Source: Paramecium tetraurelia | Taxonomy: Eukaryota > Ciliophora > Oligohymenophorea > Peniculida > Parameciidae | Length of the DNA: 64,000 bases | NCBI RefSeq assembly: GCF_000165425.1 | Contig: NW_001798994.1 | Coordinates: 124,001 to 188,000, forward strand | Direction: 5' to 3' | In this document: positions 1 through 64,000 of the stretch, piece by piece | Layout of the letters: each line of letters opens with the position of its first letter | Numbering within the stretch: the first letter of the stretch is position 1 | Translations under genes and position numbers: made by a program | Notes under the pieces: generated by a model | Told to the model about the DNA's origin: nothing | Databases searched by the model: none | Seen by the model: only the letters and a program-made list of their open reading frames with translations

Positions 1-1315
1 AATCTAATCTCTTAACCCTGTGCATTCCAATTAAACCTTGAGGAACATATTCTTCTCTACATTCACAGTTTATTACAACTCAAAAATCTATTTCTTTAAT
101 TCTTTTAATTCCTACTTCAAAATCTCATTTTAACTAAATAGCGTTTGAAATTCAGCATCCTAATTTTGATTTTTAAGTTGCAACTTTTCTTTCAAAACAA
201 TCTCTCTTTCAAGTTCTTGCCTTATCTCTACTATTTTCTCTTGAAGTCTCTTAACCTGAGTATTCAATTATTTAATTTCACTCTCATTGTCACTTTTAAC
301 CTACTTATTACTGTTTCTCGCATCTTTCAACAAATTTTACTACTCAATCAATTTTTACTTCAGATGTTTAAGTTATTAATCTTTTTCCTCCAACTGAGCT
401 TCCTATGCTTTGACTATCACAGTTAACTTATCGTATTTATTTTCTAAGTCTATCAAAACTTAATTCTTATGCTCAATTCTCTTAGTCAATGAATGAAACT
501 ATGTGCAAATAATAAAATAGGCATACTTCAGATTGATTGCCTTATTGTTGCAATCTAAAGTTGTTGTACTCCTATTCCAATGATTCATACATTTTTGATA
601 CTTTCTTCATCTAAACGGATTACTCATTAAACTTTCTATCTATTTTCTCAATATCATTAATAAGGTCATTATTCTTCTTCATCAATGAATCAATCAGCTT
701 ATCCTTCTTAGCATTCTCCAAATTGAAACCTTCACTTTGCTAAGATAAATTCTTGATGACTGTCTCCTGCTTTAATAAAGTGCTCTTAAACATATCTTCA
801 CATTCCTTTAGAGTTTACATTACATTATTCAATTCATCATTCGATTCCAATAATTATTTTTATAATTTTGATTTATCTTACTTCAGAATTTGCTCATCTT
901 GTTTTAATTGCTTATTAATGTCCGTCAAGACTTGCATCTTCTGATTTGTTTCGTTCATCAATTACTTAAGCAAAGCATTGTTTTTATTTAATTCCTCTAT
1001 TCTCTTTTATTATTCAATCATTATTTCATTCAATTCCTCCAATTAATTTATCAACTTCTTCAATTTAGGATCACTATGCACTACATCCTTATTTTATGCA
1101 TTTAATAAGGTCTGATGCTACTTCTCCAATGCCACATAGGCCAAAGACAGACGTTCCACCTCAGTTGAAACAAGCACGAAATTCTTCATCACTGTCCACT
1201 TTTCAATCAATGAATCCTGTCTCACCAATTCTTGTAGATTGGTCTCCAATTCAATGAGATTCTTTCGCAATTTAGCATTTTCTTCTAAGAGATATGCCTC
1301 GTTATTATTTTACAT
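1..1315 (-). CDS. coiled-coil protein, 3' part beyond window
   Basis: Read with TAA/TAG as Gln, the minus strand is open from an ATG at 1313-1315 to base 1, so the gene is cut by the window edge. One 28-nt intron (499-526, GTATGC...CATAG) keeps the frame; 429 codons are visible. The protein is almost all heptad-like, rich in Leu, Glu, Lys, Gln and Asn (for example LRKNLIELETNLQELV near residue 14), so a long coiled coil from near residue 8 onward. There is no signal peptide or membrane segment. A structural, cytoskeletal or basal-body role is possible but only an inference; the family is not recognisable from sequence alone. It diverges from the histidine kinase gene, with about 230 bp between the start codons. 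Confidence 0.7.
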
Positions 1316-1544
1316 TTTTTGAAATATAAATTAATTTTTATGTTTAATCTTCGATAAGGATTATTACATTATTCATATTTAGATCTTCAGAATTATTTTT
1401 TACAGTGAAGTTCTAAATTAATAATTTCTTTACCAATTTTATATAATAATAATGCAATTAAAAACAAAGCTATTGTTAACTTAATTGATGTTATAAAATT
1501 TAATTACTCTGATTTAGGCAGGGAATTAAGAGCATAAAGATGTA

Positions 1545-3902
1545 ATGGCCATAACTCAAAATTCAATTGGATTGTTATTAAACCTGATTATTTTTTGTTC
1601 AGAATATGCAAAACAAAGACAAGACTTCATCAACATTTTGATTCAAATAAACATTATTGTTGAATTAGAGACTGTCTTTTACAACGTGGACAACATCACT
1701 AATTACTTCTCTCTCATCTACTTATTGATTGTAGAAGATGTGTTGAAAAAATAGCACAAATGTTATTAATTTTTAACTCACACAATTTGCATCTATGTTT
1801 CTATTAGACTTGGAGCTTAATTCTATGAAAAATTTACAACCCAGAACTTTGCTCTATTTGTTCTCTGGCAACCACTCAACCATCTAATATTTTACAAAGA
1901 CAATCAACCAAATGAAATTAGAAAGCCAAGTCCTACTTCTCTATCACAAAGACAACCCAATCACAATGCTCACTTCAGTTACGCAGAATAAATCTAATAG
2001 AACCTTATAGACGAGAAGTCTCCATAAGTAGAAAGAAACATCAATGTGGCTCTCGATGAAGACCTACTCAATTGTCTCCCCTACGGATTGGCTTTGATCG
2101 ACACTAATTTCCAAGTTATCAAGCACAATGAGAAATTAATGAGTTATCTGATGATAAGTGAATCCGACCAAATCATGAATCACTTAGATCAATTGCTATC
2201 CAAGTAACCCTATTTTTATATTATCTCAGCGCTGAAATAAACTCCGTAAAAACCAATCCGCATACAAAACATAAACCTCACATAGTTCCTTTGAGAAAAC
2301 TGAAACAGAACTCAGCCAATCACCATTAGAATAGTACTGGCATCAAATCTAACAAGACTAACTGGTTGTCTGATCGATTGAAAGTTAATATTCAAAATAA
2401 GGGCTCATTTTAATCCAGCATTCATGATACCACAACTTACTCTTATGTTCAATTTGTGATGAACGAATTTTAAACTAAAAGTCACAGACAGCTTAATCCT
2501 TCTGACAATTAATCGATTGCCTCAGATTAGACTCACATGTTTAAGTTCCATGTAGTCAAAGATTTCATTATGAAGAAGAAACATTTTCAAATAAAAGTGT
2601 ATGAGGTAAAATTGTAAACGAAAACCAAAGATCCAGTGTTCTTATTCATAATTGAAAACATCACTGATAAGGAAGAATTGAAGGAGTTGACTCATAGATT
2701 TAAATTTCAATAGGCTTTATTAAATTCTTTCAGTCATGAATTGCGAACGCCCTTAAATAGCTCATTACCTCTATTACAAATTTTAAGTTAAAAAATTGAT
2801 GAAACTCTTAATGACAACTATTTATAACTTGCAATAATCTCTTGTCGTAGATTACTTTTTTAAATAAATGACATTTTAGATTATGCTTAAATAGAATGTG
2901 AGGATTTTAAACTAAATTAAAACAATTTTTATGCAAGCGAGATTTTTGAAGATCTGAAAGGATTATTTTAATAAGAATGCACTTAAAAATAAATTGAATT
3001 AATCTTAAATTTTAATGATCAAATAGTTATACATAGTGACAAATTAAGAATAACTTAGATATTGGTGAATCTGATGAACAACTCAATCAAATTTACAAAA
3101 TAAGGAGGCAGGATTATTTTGTCTTTGAAAAAGAGAGAAACTTAATGCATCTTCTCTGTTTGGGATAATGGCGAAGGGATCTCTAGCGAATAGATGTTGG
3201 CCCTATAAAATCAATTTGTCCAATAATCCAAAGGATCAATTAAAATGGGATTGGGCTTGAGAGTTTCGAAGGGAATAGTAAAATTCTTGAGTGGTGATGG
3301 GGAATTGCAGATTAAAAGCGAAAAGGGATTCTACACAGTTGTGAGCTTCTCAATTGAGGAGTCGGCCAGTACAATAGTGAAAGAGGAGGAATCCTCAATA
3401 CGGGATGTTGAGGATTTAGGATCAGATTCTAAGAATTCAGCATAAAGAGTGTACATTTCATCAAGGAAGTTTCTGAATCATTGCGAATGCATTTAAATAT
3501 TGATAGTCGATGATGTACCTTTCAATCACATCACTTTAATGGCATTACTGTAAACTTATGGGTATAAGGCAGATAGTGCTTATGATGGGGATTCTGCAAT
3601 CAAGAAAGTGAAGTAGAGATAGTAAAATGGGTGTTGTAAGGTGTACAAAATCATTTTTATGGATATAGAAATGCCAGGGAAGAATGGATTCATTGCTAGT
3701 AGTGAAGTATTAAATCATAAATTAATTAGAGATCTCTAAGCTATTGAAAAATGAAAGATAAAAGTCGGTTATTGTTATGTGTTCAGCTTATAATGGTTAA
3801 GAAAATGCAGAGTTAGCTCAGCAGAGTGGAATGAATGAAATTATTTCGAAACCTATTTCTTTGGATTCTTTATAAACACTTTTAGTGAAATACTTTTGTT
3901 GA
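1545..3902 (+). CDS. hybrid histidine kinase (sensor kinase plus receiver)
   Basis: About 766 residues after removal of two introns (2204-2229 and 3699-3729). The N terminus is hydrophobic with probable membrane segments, then a divergent sensor region. An H-box SFSHELRTPLNS lies at about 2729-2764 (phospho-accepting His), the N-box is LVNLMNNSIKF, and a G-box DNGEG and MGLGL follow, giving a HisKA plus HATPase pair. The C terminus is a receiver domain with IIFMDIEMPGKNGF (phospho-accepting Asp) and a conserved Lys in ISKPIS. Family knowledge: such kinases autophosphorylate on His and pass phosphate to Asp. Expanded hybrid kinases are common in ciliates. The signal sensed is unknown. The start at 1545 is the first in-frame ATG; the upstream neighbour diverges. 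Confidence 0.88.
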
Positions 3903-3933
3903 ATTTTTTGAACTTTTTTAATTTATTATGTAA

Positions 3934-4344
3934 TCATATTCCATTGAATTCTACAACCATTGGTTTTATGAGTTTATTAAGATTCGTCTGATGAAATGGG
4001 TTGAAATTAGAAGCTCGATATAATCCATAAATCTTTTCGAAAATAGCCAATAAGTTTAATTTTTCTGTTCCTTGCTTGATAAATATGATCATTTTCAATT
4101 GTGTTATCGTTATATATGCATGCACATCATAATCATTATTTGGTAAATAGATTGTATACAATACTCCTAAATATGGTTCCGTTGATGTTCCCCCATTCAA
4201 TTTCTTTTATAATGCAGGACTGATTAATTGCAGAGCGGTGTAAGTTTGAAATTTGAAATGCACCTGATCCTCATTATTGATGTAATAATCAATGAAGCTG
4301 AGTTTGTCCTATGAATCGATTATAGCAATACAAGCAATAGACAT
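3934..4344 (-). CDS. TRAPPC2L: TRAPP complex subunit 2-like (TRAPPC2L)
   Basis: A 136-residue intronless ORF ending in TGA. It aligns by eye along its length with the sedlin-fold TRAPPC2L family: start MSIACIAIIDSQDKL, middle YLGVLYTIYLPNNDYDVHAY, and a C-terminal NPFHQTN followed by MVVEFN matching the family's NPFY and final hydrophobic strand. Length equals the usual 130-140 residues. Known role: small core-associated subunit of the TRAPP tethering complex, which activates Rab1/Ypt1-type GTPases in ER-Golgi traffic. It converges with the histidine kinase (31 bp between stops) and diverges from the next gene with only 16 bp between the annotated start codons. Confidence 0.9.
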
Positions 4345-4360
4345 TTTAATTTAATTTTAT

Positions 4361-5436
4361 ATGTTAATTGAGACATTATACATATGGATAATCTGGTTGA
4401 TATTAAAATTACCTCAATTGGAAATCAAAGACACCATCGATGTTGAAGTTTAAGATGAATTTATGATAAGGAATGCTAAATCTAAATACTCTCTATTCCA
4501 TTCCTTTTAGGATATTTAAGAAAACAAATCATAACCACAATTTAAAGTGAGGCTAACACAGAATTATTTGATTGTAGATAATTAAACCATTATTGAATAT
4601 GATAAAGAATGTATAGATTCATAGAGTATGAGATTTTAGAGTACAATAACTGAACAATGAAGATCAAAGTGTTTGCCAACTGAAGAGGAATCACACATAC
4701 ATGAAAGAATTACTATTGAATTTTTCAGTCATTAATTATTCTAATTGTTCAATCGCATACATGGACGAATAAACAAGAATTACAAATAATGATATAAAAT
4801 TGTCATTTACTAATTGTAAAGATATTAAGGTGATTGATTAATTCAATTATTTTCAAAAAGGATAACTCGTTATTATTGTATGCAGAGTATTGACAGAAGC
4901 AAAAATAAAGATTCTGTTTTACAACAATTATGAAGAAGATTTCTTATAACTTTACTCATATAAAATATCATTCAAAGAATTGCCAAATTTATTTATTAGA
5001 TATTAAGCCCATGAATCCAAACAATTTATTCTGATTATAAATGCTTATTTGTTACATTTTACACTTGATTAAATTTTTTTTTATAAGATTGATCAAGTTG
5101 ATGAAATCTAATTTTCAGAGGATGGGACTTAACTTTATGCTGTAAATTAACTCTTATTATAAATAGATGAGAAAAAGTGTTATTTATTAATTATTCTTGT
5201 AAAATCCTAAAGTACAATTACTTGAATTGGTTGAATAATAAAGCAAAATCAAAAATAGTAGAATTCTAGCATTTAAGTGCTGGAATCAAGGAATTTTAGT
5301 ATTAACAGATAAAGGATATTTCAAGTATCTTGAAGTTCAAAATAGTTAATAAATCCATAAAATTACAATATACGATGGAATTGGAGTTATTATGATTATG
5401 ATAACATTGTTTTCAATAAAAGTAAATTATTTTTGA
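4361..5436 (+). CDS. unrecognised protein, possible beta-propeller
   Basis: Two introns (4641-4662, 22 nt; 5142-5166, 25 nt) give 342 residues in one frame to TGA at 5434. The sequence alternates short hydrophobic strands with polar turns, for example FSEDGTQLYA and LVLTDKGYFKYLE, as in WD-like propeller blades, but no family is recognisable. The ATG at 4361 begins a hydrophobic stretch (MLIETLYIWIIWLILKL) and lies only 16 bp from the opposite gene's start, so a later start (for example the Met codon near 4463) is quite possible. It ends 67 bp before the SRPK gene on the same strand. Confidence 0.5.
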
Positions 5437-5503
5437 TAAATTGATATGAATTTATGGATTCTTTTATTTATAAAATAATTTTAAGAATAAAGAGTGGTAT
5501 ATT

Positions 5504-7705
<2,202 letters not shown>

Positions 7706-8423
7706 TCTATTATATGTGATATATTCTAAAAAAGTTGCACTAAATAATAACTGAACCATTATTCGTTCTTTTTTGTGAAAGAGAAATTAATAAACATTTA
7801 AATCTTTTTACGTCATATAATTTTTAATTATTAATTCGACAAATGCTAACAAGTTTTATCCTTCACTTTCAAATAAATATTTAGCCCATTATTTTTGGTA
7901 TATTTTCCTGAAGACGTCAAAAATGTGTTTTAATATTTCTATTAACACTAAAAGTATGTAATTGAAAATATATATGAATAATATGAAAAATAAAATTGTA
8001 GAAATTTAAAATGAAAAAAGAATAAGAAAAGTAATAGACTTAAATAAAAATAACACGATCATTAAATAACTGATTTGTATCTATACTAATCCCATTGGTT
8101 AGTTAGATATTCTTAACTCTAAAATTTATTTGTATAGTACAAGCTCTTAATCTTCATGATTGAATGTGGCTTATGAGATAGAATGGACAGTATAGTTATT
8201 TATAATCATGCTGTTAGTATATTGTTGACACCTTGAATCACTAAAATAAAAATAAAATCTACTTGAAAATTCGTTTGATTTCAAATTAGAAACCGAATTC
8301 TGATTCCTCTGTAATTAGGGGATCTTCATTGTTGATTGGATTTTCATGCGATTTCCAAACTTTATTGTCTAGTGGAAACTGCTTTGATGGTTTATTCTCA
8401 AATCTAAATTAAGATTTTTACAT
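7706..8423 (-). CDS. possible small membrane protein gene
   Basis: An ATG at 8421-8423 opens a frame that, after a 22-nt intron (8241-8262), stays free of TGA to at least 7706 and would run on into the antisense 3' end of the SRPK gene, so the true end is unknown. The first 54 residues are polar (MQKSQFRFENKPSKQFPLD); the middle has two very hydrophobic stretches that could be membrane helices; a polar part follows (QKQWAKYLFESEGQNLLAF). No family recognised. In DNA this AT-rich an open frame of this length could be chance, so this is weak. Confidence 0.3.
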
Positions 8424-8465
8424 TAATTAAAAATAATATATATATATAAATTATATATAATAAAA

Positions 8466-10379
8466 TCAAGTAGCCAACTCATCTACCAAAGATTTTGAAC
8501 GTCTCTCATCTTTCTGTTCAGTTTCAGCATCCTCTTCTTGCTTTTTCGTAGGGGCTGTAACAACCAATACACAACCAATAAAACAAGAAATAGATGGTAC
8601 AAGAACAGTCAACCAACGAACCAAATTTTCATCATCAAGTACACTTCCATATGAACAAAAGAATAAGGCTATTCCAGAAGAAATCTTATCCAGAAAACTA
8701 TATGCTCCAAAAACAAAGGCACCGCTTGATCCCTTTAATCCAATCACATCACTAATAAGTGTAATTCCTGTATTCAAAGTGATAGCTTGAGCAATTCCAA
8801 TGAATGGTGATACTACATACATAAAGTAAGAGTTATTTTCATTTAGGAATATCAAAGCAGAGGATGAAAGCAAACATAAAACTGTCCCAATTCTTTAATA
8901 AAAATAAATGATTACGTTAATGTGACTTTCTTGCCTAATACTTGATAGAACTTCGATAATGAAGCACTGGTCAAAACACTCATAATATATAGAGAGAGAG
9001 GAATCAATGCAACTTAAATAGGGACTTTGACTTCTTCTGAATCTGGATCAGTAAACTTCAAAACACTTGCAATGTAAAAGGAAATCATAGTTGATGAAAC
9101 ATTACAATACATTCTAAAAAACATGTAAACCATTCCGAATCTATAAAATGCCATTTAGCCAAACCATTCTCTGTAAATTTTTAAACAAAAATATTACTTC
9201 CAATCATGCACATCCTCAGACATAGAGCCTCGGTTAGCCTTTTATTTATGTAAACTTCCTTCTCCTTCATCATCTGTAAATTCGACATCTGTCAATTTGA
9301 CATTTCCTTATCCATCTATTTGTGATTCAGAAGTAGATTTCTATAAATCATCGCTAGAAATTGTATTCTTTTATTCATCTTGAACTTATGTTCTTGTAAT
9401 CTTTTAGTCCTACGCAGCTTTGGCTGGATTGCTAATTCCATTTTATCTCTATTTTAATTAATTATTTTTATACATCTTTAAGAATTCTTAACAAAGTTCT
9501 TGCAAATTTTGAACAGTCTGATGTTAGTTTAGGTTCATTTATTTATAATATGAAAAACACTGATGTTGCTGTTCCTATGGCCACACATATCAATGACAGA
9601 TATTGAAAAGCTTATGCTGAATCAGTGCCATCGGTACTGTTTGCCAATTAAAAAAATATTAACTAAAATTATTGTATTTCTTTACTGCCGTCACATACAC
9701 TATTAATACGGCTATGAATTAAAATGTATTTCTTATGGAGTTTAATTTGTCTCTTCTTGATCTACTGCATGTTAAACTTGGAACCAAAGACATATGGCTT
9801 ATTTGTAATGAGGCCCAACCAAAATTAAAGATTGCTGGAAATACGGTATAATAGATGGCCTTGGTTTAATTTGTATTTGTTACTTATACTACTGTGTTAT
9901 CCTTCATATTCATCCAATCCAATATTAAATTCCCATTCCAAACAGGCAAAAATGAAAAGATTATCACAAAATATCCCCTTGCGAAATATACATTAAAAAT
10001 ACCCTATGTACCATGGAATTCTCTTTCCAATTGATGTCTTTGTTCTATCACTATAATATCCCACCATTGGTGTTGCTAATGCATCAGCCACTTGTCCTGA
10101 CAACATTGCATAGGAGCCGAAGTCGACCTGTATTATTCTTTTCAAATAAAATAACAGATAGCTATGATGATTATAAACTCGATACTTGAACCAACACGCA
10201 GCTGATAAATCATTAAGCATATGACCCATGCAATATGCCCAAAATTATGATGTAGTCAAGCTGTCAAATTTGTACTTCTTATACCCAATTTCTTTCTCAT
10301 TGAGTTGACTAGCCTTATTCCAATCCATTAAAGAACTGGTCGAGCTATTATCTGATTAGATAAGTCTATCGGATGACAT
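8466..10379 (-). CDS. MFSD12-like major facilitator transporter
   Basis: The gene starts at ATG 10377-10379 and ends at TGA 8466-8468 with several short introns (for example 24 nt within about 10154-10177). The N terminus has WAYCMGHMLNDLSAACW, then LLFYLKRIIQ and the cytoplasmic loop LSGQVADALATPMVGYYSDR, closely matching the GHFLNDL...GQVADGL.TPLVGY pattern of MFSD12/glycoside-pentoside type MFS proteins. The last exon holds helices 10-12 (for example VVSPFIGIAQAITLNTGITL) and a charged tail rich in Glu/Lys. Animal MFSD12 is needed for lysosomal/melanosomal cystine import; the substrate here is unknown. Middle exons (about 8880-9990) were not resolved base by base. Confidence 0.8.
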
Positions 10380-10876
10380 TTACAAATATTTATTAATATT
10401 TCCAATTGTTGTTTTATATAGGATTCTCTCAAATATTACATCATAAAATATGTAACAGTATTCAAAATATTTAATTTATGTGTTAATCTCATACGTAATA
10501 CTATTTTAATAATATTCAAATTTTTATGGAAAATCTATTTTTACTTTTACATTAATTTAAAATACTTATAGATTGCCAATACTTTGATTCAAATACGCGC
10601 ATAGATTAAATATTTTGAAAAGTCAATACCATCACAAATCAATAGAACTTTGCTTAAGTTTATTAATTAAATTAAGGGAGATGGAATAATCATTATAATA
10701 ACATAATTCTATATATTCTTATTGTTATTAAATGAACAGTATTAGAATTTTGAACTTTTTTTTATATTTGTATTTGAGATAAAAGTATTTACATGAGAGA
10801 TTGACATTTATACTTAAAGTACTAATTTTTTAATTTAATATATATTTAACTTAAAACATAATAGATAAATGAAATT
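10380..10876. other. AT-rich intergenic stretch
   Basis: About 500 bp between the 5' end of the MFSD12-like gene and the 3' end of the sulfide:quinone oxidoreductase gene. I see no coding signal on either strand; it must hold the transporter's promoter. Confidence 0.6.
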
Positions 10877-12239
10877 TCATGCTCCTTTAAAGAATCTTAG
10901 ACCATCTCTACCTCCCCACCAGCCTCTTACCATGATCTACCAATAAGCAAATGGAAAGAAATCCTTTTTTAAGTGGAACATCAATCGACTTTCGTTTGAT
11001 TAAAATATAGGAAAAGTTTCATCAAGTTCTGAATTATATTTAAACTCTGCCAGTAATAATTTGGATTAACTTGTAAATATGGGACATGAAGTATATCCTA
11101 AGATAATCGTTGTAATAATAACCTAAATATCCTGGAAGCGGATCTTGTTTAAGTTTCCAACTTCTTATTAAGTTTTTAACTAAAACAGGTGTTTAGGCCA
11201 TAACAGCAGCAGCTGTCTTAGAAGTTGGAAGAGAAGAACAATCTCCAAGTGACCATATATTTTTGTAGGTCACATGTTACAAAGTATTAGGATTGACTTG
11301 TGTGAATCCAGCTTAATCTCCTAAACCACTTTTTGCTATGAATTAACCAGGGGTCTAATTTATTAACATTGAATACTTAAGGTGGAACTAGATGTAATAA
11401 ATCAAATGAGACAGATTTCAATTCCTTAGTATCTTAATTTTCAAATATGGCGACATGATCTTAAACTTCTACCAATTTCTATTTAAAATGGCAATTTATT
11501 TATTTAGTTTTGCAAAATTCTGTTAGGATTTCAGCATATTTGGGAACTCCAAAAATAACTCCAGCTGTCTTATAAAAATGATGATGTGTTTTTATTCCTC
11601 TTTTATTCAATCGATCATGAGATAGATATATAATTTTTTAAGGAGCTCCTGCGCATTTGATTGGCAGAGGAGGTTCAGTATACACTATGTTTCCTCCTTC
11701 AAATTCCTGCACAAGTCTATTCATTTTTTCAGCATATTTATAATTATAGATTGAAGCAACAGGAGCATTTGAATCCTCAAGGTATTTTCGTGCGCCTATT
11801 AATGATAAGAATGGATTTACCTTTGATGGAATCAAAATCGGTTGAAATTCCAGTTGCAATTACTAATTGATCATAGGTGTATATCCCTCCATCTAATGTT
11901 TCTATTTGGTTTTCTTAAGGAATTATTTTAGTAACAGCACTATCAGAAACTGAAATATTCTTAGGAAACACTTAATCCATTGGCTTGAGTGTCTATTTTA
12001 CATCACACAATCCGCCACCTAAATTTGATAATTAAATTACCAATCATGGTCCATCCTGGTTAATAAGCATGAATCTTAGATGGCTCGAAAATTCTAATTT
12101 GCTATGGAATAGCATGACCATCAGCTATCAATTGAGCTGCTACATTTAATCCGGCAGTTCCACCTCCTATTATAGCTATTGGTGAATGGACTTTTATTGC
12201 AGAAAATGCACATCCCCTCAAACAATCAATCTTTTTCAT
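10877..12239 (-). CDS. SQOR: sulfide:quinone oxidoreductase, mitochondrial type
   Basis: Four introns of 22-25 nt leave 423 codons (422 residues). A short basic N terminus (MKKIDCLRGCAFSAIKV) fits a mitochondrial presequence, then the FAD Rossmann motif IAIIGGGTAGLNVAAQL. Hallmarks of the eukaryotic enzyme are present: QLVIATGI, PIKCAGAPQKIIYLS with the first redox Cys, FGVPKYAEIL, GDCSSLPTSKTAAAV, GYTSCPIF with the second redox Cys, and the C-terminal QIMVRGWWGG. Known role: inner-membrane flavoprotein that oxidises H2S, reduces quinone and makes a persulfide. Both catalytic cysteines being kept, it should be active. It lies in the same orientation upstream of the transporter gene. Confidence 0.95.
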
Positions 12240-13268
12240 CTATAGAATAAATTAATATCTTTATACATTTATATGGATATACACTATTAATTGTATCTTA
12301 TAATTAAATATGATTTAAATTTTATTTTATGTTAATATTTTTTAATGCATCATCAATTAAAACTAACAATTGGTTTGCTCAATTATATAATTATTTGCAA
12401 GTTTGCATTATTAATTATTTCTTATTCAAAATTAAATTATTTATATTGCTCATTCAAACTTTTACAAAATGTTCAATCAATTTCCACTTCTCTAATTCTA
12501 GTTAATTTGTTCATTATGAGAATGACTTAGATGATAAAATATGAACAAAAATAAATAATTGCATAAAATTTTTATCTTAAATTTGTATTAACCTCATTTT
12601 CCCTAATTTCCAAAAATAATATAAATATTTGATCTACTACTCATATTTACAATATAAATACATCTCATATCCAAAGCTTACTGCTAACACCTTTTTCTCA
12701 AAGATGAATCATCTTATTATAAAAACTTATATTTCTATAGTATTAAATAAAAGGTATAATATTTAATATTAAATTAATAGCAAAATCACGAAATGACCTG
12801 TATTGATTTAATCTCTTAATTCCTTAAATATGCTATTGCTTTTAATTACACATCTTAATGTCTTCTCTCTATAAATTATTATTAATTATTCAATGAGTTC
12901 CCTATATGTGAACTTATCTAATTTTAAATTAATAAGACAATCCTTACTTTATTAAGAAATTTATGTTTTGGAATGCATCTCCAAGGTGTTATTTAACCAT
13001 AGAAAATATGAAAATAAATGATATTCATTTTTAGACTATAATAAATAGAAACTTAATTTGGAAATTTAAATGTAAGTACCTGCTCAAATATGAAAAATTA
13101 TACTATCTCATGATATAATTCCAAAAGGAACACATAGTTTAAATAAAAATTAATTAAAAACCTATTTACCACTTTTAGATTACACAACCGTTTTTATAAA
13201 ATGTAAAAAATTTAGATTAAATGATTATAATAAAAAATATTACTATGAATCTCATACATGTTATAATG
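12240..13268. other. AT-rich stretch with one doubtful small ORF
   Basis: About 1 kb between two minus-strand genes. The only candidate is a plus-strand frame 12793-13011 (72 codons before TGA, MTCIDLISQFLKYAIAF...), with no recognisable domain; I do not count it as a gene. The rest shows no coding pattern. Confidence 0.5.
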
Positions 13269-14576
13269 TCATAGTTATAAACCTTTAATTTTTCTATAGC
13301 AGTTTCTGATAAAAAGAGGGATGAACAAAATTGCATAGAGTATAAAGATTGAACAAATGATGGAAAAGGCTATGATTGGTCCACAACAACAAAAGAAATA
13401 AGGGGCTTTACTTTTATCGATTTTATTAATCTTGTTATCAACAAAATCTCCAACTATTTTACTTACTTACATAAATTAATATCCAGGTAACCATATAATA
13501 ATGAAAAGGAGTTTGCATAATCCTCTTAAAATTTTAGGTATGTAGAAACATTTCCTCACAAATTTCTTAGTAAATTTCTTGCATTTATTCTTTTTAGAAT
13601 ATATCCTTGATGTGCATGCTTAACAATTACTTCGATATTGATATTGTTAATCGTAAAGATATTGATTCATTTATGGAAACAACACAACTTGAGCAGATTT
13701 ACAAAGAATACAAAATTTAGTATTGCATAGTTGACATTACTAAATATTTATTTCTTGAATTGGATTTGACAAATTTAAACAAGTTCTTGGTTGAGATAAT
13801 ATTCTACATTTTGGGCATTTTTAAACTAGATTATCTTGGCAATATATTTTGAATTAGTTTAGTGCTAACTAATTACAATATTATTGATGTTTTTATTATG
13901 ATCCATTAATTTAATTGCGACATGTATTACAAATTTTTGTTTTACATTATTAACATTATACCATGTTCTAATTAATTTTCTACAGGCTTGAAGATTCTAT
14001 CTGTTAATAAGGATGAATTGTAAGTTACGAATAGCAATGTTGTTTTATGCAAAATAAATCCCTTTTTATTATTTTCCATTATTTAACCTATTAAAGTGAT
14101 ATAAATTAGGCTATAAGATAATGATTTAATTCTAAATTACAAAGTTACTCAGGACAAGGAATCCGATATGATTATGAAAACTATTGTTAAACATACGTAT
14201 CAGTGCAGTCAATACAGAAATAATGATCATTCATGCAAATTTTGCAGCAAATTTTCTAAACGCAACAGATCTGGCATTCTTGAAACTTTAAATTATAAAA
14301 TTTAGCTTATGAATCTAAATTGATGAGTACTTTGGAACAATAAGGAATATCAGTTATCAACATATGCCAACAGATTCCAAGTAGCTGTTTGTCATTATCA
14401 TTATTGTTGATAACATTATGACAATTCAAACAAACTTTAATTACTGTTTCTATGCATTTAATTGTGAATAGTTCATCTGTGATTCCATTACATAAATGGC
14501 ACTAAAATTAATCTTATTTAAATCCTACTTATTTTTAAAGTCTTTGTGTCTCGAATAAAATGAAGTTTTAATCCAT
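13269..14576 (-). CDS. RBR-type E3 ubiquitin ligase with C-terminal membrane helices
   Basis: A single intronless frame of 435 residues. It shows the three zinc modules of RBR ligases in order: RING1 (about residues 104-160) with ECQICC, HYFCIDCTDTYV and RIPCPEQLC; IBR with FCIKQHC and VQCQQCKTKICNTC; RING2 with KCPKCRILSQPRTC and QCQLCNTKFCILC. The Cys in PRTCLNL sits where the RING2 thioester cysteine lies in RBR enzymes. Two hydrophobic stretches near the C terminus (CKLLFIIIWLPGY and IIAFSIICSIFILYAILFI) look like membrane helices, a layout like the RNF19/RNF144 group. Known chemistry: ubiquitin passes from E2 to the RING2 cysteine, then to substrate. An extra CHLC...CLNC pair lies before RING1. 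Confidence 0.88.
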
Positions 14577-14663
14577 GTTAGAATATTAATGAGAAAATGT
14601 TGTAATTCTTAATCTATTTTATATAATATAATTTCTTATCATTTTAAAAAATACATAATTTAT

Positions 14664-16084
14664 TCAATTATTTTAATTTTAGATGATGAGTTTTTCAAGT
14701 AATAATTTAATCTCTAATAGTTGAGGTCTTTCTTTTGGATTGAAATGGATCATTTTTTTAATTATTTGATGAAGTTCTTCATCAATTTAGACATAAGTTT
14801 TTATTTTGAGAGCAGCATCGACAAATTTATCATAATTTTTTCTCCTATCTTCCAAATTGACAGTGTCTTAAAAAATTTTCTTCAACTTAAATATTCTTGC
14901 AATATCATCTATTTATTATATTTCTGTTGTTTTGAAAACTTCTTCATGTAATTAAAGTAACCAAATAAATCCCAATTGCCATATATCATAAGAAGAATCG
15001 TATTTCATCTGAGTACCTTCAGGAGGGCGATATAATTCATTGCACACATAATTAGTTTAATTACCTTCAGAATCTACCTTCTTTGATCTATCATAATCAA
15101 TAATAACACAGGTGATATCTTCTTTAAGAAGGTCATCTAGGCTATTCAATTATTTCTAGCAATCAAACATATTGTTTTAAGGCTTTAAATCTCTATGAAC
15201 AATTCCTTAATTATGCAAGACTTCTAAGGCGACAATCATTGAGTGAAATATCTTGAGATAGCCTTAATATACTTTTTCTTTTGGATAAACAAACTTTTTT
15301 CGAGGACCAATGCAATGAGACATTAAATCATAAAAACTGATTTTATGCTACTTTAAAAATAATATCAATAAATTGCTGTATCGAATATAAGAATACAGAT
15401 AGGGTTAGTGAGAGTTATTAAATTATTCTATTATTTCCACTTCTCTTGATTCATACATATCATGTTGTATGTAGACTTTCATAGCTATTTACTCTTCCAT
15501 TACATTGTAAATAAAGGGAGGAGTTCTTACAACATCAACTTTACATACATAACCTTAACTATGAACATTCTTTATGACGGTGACTCCCAAATTTTTCTGA
15601 AAAGTATCAGCATGTGAACTTCCCTCCGCTTACCTATATCCAAAATCTTATAACAATTAATCTTATATTTTTTGCAAGTCTGTATTTTGTAATTAAGCAA
15701 TATCACTATAGCAATTTAACTATTTTACTAAAAATATTATTTCAAATACATATTGCTATCATCTATTTAAGAGCATGTTCTTTTCTTTAACCTTATGGTA
15801 TTTACTCATCCACATAAGATTTTATGAATGGAATACCAATTGTAGCTCTTTCACTTACATAAATTTAATCTAAAGCGATTGGAGGAAACATGACATCCTT
15901 TCTTACTACCAATTCAATTAATACTTTATTTATATTAAAAAATACTAGAAGTTAAATTGATCAACAGAAATTTTAGCTGAGTTATATCTATTGGTAATTT
16001 TTCTTTTAATTGAACTAGCTTTAAATGTTCTTCCTATTCTTTACTATATATTAGCCCTTAAATTTTAGAACGCCTTTGCTCCAT
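14664..16084 (-). CDS. divergent protein kinase with altered DFG motif
   Basis: Introns 15728-15749 and 15924-15945 (22 nt each) leave 458 residues. The N-terminal 130 residues are unrecognised. The kinase domain has a weak glycine loop, a beta-3 Lys in EEQIAMKVYI, an intact catalytic loop IVHRDLKPQN, and ELYRPPEGTQMKYDSSYDIW as activation-segment end and Asp of subdomain IX. Where DFG is expected the sequence reads VIIDYDRSKK, so the metal-binding Asp is kept but Phe-Gly is Tyr-Asp. It could be a weakly active kinase or pseudokinase. It ends 87 bp upstream of the RBR gene start, same strand. Confidence 0.8.
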
Positions 16085-16429
16085 ACTTATAATTAATAAT
16101 AGAAATTCATTATATTCAAAAAATATATTTGAATTATAAAATTAAGCAAATTCCTGTTTATATTGGAACTCAAATAAACATTATTATAATTTGAGATACT
16201 CATTATTCAACTACAATCAATAAAAAGAGCATAGAATGATATAATATCAATTATTTAAGATATATTTAATTTAGTTGAAAAAAATGCATTACTTATTTTT
16301 AAGAAACAAAAAGAAATTAAAATGATTAATTAATAATTTTATTAATTTGTTTTGTTACTTAATAAATGTAATAGAATTATGTCTGTTCTAAAACTCTACA
16401 GGCTTATATCCAATATATTTAATTTAAAA
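16085..16429. other. AT-rich intergenic stretch
   Basis: About 345 bp, very AT-rich, between the minus-strand kinase start and a doubtful plus-strand ORF. Presumed promoter DNA; no gene seen. Confidence 0.5.
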
Positions 16430-16879
16430 ATGGGTTAATCTCCTTCTATAAGTAAAGGAATTTTAATAAACGATTAGTAACTTTAATTGTAACCTCAATA
16501 AGAATTAGAAAAATGTATAAAACACTGTGGAGTGAGCAAACTTGAAGATTAAACATATAAAATTATTCTTCATCTTGAAAATGAGGAATATTATTAATTT
16601 ACATAGAGTAGAACTAAAGTATTTTTATTTTTTCACTATTATTTATCAATTAATATAAAAAATATGAGACGAAATTTTAGAATATAATTTAAAATAAATA
16701 ATCATCATCCTTATTTAGAAAAACAAGGTAGTACGATTGGTTTGGCCAACTTCATTGCTTTTCGCTTGTTCAGATATCTTAATGGTATAAATCCAAGTCT
16801 CATGTAAAATCTAAAAAATTAAAATAATGTACCTTGTCACATGAATGCAATCTTTACCACAGCGTTTGTGTAAATTTGA
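16430..16879 (+). CDS. possible small protein, starts MGQSPSISKG
   Basis: An open frame of 149 residues from ATG 16430 to TGA 16877-16879. The first 60 codons look protein-like (MGQSPSISKGILINDQQ, Gln-rich, then KCIKHCGVSKLED) and the Met-Gly start could allow N-myristoylation. From about 16705 it runs antisense to the 3' end of a well supported coding gene, so the true stop or a missed intron probably lies earlier. No family recognised. Confidence 0.33.
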
Positions 16880-17552
16880 GAATTTGTTTATAAAATTTTA
16901 AAATTCAGCATAATCGATGTTTTATTCATCAGATCTTTAATAAAATTTGTTAATAGTTTGTGTTATTTATGTTTATTTTTCCTTGAGGTTTTTATACATA
17001 TGTTTGATAACATTGTCATTTAGTTCTTCAGTAATTATATTACCTGAGTTATTATTCATGGCATTTCTTATAATAAGTTCTTCTTATTACTCTGGTAAAT
17101 CGAATAATACTTGGTCAAACATTAGTCTTTCTTCTTTTTACTTTTTTTCATATTGATCCTTTTATTTATTAATATATTCTCTTGTTTATCCTTCTTATTT
17201 TTTAATTTCGTCATTATCTATAGTTGTTTATGGTCTAAGGTTAAGAGTTTCAGTTTAAATGTTTGGATCAATGTGAGTTATGAATTTTGCAGATTCAAAT
17301 CCAGGCCATTTCTATTTATTATCAGTTAGTTTATTACTATTATTTTAAGTGCTTAACTTTCTTGGTGATTTATTATATTTATCTACTGAATCTATCTCTA
17401 AATTTGGAAGTCTAGCTCTTTAATTTTATTGTTATACTTACTTCTTAACCTCCGATATAATATTGATTGAAGTAATTTCTTTATCAGGCTTTATTTAATT
17501 TTCTTAGACATATTGAAATTATTACTAAATATTTTCTGTTGGACTTGCATGC

Positions 17553-17592
<40 letters not shown>

Positions 17593-20102
17593 GCTATTAT
17601 TATTATTATTATTACTATTTTTTAGCTGTTTTTTCACGATCTTCTGATATTAAAAATTTTTATTAATTTAATTATTATTAGAATTTCGTTTATTGTTAGG
17701 GTGAAATAATTATTTATGATTCTTAATGTTTATATTGAGTGGGATTATTATTGATTTCTAAAATTTATTTATGATTACTTATTTATTTAGGTATTGTATT
17801 GATATCTAACCTTTCTTAATTTTGATTCTTAACTTTGATTAATCGAGATGAATTATTTGGAGTATGGAATTGAACATTATGATTTGATTATAAGATATTA
17901 ATAATAGGTTTATCATGTAGACTAGTATTATGAATTGCTATCTTGTTTGAGATCAATTCATTTTCGATAATCCTTTCATATTTATATTATTCTTATTATT
18001 ATTGGGATATCGATCTGGCAGGCTATCTATCAGTTAAGATACCAGAATTCTATTAGGGATTACTAGTCGTTTAATAAATATTCGAGACAGCCTCATTTGA
18101 ATTATTTTAGTGTGAAACTTTTCGTTTTGATTTCAACTTGATTGAATTGGTTCTTTTTTATTTATTATTATTTTTGGTTTCCACAATTTATTGGACATTT
18201 GAAGAAGTTCTTCTTAATCGTTATTGCTTTGTATTTTCAGGAGAAACCTCCTCCATTCCTTGATTGCTGTCATTAAAACTAGATTAACTTGTATTTTTTT
18301 TGGAATATTTTCCTTGGATAGCAGCTTATTCAATAGGAACAAGTAGAATATGCTTATTTTCATCAATCTCTTTAATTTATTCTAAGTATAAGACTTTAGG
18401 GGAGTTTAAGTCTTTAGTTGATAAGAACTTTTACTTTTGAACTTGCTCAATTTAGTCTATCATTTATTGAGAGTAGAATGGCTTTGAAGCATTCATTGGT
18501 GATCTTAAATCCTCAATATCAGATTGTAAATTTCCGAATGATCTTCGCTCTTTAATCAACAAATCATTCTCTTCGATGTCTTTAATTAAATCAAACATAT
18601 CTGAAAGTTATCGCTCTCCCTTTTACTCCACTACATATTATAACTGTGATAATCTTCTGTCTTTGTTAGATTTATCTAAAGCATTTGTTAAAACAATTAA
18701 TCGTTCTAACATTTTGTCCTTTTTGACCAAATCATTCATTTATTCATTATTTAGATTTTCCTATTATCCTTAATTTTATAGGACAAATGGTTATAGCAAA
18801 GGAGTTTTCAATATTCTCGAATAAGATTGTCTTTCTTCCTTTTGCACTTTTCCATTGGGACTAGACATCTACATATCTTAAGGTTCATCATTTTATGAAA
18901 TATTAACCATAAAACTTGATTACCTTTAAAATACAGTACTTCTTCTAGATTAGTTATATTGTTAATCAATTTTCTACTTTAATTCTTATTTATCTTATAA
19001 ATGCTATTTGATTTAACTTTCAAAAAGTTTTATCTACAATTCGAGACTATGTATGATTCTATCCTTATCCTTTAGATCCGAGGTTTATTTAGTTAGTTAT
19101 TACACTTATTATTCTGTTTTGTTCTACAGCGATACAATCTCTCCCACGTAAATCTAACAACGACAATCGTCTCTGTTCCCTAGTGTTGTCTATCTATTGA
19201 AATGATCTGCTGTCTGAAATTTCCCCTTTTTAAATTTCTCTTTAAATAGTGCTTTACAATACAGGAATACTCTTTCAGCTGTTTACTTCTGAACTTAAAG
19301 TATGTGTTACTTTACTTGTTCTTCCACTTAGTCATAATTCTCTATTGTATCTTTCAATAGGCTCAGATCCACACTCCTGAAAATCGAATCAATGTCCTCC
19401 TTTTTGAACTTTATGGCATGTAAAAGCTTATTCAATTCCTCTGGCTTCCCTTTTTCCTTGTATTATTGTAACACTCTACTGGAGAGAGCTTCCCCCATCA
19501 TAGCTATCGATTCATTTGCATATTAAATCATGCTCTCAAATTCAATTTATCGATCATAAGATCCAGATAAGACATTGGTACAATTTTAATAGTAATCTTC
19601 AGTAGTGCATGTGGATTTTTCAATAAACCTTTTTTATTATGTCTGGCTCTACTATTAGGCTTCATACCAAGGCACCTGAGTAACATTTTTTATTTTGATA
19701 TTTGGATTACCTTACTAAGAGATTGACACTCCGCCAAAACAATTCAACTAAGAATTTGCGCATTATATACAATGATCTATTAATTGAATAGTTGAATTCT
19801 GATTATTCTTTTTTGGCTAATTTTTTTACTCCCTGCTTTTCAAAGCTTACATTAAAAGGTTGTGGATACAAACAAATGTTTTTTCTATCAATTAACTTAC
19901 ATCGATATTTATGGCTTATTGAATCAGCAATGATGTCTCCGCATTTACTTAATTCAGCTCTAATGATAACTATTAAATTTAAAAATCCTTTCATTACATC
20001 TGAAAATAGTTTGTAATCAAAATTTTAGTTACTTTAAAATTACTCCAATTTAGTAGATATCTAATTTACGACAGTAGTTAACTTTTTTATTTAGAAGTCC
20101 AT
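16705..20102 (-). CDS. large Q-rich coiled-coil protein
   Basis: About 1118 residues, using introns 16811-16832 (22 nt) and 19711-19729 (19 nt; a 40-nt alternative 19676-19715 also keeps frame). Residues 1-380 are mostly helical with moderate charge (MDFQIKKLTTVVNQISTKLE; DVMKGFLNLIVIIRAELSK), possibly a folded helical domain. Residues about 440-540 form a coiled coil, then a low-complexity region rich in Gln, Asn and Ser with a 21-residue polyglutamine run, and a compact charged C terminus (HFYMRLGFIPLRYLNKRK...). No family recognised. It starts 31 bp after the stop of the CEP164-like gene on the same strand, which suggests, but does not prove, a related ciliary-base role. Confidence 0.75.
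17555..17617 (-). repeat. coding polyglutamine run (21 codons)
   Basis: On the minus strand 21 Gln codons in a row: TAG, six TAA, TAG, CAA and twelve TAA. It lies in the low-complexity region of the coiled-coil gene. The mixed codons mark it as older and more stable than the pure TAA run at 6607. Confidence 0.9.
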
Positions 20103-20133
20103 TAAATTGAAATATTTTATAATGAATTTCACA

Positions 20134-22689
20134 TCAGTATATTATAAATGGAGTCTAGCATTTTAGATAATCAATTGCTTCTACATCACGCAAATTTGGA
20201 TTTAACAATGTATATAGACACATGAATTATATTTTTGATATGATATATTAATCAAATAGTACACTTAGGGACTCAATACATCCTAGAAAGCATTGATTTG
20301 TTTAGCTATTATAATTTAAATATAGTACACTATCTTTAATATCACGAAGTAATTATTTTTGATTGTTTGTTTGTTATTTCAAATAACTTTAATCAAAACT
20401 ATCACTCTAATGAAAACTTTGACTCACTTATTTGTATATTGGAAATGAAGTATCTAATTGCATTTGGCTAATGCTCCCAATTAAGGACTTTTATGTTTAC
20501 AACTCCTCCTATAACTTGTCGTTCTCCTTTAGATATTAAATCAGTTTTGTTTGTTTATATTACTAACAATTAAACTACATTTATCTAAATTATTTAAAAA
20601 CACAATAATACGTTATGATATATTCGCAATTTTTCAAGATCTACTAATTGTTTCGTACCACATTCACACACTTATTATAAGTTTCGACTTAATCATTAGT
20701 AGATGCTAATAAACTCAATTTTTCATAACTCTTTTAGAGTTTCTTTTTATCATATTTCAGCCTTTCCTTTTATAATACCAACCACTAGATTTCTTGTTCA
20801 ACACTATTAACCAATTGATCTTGCTCTTAGAGTTTAGGTGTTTGCTAACTACCTTTATTAGTCATTACTGGCTAAGACACATATAGTTTTGTTAACTCAT
20901 TTAAGATATTATCTTACTCTTAGAGAGACTGTTAAAGGAAATTGATTTTATCATTTTAATTTAAGACCCTTATTATTTGCTCAATATTTACTTTATTAGA
21001 AATTCTTCATCTCTTTTTGTTTGATCCATGTTTGAGAGTCTAGATTTTAAATTCTCAATTCTCGTCCTGTATTCCTAGATCTGTAGTTCAAGTTCTTTTT
21101 TTTAAATCCTATTATCTGGGTTGATTTGAACTTTTAATTGAGAATTGTCCAATTAAGAAAAGCTTTGATTAGCCATAACAATTTAACTTAATTCTAATTT
21201 CTAAATTTAAAGTTCTGTACTCTTAAAATTTTCAACTTTAAAGACTTAGAGTTACTCCTTATAATAATTGTTGAGATAAGCTCTTTCATTATCAATTTAT
21301 TATTGTTTTAATTTAACAAAATTGGTTCTCAACAAATTCTTATAATTGATAATATTTTCTGTCATTTATTCAAATTAAGAAATCTCTTCCTATTTTACAT
21401 CATTTTCCATATCATGAAGATTAGAAACTTTAGCCAATTCTAATTTTTCTCTATATATTTCTCTCAACCTCTTCTTTATATTAAATTCATTATTTTCCTT
21501 ATATAAGTTATGTAATTCCTAAGATTTTTAGAGTTTGACTTATTTAAGTTAAATAACTATATCGTTTTTTTTCTATTTTAAAATTTCATCCATATTCAGA
21601 AGGATTTGCTAATACTCCTTTTAAATTTACTTTTCATATTGACCTTAAATCTTGAGCCATTTGGCCTATATATTTGATTGCTATTAAGACACCATAGATT
21701 GTTATTACAATTTTTTATCATCTAATTCTTTTTAGGTAGATTTAATTTTTTATTTCAAACTCTATAATTTTGACTCCCATTCACTTTGTAGTTGTTGAAT
21801 TCTTTGTTCATTTTTAATTGATTTTGCTGCTTTATAATCAAGTAATTTAGATGCAGATTATTCTGTTAATTTGGACTATTCAGTTATTAGTTTCTAATCG
21901 GTTTCTTCTTGTATTTTGATTTTCAATTCCTCTTTTTAATTTAAAAATTTCTGTCGAATTTACAAGGCTTTTTCTGGAACGTTTAGATTGAAATCTTCAA
22001 AGGAGGAATCAGAAATATCTTATTTATCCTGTTCAAATTGTTTGGCTCTATTCATTTTATATAGCATCACAAAGGACTCTTGTTCTTTTTCATATTATGT
22101 AAGTTCAAATTTAAATTAATTATCGATTAATTCGAATTGCTCCTGTAATTATACACTCTCATTCAATAAGGGTACATCAGATAAATTATTCTGACTGATA
22201 TCCGTTGCCTACTATAATTTCTTCTCTGTTTTCTGCGTGGTCTCTTGAGTGGTTGGTTCTCTCAACTATTCGCAGAGTCCTTTCAATTTTTTAGATGTTT
22301 TGGAGGGTTGACTATTTTGTACGTCTTTCTTTTTCTCCTCGATATATTTGCGCCTCTAGTTTTGAATAAGTTTTACTTGAAATACTCATCCAAAGGGTGT
22401 TCCTATTGGAGAACCTTGGTAACAGGATTGTAATAGACGATGTCTCCATTTCTAAGCTAGGCGGGTCTCCAAGGAGGAGGGAGTGGTGTTTTTAATCCTT
22501 CTCTGGCTATATGAAAATACTTGGTGTCACTTCTTGGAGACATGCCTTCATAATAATGATGTTATTAAACCTAAACATTCAGCATATTCAAGAATTTCTA
22601 AATAATGGTTGTGTTTATTTACCCTCTCTACTAGGTTCATAGTCCTCGTCTATTTCTTCTTCCAAAATCTGAAATTCTGCTCGCATCAT
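20134..22689 (-). CDS. CEP164-like WW/coiled-coil protein of the ciliary base
   Basis: Four introns (22598-22622, 22546-22570, 22354-22376 and a 20-nt one near 20880) give 820 residues. The N terminus follows CEP164 closely: LEEEIDEDYEPSREEILEYA matches its LEEDYD...PSEQEILEFA; then FHIAREGLKTPLPPPWRP and a WW-type domain ending QQEHPLDEYF like WDHPCDEHY. The rest is a long coiled coil. Known role: CEP164 sits on distal appendages of the basal body, recruits TTBK2 and docks membrane for cilium growth. The first WW tryptophan is kept, the second is replaced by Gln. Correct splicing of the first two introns is what reveals the true start. Spacers to both neighbours are about 30 bp. Confidence 0.87.
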
Positions 22690-22717
22690 TATAAAATATA
22701 AAATAATATATATATAG

Positions 22718-23243
22718 TCATTTGATCGAGTTAAGATAATTTGCAAAATTCTTGTAGAATCTAAATGAATGATTAGCATAATTGTCATCAGACTACAAAT
22801 AGAGCTTAATTTTATTTTAGCGATTAGCACATGATTAGAAATTGTAAATTTGCGAGATTTGTGATAGCAGTTTCTACTATCTGGAACTAAATGGACGAAT
22901 AATAATCTTTTTTTTAGGTTTTTCAAGAGATACATGTTGTATCTAAATATAAACATGCAATTTTTACTGATTATTCCATGTCTAAGATATAAGGTTTAGC
23001 TTTTTCTAAGACTGAGGCATTCATTGGTCTTTCAATGATTTGCCATTTCTGTTTTAATTCTCTTACGTCTTTCAAGTGATTACGATATTTAATTATGTGT
23101 TCGTCATTCCAATTCTCTTATTCATGAAGGCTTAGTTACTTTTTTGTTTTGATCAATGTGTTCTCGAAGTTGGACTTGTTTTAAGGACTCGTCAAGGGCA
23201 TGACCTGTATCTTCTATTTAGGCCAAAAGTATTAAGCTTTCAT
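22718..23243 (-). CDS. orphan protein between MAPK15 and CEP164-like genes
   Basis: ATG at 23241-23243, one 25-nt intron, 166 residues to TGA at 22718-22720. The protein is basic and polar: start MKAQYFWPKQKIQVMPL, a helical stretch RNHLKDVRELKQKWQII, then KPKKKIIIRPFSSRQQ. There is no signal peptide or membrane helix, and no family recognised. Spacers are 31 bp to MAPK15 upstream and 28 bp to the CEP164-like gene downstream. By position it is a candidate for a ciliary-base or flagellar role; that is inference only. Confidence 0.7.
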
Positions 23244-23274
23244 TTTATATAAATTATATTTTCTTAAGCATAAA

Positions 23275-24917
<1,643 letters not shown>

Positions 24918-24985
24918 TTTTAAAATTATAATGAATAAAAATATATATAATGTGATTAAATCCTATATAATATGAAATAACAATT

Positions 24986-26161
24986 TCACTTTAATTTGAT
25001 GGCCTCCAACTCTTGTTAGACTTGGTCGAATGCCTTGATGGGCTTGTACTTATCAGGCAATCCCTGCTTAGCAAACTTGTCCAGAGGTTGGAGAGTGACT
25101 TCAGAGTTAATGTGAGAGAACAAAGTTGAGGACACTCTCCAAGTACTCTTTCCTGCCTTCTTATTCTCCTCGAATCTCTTTTTAGCATCCTCCGTATAAA
25201 TGACCTATCACAATGGAAATAGAGAGCGTACTTCATGATAACCACAAGTGACATAGCCTCCAGTCAGTAAATCAAATTGAGCTCCCGCTTATAACAAGAG
25301 ATGTCCCTCAGGAACAGCAACGGAAATTCTCTCCCCGTTCCTCAACCACACATACAATCCTGGATAACGACTCTTGCCATGAATAGTCAAGAAATTGAGA
25401 TCATAATGAAAGCCTGCGAAGACAGTCCCCAGTTTGTGTCTCTCCATATCTGATCCAGTCGGAGCCAGAAGATGAGGACCTCCCTGCATCCTGGTGGTAA
25501 ATGTATCAGCCGGTATACTCATGCCGATGGCAGCCATTTCAGCAACAGTTAAACATCCATTAATCATCATCTTCCCCCACTATTCCATTCTCTCTCCAAA
25601 CTGAGGAACATCCTTCGGTCTGAATCTTGGAGGTTTAAAACTAATATACTAAGGAGTTATAGTTACTCTTCGTCCTTGGTTCGTTTGCCAGCATCATCAA
25701 TGGGCCAAAAGAACCTCCATTTGGCATCCTAAAATAAAAATAGTTGTTTCAAATACATAAGGAGCTGGCTGAGGAGTGTATGCTTCATTCTCTTTGGTGT
25801 ATTGTCTAATCACATTCGAGTGTGTGCGGGCTTTCTCCACAAACTCCGGTGTTGCTCCCACTTGATATGAATAATTTGGAAAGATATCTTCAACCTAGAG
25901 TTTAGATTGGGAAAGTACCTTCTCGTCATTATAGAATTTGGCAGCTCTGCTCGCAAAATACTTCTCCATCATGTCTAGGAAGTCAACATTATGGCGATCG
26001 TTTACTCTGGGATCCTTGATGCAAACAGCACCGTAGTTGTGCAGAGCCTCAGCTACTTAGGCACACTGAGCCGATGAGTCACCCTTCTTGGCAAGGAATG
26101 AAGTAACATCGACGACGGGAACTGATTTGGCAAATCTATAGGCCAATCTTGTTGTAAACAT
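24986..26161 (-). CDS. 2-oxoglutarate/Fe(II) oxygenase, isopenicillin-N-synthase-like fold
   Basis: About 356-364 residues depending on whether a 24-nt in-frame stretch (GTACTT...CTCTAG) is an intron. The N terminus MFTTRLAYRFAKSVPVVDVT looks like a mitochondrial presequence followed by the family's PVVDVT strand. The metal site is visible: HYD (HxD) in VFAGFHYDLNFLTIHG, the distal His in TCGYHEV, and the 2OG-binding Arg-x-Ser in STWRVSSTLF. Family knowledge: non-haem iron dioxygenases couple 2-oxoglutarate decarboxylation to oxidation of a substrate; the substrate cannot be read from sequence. Residues AKWRFFWPIDD give a conserved-looking mid-domain. It lies 68 bp upstream of MAPK15, same strand. 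Confidence 0.85.
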
Positions 26162-26231
26162 ATAAATAAAAATAGTATGTCATTCAATTACGTATGAATC
26201 ATATATTAATATAGTTTTTTGTTCAGTAAAA

Positions 26232-27530
26232 TCAGGGGGCTTCGTTGTCTCCACTTAAATACTTGTTGTTATCTACATTGACCAGGACGTCATCTTCGCC
26301 ACAATCCTAAATTTAATAATTTTGGATCTCCTTACTTAAGGCTGTTGTTGTGTTTCCTTTTCGACTACTTTGTAGAAACTAGGCAATTCATAGTGTTTCT
26401 GGTTCTTTTTCAAGTAGTCAAAAATAAACACTGAATTTGCAACTTAAATTATTGATTTAGTATCCAATCTCAATTCATCTATTTGTAAGAGAGTACCAAA
26501 TTTGCTGCCAAGATCTTCTAAAAAGATTGATTCATCGTCTCTATTAAACGTTATCAGTGCATGGTTTCTAGACACACTGATATCCTGCAATTTAATGTCG
26601 TTCTCCTGCACTCTCCCAATCTTAATATTGCTTCTCCCATTCAAATTAATCACATATAATCCTTTCTCTTTGTTCTTATCAATGTGACTGATCCAAAATA
26701 TAAAATATGCCTCCTTCGGTCTCGGAATGTCAATCAAATGATACTTCCTATTCTTAAACTTGTACTCCACTAGTATTTGTATGTGATGTCATATTTACAT
26801 TTGTATTGCTCCTTGCAAATTTCACAGATTAGATTGGACCAAAAATACAGGACAATATTGTTGAGTTCTCTGATCTTGAATTTGTTGTGGATCCACTATT
26901 GGAGACATTTGATGTGTATGTATTTGACAGACCCAGAACCTGCAATATGTTTAGGTGATACTCGTTACATTGACATGGGTTTATCAGTGGGTTTTAAATT
27001 GTTCCTACTTTACTCATGCAGATCCTACATGAGTTTTCAGCATTGCAGTTGTCACTGTCATCCAACCCATTGGCATCTTCGTCCTTCTCCTTCTCGCTCT
27101 CCTCCGTAGCCATCGCCTAATTGAAGCAGGCTTCCCACAGTATGATCTTCACCCGACCCAGTCGTATGGTTTATCCAGGAAATAGTTAGACTCTCTTTCA
27201 TATTATGGTAGACGTACATTCGTAACTGGAACTCCATTTACTTGATCATTCCTAATTATTGACCAGATTTCCGTAATGGGTCTCAAAACCTTCTCCTTAA
27301 TCACAAATAACTCTTAGGCTCCCTCTATTGTTTACTACCAATAAATGAGTGTTACATACATTTGGTTGAACAGCCAGAATGTTTTCTCCATACTTGCACA
27401 ATTTCGTATCTTAAATCAGCTACAATTACTAATAATGTGAATCATGACTAGAGTAATCATAAAGATGGTATTTCTTTTCCTTTTCCTTCCATATGTATAC
27501 ATCAACATGCAATCTAACTTTCTTTATCAT
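26232..27530 (-). CDS. RINGv (RING-CH) plus FHA domain protein
   Basis: Five introns (23-29 nt) give 387 residues, starting at ATG 27528-27530. After an N-terminal beta-rich part (NILAVQPN; LFPGQTIRLGRVKI) comes a C4HC3 RINGv domain: SCRICMSKVG, NPLINPCQC, VKYIHIKCLQQWI and ICEICKEQY. Then an FHA domain: SNIKIGRVQENDIKL, ISVSRNHALI, EDLGSKFGTLL, with the phosphothreonine-reading Arg, Ser and Asn/His pattern. RINGv domains act as E2-dependent ubiquitin ligases; FHA domains bind phosphothreonine, so the protein may ubiquitinate phosphorylated targets. It has no membrane helices, unlike most MARCH ligases. The start is the least certain part. Confidence 0.82.
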
Positions 27531-28009
27531 TCTTACAATAACTGTTCATTCCTCTTACTCCCTGAACAAGCAACGCCCATTTATATAATAATTTTAATAA
27601 TTAAAGAGAAATATCTACATTATCCAAATAGATTTATAACCAACTTAAAGGAGCACAATTTAAGAACTAATTCTAAATTTTATTACATTTTCTTGAATTT
27701 CAAATCTATTTTTAGCTTCCCCTCTTATCAAGTGAAAAATAGAATAAACTTTTCATAAGTATAATGTTTAAGATTGGAATTGCATTTAAATAATATATAT
27801 AAGTTTATTACTCATTATAATGAGGATAATGTAAAAATGTATTTAATTATCCACATTAATTATTTTTATAGTTTGAGCAATTATAATGATGATAAATTAT
27901 ATATTATAGATGGGAATGTTTGGAGAGAAGCATGTTCTCATAATTGATGGTGCTGACTTATTGAGATTTTGTTGTTATTTAATTTAAATAAGATTTAAAT
28001 TATTTTATT
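27531..28009. other. divergent promoter region
   Basis: 480 bp of AT-rich DNA between the RINGv-FHA gene (minus) and ribosomal protein eS12 (plus). Open frames here read as noise. It should carry the promoters of both genes. Confidence 0.5.
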
Positions 28010-28422
28010 ATGGCAGAGGTCGAACAATTATCAGAGGAACTTACCACCTTAAAAAGAGTCGTATAAACATCATTACACAGAGGACAATTGGCTAAGGGAG
28101 TCCATGAAGTCTGCAAGGCAATCGAAAGCAAACAAGTATTGATATAGAAAGAGTGTAGGCCAAATTCATAGTGCTAGCTGATGATTGCTCAGAAGACACA
28201 TACAAGAAATTGGTTATTGCTTTGGCAAAATAATTCCAAATTCCAGTTTGGAAGGTGGACAAAGGTGCTTTACTTGGCGAATGGATTGGCATTTCAAAGT
28301 TCCTTACTAAGACAAAGAAGATCAAATCAAGAAAATGTTCGTCTGTAGCAGTAAAGGACTTTGCAATTGAGGTCAGCGAGAATGAAAAATAATTTGTCGA
28401 AGACAAAATTAAGGCATTGTGA
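28010..28422 (+). CDS. RPS12: ribosomal protein eS12
   Basis: One 23-nt intron (28136-28158) gives 129 residues, the usual eS12 length. The match is clear along its length: VVQTSLHRGQLAKGVHEVCK, then after the intron AKFIVLADDCSEDTYKKLV, FQIPVWKVDKGALLGEWIG and RKCSSVAVKDFA. It is a small-subunit ribosomal protein. As expected for a highly expressed gene, coding is GC-richer than its neighbours and it is preceded by a long AT-rich promoter. Confidence 0.97.
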
Positions 28423-28461
28423 AGTTATCTAGTACATATATATATACATTAAAATTATTAA

Positions 28462-30366
28462 ATGGATAAATTCAGCATGGATGAGAAAACCCTTGATCTC
28501 CATATCTTCACTCCTGAAGAACCTAAATTGGGTCCATACACCTACCTAAATATCAATTACCTTCCTCATCTTGCTTCTCACATCATGCACAAGATATCTC
28601 ATAAAGAATTTTGCTCACTTATTGAGTTCGAACTGCAAACCTACTTACTAGAGCTAGCAATCTTGCCCCAGAGAAGCAAGACACTAAGGGAATTAACAAG
28701 TTTTGTAATCATGGAGATGAGACTCAGTTCTAAGTTTTGGATCCATGGAAGTGAAGCTTGGAATGAAGTGCAACTGCGTTTAAAGTTGCTGCACACTCTG
28801 GAACCAAATTGTACTCAGGAATAAGTGAAAAAGAGTGGAGGCAAGAAATCGTTATCAGAAATACTTTAAGATGCTCAAGCCCTCAGAAAATACTTGGCCT
28901 CTTTGGACTTTTCCAAGGTGGATTACAAGAGTGAATTCCTGAAGATTCCTGAAGTGATAGCCTTGGTCTCAGAATATGATCAAGCTAAGTATCAAATATC
29001 ATTTTAAAATTTAGTTCTCAAAACAAACAGTTATAGGCCATAGACTCCTACAATGAAATCATTCAATCCCTTGTGGAGTGCAAACAAAGAAAATATCAAT
29101 TGAAATTGCAATAACAAATTGATCATGTGAAGAATTAGCCTGTTGATCCAATGAGCAGAGTCACTTATGTTCAAAATAAAGAGACCAGATCTGCTAAGAC
29201 TGATCAGGTTTCATATAGAGATAAGAGGGCTCTGCTTAAGGAATAGTAAAAGCAGGATGTTGATGAAAGAAGAACTATATTTGTGCCAAATCAGGTGTAC
29301 TCCTATTCAAAGATTGATTTGGTGATTCTGCCCTACATATACAGGTTCATCTTTGGAGATAGTATTGAATTCACACCATAACATTTGAGAATTCAGAATT
29401 TAGTATTGTATTTGTGTTTGAGTGATCAGGAGAATTATAAGTAGAATAAATAGAAAAAGAACATCATCTTAGATGATTCTGCTGAATCCAAGACATCCAT
29501 TAAGTTGTTTTAGAAATATCTGGATCAATCAAAGGATAAATTGATGACTGATTTTGATTAGTACTGCAAAAATCAGAATATCAGTTTAAAGAATTACTTT
29601 TCCAGCACTCCTGCTAGTTATAGGAAGGAATTACTCCTAATCAGAAACATCCTTATCTTGTCACTCAGATTTGCCTAATAAATCTTAGGAATTGATTACA
29701 AATTTGAGGATCAGAAAATCGATTAGTTGGAATATGAGGAGGAGGAGAAGAACGATAAATCTAATAGTGCTTATTAAAGATGGAACAAGGCTGATATGTA
29801 GAATGAATACTACTATTTTAATGTGCTTGCACAATTAGAATTGTATTATGATATTCCTTTTGATTAATATGACGACATACTCAGAGTCTACAAGAACTAC
29901 ATCGAAATTGTATATACTTCCAAAAAGGAACATTTCAAGGAGTACTTTGGAATCCTCAAAACCAATAAGGATGGCCTCTTAGGATTGAAATCTTCTATGG
30001 AGTAAGTCAATTCTGCTATCGATGAGTATGTAAATTATATTAATGCTCCTAAAACTCAGTAGAAGAGGTAAGGCTAATTTTATGATTCTTAGATCCTACA
30101 TATATCATAGTGATAATAGGGAGGAATGGAAGGAAGAATAATATAAATAGTTCTTGGAGGGACTGCACAAATATTTTGAAATTGTAGTTAATAATAAGAA
30201 GATTGCCAAGTTTATGGGTGATGTCAACCCCAATCATGTCAGATTCATTAAAGGATAGTATTTGAGGGGGTTGAAGAAGAGAGCAAAGGAAAAGAATATT
30301 AACAGAAAGGAGTTGTTAAAATAGGATATAGAAAACTTTGATATTTCAATTTTTGAGAAGAAATGA
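28462..30366 (+). CDS. unrecognised 617-residue cytoplasmic protein
   Basis: Introns of 26 nt (near 28987) and 25 nt (near 30068) leave 617 residues ending at TGA 30364-30366. The protein starts MDKFSMDEKTLDLHIFTPEE, has aromatic and leucine-rich helical segments (HKEFCSLIEFELQTYLLELA), a Lys/Gln-rich middle and an acidic patch (EYEEEEKND). No membrane helix, signal peptide or known motif. It begins 39 bp after the eS12 stop on the same strand. Confidence 0.75.
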
Positions 30367-30387
30367 TTCTTAGAATATGTTTATTTA

Positions 30388-30700
30388 TCAACAAAGTTCC
30401 CCATCTGTGTGACCAACTATCTTGTCACAAACAGGACAATAATGCGTTTTCGAAGAACATTTCTACATGCAAAATGGCAATAGACCCAAGATGATTGTGC
30501 AAAAGCATAATATACAACACCATATAAATGTTGCTTTGCTATATGTATACTCTATTCTTGATATTCTTGGTTAGTTGCAGGTAAAACAATAGAATTCATA
30601 TGGTTCTGATCTTATAATACATGTTCATAATTTTATACATTCCATTCAATTTCGTTTTGTATTTGAAATTTATTTATGATTACACTACATTCTCATCCAT
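30388..30700 (-). CDS. LITAF-domain zinc membrane protein
   Basis: One 28-nt intron (30611-30638) gives 94 residues. The LITAF layout is complete: first knuckle EFYCFTCNQPRISR, a hydrophobic membrane-inserting stretch (WCCILCFCTIILGLLPFCM), then the second knuckle THYCPVCDKIVG. Family knowledge: LITAF/SIMPLE domains insert monotopically into endosomal or lysosomal membranes and hold one zinc. The N terminus is only about 25 residues and lacks the PPxY motifs of animal LITAF. It converges with the preceding gene (21 bp between stop codons) and diverges from the B-box gene with about 70 bp between starts. Confidence 0.88.
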
Positions 30701-30770
30701 CAAGTGTGAATGCTCTGACATTTTTGTATGAATAAATGAATTTATAAAATTTATAAAATATTATTTACAT

Positions 30771-31499
30771 ATGATCTCAGATGATACACAAAGAGTGAGT
30801 GAATGTATTAATCATAAACGATTACTTGAAGCATTCTGTACAGACTGTCACGTGTATCACTATTGAAATATGATAGATTGATCTGTCCAACATGTCTCAT
30901 GTTTGGAGATCACAAAGGACATTTGGTTGATTAGATGGACAAGGCAACAAAAGACTTAAGAGCATCAATGGATTAATCTGCAAGAAAAGGACTTTTGAAG
31001 TTGGAAAAAACAGAAACCGTACTTGTCGACATTAGACATACAAAACTCACATTTGAAGAATCAAAATAGAAAGTACTCAAGGAAATAGATTAAACTTTCA
31101 ATACAATATTCTAATTAATTAAATAGCGAAAAGATGAAGTAGTTAATTTGATCAATCAGCATTATGAAATACAAGTCAATAATATTGACACCTAAGAAAA
31201 AATTTGGATGGATAAACAATCTAGGGCTTATGATATTATTAAACTAGCTAGGTCATCTAATGATTATTAATTATTGGAGAAAGCAACATATATATTGGAA
31301 AGTATCTCTTGATTCTATAATAATAAAAGGCTTGGAGATATTGAGATAAACACCCACTTATAAAAATGTATACATTGTTAATTCTATTGACACCACTTTC
31401 AATACGAATAATATTTCATTAAATTTGTCATAGTTTTAGAAAGGATTGCAAAACTGGATCAAATTAGGTGAATCTGTCTTAATATAATTTAAATGTTGA
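30771..31499 (+). CDS. B-box zinc finger/coiled-coil protein
   Basis: Introns 30854-30876 (23 nt) and 31302-31329 (28 nt) give 225 residues. A single B-box near the N terminus: SECINHKRLLEAFCTDC, then LICPTCLMFGDHKGHLV with the C-x2-H...C-x2-C...C-x2-C...H-x2-H spacing. A coiled coil of about 100 residues follows (KLTFEESKQKVLKEIDQTF). No RING finger precedes it, so it is not a full TRIM protein. B-boxes mediate protein contacts. If the second intron were retained, translation would stop at 31312, 187 residues. Confidence 0.8.
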
Positions 31500-31526
31500 A
31501 AATTTGAATTATAATTATATTATATA

Positions 31527-32256
31527 ATGTTAAAGAAAAGATTTCTCTTCATTTTTGATTTTGATCACACTATCGTCGAGGATAACACAGATACATACAT
31601 TTGGAAATTGCTGCCAAATGGTCGCAAAAGTTTGCCTCCTTATTTTGAAAAAGAAAAAAATTGGAATAAATTTATGAGAAAGGTCTTGCAATTTTATTAT
31701 CACAATGACATAAGTGTTTAATAGGTCTAACATTGTTTGCAAGAAATACAATTAACACAAGGATTTGGAGAGTTGTTTGATTTCATTAGGTACATATCTA
31801 TTAATACATTTTCATAGAACAAATAAGGACCAAATTGAATGTATAATAGCCAGTGATTCAAATACATTTTTCATTGATTCCATCTTAGAAAAACGAAATC
31901 TTAAAGATGTCTTTGATAAAATTTATACTAATCCAGTCTAGATTATTGACGATTTCGAAATATCCATCTTCCCATATCATAAAAATGAGTGCAAATCAAC
32001 ATGTCCTAGAAATATGTGCAAAAGAACCATCATTTCAGATAATTATTAATTAAATAACTATGAAAAAGTGTGTTATTTTGGAGATGGCAAAAATGACTAT
32101 TGTCCAGGAACAATATTGAGGAAGGAGGACATTATTTTTGTTAGGAAAGGATATGCTTTAGAAAAGTTGATTCGTAAAAACGACTTAGAATGCGAGAAAT
32201 TCTATTTTGAGTCTGGAATATATTGTATTAATAGATTGAAAAATCTATTTTTTTGA
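31527..32256 (+). CDS. HAD-family phosphatase, PHOSPHO1/2 type
   Basis: One 28-nt intron near 31789 gives 233 residues. Motif I is FIFDFDHTIVEDNTD, holding the DxDxT/V nucleophile; motif III/IV is CYFGDGKNDYCP. The distance between them, the Cys-rich ECKSTCPRNMC segment and overall length match the PHOSPHO1/PHOSPHO2 (putative phosphatase) group, which act on phosphoethanolamine/phosphocholine or pyridoxal phosphate; the substrate here is not known. It follows the B-box gene by 27 bp on the same strand. Confidence 0.9.
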
Positions 32257-32400
32257 ATTTATTAATTATCTATATAACCTGATATACACAATCTTCTTAG
32301 AGGGAAATTGCTTTTTTTAAAGAAATTTGATCTGATGATTTATGGGCACTTCCATGATTTATTGATAGGTTAATAACAATATTATTATACATTTTAAATC

Positions 32401-33731
32401 ATGGATTAATAAAAACTTATAGATGAATCAATAACTTTAGATGTCTTATAACCAAAATTAAACAAGCTATATCTGGTGTGTTCAATTAATAGCAGAGAGC
32501 CATTTACAGATCCTGAAACTATTTAAACCGATTTCATTAGTAATTATGCTTCTTTTAATAACCTAAAGCACAAAAGAGTGAGACACTAATGGCCTTGAAG
32601 ATTCCAAAAATGTTTGCATATATAGGTCTAACAGGCACCAAAGCTGTCTAGAATAAATAGCATGAAGAATAACCAAATCAATTATTATGTTGTTTCAGAT
32701 TGTTGGATGTTGATACAATTATTGCTGGGTATATGGATGGAAGAATAGTTTAAAAACAGATAATGACGCAACGAATAATAAAAGAATTTAATCGTTAGAA
32801 TTAAGAGGCTATTATCAAGAAAAGACCCATAAAAATCCATATTTTTCAAAAATATTTTGCTACATTATTTTTAGAGGGAGTTGTCTGTATTTATCATTAA
32901 GAACATCAAATGTTCAAATTCCAAAATGAATATGAAAAATTCATTCGATTATCATTCTAATATCATAAAAAGCTAGGTAGCATTTTAATATTATATAAGT
33001 AAGTTAGAAGACCTTGAAAAATTTCGAAAGTGACCCCTCATTTCATTATCACTATTTAAATTATGGTGAATTTTCTAACTTTTAGTACTGTTAACTTAAG
33101 ATGAATCCATTATTTATATTTAGGTTTGAATCAATGTCTATAAATGATATTGAGATATTACCCTTTAGTCCTTTAGAACATCTAAACAAGCCAGAACAAA
33201 GAATGGAGAAGGGATTGTGTATAGCTTTGAGTGGACTAGATGGATATTTTAGATTATTGGATGTGATGAATAATAAACCATTGTTTTCATTTAAAACCGA
33301 GTGTTGTGGGATTTGTTCATTTTCATTTAATCCGAATTTTAGCAGTGTAAGTTGAGCTAGTTAAATAGGTTTGTTTAGGGGCCCAGGATGATTCTGCTTA
33401 TGTGATAAATTTTAATTCTAAAATTTCCTGGATACGTTTGGTGGGACATAACTCATTTATATCTAGAGGAGTATTCAGTTCGATAAGTGCAACAGAGTTC
33501 AGGATAATATGTGGATGTTATGATGGTACGATTTCAATAACAGATGTCGACTTAAATTAATTAAATCCAGAAAATAGTTTATTTGTGAAGGCATAAGAGA
33601 AAGAGAAAGCGTTATAAGTTAAGAACATTCAAAGTGTATCATAGGATGGAGTTGCAAACGTAGCAGAGTTTTAGAATTATATTGTTTGCATGAATTTTGA
33701 TGGAGTAATTAAAATTTTTCTATTGTAATGA
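32401..33731 (+). CDS. WD-like beta-propeller protein
   Basis: Three introns (32578-32600, 32999-33030, 33347-33368) give 417 residues. Blade-like repeats are seen: LLDVDTIIAGYMDGRIVQ, LEGVVCIYHQ, IALSGLDGYFRLLDVMNNK, IICGCYDGTISITDV and a closing strand MNFDGVIKIFLL. The pattern is WD-like though the WD dipeptide is degenerate. Such propellers are protein-binding platforms; I could not place the subfamily. The 3' end appears to overlap the antisense gene that follows. Confidence 0.72.
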
Positions 33732-34521
33732 TATTGGATAAATGGTTATTTCAAAATAAGAACTCCCTTCTCTTGATAGTAGATTGCCTTTACTGAATTT
33801 GGGTTGGTGTATCTTCGAATGAAATCCTGTAAGATAAGTTCTGAGTCTTTAATATCTGTGGCTGCATGATCATTTGCTTGTCTGCGAAATTCTGCATAAG
33901 GTTTCTTTGTAATCTTCATACCACCATACAAATCTTTTGATGTCTACATTAAATTCTATAGTTTTAACCTTCATGTTCCTATAAAATTTCATTTTCTTTA
34001 ACCAATTCCTATGCTCTCAATTGAACAAACTTATCAAACAAGTTCACCTCAGTGAGTTCTGATTTGTATTCTAAGTATATTTTGCCAAAGATCACGCACT
34101 ATACAATTGGGAAGAGGTATCGAAATGTTGTGAATTTAATTGTTTTGAGTTATCACATTGTAATTGTAAGCATAGAGAAACTAATCATCATTCAATTTAC
34201 ATACCAAATTCATTCCAAATGACTCTGCTTAGTATCTAAACTTATTATATTCGATTACAGGATAAGTCATATCATCTTCCCATTCAGCTAATAAATCATA
34301 TAAAATTGCGTATGGTCTTATGAACTGAGACAGAAGGCATTGAATGGTACCTTTGGTTGAGTTCATCCTGCTGTTTCAATCAATTCCACCTATTCTTTAT
34401 TAATTTTATAACGTTTCAAAAGAGCTTCTCTAAATGATTATTTATCATCATTTACCTGAATGGTTGTAAATTCTGATTTCTAAAGCTAAGCAAACTGATT
34501 ATAGTAAAATAAATTATCCAT
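33629..34521 (-). CDS. unrecognised protein, intron-rich model
   Basis: Frame is kept only by five or six introns of 22-34 nt between 34521 and 33930, giving 240-248 residues. Protein-like segments are YAILYDLLAEWEDDMTYPVI, KSELTEVNLFDKF and the last exon KPYAEFRRQANDHAATDIKD, DFIRRYTNPNSVKAIYYQEK. No family is recognised. The last exon has no TGA until 33629, about 100 bp inside the antisense WD-like gene, so either coding regions overlap tail to tail or the end is misread. Exon joins are inference. Confidence 0.5.
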
Positions 34522-34532
34522 TTATTTTATTT

Positions 34533-35537
34533 ATGAATAAACACCCATAACCAAAAAATCCTATCAATTGGTTAGATGAAATCAAACAAGCTTAAGATCC
34601 TGTATCACTTTCTAATCTATACATCAAAAATTTAAAAGAAGGTATTCATCTACATTATTCTTATTGAACTAAGAATACTCGAATCACAAAACAAATCATT
34701 AAAAACAACTTTAGGAGTTTACGATTTCGAAGCAGCAAAAAGACCATAATCAGCTATTGAAAAAATGGCTAACTCAAAAACCCACTAAATTGAATTAGGA
34801 TAAAAACCATCAGATTTTGCAAAATATCCGTAAATGCTGTATTCTCTAACATTCTTAGTACAAACTAAAAACTAAGCAATTTGTTTGTTGATGAGAGTGC
34901 CTTTGGTAGTTCGGCTGTTAGAATTGAATATATCAGAGAATTGGAATATTTGGTGGATGCATTAAAAAAATAGAATGCTCAGCTCCAAATTCAAATCTCA
35001 CTCAAAAAGCCTAATCTATAACGCAGTTTCATTGTTATACCCAAAAAGTATGAAGGTCATGATTGTTTGAATGATAAAACAATTATATCAAAATCAACTC
35101 TAGTGAAAGGAAGTAAATTTACAAAATCCAATGAAACGATGACAAAAAGTAAACTTAAACCTGATAATTCTCTTAAGGATAGGTAATCAGCACTTATTAC
35201 TTTAGATAAATCCAAAATTTAATTGAAGAAAAGAAACTCTTATAAAAAGAGGTGGCTCTGTACAAAGAAACTTTCAAAACCAGATAAAATAAACTAGAGG
35301 GATTCGATACTGACAAAATAATCAAGAAGTTCAATTAAAATTCAACTCTATATGGAGACAAATAGAAATAGCTTACACAGAGCAAGCATTCTGAAGAAAT
35401 AAAGGAGCAGTATTTATAGGGTTTAATGCAAGAGGCATTTTTACTACAATAATAATTATAGAGAATATAGGAGGAAAGTTAATACTTCGATCCCCATAAA
35501 AAATCTGAATATTGACAATATCATTTTCAAAAAGTGA
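34533..35537 (+). CDS. unrecognised basic protein
   Basis: Introns of 32 and 19 nt leave 317 residues. The N-terminal third is polar; a short helical segment follows (AVRIEYIRELEYLVDALKKQ), then a long region rich in Lys, Ser, Arg and Thr (KKRNSYKKRWLCTKKLSKPD). There is no known domain or membrane helix. Such a charge profile fits a nucleic-acid or microtubule binder, but that is a guess. Its start lies 11 bp from the start of the divergent neighbour, and its stop overlaps the stop of the convergent REEP gene by 11 bp. Confidence 0.6.
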
Positions 35538-36033
35538 ATTTTTAATTTAATTCCTCCAATTTTCTTTCTATGCCCTAAGAATACTTCTTGTATAGGATTT
35601 CTATTGATTATTACAATTTTTCTGCTCCACTTGAAAACAAGTATATAAAGACTGCGATTCTCAAAATGTAATAGAGAGTGTATGCTTGAATGTAATAAAG
35701 AATAATTTTGTGACTCAATACCACTAGCGAGTACATTATCCAATAAGTTATCCATTTCAACTGAGAGTCATCTAAAAATCATTAATAGTATATATTACAT
35801 ATTGAATTCAAGGCTTATAAGGTTTTAAAGGTTGGAAAACAAAATCCAATAAAGTCACTGATAAATTGCGGTTGAATATTTAAATAAATCAGCAACAGGG
35901 AAAAGGACAAATATAGCAAAGCTAGATAGCTTGGCCTTCTGAATCCCAGATAATGTGAGATCCCAATCAGGGTTTTTTCGTAATCACACGCCTCTAATCC
36001 AACAAAATTTATGAATTAATCAATTTATTACAT
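35527..36033 (-). CDS. REEP/TB2-DP1/HVA22 family ER membrane protein
   Basis: One 27-nt intron (35772-35798, containing an in-frame TGA) gives 159 residues, typical of the family. After EACDYEKTLIGISHYLGFRR come the paired hydrophobic hairpins: SYLALLYLSFSLLLIYL, the family hallmark DFIGFCFPTFKTLQALNS (compare IGFxYPAYxSxKAIES), then QLKWITYWIMYSLVVLS and YYILRIAVFIYLFSSGAEK, and a charged helical tail. Known role: wedge-shaped proteins that curve ER tubules. The family is only visible with the intron removed. Confidence 0.88.
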
Positions 36034-36284
36034 TACTTTAAATATTAATTATTGTTCAATTGAAATGTATACTATAAACTATAGAGTTTCACCTCCTTAT
36101 AATTATTGAGAGAGAGGGGAAGAAGTATAGAATTACTTGTTTGAAATGAATAGTATTGAAATTGCAGATTAATTTATGGTATCAAATATTATTAAATGAA
36201 AAGTTTATATTGGATATAGGGTGAAAAAGTAATTTATTACAGTAAATGCATTTTAATAAGGGGAAATGCAAATTAAAAAAAATG

Positions 36285-36652
36285 TCATCTGAACTTCAAA
36301 ACTGAATTCTTGTTTGGGGTTACAGTTGTTAATATTTTCTAAACATTCTGTAATTTGAATTACCTAATTGGAACTTGATTTTTAGAGCTCTTAAAAGGGA
36401 CTCCTTCCTGAAGATGATGAATTGCCTCCATTTCGCTTAATGTTCTTCATTGGAGTTGTGTAGGCAGTAAGCATTCCTTAAAATAATATGGGAAATTGCT
36501 GTACTTGTTTGGCTTTCCGTTAGATTTTCGCTAAAAATATGTGTTGGTTTCTCATCTTCAGCATCCTCTTCACGCACAACTTCCAAGTACTTGTAACTTT
36601 GTACAGGCAATTAAGAACTTTACGGACTCTAGTACTAGTTGTTAGGCATCAT
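36285..36652 (-). CDS. small unrecognised Ser/Asn-rich protein
   Basis: Two introns (36477-36504, 28 nt; 36339-36363, 25 nt) give 104 residues. The start MMPNNQYQSPQSSQLPVQSY is followed by an acidic segment (VVREEDAEDEKPTH) and a basic Ser-rich tail (KRNGGNSSSSGRSPF). No domain recognised. It diverges from the next gene with 25 bp between start codons. Confidence 0.6.
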
Positions 36653-36677
36653 TTTAATTAAAATTTGAATTATATTA

Positions 36678-37448
36678 ATGGATTATATGGAACTAAAGGA
36701 CTTAGATTTTTTGAAGTTTGTAAGAAACTTCTACAGATTACGCATGGCCACCAATGAAGAATACGATCCCCCATTTCATGAAGCCATCAATTATTATGCC
36801 AACTATTTGGAGCAGTTGACTTTGGATTATTGGGAAGACCTACTAATCAACTACAACATTTACAATTATCACTTTTAGTAATCATACTAGAAAATAAACA
36901 ATTCCAAACAAGATATAGAACTAAAGAAGTTCACAAATGTCTAGCTATTCAATCTCTATGATAAATTGATAGAATTTTATAAACTAAATATTAAGTCTGA
37001 CTTCATAATTGCATTATCTATTTGGTATCCTTCAATTTTTAGCATTTTGTCCTCTCAAGCACGTAAAGATCTTTCAGACAGAAGAGAGAATCTAACCTTA
37101 AAATATCTATCAAAAGAATTGACCAATATGCAGCAAAAACTAAAATTTGAGTTCTCCATCCATAAAATAGTTGACATCTCACACATGTTATTTTATGATG
37201 TTTTTTTCATTCAAACATTAAAGTAAACCCAACATAGCTAATTAATAGATAACCAATGCAAGCACATCATTAATTGTTGGATGTAATTGATGATGCATTC
37301 ATTCAATTCTTTTAAGAACAATACAATCTGGCAGAAATACAACAAAACACACAAGCAAAATGCCTATAGATTACAAAAAAGCAATAAGTGGACAAAGAAC
37401 CACTTAAAAAATTTAAATAAGATTGCCTACTTACAATCATGTAAATGA
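36678..37448 (+). CDS. unrecognised 256-residue protein
   Basis: A single intronless frame. The protein is helical and mixed in charge (KDLDFLKFVRNFYRLRMATN; QLTLDYWEDLLINYNIYNYH), with no membrane helix or motif I know. The C terminus is strongly basic. Codon use and composition resemble its neighbours, so I take it as a real gene. Confidence 0.62.
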
Positions 37449-38297
37449 GAATGAAGAATCATGAACAATACACAAAATTTATTAAACATTATTTAAAACT
37501 GTGAATTATACATATCATTCGAATTTTAAATAACATATGTATAAGATTTCATCAAAGATTTACGTTATTCATAAAATTGGTCTATCCCATATTGATATTA
37601 AATTTATTTAATCCTTTAAAATTATCTTAAATATTGAAAGTTTTGTATTTTTAAATTATTCTTTTAAGCTGAATCTTACTTTACAATTATTCCATTGACA
37701 TTTACAAATTTTGACTTATTTTTTATTTTTAATTAAAAATTTTCATAATTTGTTAATATTATAAGCTACTTGCTTTTAAGGAACCATTCTAAATTCTACA
37801 ATCATTTATGCCTTTATTTAAATTTAATTATTTTTAAATAATTTTTTTATTATGAATTCTTATATCTAGTTTTTCTATTATGTTTCCATCATTAATTCTC
37901 CTCAATATTGATGCTTTTCGAAAACTTAAATAATAACGACTTCTATGTATTTTTTCCACAGAAACAAGTTCCTCAAATTGTAATTAAGTTCTTAAATTTG
38001 GATAACAAGTAGGCAATTTGAATAATTTTAATTTCTAATTTAATATATTAATTTTAAGTATTAAAATAATTAAGAAGATTATAGTTATAATTAAGTAAGT
38101 TTTAATTTTGATAATTTTTATATTGCTCAATTTTCATTAAAACATTAAGGAATTCATGGAAAATTAGCAATATCATAGTTATACACGATTGTATAATCTC
38201 TTAAAATAACAACATTAATTTGTATATGATTTATATAACTATGCACTATTAACATTACATTAATATATATCAATCTTAAATTATCGGAAATCATAAT
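37449..38297. other. AT-rich stretch, no gene seen
   Basis: About 850 bp of extreme AT content with many short T and A runs on both strands. I found no frame with protein-like composition. Confidence 0.6.
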
Positions 38298-38546
38298 ATG
38301 AATTGTAAAAATACATTTGAAGAACAATCGACTAAGATATCCATTTTTGATTGGGATATTTTAGAGACTGACTTAGAAACTAATTGCTCGTCACCTAAAT
38401 AAGAAGGATTTATCAATTAGATTCAGAAACACAAATTCGTTATTGGAATTTCGAAACCAGAAGAATAAAGAATTGGACTATCTTCAATTAAAAAAAGCAA
38501 AATTACAATCAAAGGAATCTTAGGGATCTCTAATCTTTCTATTTGA
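38298..38546 (+). CDS. possible small protein (82 residues)
   Basis: ATG to TGA without introns: MNCKNTFEEQSTKISIFDWD and later HKFVIGISKPEEQRIGLSS. Its composition is more protein-like than the surrounding DNA, with several Trp, Cys, Gly and Pro codons, but nothing is recognised and it stands alone in a gene-poor stretch. It may be a gene remnant. Confidence 0.38.
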
Positions 38547-40439
38547 TTGACTACATATTTATTAGTATTTACAACAATTGTATTTTCTATCTTGAGTCAA
38601 TAATATTGTGTTGATTTCAGCCATTCTACAGAGCAATCTTCTGCATGATAGCAATTCTTATTTAAATCTCATGATTTCCACATTGGTGTGATCCAAAGTT
38701 ATATACTAATCAAAATCTAAATCGGACTCACTCTTATGTAAACCGAATAAATGAGATTGTTAATTAAATGAGGAATCTCCTAAATATAAGTCCACAAGTA
38801 TGTTCTTTTATTAATAACTTTGTTCAACTTGAAGAGGAAATATCAATTTATGAAATAAATATAAACTGTGTAATAATAAAGTGATTGTAATGTTTAGGCA
38901 AAAGTAAAATATTTTCCTTAAGCAAGTTTATACAATTTCACTGAAAGTAGTTGATATACCATCAAATACTTTTACAGCCTTTCATTATAGTTTTTAATAA
39001 TCCAGCTAAATTAATTAAATTCGTTTCTTATATTCAGAGCCTCATATAAAACAACCCCAGATTCTTAATCTATAAATGACAATCACTATTCCTCAAATGA
39101 ACTTAAATCTAAATAGGAATAATAAGTTAAGAACTTTCTGGAATCTCATTAAATCAATTTGGAATTTGAGTTTGATATTAACTCTCTTACTATACATTAA
39201 AACAACTATCCATTTCACAATTTTACTCTTTGTTTCAAAGAATAAATGTAATTTAAAGGTTTTTTTCAATAGAAATTAGTTTAACTTTTAATCCTCATGA
39301 CTCTAAATTGAAATGGATGTCCAAAATGTAGTTTTATTAACAAAAATATAGTTTAATATAAGTTAAAGTGGTGTAACCTGAAATTGACTTAGACTTTATA
39401 ATTTAATTAATATATTGTGATATTATAAATATAAAATAATAAACATAATTGAGCGAGGATAAATTCAAAGAAATCTAGCCTAATTATTACATATTGTATT
39501 AGATGTTCAATAACAGAATTCTAAAGCCAAATAGTGGGTTTTGATTTTTCTAAATTTTAAATCCAAAAACTATTTTTGGTCTATATAAATCCATAAACAA
39601 AAGCAGATGGTATTTACTTTAACATCTACGCTATTGTTATATTTCCATAATTAAAATTAGTGTCATATTTTGGCAATTAATTTAAGACAATTTATATATA
39701 TATAAATAATAATATCATCATTCATAACATATTAAAGTAAATTGAACAGTGTAATTAATTTTTAATGTTTATTTTATAATTTAGCTTGATTTTTATTTCA
39801 TCAGCAGTAATAAACGTATATTATACAACTAAAGTTCAAATATTCCATAAATATAAATATATTTAGACTAGAATAATACAAGTAACAAATTAATAAATGG
39901 TGAATATCCTATCCTGGTGAACGTTATAATATTTATACTGCCTTTATAGATCTTAATTATATGTAAAGTTTACAAATAAATTCAAATTGAATTAAATTAA
40001 TTAATAAATGGAAAAGATAATCTTAATTTGGAGTGATCCTATTATAATAATAATGATAAAGTGTTAACAAAGAATATATACAAAAGATTGCAGAGATTAA
40101 AAAAAAATAAAATCTATTTCATGAAAAATATCAAAGGAAAAAATATAAGGAGGCTAAATCTTATGTATTTTTTAATAACATTCTTTTATTAAAATGAGAA
40201 AGTTGAGCAATAGATCTTATTTTATGAATAAAATCAGTGATCACCTTAAAGAAATATCAGAAATCCCTTAGACATGAGATATTTAAATATCTTAATTATT
40301 CTATTTTGGTCATTGTGTTTAATGAATTTGAATTTATAAAACCAAGGATACAGATTTTCAAGTAAATTAGTTTAAAATATTCTAAGTTAAAAAGATTTAG
40401 ATAAAAATAGAATAGTGAATTTGTTCTTAACATTTAAGA
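38547..40439. other. gene-poor stretch of about 1.9 kb
   Basis: No supported gene on either strand. A minus-strand stretch around 38580-38800 (DHTNVEIMRFKQELLSCRRL) and a plus frame from 39076 give short protein-like strings but no domain. It may be an old gene remnant or simple spacer. Confidence 0.5.
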
Positions 40440-42217
40440 TCATAAATAAATAATTATTACTAATAAAGGATAGACTACAGACATTATTGTTGCTGAATAT
40501 ATCTCCAATATTGAAATTGATGATTCATACATCAAGGTAAACTCTCTAAATCCCCAAGATTCTAACATATCCAGTATATCTTACCATCATAAGCTTCTTG
40601 ATTCAGAGTGGAACTAAATTTAATTTAGGCTTCTTTATTAGTATGTTCAAAGATCAAATCGACATAGATTTTGGAATCAGGCCAAGATTAGCCACAATAA
40701 TTAAAATCAGTTTCTACAAACCAGTTATGAGTCCAAATTTAAGCATCATCTACTTCTATTATAAACTTTTCATTATCCCAAGAATCAACTTTGTAAATAA
40801 GAACCTATAATCTTAATCTACTATGAGGTGGGATTTAAAAGGTTCTTGTTATGTATCCACCACTGCCCATCACTCCAAAACCTCCAAGAAGACTTGCCCC
40901 CATGCAAGTGGTTATCTAAGTTTGATCTTGCCTGTCATGCAATTCCCAACCCTTTAAATCATCAAATTGAAGTTCAGTAAAGTCTTATTCTAAAATCTCA
41001 AAATTTGATATGTTTTGACATTACCCAAAATCATAAAATAAGTTATCAGAGCATTCTATATATGATATCAGTTTTAGTTATTACTTATACAATCTGAAAT
41101 AGAGGGACCTTGACACTCCTGACATCCATCAGCACAAGGCAGATAAAATATATTTAGGTCCCTGACTCCAAAAGACTCATCATCTGATGCTTAATCAAGT
41201 GTCGATGTAAAACTAACAACCATATTATTCCCAGTATGATCAACTATGACATCGATTCTCTGAAAAACAGTTTTATAATTTTCATTTGTATTCCCACAAA
41301 TTTTACTTTTATATCCATCTGGATTTGTATAATTTTGCTACCATATGACTTTCCCATCGACCATCAACTATCCTTATTCATTATCCCAAGAATCAATCTT
41401 AGCCCACAAAGCTTATACTCTTATTCTGTAGTGTGGTTTCATTGTTATAGTTTTATTCAACACTGATTAAGCACCAAAATTATTGTAACCTCCAATTAGA
41501 GCAACATCTATAATCATATTGTCTCAATTACTTCCGCAAACTGAGGTTTAATCCTTCCCATTAAATATTGACCAACCTTCCGATGAGATACTTGAAAGTT
41601 TATTCCAATTGCTCAACCCAAATTCCCATATTGAACATTATTCAGATATATCTTCAGCTTCACATATTACACAACCATTTGGACATCCCTATACTGATAG
41701 TTTGAGATCACTAAATCCCCACTTATATGAATATTCTATAATATTACAATTTCTAGTGTATTTCCTATAAAAATCACTATGCCTGAGCTTCCAGTATGCA
41801 CAAAATCTACCTTTAACTAAATCATTTTGAAATCACTCAATGTGCATTTAGTCGATATCATAGGGGAGGTTTGTTGAGTCCAGACCAAATTCCAATCTAC
41901 ATATACGCCAATCTGATTATCATCACCCATTCTAATTTCTATTCGTAACTTTATCATACCCATATATAATAGCCTCCAATCTCAACATTGTATGTTAAGG
42001 CATTTGAAACTATTGTGTAGCAAAGGAGTGGTTCCCAATGTAGCCATTAATGTTAGTAGCACCATTACACAATAATTCCTTTCTTTGGCCATTATAAAAT
42101 ATATCTTCTCTATTTATGATATTTACCACTTAAGGCATTTGAAATATTTAAGGCCTCGAATGATGGTAGATATTCTGCTGATGCACTAGCCAAAATCTAC
42201 ACAAAAATAAGGATCAT
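40440..42217 (-). CDS. secreted/surface protein with three tandem ciliate repeats
   Basis: Six introns of 19-29 nt leave 542 residues. It starts with a signal peptide (MILIFVQILASASA). Three homologous domains of about 160 residues follow, each with a hydrophobic-basic strand (MLRLEAIIYG; HYRIRVQALWAKIDSWDNE; SRLRLQVLIYKVDSWDNEK), a VDxxxxW strand (VDWNLVW; VDGKVIWQ; VDDAQIW), F-S/T-TLDQ-like segment, and DES(W/F)G(F/V). Domains 1 and 2 end in short Cys pairs (GCPNGCVICE; CADGCQECQG), as in ciliate furin/IGFBP-like cysteine-rich surface proteins. A C-terminal hydrophobic segment (SVVYPLLVIIIYL) may be a membrane anchor. Function unknown. Confidence 0.8.
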
Positions 42218-42936
42218 ATAATTTGATAATAAAATGTATGTTATAATTAATTTATAAATATTTTAAGTCTCATCCTATTGTAATTTAAATTTGTGTTCAA
42301 TTTAAGAAAATCATTACTATATTTCAATAATCCTTATAAATTTTAAATTATTTAATCCCTTTTTATGCTTTATTTGCAATTATTAAATAAAAACCATTTG
42401 AAATTATAAAATTATAAAAGGGTAATATAAACACACACACACACAAACACACAAGCATTTCTATTTTAGGCAATTGAATGAGGGGCAAAAATTCATAGGG
42501 AAGGTAAAATCAGTATAAATTCTTAAAAGACTATATGGTAAAATTAGTAACTATAATTAAGAATACATACCAAGTAAATCAACTTTCCATCAATTTTGTA
42601 ATTGATTTGATGTTAATTTAGATTATAAGATATACAATTATATGGGCAGAAACAAGAAATAAGTTGACATAACAGTTTGAGTTGATTTACAACATGAGAG
42701 CTAATTATAACTTCATAAATATTATACTCATTTAAATACCAAGTCGATTTATCGTAAAAAAGCAAAGATACTTTTCTAAACTATTATGAATTAATTGTGA
42801 ATAACTTTGGATTAATAATTTCTATTTTAGATAATTAGAAAGACTATTATCATAATATATAATTAAACTCTTTTGATTAGAAGGTTACCAAATAACTGCA
42901 TTTACTGATAAATTTTATTTATTTCATAAATTTATT
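42218..42936. other. AT-rich intergenic stretch
   Basis: About 720 bp between the repeat-protein start and the F-BAR stop, both minus strand. It holds a short CA microsatellite and otherwise no gene. Confidence 0.6.
42430..42454 (+). repeat. short (AC)n microsatellite
   Basis: Roughly 12 AC units with one AAC interruption, non-coding, about 210 bp upstream of the start of the secreted repeat-protein gene. Confidence 0.9.
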
Positions 42937-44733
42937 TCAAAATTATTCAAAACTCTCAATCTAAAATAATAAGTTGTCGCTAGCATCATGAGCAACAGAC
43001 AACATCCTCAAATAGTTCTCTGCATACATTTTAATTACACTAATCGGATTGAACTATAATAATGTAAAGCATATCTTCGACAACTGAGTCAAGATATTTA
43101 TTTTTTATCTTGATTAGTATCAAACAATTTACCTTCTGATTCTCTCTTCTAAAGTAGTGACCTCCTTTATTTCTTCAACCAAAGCATCATAAACCGCTTA
43201 AACAACAGAGGCTTCCAGAAAGTCTGCACTTTACAAAACTTTGTTCTCCTTGATGTTATACATCAAAAAATGTTTCTTATTCTGAACTGCAACATTGATT
43301 ATTGAACTGACAGTTATTAACTTTCTCAAAGGCGATGCATCCCAGAATTCTAAGCACTCTAAATAGAAAATTCAAAGTACTAAGCTAATGATCTTTTAAC
43401 TCCACTTAACGATTTGATCATATGCATCATTAGAGGGAACCTTGTAATTATTTTTATTCGCCTATATTTCTAAGGCCTAACACCAAAGCAATCTATTCAA
43501 AGAACTCTATCTGAGCAACCCAACGATAGTCTAATTATTTGGTATTTCATTTGCATTCCAAACACAATTAATATGAATTTACATAATCTTGTAAATGGCC
43601 TAAACATTGTTACGACTCATCAAATGAGCTAATTCTTGCTCTTCTATTGTTTATAAGTTCTAACAATTATTGCAAAACTACATACATGCTTCTTAACACA
43701 GTCTTCATAGATATTGTAAAATGTATCATTATGAGCCTTGATGATATCCTTGAGTTTTTGATACTCTTGGCTCCTCATGCTCTCTATTGTCTTAGTTAAG
43801 AAGGAGGAATATGGTTTGAATTCAAGTTGTCTAGGGGCTTCTTAGGGTTTTTGAAATTTCAGAATAAAATTTTCAATGAAATCTTAAATATTCGATTTTC
43901 TGATTTGATCATTCAATTTTTCGGAGTCTTATAAGGATTACTTTGAAATGGAAGACTCAAATAAAAAGAGTTTCATCAGGGTGTCTTTTTGTACAAGTAG
44001 CCTTTACTATTCATATTATTCCATCTAAGACAAATAGCTTTCCATTTTGGTTTTATAAACATCGATGAATTCATTATAGGAAAGCACAATAATTTCGAAT
44101 TCTCTTTCCAATTTGGTGCATTCCTATTCGATTTGCTAAGTTCTGTGGGTAAGTATGTATGTATAATTACTTTTACACTTGCTTCAATGCCTTGTCCTCT
44201 GAAATATCATGACTATATTGAAAAATCATATCTGAAATTCCTGATTATTCTAAATCCTTTGCCTGCAATTTATAGTCCAATTTTCCTCCCATTACCTCGT
44301 CCTATTTATCTTATAAGTCCCATTCCAGGCCTTTCATTTCGTCAATAATCCTTTTCGAAACTTGATTTTGATTCTACACAATTTCTTTCACTTATTCAAT
44401 TATTTCCGATCTAATCAAATCTACGAAATTCTCTAATCTTTCTATTTTTTATCTTAATTAATTCACCAACTATTCTCTCAAATAGGTTATGCTAACGAAT
44501 TCTTAACAAATTTAAATACCTTGACTTCTCAATTTATTAGGAGAGTTTGTATAATGATTTGGCATATTGATCCTCAATGTTTGCTCTTTCTTGTAAAATA
44601 CCCAAGTACTCCTCCAAACCCCTTTTACTTTCTATGTTTTATTAGATTACCCTCTCCGATTGACCCTATTCATTAAGATAAAATGTATTACAAGTAAATT
44701 TGGATAATATGCCAATTTCTATGTTTGATTCAT
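42937..44733 (-). CDS. F-BAR domain protein
   Basis: Six introns of 24-34 nt give 545 residues. The N terminus carries an FCH/F-BAR signature: QNIESKRGLEEYLGILQERA then NIEDQYAKSLYKLSQQIEKS, followed by a long charged coiled coil (EIIEQVKEIVQNQNQVSKRI). A second helical region occupies the C-terminal half. No SH3 domain is seen. F-BAR dimers bind and bend membranes in endocytosis and other remodelling. Adjacent on the same strand, upstream, is the Q-rich RNA-binding candidate. Confidence 0.8.
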
Positions 44734-44794
44734 ATTTATATAAATGAAGTTTGTAGAGATCAAATATTAATAATTAACAAAAATGTTAGAGAAT

Positions 44795-46200
44795 TCAGGA
44801 TTCCTTCTTTGGCTCATAATATTCCTTCTACGGTCTTTATTGGTACTTCTTATATCCAGTGAACTCTCTCAAATCATCTTCCAATCTATCTGTAACTATT
44901 TAGAATTATAATATTACTGTAATGCTATTGTGTTTTTCTATTATTGGAATTATCATAGTATTTGTTTGAATGGTAATGCGAGTCATTATTCGGTCTTCTC
45001 TTTTGCTACGTGTTAATATTATTAATTAATACTTGATATCTATTCTGATAATAAGGTTTTTGATGATACTCAGTTCGTCCTTCATCATATTTCCTAACAT
45101 GATTTTTCTCAACAGAATTTTCTTTGTTTGATTCTGTCTCTCTCGTTTATTTCTAGTCTGGTTACTGGGCAGACTATTCAACGATTGGTTGTTCTAGAGG
45201 GTGTTCAACTTAGATTGGCTCTGCTTGTGTCTCTTTTTTTTAATCCATAGGCAATTCTGGGGGAGGTTGTAGTTCTTGTTGGGGATAAAGAATGGGAACA
45301 AATGAAAATTAGAATTGTTGCTCTTACAATGGAGCAAAGTTCAATTCGACTTTATCCTTAGTTCTTATTTAATTTAGTCTTTAACTAACTATATCTGAAG
45401 ATGATAAATCGTAGAACTATTATTCTTATTACGATTGTTGTGGTTGCTATTACTATTACTATTGCTATTAAATTTATTAAGATTATTATTGAGGTTATTA
45501 ATACTATTATTATTGTTAATATTATTATTAAGAGTGAATTTAATATTAATTTTGAGTTTCATCATAGTTTCTCATATTATTCATTCTTTGTTCTTAAAAT
45601 TATTGTTACTTGAATACAACAATGCTCAAAAACTTAGTAAAATAGTCCACTTCTTCCATCTTAGCATTTTGAATGCCATACTATAAAGAGATAATGAGAG
45701 AATTCTTACAATGGATTTGGATTGTTAAATTTTACTAAATCCTATTTGCGCATCTTCCTGAGTTTCAAAGACGATAAATAATTTGACCATATCCTTATTT
45801 GGGACATATTCAGCCTCTTTTGGATCCCATTCTTGTTTGACTTCTAATTCTTATAAAAATCTGCGAAATTCTTCTACTTTATTTTTCTTGATCAAAATTT
45901 AGACTTATTTCCTCTCCTTTGAAAAGATTGGCATCACTGCACCGAAGGTTTGATCGTATACCCAATTGGTGTAGTTGAATTGAATTAATATCTAGATGAA
46001 TGATGTTTCACTTAAATACATTCACTAAATTCTGCATCCCATTTGGATATTCTAGTAATTGCCGAAAACTATTCTCTTTTGCCAAACAAGACAATCGAAT
46101 ATACCCAGTAGTGGAATCGAATCTTTTCAATAGAAAATGGTTTCTACTTAAGACTGGAAAACTGAAAATGCGTCTCAACTACATTTAAAGCTGCATCCAT
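44795..46200 (-). CDS. Q-rich protein with possible RNA-binding N terminus
   Basis: Three introns (29, 20 and 22 nt) leave 444 residues. Residues 60-190 are folded-looking: FNYTNWVYDQTFGAVMPIFS, then KDMVKLFIVFETQEDAQIGF, which resembles an RRM RNP-type strand and the following helix. Next is a very Gln-rich region of about 60 residues mixing TAA, TAG and CAA, a Pro/Glu/Gln-rich part, and a basic Asn/Tyr/His-rich tail (KYDEGRTEYHQKPYYQNRYQ) ending TDRLEDDLREFTGYKKYQ. That layout is common in RNA-granule proteins. Assignment to RRM is tentative. Confidence 0.65.
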
Positions 46201-46368
46201 ACCTGTTAAAGAAGACAATCATCAACACTTTGCGGTTACATGCTGCTATATTTTGAATTCAAATAATTAATTTAATGAATGTTTGTAATACTCCAAAGTC
46301 CCATCAATAATAATAAATTGACGAAATCAAGTATCTTCACATACATATATATATACATAAAACCTTAA

Positions 46369-47354
46369 TCAAAAAGAACTTTTATATTGATTTGCCTTGT
46401 AATCTCCGTCCTTGTACCCATTGCAAAATTTTCGAATATCATCTTTCTTGATACCTATATCATTCTAACTGTCAATTTTGAATTCTTATTAATATATTTA
46501 CTCTTCCTATTAAAACAGCTTCTCCATTGTGGTTTCCCCCTGATAAGTTAAAATTTAATTCATGTAGGTTTTATAAATTTTGAACGAGGGAGCCTCACAG
46601 GATGAAATTCGTATTTCAACCAAACTAGTCTTGCTGCAATATTCTCTCAAGAAACTCTTGATTGCAAACAACATGACCGAAGCCAGTTTACTTCTTGCAA
46701 TTTGATTGATTTGCTAATCCATCACAGAAAAGGCGATTGATTTCACTCCCAATTCCGTTGCTTTCTCCAAACAATTAACTACTGCCTCATACACAATTTG
46801 AATTTCCCTTGACTGCGTAGAATCGAATTTCCACTTGTCAGCATATGCAGTAATAGAATTTACCCTGAAGTTCTCCTCAATTGAATATGCCATCTCCTAT
46901 TCGTAGGACTCATTCAACACTATTATTGAAGCATCAGTAGCACTAGGCAATACTGCAAAGAACAAGTAATCGTATGGCATCTAAAATCTTTATACAATAA
47001 ATCACTTCTCCAGCATGAGTATGTACAACAGATCCCAATTATACTTTTCCTCCCTAGCTCAAAAGAGTTTGGTGCAATTCATTCAATATCTAATCGCCTG
47101 CAAACTTCCTGTCTAATTAATCACACAAACTACTTAATGTGTTCTGATTGCTAACAGTTCAACTTCAATTTCTGAGTTGTAGTCAACACTATTATGTCTA
47201 CTTACTCATTAAATAATTTCCCGAGACTTAAAACTACACGACAGCCATTAATGTCTGTTTATTGAATAACTTATGCTTGTGGTCTTCCATCCTGTCTGCA
47301 AATCTAAGATTGGAATTCCGCCTAAGTGGAACAACAAATAGACCTATTGCCCAT
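46369..47354 (-). CDS. macro-domain-like protein
   Basis: Introns of 22 and 25 nt leave 312 residues. The central part follows the macro fold: SLGKLFNEQVDIIVLTTTQK, FAGDQILNELHQTL, SQGGKVQLGSVVHTHAGEMP, YDYLFFAVLPSATD and a helix near VVNCLEKATELGVKSIAFSV. The C terminus is helical and acidic-basic. Family knowledge: macro domains bind ADP-ribose or related ligands, some removing ADP-ribose from proteins. Key residues cannot be assigned with certainty by eye. An in-frame ATG upstream at 47393 lies one base from the neighbour's stop, so the start at 47354 is preferred. Confidence 0.65.
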
Positions 47355-47394
47355 TAATATATATTATATATAATATATTTAATTATGTCTCATA

Positions 47395-48654
47395 TCATTT
47401 CAATGCATCCATCAATTTGTTTTTGATTGCCTAAGCCATCTGACTAACATCCTTCACGCCTCCATTATCCTTCAAATCGATATTTTTAACCACCGTCTTC
47501 CATCCCTCTTCCTTCTACACCTTTTCTCTTATGATAGCCCTATTCTATGACTTTCTTTAGTTTGCCTATTCTGCAAAATCACTATAATCGCATAAATTTA
47601 CTTATGTTACCTCATGAACTTCCTTACATACTCTTGGCCTTATTTTCTTCTCTGTTCTTTTAGTTTCCTCTCCGCTTCCTATATTAAATTTACACAATTC
47701 TTTTACATCCTTTTCCCTTTGCTGACTTAAGTATACATTTTGTTTATTGGATTGATTATTGGCAACTACATCATCAAATGCACTAAAGGCAGTCTGAGTT
47801 TCAATTTTGACCTAAGGCTCTGAACTTTTTACACTTTCTTCATCAAATACGAACTCCTCATAATTCCCTTAAATTAGATTTGGCTATGCTTAGGATTGAT
47901 TCTAATTAGTAGGTTTGAGTTGTGTCTCCAAATAAACTTGATTTTCATCGGATAATTATTATTGATTCTTAACATTCTCCTTTCCCATCAGAAAATCGAA
48001 TTCCAACCCATGGGCCCTCTAATCAGCACTCCCCAAGACGATTTTCTTTGTGCTTGTTCCGCCATATGTGGTAGGAATAGGAACAGGACATTATTCAGGT
48101 GCTTCAAGGCCTTCAAATGATTTACTTACTAGATGAAATTAGGAAGGATGCAGGAGAGTCCAATTGTTAACTTCAGTATTTGGGGTGAAATCAAATACTT
48201 CACTCCATTTGTTATTTTCAGGATCCAACTTGGCTTTACCAAAGTCATCTGTGATACCAGGATAAGCAAAATTGTATGGAGCAAATGTAATGCCTGTTGA
48301 TTTTTCAAGTGCTGGATCACTTGAAGTGTAGACAAAACATTATATACTAGCGAATAGACATTTGATTAATTACTTATTTGAATTTGAGACCCTAAATTAA
48401 CTAGATGCTGCACTTATCTCAATATTTTCACATTTTCTAACAAAGATAGAGCCTCCCACTGGGCCAATAAAGATTTTACAATTCTTGCTCAGATCCACGA
48501 AAATTTATGCAGCATGATCACAAATGTAAATGGTACACTCCTCACAATTGGAGATTACAAAGTCCAATCCATTTAATTATCCAGGGCTTTTAATCAATTC
48601 TTCTCCTGTTTTCTTTCGAAATTAATAATCCTCCCTATTTAATTTAGCTTTCAT
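47395..48654 (-). CDS. XRP2/TBCC-domain protein fused to a clathrin light chain
   Basis: Introns of 27, 28 and 29 nt leave one frame of 391 residues. Residues 1-150 are a TBCC/C-CAP beta-helix like RP2: KAKLNREDYQF, GLDFVISNCEECTIYICDHA, NCKIFIGPVGGSIFVRKCEN and ISAASSQFRV, where QFR carries the position of the Arl3-GAP arginine finger of RP2; NKWSEVFDFTP follows. The C-terminal 90 residues match clathrin light chain: EAERKLKEQRRKQGQEYVRK heptads, QANQRKSQNRAI, then WKTVVKNIDL and VKDVSQMAQAIKNKLMDALK, as in the heavy-chain-binding tail. A low-complexity linker joins them. No TGA separates the parts. Extra N-terminal exon sequence may exist upstream of ATG 48654. Confidence 0.8.
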
Positions 48655-49170
48655 TTCAACAACAAACTCTTAAAAATATATATAAATTAAATCATATTTT
48701 CTTCCAAAGGATTAATCTTCATCGAGTAACACATCATTATCAACTCTAAGTGAATGGAGATTTAAGGATCAAATATTGGGTTTAGACATTTGAAATTGTA
48801 TCGAGACATTATAATATAACTTGAATCGACTGAATATGTATTGTTTAATCATATTAAGCCCATTCTATTAAGATTATTATAAGATAGTTTTGTATAAATA
48901 ATGCAAATATTATAATCTATTTATAGCTTTGCCAATATCTTAAAATATTGTAACATTAAATTGCACTAATTCTCAATTCTTTTGTATCTTATAAGTTCAG
49001 ATTGAAGGATAATCATTTTATATTTTCTATCATGTTTCAAATGCTCTCTATTAATTATATATTTTTTATGCTTTGGGTTCTTCTTGATTTCTATTTTTGA
49101 TTCTAAAATATAAGTGGTACTATGCATGTGTTATATTATTCATCAACGAATTAATTTAAATAAATTCAAA
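48655..49170. other. divergent promoter region
   Basis: About 500 bp between the TBCC-clathrin light chain gene (minus) and the MST-type kinase (plus). Around 48680-48780 the minus strand has short protein-like sequence (RVDNDVLLDEDQSFG) that could be an unplaced first exon of the former gene. The rest is AT-rich. Confidence 0.45.
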
Positions 49171-50827
<1,657 letters not shown>

Positions 50828-50864
50828 ATTCATTAATCAAGCTTTCCTATTTCAAATTGAAATC

Positions 50865-51879
50865 TCAAAAATTTTCCTCCATCTCCTCCAAAAACTCTTA
50901 TTCCTCCTCATCTGATTCCGAAGTTATACATTCGAATCCCTCCTGCCCTTTCTCTTCAAAAAAGTTCTCCTTCACCAAATATCTGATTGCCTACAAAATA
51001 TATTGTCTCTCTCTGTAGATTTCCCCAATCAACATATTTGTATACAGAGTGTTACTCTTGTACCTAAAGTTTGCAGGGTTTACTCTGTAATTCAAAGATT
51101 CATCCAATAAATTCTCCCTATTGTTATAATCACAAAAATTACATTTTCTCTTTCTACTCTTCCAAATTGCCGATCATCTCCTTTGTATGATCTTCTAAAG
51201 TTTATGTATTTTCTGGTCTTTTGACTTACTACTATTATTACTACTCTTAAACTTGTTCAGCCTCTGGATTTAATTGCTTTAACTACAATTTGAGATCCTT
51301 AATTTTCTTTTTGATTATTTACTTTTCCATTTTTGATAGTTATTATTACTCCCCTCCTTCCTTGGCTTTTTTATAGTATTCTTTTGGTCTATTATCACTA
51401 AGTTTCTTTTGTAATTTAGTTATTTCTTTTGAGATCGCTTCTTTATCATCTAATTTTTTATCTTCTTCCTATTGATTACTCGCTTCTGATTCAGAACTTT
51501 CTTATGGTTCATTGTTGAATTTCTTCTTGATTCTTTTTGATTCAGTGAGCACTTTGCAAAGTTCCTTCATTTACTTGGCTTTAATTTAGGTTCTTCTGCA
51601 GCTGCCACTTAAAATAGATATTTTTTTTCTCAATTTTTATTCCAAGATAGAAAGTTCTTATGCGTTTTCATCCAATGCAGGCCTATCTTTATTGGGGTAT
51701 CTCTTTCTTCTCTATTCTAACCATTTCTTGATTTCATCAGGTGCATCTAAAACAGGATCCTTTTTAATAGGAGGAGGTCTGTGTTTAGGCATTAATTTTT
51801 CAGGGGAAGACAAATCGATATGGAGATTAGGGATGAAGTCAGGCAACTTGTAAATAATCTGAGTATTAATAGCAAACAT
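50865..51879 (-). CDS. NUFIP-like protein
   Basis: One 25-nt intron leaves 329 residues. The conserved NUFIP1 peptide is present: APDEIKKWLEQRRKRYPNKD. It is followed by Lys/Glu/Gln-rich helices, including KKIKDLKLQLKQLNPEAEQV, and near the end the second conserved block MLIGEIYRERQYILQAIRYL then VKENFF, matching KEIRHERSVLLQCIRYFVENNFF of NUFIP1. The tail is acidic (SESDEEEQEFLEEMEENF). Known role: RNA-binding scaffold that brings the R2TP complex to box C/D snoRNP assembly. It converges with the MST kinase gene (37 bp apart). Confidence 0.85.
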
Positions 51880-52002
51880 GTTTTTATTTGTTCACAAATT
51901 AATTTTAATAACCAATAAAATATTGAATTATAAGAGGTTGATAAAAGTGGAGATAAAATGATGAGAAATATTAATTTATTTCTGCCTTCATAGTATAATC
52001 AA

Positions 52003-53055
52003 TCAAACAAAGAATCTTGTATTGTAGTTGAACCCGCCTTCATTATAATCGTAGTAGAGTACTTCCCCTGTCCTAATATCTCGACAAGCGTACAAGATCA
52101 CTCTCGATTCGCCCTCCACATTGAACCTTTAGGATTTCACATTTTATTATTATTTTTTACTATTTTTTTTGGTGTTATTAATTCCTGATAAATATTTAGC
52201 AAGATTTCCATATTTTTAGGGTATGATCACCAAAGAAGTGGCAGCAAAATTGGTTTCAAGCAAACTCATCATGGAATCGGATGTACTATACACTTGATCA
52301 GCAAATCGAAACACTTCCCCTGCATATTCACATATCAATGTATTATTGGCTATTGGCTGAACTGCCTTCACATAAAATCCCTAATCCATATTGTATTCCA
52401 CTATCACAGGAGCATAATAGCCGTGTTTGGTCACCTACTTATACCTTTTGAAAGCCTCGAGATCCTTTCCTGTTAATGGTGCCAATTTTTCAAGAGCCAC
52501 ATCATTGTCTTGTTTCGAAACTGATTCGTACACTAGATCATCATTGAAACTAATATTCTGACAATAGAGTGCATATTGGATGGAATTGAAACACTTTTCA
52601 CGTAGAGTGTCATCGTAAATGCAACAGGGTAAAATGAAAGAGTTCTGGTTTTTCAATGAGATTTTTAGCGGTAGGAATTAAACCAAATTTTTATTTTATT
52701 TTATTTTTGGCGGTTTTTATTGCTCACAGAATATACATATAGGCGCTACTTTTTTTGGGCCATAACACTTGCTATGAAACACTTTAGAACATTTAGAACA
52801 AAATTCCTCATCATCACACTATACATGCTTTTAACATCGCCCACATAAAGTATCTATTTCCAATTCATTTGTATCTGGAAATGTATTCTTAAGCTCAAGA
52901 CAACGAGTGCATGTCCATTTTTTTGGTTTGCGTGTCAATTTGGGTCTCTGAAGTATAACTTGAAATATTACCATGCAAGACAGATGATATACATCTTCGC
53001 ATATTCCACATCCAACTGATTTCTGTCTTATTATCCAAGATTTGCATTCATGCAC
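52003..53055 (-). CDS. TXR1: PHD-SET histone methyltransferase of the ATXR5/6-TXR1 type
   Basis: A single frame of about 350 codons. Zinc modules come first: GCGICEDVYHLSCM, KWTCTRCLELKN, LCGRCQKHVQCDDEEFCSKC. The SET domain shows GFYVKAVQPIANNTLICEYA, GNLAKYLSGINN, RFNVEGESRVILYACRDI and GEVLYYDYNEGG, matching ATXR5/6 and Tetrahymena TXR1, which monomethylate histone H3 Lys27 and protect replicating heterochromatin. The NHS-type motif reads SGINN as in that group. The true start is unresolved: no ATG precedes the first zinc module in frame, so a short first exon joined by an intron is likely upstream (an ATG lies at 53161-53163 in another frame). Confidence 0.85.
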
Positions 53056-53798
53056 ATACTTTATTTTTTTTTGAACTTTTACAGTTCTAACCTCTTTTCT
53101 TCTTATGGATCAAAAATTGAAATTGGTTGCGTGTTGCTTTACTCCTTGATGCTCTGAGTACTCATTATAAATATTATTAATTATTATGCACATAAATTTT
53201 GCGCTATTTAATGATACAACTATAATGGACGCAAAGAGAAAACCATTAAGTTTATAAAATTTATTATTTTGCCTACAATTATTTGGCAATCATATATAAA
53301 ATATAATTCATTATTTAATATTAGTTTTTTTTCTAATCAACTCAGTAATTACTAATTCATTCTTAACACTTAACCCAAAATTCAATTACACAAAAATTTC
53401 AACCAAATTACGAAATTACATCAACCCACATCCAAATTCCATCACCACCAATATTTAATCAAGTCGTATTACCAAAATAAACATTTCCTATAATTTCTCA
53501 AAAATACTAAATTAAACAAAAAACTTTCTTTGATTTTAAAATTAAATATCAAGAATTTTTAACGTTTAAATATAAATATATATTCATTTTTACATAAAAC
53601 TTACATTAACATATATACACACTTGATCAATTAATTAAAAAAGCCTATGACTATAAAAAATCTTATAATTACTCATTACTATACGACTAAAAATTTATTA
53701 CGTTTTTGGAATGGTTAAATCCTAAGATTTCCTCAATCACCATTAATCAATTTAGAGTTGTACTTGAAATACTCAAAAATGCCATAAGTATTAACCAA
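53056..53798. other. AT-rich stretch before tRNA
   Basis: The first 110 bp probably hold the unplaced start of the SET gene. The rest is AT-rich with C-rich microstretches on the plus strand and no frame of protein-like composition. Confidence 0.5.
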
Positions 53799-53868
53799 GG
53801 CTTTCTAGTATATCGGTAGTATGCATGCTTAGGGTGCATGTGAGCCGGGTTCAATTCCCGGGAGAGCC
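53799..53868 (+). tRNA. tRNA-Pro (anticodon AGG)
   Basis: A full cloverleaf can be drawn: acceptor GGCTTTC with GAGAGCC (7 bp, one G-U), a D arm with GGTAG loop, anticodon stem CATGC/GCATG around the loop TTAGGGT (anticodon AGG, G37 as in tRNA-Pro), a 4-base variable loop, and T arm CCGGG/CCCGG with loop TTCAATT. The B box GGGTTCAATTCC fits Pol III promoters. It is intronless and lacks an encoded CCA. Confidence 0.9.
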
Positions 53869-53871
53869 CTC

Positions 53872-53877
53872 TTTTTT
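53872..53877 (+). terminator. Pol III terminator (T6)
   Basis: A run of six T starts three bases after the tRNA 3' end, the usual RNA polymerase III stop. Confidence 0.8.
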
Positions 53878-54168
53878 ATATTATTTTTATAATTAATAAA
53901 ATAATTTTAATTTCAAATTATATTCATCTATTATTATACTTCCTTTCAAAATTGAAAATTATTTGAAACTGAGGCTTACCCTAAAAATACTAAGAATTAA
54001 CATAACATTAACAATTCACTTGAAGTTCAGCTTGCATATCTAATTCATATATTATAGAATATCCAAATGATAAAAATAACTCATGAATAGAATTATTTAT
54101 AGATTGAAATGGAAGAGAATAATCTTATAGTTTTTGTTGGATTGATATAAATATTTGATAAATTAAAA

Positions 54169-55435
54169 TCACAACTCCATTTCTTACATTTCTATTTAGT
54201 TGATTTTTCTTAAAAAGTCTCCATCTATATCAACTTTACATAATTTATACAGCAAAGGCAATAGTGTGATCAAAAACAAGGAGAAATATAATTCTAAAAA
54301 TAGTTATCCAATTATTAGATATATAATATTAATGTCCAAATCATTGCTCATTACTACTTATCTAATCAGAATATGAATAGCCAATTGTGATATCAGTAAG
54401 CCAATAAGTATCAAAACCCTAACGAAACCTTTTAGTGTAAAAGTTTAGTGATCGTATTATTCTGGTTTATATTAGCCTGGAGTGAAATAGCAGCATAAGT
54501 AAAGATAGAAGGGTAAAAAGAGTGCACAAGTCCCAACCATTTCCTGTTTTTCAAAAGACATATTGAAACGATAGAATTGATTTACACATTTAGAGTTGCC
54601 CTTAAAGAATTGACCCCATTCTTATTATAACTAAATCAACTCATCATCATTGGTCCTAAGAATATAAAGTAGAAGTGAAATTAATAATGGAAATGTTAAG
54701 CAAAGAGCCAATTTTCCTATATGACGAAGTTTGTTATTAAGTTAATCCTATTAATTATAGATTGCTTATTAAAATAATCTCTCTATTTGTTTTTCGAATT
54801 CGCAATAATAATAAACATAAAGTATATATCCACCTACAACCCATCCCATTATTACCTAACTCAGATAATTCAAGCCAAAATATGAGTTGGATATACCTGT
54901 AATAAATAAAAAGAAAGCCAACATGAATTTGTATTGATTATAACTAAACATTGAATTTGGATAGAGTTATGTGTAAAGATCGCGACTTATTATAATAAGA
55001 ATACTTATACTTTGACAATTGTTTGTATTGATATTGAAGTTTTCTATCTTAATTAATTGAACTAAGAACACCTAAATCGTTGGCCTAGACTTTATATTTT
55101 TTAAATAATAAAGTTTCTGATACAATTACATAAAACACGATAGACCTTAAAGCATTATCGCTAGGGTCTCCATAACCCTTTTAACAGAAATCCAATCGAA
55201 CATCAGATTCTTCATAAAAGGGTCTAGGTTAAATTAAGATCAGTTTGATGAAATGTCCAAGAAAAGCAGTAATCGAATAAATTGTAATTAATTTTAAAAC
55301 TTGCTCTTTCAATCCTGATTTCAACCAAAGAATTACAAATAACAACCCCATAAATTATCGACCTCCAAATACATAAAAAATAAGCAGGAAACTCTCTAAT
55401 TATAATTGATCTATTCTATTTACCTACTAATCCAT
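54169..55435 (-). CDS. PAP2-superfamily membrane protein lacking catalytic residues
   Basis: One 19-nt intron leaves 415 residues with many hydrophobic helices. The fold of lipid/glucose-6-phosphatase-type PAP2 enzymes is visible: motif 1 IKLILIQPRPFY keeps K-x6-RP; motif 2 reads GYGDPSDNALRS where enzymes have PSGHA; motif 3 reads SNSYFGLNYLSQVIMGW where enzymes have SRxxxGxHYxSDVxxGW. So the motif-2 His, motif-3 Arg and motif-3 nucleophile His are replaced. The protein should bind but not hydrolyse phosphoesters by the known mechanism. An upstream ATG near 55575 opens a signal-peptide-like stretch in another frame (MQKLILSTLLLCILVLLDYT) that may be a first exon. Confidence 0.82.
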
Positions 55436-55611
55436 TTTCATCCCCATAATCAAATTACTATTACATATATTCAGTGATTGAATCACTTAAATCAAAGGTT
55501 GCCTTTCCGTATGTGTAATCTAGCAATACTAAAATACACAACAATAAAGTTGAAAGTATTAATTTTTACATTATGTATTTTTATTTATTAATATAAAATA
55601 TAAAGACAATA

Positions 55612-56818
55612 TCAATCTAATTTGAGTTTTGAGTATGATTTCAAAGCAATAGGAATGTTTACTACTGCCTAAGTAGCAAACACTTTGTTTTACACAACAA
55701 ATTCCAAAATCAATGAACCAAAAAACCAAAATATTAGGAATATCGACAAATACTGCATCCATGAAAATTTCAAGGCTTCAATAATCTCCGTCTAATACAT
55801 TACCATCTCCTTATTTGGAATTTGCAAAGTCATATTTATTGTTAATTATGAAGAATGACTCAAATAAACAGGTAAATAAACACCCTTTTGGATGTCCACT
55901 GTTTAAGTTGTGTTTGTATTATTTGTTGTGGTGTCATTAGTGGTTGTCTGAAATGCTATTGGAAATTAATCCTTATCAGATTCTGTTTCTCTTGCAGGTG
56001 TGTTTGTAACTTCCAAGGCTGTGGTTGGAGGAACTATATATGACACATAATCATAAAAGATTGACTCTAACATTAAAGACCTAATTATACCATTTCGATT
56101 GTAGATCGTATTCTCAATTATTTCTATTGGGTCTAAGAGTACTTAGCCTAATCCGTTGTAGTATGATGAATAGTTATATTTCGTTCTTGGTGTTTTCCTA
56201 AAATGTCTATTCATTCACAGTACCCTGAAAAAATTGGATGTCTCTAACTCAATCTCAACTGTCCAATCGTAGATGCAGAAGATATCCCATGTGGAGATTT
56301 CAAAGATGCAAAGGCATATCCCTGCATATTCATACTGATAGTCTCATCTAAATCGTATTCATAAAATATCAGGATTTGAATTTCCCTTATTGATTTTATC
56401 ACTTATTCCGTGAGCAAATCAATGAAGAAATTAGAAGTGAAGTTACTAGTTTTGGCTTGAATTTCATCTTGTTCATTCTGACTTAATGATTTTTGCTGCA
56501 AATCATTCAAAAACTATTACACTAAAATAAAATGCACCAGGTTAAGTTGCCCCCAATACTAATTATATTTCAGGAATATTCGTATAGGTTTTCTGAGTCC
56601 CGTCGCTCAAGAGGATTTTCAAATAATATTCATCAAAACTACTCACTTTCGGAGTTTGAAATGTTGTCCTTTTCAAAATCCAAAAATCTAGTAATAAACA
56701 CAACTCAAACCTGAAGTTGTAAATCCTATAAAAAAAGGAAGCATAATCATCACCATGTAGAGAAATACACAAAATAAAAAGGCTCCTGAACATTTATTTG
56801 CAAAATAAAGCGTAGCAT
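55612..56818 (-). CDS. TMEM231: TMEM231 (MKS transition-zone membrane protein)
   Basis: Introns of 28, 25 and 26 nt leave 375 residues. A hydrophobic N terminus precedes a luminal/extracellular beta-rich part with LILIFYEYDLDETISMNMQG, RYNYSSYYNGLGQ-like strands, EIIENTIYNRN, and a second membrane helix: EALKFSWMQYLSIFLIFWFF, followed by a short tail FVVQNKVFATQAVVNIPIAL. These align with TMEM231's FSYRLH, YQERN and [20 protein letters not shown]...VFQNQVVTT. An Asn/Thr-rich insert lies before the last helix. Known role: part of the MKS/B9 complex at the ciliary transition zone, controlling membrane protein entry; loss causes Meckel/Joubert syndrome in humans. Confidence 0.85.
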
Positions 56819-57961
56819 ATTATTCTCTAATTAAATTTACCATTTAAAATTTTATAATTTCTATAACTATATCACGCATTCTCAATACACACCTAAATCG
56901 TTATTAATTCAATTGAATCTAAGCATTTATCTCTTTGTAATTGGTTATTATGCTATACACTCTTATTGTCTCGAGTATTCTTGAAAACAAAGAAGACAAT
57001 GCAAAGCAAGTTCTCTTTCCTATTCAAATATTAGGAATATTAAATCAGTTATGGTATTTTGTGTTATGCTAAAGTATTAGTATTTTACACTTAATTAATT
57101 ATATTATAAAATCCAATGAAACATAAATTTTTTAAATATTTACAATTTTATGGCTTCCTTATGATTCTTCTTTAATGAATTAAAAATTTAGTTATATTAG
57201 AGTAAACAAATATATTTTTAGGTAAATCAATAATATTTAAATTCTCGATAAATTTATTGAAACTAAATTAACCGTCAAAATATAAGCTAAAATTTTAAGT
57301 TATTATTAATGATTATATCGTATCTTCGATAATCATTTAAATTTGTGTATTATCTAAATTTATATATAAAGTTTTATTATATTTAATTTTTTTGTTGCTA
57401 TGAAATAATAAGAAATTAAATCAAAGCAAATTTTTAAACGTATTTTTGTTGTAGGTATGGATAATTTATGATGAATAAAATATAAAGCAATTATAATGGA
57501 GATATATCTTATATATAAGTAATCTTAATTATCACTTATTTACCTCATAACTGATCTTTAAATTAGGCTGAAAATACTTAAGAATATTAGAAATTTCAAG
57601 AAAATCTTTTGTTTATGTGTTAAAAATATAATTATATATTGAATAATAGTTCAAATCCATGCTAATTCTTTATATCCACAAGGGTTCTTGTTTTTATATA
57701 AAAGGGTTTGCTTACAATTCATGGATTGTTAGAAAATCTCATACTCTTGTTGAGTATTTTTCTTATTAAAGTAATCAATTTGGTTCTAGTATATCCTTTA
57801 AGGATTCATAAGAAAGGATTTAAGGGGTTCATCGACTTTAAAGAGCCAAAATTCTATGAACACGATTTGATTTGGGTTTACTTGTGTTCTTTTAAACATT
57901 TGTCTCTATTCTACAGTGCATTTGTATTGAGCACCTTCATATGAGTTAATATAAGTTTCAA
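56819..57961. other. AT-rich stretch of about 1.1 kb
   Basis: Mostly A/T homopolymer-like DNA. From about 57700 a plus frame (LENLILLLSIFLIKVINLVL...HKKGFKGFIDFKEP) runs to TGA 57942-57944; it is hydrophobic and protein-like in part and could be an unresolved exon, but has no good start or domain. Confidence 0.45.
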
Positions 57962-58541
57962 ATGATCGAAATGATTAGATCGAATTGGCAGAAAGATCAC
58001 ACCATACATTTAGAGAAGGCCCAAGATCGAAAATAGATGGAAGTGTTTTTGTCTCATGCAAGTGGTTTAGCATCATTTCCTTACTCACTCCCATAAGAGT
58101 ATAGAATTAATCATTAACAATTCTCTAAGACAAAGAACTGGAATCCTTATTAACCTTTTGGATCGTACATTGATAAGGATACTCTTGAGCTATTTTTTCG
58201 ACATCAAGTAGATCTTCGTTTGAAATATATGGTTATGAAGTATATTCTTGAAGAATCTTGTGTCGTTCCTGGACTAATTAAGCTGCCTTAATAGCATGAG
58301 GGTCAGTTTAATGAGAAAGTAGTTAGATGATTTGATCAATGGAGTGGTTGGCTTGGTCTAGTAATTCAAGAGTGTAAAAGTAGACGTCATCAATTTAGTC
58401 AGTGCGTGAGACTCTATAATTATAGGTGCAGGGTGTTTCTTTTAAAGCACCTAGACAATGATCTGGTATAAAAGAAAGAGCTAATTTGAGTTCAACGTTC
58501 GATTTGATATAGACATGTTCTTTAAATGGTTTTGGCACTGA
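57962..58541 (+). CDS. unrecognised small protein
   Basis: Three introns (25, 20 and 25 nt) leave 169 residues. The first exon is convincing: MIEMIRSNWQKDHTIHLEKA, FLSHASGLASFPYSLPQEYR, NWNPYQPFGSYIDKDTLEL and KYILEESCVVPGLIKLP. The 3' half depends on the intron choice; the model used gives LINGVVGLVQQFKSVKVDVI and a final FNVRFDIDMFFKWFWH. No family recognised. An alternative reading of the 3' half has a Cys pair spacing (QECKSRRHQFSQC) but needs a TGA to be bypassed, so I rejected it. Confidence 0.55.
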
Positions 58542-59380
58542 AACTAAACAGATGAGTTGTTTTTATGAGTGACGTTTTCTTGTTTAGGGTTCTATTTTTA
58601 TAAAAAACCTTACTTTTTTTTTATATATTCTTAGATTGTAATGATTAAGTAAGGGACTCATCATGCATCCCTACTCTTTGGCGAACTATTAAGCTCATTA
58701 TTGAATTTTAATTTAATATTATAAGAAATATGCAAATCCTTTTGGATATATTTGAAATTAATGAATAGTATTGCTGAATTGCAATTCGGAATGTAATATC
58801 AAATTTATATATTTTTATATTATTACTGCATGATCTCAATAATAATTAAATGAGTATAAATTAATAATTCTGATCCTTTAGCCATTAAGTTATTAGGAAA
58901 TTGCATTGAGTCGGCGACATTTCTGAGGATGAACATACTTTTAAGATTGACAAAGGGAGAGAGGAAAAATAAAGTATTAAAAAATGTAAGTTATTTTGGA
59001 ATAAAATAAATATAGGGTTGTATGAAAATCTAATTGACAAGCATAAACTATTGTAAGCTAAGCTGCCACCCGTTTTCTGATTTGGTTTTTGAGTGAACTT
59101 GACAAACAGATTTATGAGTCAAAATCTGATGCTTCGAATGTCACTCTGAAATAGGTCTCTTCTTTAATTATCTAAATGAGATTTTATATATGATTTAATA
59201 TTATGGGAAGTATAAAATAAAGGAAGTAGTCAAATTTTATGAAGGAATTTTGAGGGTTCATATTTGCAAGTGATCGATTAGGTAATAAATTGAATATTAT
59301 TAATCACATGATCAAAAATGTTCATGTTTTTTATATTGGAATTGAACGTATATATAATTATTTGAAATTTTGAAATATCG
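58542..59380. other. stretch with an unresolved gene candidate
   Basis: Around 58900-59190 the plus strand has protein-like pieces (ISEDEHTFKIDKGREEKQSI, then after a 30-nt intron WLYENLIDKHKLLQAKLPP, then SELDKQIYESKSDASNVTLK in another frame). I could not join them with introns of normal size or find the start. It is probably a small real gene. The flanks are AT-rich. Confidence 0.4.
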
Positions 59381-61529
59381 ATGATAGAAGAAGAGGGACA
59401 ACAAGTAAAGAGCTAATTGGAACAGCAATTGATAGAAGCAATTCTAGACTCGCTATAGAATCATATGGACCAGAATGCCATCTTTTTGGGTAAGGAGTGT
59501 TGAGTTCAAATTTCAATAGCTGAGAGATTGGTGTACGAACGAGACACAGAGGAGCACAGATCAATCCTAGCAGAATGCTATTTACATGAGAATCAGGCTT
59601 ATAAGGCATGTCATATATTGAAGGAATGCAAGTCAGAGTTTAATCGGTACATCAAAATGTCTAATAGTAACTCAGTTATCAACTGGCTGTTGCATGGTTC
59701 AGGAGTAAAAAATACAAGGAAGCTGAGATGGCATTAATAGGACCTTCCTTTAGCAATCAATTCGCGATATAGTCAACAAATGTGCCAAATGGAGGTTTTG
59801 GCCACTTCTTATTGGGATAGATTTATGAACAGATGCATAGACTAGAAGATGCCAAAATCTAATATTACAAGGCTTTGGATTAGAATCCAACTCTTTGGAT
59901 GGCCTTTGAAAGGTTGTCCAAGATTGGAGAACCAGTCGCAATCAATAAAGTGTTTATTGAACAAAAACAAAGACAATATGAGACAAGCAGATAATAGAGT
60001 TGTAACATTTACAAAATAATTGCTAACTTACTTAAAAGCAAATCAAATATTGGCAAATCAGGTTCAAAAGAAGTCGAAGATGTTAAAGAAGAATCTCTAA
60101 TAACTGATAATGTAATTTAAAATTAAATAATAAGCAATTGGCAAATAAGAGATAAACTCAAGGAGTGAAACCATTCTCAACTACTGGAGTGTAGGCTTAA
60201 ATAATGCATATGGATGACTCATCGAATAGTTAAATGAAGTTTTCCTGTAAGTTTAATATGATAATATTTTAAGAGCCTTAGTAGAAGAAGGTGGGGGCCA
60301 AGATGATCCCAACTCCTGGTATTGGACTCCAGAATTATCAGTCTCTACTGAGTCAACCATTCCAGTTATCATAAAATTCAAACAAGAATTACAATGCAAA
60401 AAAGAGTGAAATCCAGAAAGTAGCTCTTTCATCATCATCATCTAGTTTAATGAAGTATTGAAATTATTCTAATGGAAGCTTACCTCAACTCTTAAAATTA
60501 TTTGCTCATCCATATCAATTGTGGACTAACTATTCTGTGGAGGCAATAGCCAATTTTTAGAAACTGCCTCCTCAGCATTACAGATCAGGATGGGTTTTAG
60601 AGAAGGTTGCCAGAAGCTTTATGGATTAAGTCAAATATACAGATGCTGAAAGAGTTTGGAAGGAGTTGAGACAAATTGAACCCACTCGATTGGAGGGTAT
60701 GGATTACTACTCATCTTGTTTATGGCATTTGAAGAAATAATCAGAATTAACATATTTAGCACACTCTTGTTTATAAATCTCTACTCAAGCACCTGAAACA
60801 TGGATTGCAATTGGAAATTGTTTTAGTTTGACCAAAGAAATAGATAATTCAATCAAATTCTTTGGGAGAGCCATTCAATTGAGGAAAGATTACTCTTATG
60901 CTTACACTTTGTCTGGACATGAATTTTCACAAAATGAAAACTTTCAATAAGCCAAAAAATCATATGAGGCTGCCACCTCATTAGATTAGAGACAATACAA
61001 TGCTTGGTGGGGTTAGGGTAATATGTATTACAAGACGGATAAATATGAGGATGCCATCAAATGCTTCATCTAAGCCATCAGAATAAATCCCAATAATCCT
61101 GTTCTACCTACATTTTTAGCTATGAGTTATGCTGCCAAGGGTGAACATAATGATGCTTTGAAGTACTTCGAATAGAGTGAGAGGTTAGATCCCATGAATG
61201 GACTTAACAAATACTAGAAAGTACATAATTATTATGATCAAATTAGGCAAATTCATTGATTAAAATGGATAAATACGAATAAGCTTTAAGTGAATTGCAG
61301 ACTTTGAGTTAATTTATTCCCAAAGAGGCTGCCATCTATATTCTTATGGGTCGTATATTAAAAAAGTTGAATAAGATCCAAGAAGCATAAAAGTAACATT
61401 AAATTTTATGTTTTTAGTTGTTTCAATATGGCAATGTCACTTGATATGAAAGATTAGGCTAAGATTAAAGGGCTGATGGAAAGTCTGAGCAATCCCAACA
61501 GCGAATTCAACGATGATTTTGATTTATGA
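59381..61529 (+). CDS. CDC27: APC3/CDC27, TPR subunit of the anaphase-promoting complex
   Basis: Seven introns of 23-30 nt leave 654 residues. The N-terminal TPRs include EEHRSILAECYLHENQAYKA and GHFLLGQIYEQMHRLEDAKI; a Ser/Gln-rich linker follows (residues 215-330); then a run of TPRs very close to CDC27: HYRSGWVLEKVARSFMD, APETWIAIGNCFSLTKEIDN, FFGRAIQLRKDYSYAYTLSG, QYNAWWGQGNMYYKTDKYED, LPTFLAMSYAAKGEHNDALK. The C terminus ends EFNDDFDL. Known role: scaffold arm of the APC/C ubiquitin ligase, binding IR tails of activators (CDC20/CDH1) and APC10. Length is somewhat shorter than animal CDC27 (about 820). Confidence 0.93.
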
Positions 61530-61537
61530 CATGATAA

Positions 61538-61871
61538 TCAATATATGTGCTCGTCTACGGCTATTTAGACAAATTCCTTCTTGTAATCTCCCACTGATTC
61601 AGCTCCAGTTGCTAGCTAGTTGATTCGAGCTGTGCGAACCAAATACTCAGACAATTCCTCTCTCTCACATAATGTTTCCAATGAAAGACGACGAATCCAA
61701 TCAAATCCAGAGAATGCAATTCCTGTATACAACATGTACTTTGGGTACTAATGGCATTCTATACTAATTAATAGACTCCTTACTATATAAAAAAGGTTGA
61801 CGTATCACTCTGCTAACTGTCATTCTGATACCCATTCCAAACAGACATCCAAAAATAAAAGCACTTTCCAT
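61538..61871 (-). CDS. small protein with N-terminal membrane segment
   Basis: Two short introns (20 and 17 nt) give 98 residues. The N terminus MESAFIFGCLFGMGIRMTVS is hydrophobic, possibly a membrane anchor; the rest is soluble and helical (FDWIRRLSLETLCEREELSE, VGDYKKEFVQIAVDEHIY). No family recognised. The 17-nt intron is at the lower size limit, so the join is uncertain. It converges with CDC27 (8 bp between stop codons). Confidence 0.55.
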
Positions 61872-62413
61872 TATATTAATAATTATTATTTAGACTAGAA
61901 AAAGATTATTTTATATATAATTCAATAACTTATTTGAACTGGATATAAACTAACACCTTTACTTTTTAAATGACAATTGCCTTTATCAAAATCTAAAGTG
62001 AATTAAAAAAATATACTCAAATAATTTTTGATGAAAATCCAATAAGGAATCTAATGAAGATAAAATACAAAAGTGCATTTAATTTATTTTTAATAGCCAT
62101 TTACAATCATTAGGTTTTTATTAAACAATAATTAAAAAGGAAAATAAACACAAAATTATCTATTAGAAATAGAATAGTTAAAGCAAAATAAAGAATTAAC
62201 AATCAGATATGTATTTTCATTCATTAAAATCAAAAAATTGAGTACTTCTTTAATTCAATAAATACTATCATAAAAAATCTATCTCAAAGCCACAATTGAT
62301 TTTAGAATTCTATCTAATATAGACCTCCAAGATTAGGAGTGTGATAAATTCATACAGAAAATAATAATTAATATGAATTAATTTTGTTGATTTAATTAAT
62401 TTTTATTTTTATA
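61872..62413. other. AT-rich divergent promoter region
   Basis: About 540 bp between a minus-strand and a plus-strand gene. No coding pattern. Confidence 0.6.
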
Positions 62414-63116
62414 ATGTCTTAACATATTTAAGCATCTGTTTAATTCAGTTTTCCAAAGGCTTCTAGATTTCAAAGAATCCGCACACCTTGTCAAACAGAC
62501 TATTATGAACCAAATTATTTTCGCAGCACCAGGGCATCAGGATTTGGCTATGGCAAAAAGTTTGATTTCACCAAAATTCATTTCTACACAGAGACCTATT
62601 ATGATCCTACCAGCTCTTTTACTAATCACAAGGGGACAAGTTTTGGATTAGGACGAGATCTTGTTAAATATCGAACATACTATCAAGGGAATCGCGTACC
62701 AGGCCCTGGGGCTTACAATAAAAGTTCTAATAAGACAGTCGGTTTTAAAATTGGTGAAAAGTTAAGCAAAACCTAACATGCATCAGAAATGCCTGGTCCT
62801 GGGACTTATGATCCAAATTTATACAAACAGAGAAGTATATCCATCAACAAAAAGCCTGAAAGATTTTCAACTGATTCAACTTTCAACCCTGGCCCAGGAG
62901 AATACTTCGCCTAATCAAAATCCTGCTAATCTAAGGGGAAGTTCGGAAATGCTCAAAGAAAATGTTTTATTGATGAAGCAGTTAGAGCTGCAGAGAAAAG
63001 TGGAGGTATTAATCAATCACCATTAATTAGTACCAGGCCCAGGGAATTATGACAATTTCACTCAGTTTGTGTAGCTAGAAAAATCACATAAGCGTCCTTC
63101 TACTGCCAAAAACTGA
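62414..63116 (+). CDS. SHIPPO/STPG-repeat (ODF3-like) microtubule protein
   Basis: One 25-nt intron (63006-63030) leaves 225 residues. Pro-Gly-rich repeats are visible: RVPGPGAYNKSS, EMPGPGTYDPNLY, FNPGPGEYFAQS and, after the intron, VPGPGNYDNF, spaced 30-60 residues. Between them are short basic stretches (GKKFDFTKI, GFKIGEKLSK). Family knowledge: ODF3/STPG/CIMAP proteins with PGPxxY repeats bind microtubules, often as inner or outer proteins of axonemes and cortical microtubules. An axonemal or basal-body role is likely in a ciliate. Confidence 0.88.
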
Positions 63117-63848
63117 ATATATAAATCTATTTATAATAACTTTAATCAATAATAAGCTCTAGTTACAATAACTAATTTTGAATCTAAAAATCAAATTACA
63201 AGATAAATGATTATGTTCTCAATCTGCTATTAGTTTTAGATTGTTTTTCTTTTCAAGTCACTATTAAATTATTATAATAATTCAGATATGATTTTACAAG
63301 TTATTATAATTAATAAATAATAAAGTAGATTAAAAAATGACTTTATTAACTATGAAGTTAGTCTTACAATATCAACAATTTTGATGAACAAATTAATATT
63401 TTTAAACAATTCAAGATTAATTGAATTTAAAACTCTAAAATATTTAATGATTGATAGGATATCCGAGAATGAGAATATATTAGTTTGTATATTTAGTAGC
63501 ATGTCTCTTAAGGCAATTTTATATTATATTTCATTTTCCTTCAAAATAGCATAAGCATATGATTTGCATTTCCATTCAAAAACCTAAAGCTTGATATAAT
63601 TTATATTTATTCTTAATATTATTTACAAAATTTTCAGCAATATATAGTTTGCTTATTCTTTCATTAGCAAACATTAATCAAATCCTTATTTTGAAACCAA
63701 ATTTGATCTCCCTTCATATGTGTGCTCTTGTTTTTATAATGTTATCGAAATTGATACTGCTAAAGTTCTTATATATTTTTCTATACTAAAAAATATATTT
63801 GTGAATTCTTTATAATCCCAAAAGTTTCTCAGGTTTGAGAAAATCAAG
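63117..63848. other. AT-rich stretch
   Basis: About 730 bp with no supported gene on either strand. Confidence 0.6.
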
Positions 63849-64000
63849 ATGTGTATTGATGATAATATTTAAAAGTTAGAAAGAAAGGAAGGATGCTTCA
63901 AAAAGAAACGTTTTGAATATTTTATCATCAATTATAAATTTAATATAGATGATTATTATTAATATTAACCAAATACAAAATATTTATAATTAATCAATTT
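63849..64000 (+). CDS. possible gene start cut by window end
   Basis: An ATG at 63849 opens a frame free of TGA to the window end, about 50 codons: MCIDDNIQKLERKEGCFKKK and a Tyr/Asn/Gln-rich continuation. The upstream codons hold a TGA in frame, so this would be the true start. Too short to judge. Confidence 0.28.

Follow-up and report, generated by a model that had tools for sequence, protein, structure and literature searches.

A gene in the window, the 64,000-nucleotide stretch of Paramecium tetraurelia DNA analyzed here, encodes an RP2-like TBCC domain joined by a linker to a C-terminal half derived from a clathrin light chain (CLC). Judged by gene models, an ohnologue, and profile searches, the fusion of the two halves in one gene is real, and the original prediction that they would form a single protein was supported. 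The product is probably an extra clathrin light chain that would bring an RP2-like GTPase-activating protein (GAP) domain into clathrin coats.

Gene structure and deposited models

The fused gene occupies positions 47395..48654 on the minus strand, from an ATG at 48654 to a TGA stop at 47397-47395, with 22 TAA or TAG codons read as glutamine; the spliced product has 391 amino acids arranged as TBCC domain, linker, and CLC-derived region. The uninterrupted frame that had been predicted for this interval is indeed open under the ciliate code, but it reads through three introns. These introns, all on the minus strand and all running from GTA to TAG, are intron 1 (48347..48373; 27 nt), which lies within the TBCC domain, and introns 2 (47679..47706; 28 nt) and 3 (47582..47610; 29 nt), which lie within the CLC helix. 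Intron 1 was missing from all six deposited Paramecium proteins (P0002 to P0007) and intron 2 from five of them; the same five, P0003 to P0007 (389 to 392 amino acids), lacked all three. P0002, the deposited P. tetraurelia model, matched the window gene letter for letter with intron 1 alone removed, and its retention of introns 2 and 3 put 41 residues in place of 22 in the CLC helix. Together these two introns comprise 57 nt without a TGA, so that read-through stays in frame while the 68-nt exon between them is misread; their retention in P0002 accounts for a CLC score of 22.0 rather than 32.8 bits.

In the ohnologue of the window locus (locus C66; the window locus is C41), introns measuring 27, 28, and 24 nt lie at matching sites, including that of intron 2; the spliced product was exactly P0006. 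The length and frame of the fused gene matched the models of the other Paramecium species and of the ohnologue, and a single frame covered both halves in the gene models of four Paramecium species, so that the proposed check for the same architecture elsewhere in the genus was positive.

The fused gene is flanked downstream by a weakly matching macro-domain-like frame (46372-47001, minus strand; Pfam E value of 0.001, below the cut-off) and upstream by a divergently oriented protein kinase gene (49171-49881, plus strand; E value of 1.6e-22). Both neighbors also flank the ohnologue, with identities of 84% for the macro-domain-like frame and 83 to 90% for the kinase.

TBCC domain

The TBCC beta-helix (PF07986) spans residues 31-147 (48187..48564, minus strand) and is split by intron 1. 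PF07986 matched the window protein with an E value of 3e-37 before splicing and 1e-42 after splicing, and the score of 145 bits far exceeded the cut-off of 24.8. Furthermore, this half gave a fold match to RP2 and TBCC, a parallel beta-helix. The codon for R88 (48391..48393, minus strand) aligned with the arginine finger of human RP2, R118, so the "QFR" arginine is where the original prediction had placed it, at the Arl3-GAP position. The codon for E108 (48304..48306, minus strand) aligned with E138 of human RP2. Arginine and glutamate occupied these two positions in 21 of the 21 aligned fused rows, a set that includes P0016 and P0051, whose tails are doubtful. The position of RP2 Q115 is serine in the window protein. 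Work cited in passages of PMC3124502 ties RP2 E138 to binding of NSF and leaves room for ARL3-independent roles of R118.

The window protein shares the R118 and E138 positions with RP2 (XRP2) but differs from it at both ends. RP2 carries an N-terminal myristoylation/palmitoylation signal and is acylated there, according to part of PMC2568879; this MGC signal is missing from the window protein, which begins MKAKLNRE, and likewise from the separate Paramecium RP2 encoded at locus C30, which begins MQNNNKPK. Where RP2 has a C-terminal NDK-like domain, the window protein has the CLC tail, with residues 193-290 predicted to be disordered and the remainder predicted to be helical; Pfam is uninformative on the NDK-like domain because it also missed that domain in the C30 protein. 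An RP2 orthologue was ruled out as the identity of the fused protein by the separate RP2 pair (C30 and C220) in the same genome. With tubulin-binding cofactor C, the Arl2 GAP of the tubulin chaperone, the window protein has in common the TBCC fold and the arginine finger; it lacks the N-terminal tubulin-binding domain (PF16752) of that protein, its TBCC domain beginning at residue 31. No N-terminal Pfam matches other than TBCC and an overlapping CAP_C were found in the window protein.

CLC-derived tail

The CLC-derived region, a long helix and a tail, comprises residues 298-391 (47395..47736, minus strand) and is split by introns 2 and 3. Its landmarks are the conserved CLC tail tryptophan, W357, found by alignment within GWKTV (codon at 47500..47502, minus strand), and KDVSQM at residues 373-378 (47437..47454, minus strand), which aligned with KDVTRx or KDVNKM of unfused ciliate CLCs. 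The light chain had been called canonical, a description that did not hold: PF01086 matched neither the spliced nor the unspliced window protein nor any of the six Paramecium models on deposit, and the tail is divergent. The proposed check with both Pfam profiles thus succeeded for TBCC, which was over its cut-off, and failed for PF01086.

Five CLCs that are not fused (P0019, P0020, P0021, P0105, and Paramecium C171) served to build a hidden Markov model (HMM). With this model, the spliced window protein scored 32.8 bits (E value of 3.6e-7 for 100,000 sequences) and the unspliced protein 22.0 bits; among 1,107 decoys, of which 1,000 were shuffled sequences and 107 were reversed proteins, the highest score was 7.9 bits. 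A further control covered 4,057 open reading frames of at least 50 amino acids in the window and in the loci that were fetched, with repeats where loci overlap; leaving aside the CLC and fused loci, the highest-scoring frame reached 6.4 bits in this model and 7.6 bits in an extended one. In addition, when five Paramecium tails were compared with four unfused CLCs by hhalign, the probability was 97.3 and the E value 1.9e-11 over 95 columns, with an alignment that reached through the final tryptophan and the KDVSxM motif. The predicted model of P0003 has helices at 286-352, 356-363, and 376-390, a layout like that predicted for the unfused CLC P0020 (132-204, 210-224, and 229-252); in both models the long helix is confident and the short tail helices are low, with pLDDT of roughly 50 to 70.

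Unfused ciliate CLCs matched mammalian CLC in the PDB (E value of 6.6e-6), and PF01086 matched the unfused Paramecium CLC C171 (E value of 8e-8). A PDB profile search with the Paramecium tails alone found no CLC; its top match was a phage RNA-polymerase inhibitor, with an E value of 0.07, and was judged a chance hit. According to passages of PMC8712872, W105 and W127 are required for the binding of mammalian CLC to the heavy chain; the window protein has K and R at the corresponding positions, and the unfused Paramecium C171 and C91 have L and R. In sum, the window protein shares with known CLCs (CLTA/CLTB, PF01086) a long helix and, after it, a tail that bears the tryptophan and KDVSxM, and departs from them in having a TBCC domain and linker N-terminally and in being too divergent for PF01086. 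These profile and alignment results indicate that the C-terminal half is CLC-derived and divergent.

Linker and selective constraint

The linker begins to vary only after a conserved first part at residues 180-222 (47962..48090, minus strand; CPVPIPTTYGG..GLEFDF), which was delimited by alignments of relatives, in which the pattern is NPV... followed by an SFxIxT-like stretch. The same pattern occurs in tailless relatives, which implies that the TBCC-linker part is independent of the fusion. The second part, residues 223-297 (47737..47961, minus strand), is variable, rich in Q and N, and delimited by pLDDT and dN/dS; in the P0003 model, residues 193-290 had a pLDDT of <50. DPF and NPF motifs are of the type bound by AP-2 and EH-domain proteins. 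No DPF, NPF, or clathrin-box motifs were found in the window protein. The linkers of some relatives do contain DPF or NPF motifs: nine DPF and one NPF in P0012, three of each in P0013, and five DPF in P0051.

By the Nei-Gojobori method, dN/dS between the window gene and its ohnologue was 0.052 in the TBCC domain and 0.036 in the CLC region; within the linker, the ratio was 0.073 over residues 163-222 and 0.202 over residues 223-297. The ohnologues shared 78% amino acid identity in the CLC region, where pS was 0.74, so that dS is saturated and only the low dN (0.113) is to be trusted. By this comparison both ends are constrained, and the variable part is a predicted disordered linker.

Related loci in the P. 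tetraurelia genome

Seven TBCC loci above the Pfam cut-off were identified: the fused pair C41 and C66, the RP2 pair C30 and C220, and C188, C3, and C82. The C30 protein matched XRP2 with an E value of 2.6e-44 over residues 5-229. Six unfused CLC loci (C171, C91, C162, C173, C5, and C114; L008, L009, and L024 to L027) had frames that opened with a short acidic N terminus, and none of the six contigs was among those with TBCC loci. Complete spliced forms were derived for C171 and C91; three of the four predicted introns in each ended in AAG, not TAG. Close relatives with separate genes alone had been named as one finding that would refute the fusion; instead, fused and unfused forms coexist. 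The six unfused CLC loci ruled out the fused protein as the sole light chain of Paramecium, and together with the separate RP2 pair they indicate that it is one more light chain, and one more TBCC protein, beside the others. A PF01086 search of the organism's own genome gave no matches, and neither did its control, so this null result was not taken as absence. According to passages of PMC9490929 (2022), which cites Richardson and Dacks 2022, neither Tetrahymena thermophila nor Paramecium caudatum yielded a bona fide CLC.

The genome also contains a clathrin heavy chain pair (C94 and C156). A short Arl3 pattern found no match in the Arf loci; a protein search then identified C18 as Arl2 (best PDB match ARL2, with an E value of 5e-79) and C159, C172, and C178 as Arl2/Arl3-class GTPases, the C159 exon being closest to ARL2 in the PDB by a small margin. 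Genes for the presumed partners of the fused protein, a clathrin heavy chain and Arl2/Arl3-class GTPases, are thus at hand in this genome.

Fused proteins in other protists

Protein searches returned 9, 16, and at least 86 proteins. Both Pfam domains were annotated in at least 13 non-Paramecium proteins (P0008, P0011, P0012, P0013, P0015, P0022 to P0026, P0028, P0029, and P0073), and a rescan of eight of these found both domains in all eight. At least six named oomycete species have the fusion: Aphanomyces invadans, A. astaci, A. euteiches, Saprolegnia diclina, Achlya hypogyna, and Thraustotheca clavata. The Saprolegniales proteins of Aphanomyces, Saprolegnia, Achlya, and Thraustotheca are named "Clathrin light chain" in UniRef and have the order of the window protein (TBCC, linker, and CLC); they differ from it in that their TBCC half belongs to a group otherwise tailless among the sampled rows and their CLC half stands apart from the Paramecium type. 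P0027 shares this order, its divergent tail scoring 29 bits in the extended model. The tails of P0016, a near relative of P0027, and of P0051, an MMETSP transcript, are doubtful because they scored only 3 bits, which is decoy level, and 11 bits, respectively. Tetrahymena was not named among the matches listed in the protein searches, which choose their candidates by a word-based step.

No CLC tail was found in 21 further TBCC relatives (P0030 to P0050), which are largely oomycete and include some fragments; the best score was 1.0 bit. These relatives include Phytophthora, Pythium, and Albugo, and an SFx(I/F)xT-like linker stretch was present in all 10 that were inspected. The presence of the tail in Saprolegniales and its apparent absence from Phytophthora, Pythium, and Albugo imply that it was gained or lost within the oomycetes, and the tailless proteins imply that the TBCC domain can work without clathrin. 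Among them is PcTBCC1 of Phytophthora capsici (DVH05_025197, here P0031), which has a TBCC domain and first linker part like those of the fused oomycete proteins and differs from them in having no detected CLC part; this protein was studied in PMC11595192.

Evolutionary history

The term "ciliate-like" is used here for nameless proteins whose TBCC domains group with Paramecium. In a TBCC tree of 45 rows, obtained from 49 by dropping four of the seven rows flagged for long branches, the 12 ciliate-like rows formed one clade (96/92); ten of these have a supported tail, and the others are P0016 and the fragment P0014, which stops short of where a tail would begin. The long-branched P0018 fell within the ciliate-like group in the 49-row tree. 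Eight fused oomycete-like rows lay inside a largely stramenopile group, the other 19 sampled rows of which were tailless. A single clade of the 12 ciliate-like and 8 oomycete-like TBCC halves was rejected by the AU test (p = 1.5e-5). Placement of the ciliate-like TBCC halves as sister to RP2 had a p value of 0.45, compared with 0.42 for placement as sister to the stramenopile group.

In the tail tree, built from a short alignment flagged for long branches, the tails of Paramecium, P0008, P0011, P0016, and P0027 grouped with unfused ciliate CLCs and apart from the oomycete tails (99/98), and P0012 and P0013, ciliate-like by their TBCC domains, fell on the oomycete side together with the unfused P0105. 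A single clade of fused ciliate-like tails was rejected (p = 0.003 without and 0.007 with P0012 and P0013), and a single clade of unfused ciliate CLCs was borderline (p = 0.065). The P0008 tail was 68% identical to the unfused P0020. The groupings in the two trees point to one of two histories. Either TBCC and CLC may have been joined repeatedly, or there may have been one old fusion, in which case the tail would have been lost in several stramenopiles and the CLC half would have been repeatedly exchanged with, or been the source of, unfused copies.

Proposed function and competing explanations

In the reading that we consider probable, the CLC tail would dock on the clathrin heavy chain, and each triskelion that takes a fused light chain would display the TBCC domain on a flexible arm, the remaining triskelia using an unfused light chain. 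The linker would let the TBCC domain reach the membrane surface, where it would bind GTP-loaded Arl2/Arl3-class GTPases and trigger hydrolysis through R88. Coat assembly would thereby concentrate the GAP on the budding membrane and end Arl signaling or cargo release there. A likely site in ciliates would be the parasomal sac, the clathrin-coated pit adjoining each cilium, where membrane uptake could be coupled to the Arl3 cycle by which lipidated proteins reach the cilium. Passages of PMC12029339 describe a clathrin-coated pit next to every cilium of Tetrahymena. Counted against a GAP carried in the coat are the replacement of W105 and W127, which extends to unfused C171 and C91; the failure of Pfam PF01086 and of the PDB profile search to detect the Paramecium tail; the serine at Q115, the lack of DPF, NPF, and clathrin-box motifs, and the pLDDT of about 50 to 66 of the tail helices; and the tailless P0030 to P0050. 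A bolder version, in which the fused light chain would tie clathrin to cilia by marking the clathrin of parasomal sacs, the TBCC domain reading Arl3-GTP near the base of the cilium and coupling coat turnover to hydrolysis, and in which the joining of TBCC to CLC would have happened at least twice (in ciliates and in Saprolegnia-like oomycetes), is more doubtful.

The same architecture could serve as a coat-bound anchor without catalysis, with the tail in clathrin and the TBCC domain only binding Arl-GTP, tubulin, or some other factor of the basal body or membrane; the fusion would then position clathrin and not switch a GTPase. The position of parasomal sacs beside cilia would fit such an anchor, as would the loss of Q115 in the window protein and the link between E138 and NSF and the ARL3-independent roles of R118 mentioned in passages of PMC3124502. 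We regard a pure anchor as unlikely, however, since the arginine persists over long distances in all 21 aligned fused rows, seemingly beyond the need of a binding surface. The tail might instead have ceased to bind clathrin and become an oligomerizing or partner coiled coil, in which case the protein would be an Arl GAP unrelated to coats. The missing W105 and W127, the blindness of PF01086 to the Paramecium tail, and the many tailless stramenopile relatives are in keeping with this idea, which nonetheless seems quite improbable: the ohnologue tails are 78% identical with a dN of 0.113 (dS being saturated), the tryptophan and KDVSxM end are common to CLCs, and C171, which Pfam recognizes, also lacks W105 and W127. 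As for an artifact in which two adjacent genes, or a chance coiled coil, are read as a single protein, the apparent open frame does cross three introns and the gene is known here from sequence alone. Such an artifact was ruled out, and we give it almost no credence, because a single frame is present in four Paramecium species, the introns of the ohnologue lie at matching sites, the architecture recurs in at least 13 non-Paramecium proteins, and the decoy and 4,057-frame controls gave no comparable scores.

Implications

To our knowledge, a catalytic domain is not known from any clathrin light chain, and a light chain with a built-in GTPase-activating domain, if true, would be a new mode of coat control. 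No description of a TBCC-CLC fusion was found among the matches listed in open-licence PubMed Central searched by title or start of abstract, a scope that takes in few subscription journals and no bioRxiv. The two papers there that name both "clathrin light chain" and "XRP2" are apparently proteomic studies, judging from their titles and abstracts. The fused architecture itself is visible in databases, in UniRef names and in the Pfam annotation of oomycete proteins. P. tetraurelia has six unfused and two fused CLC loci, the fused ones missed by PF01086, in contrast to P. caudatum, for which passages of PMC9490929 report none.

The fused gene is a candidate for the tie that holds a clathrin coat at the pit on the side of the cilium. 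The fused relatives in other protists suggest, at the level of sequence, a previously undescribed link of vesicle coats with GTPases of this kind. If TBCC and CLC were joined at least twice, a partnership between Arl GAPs and clathrin would be general in protists and would not have been described before.
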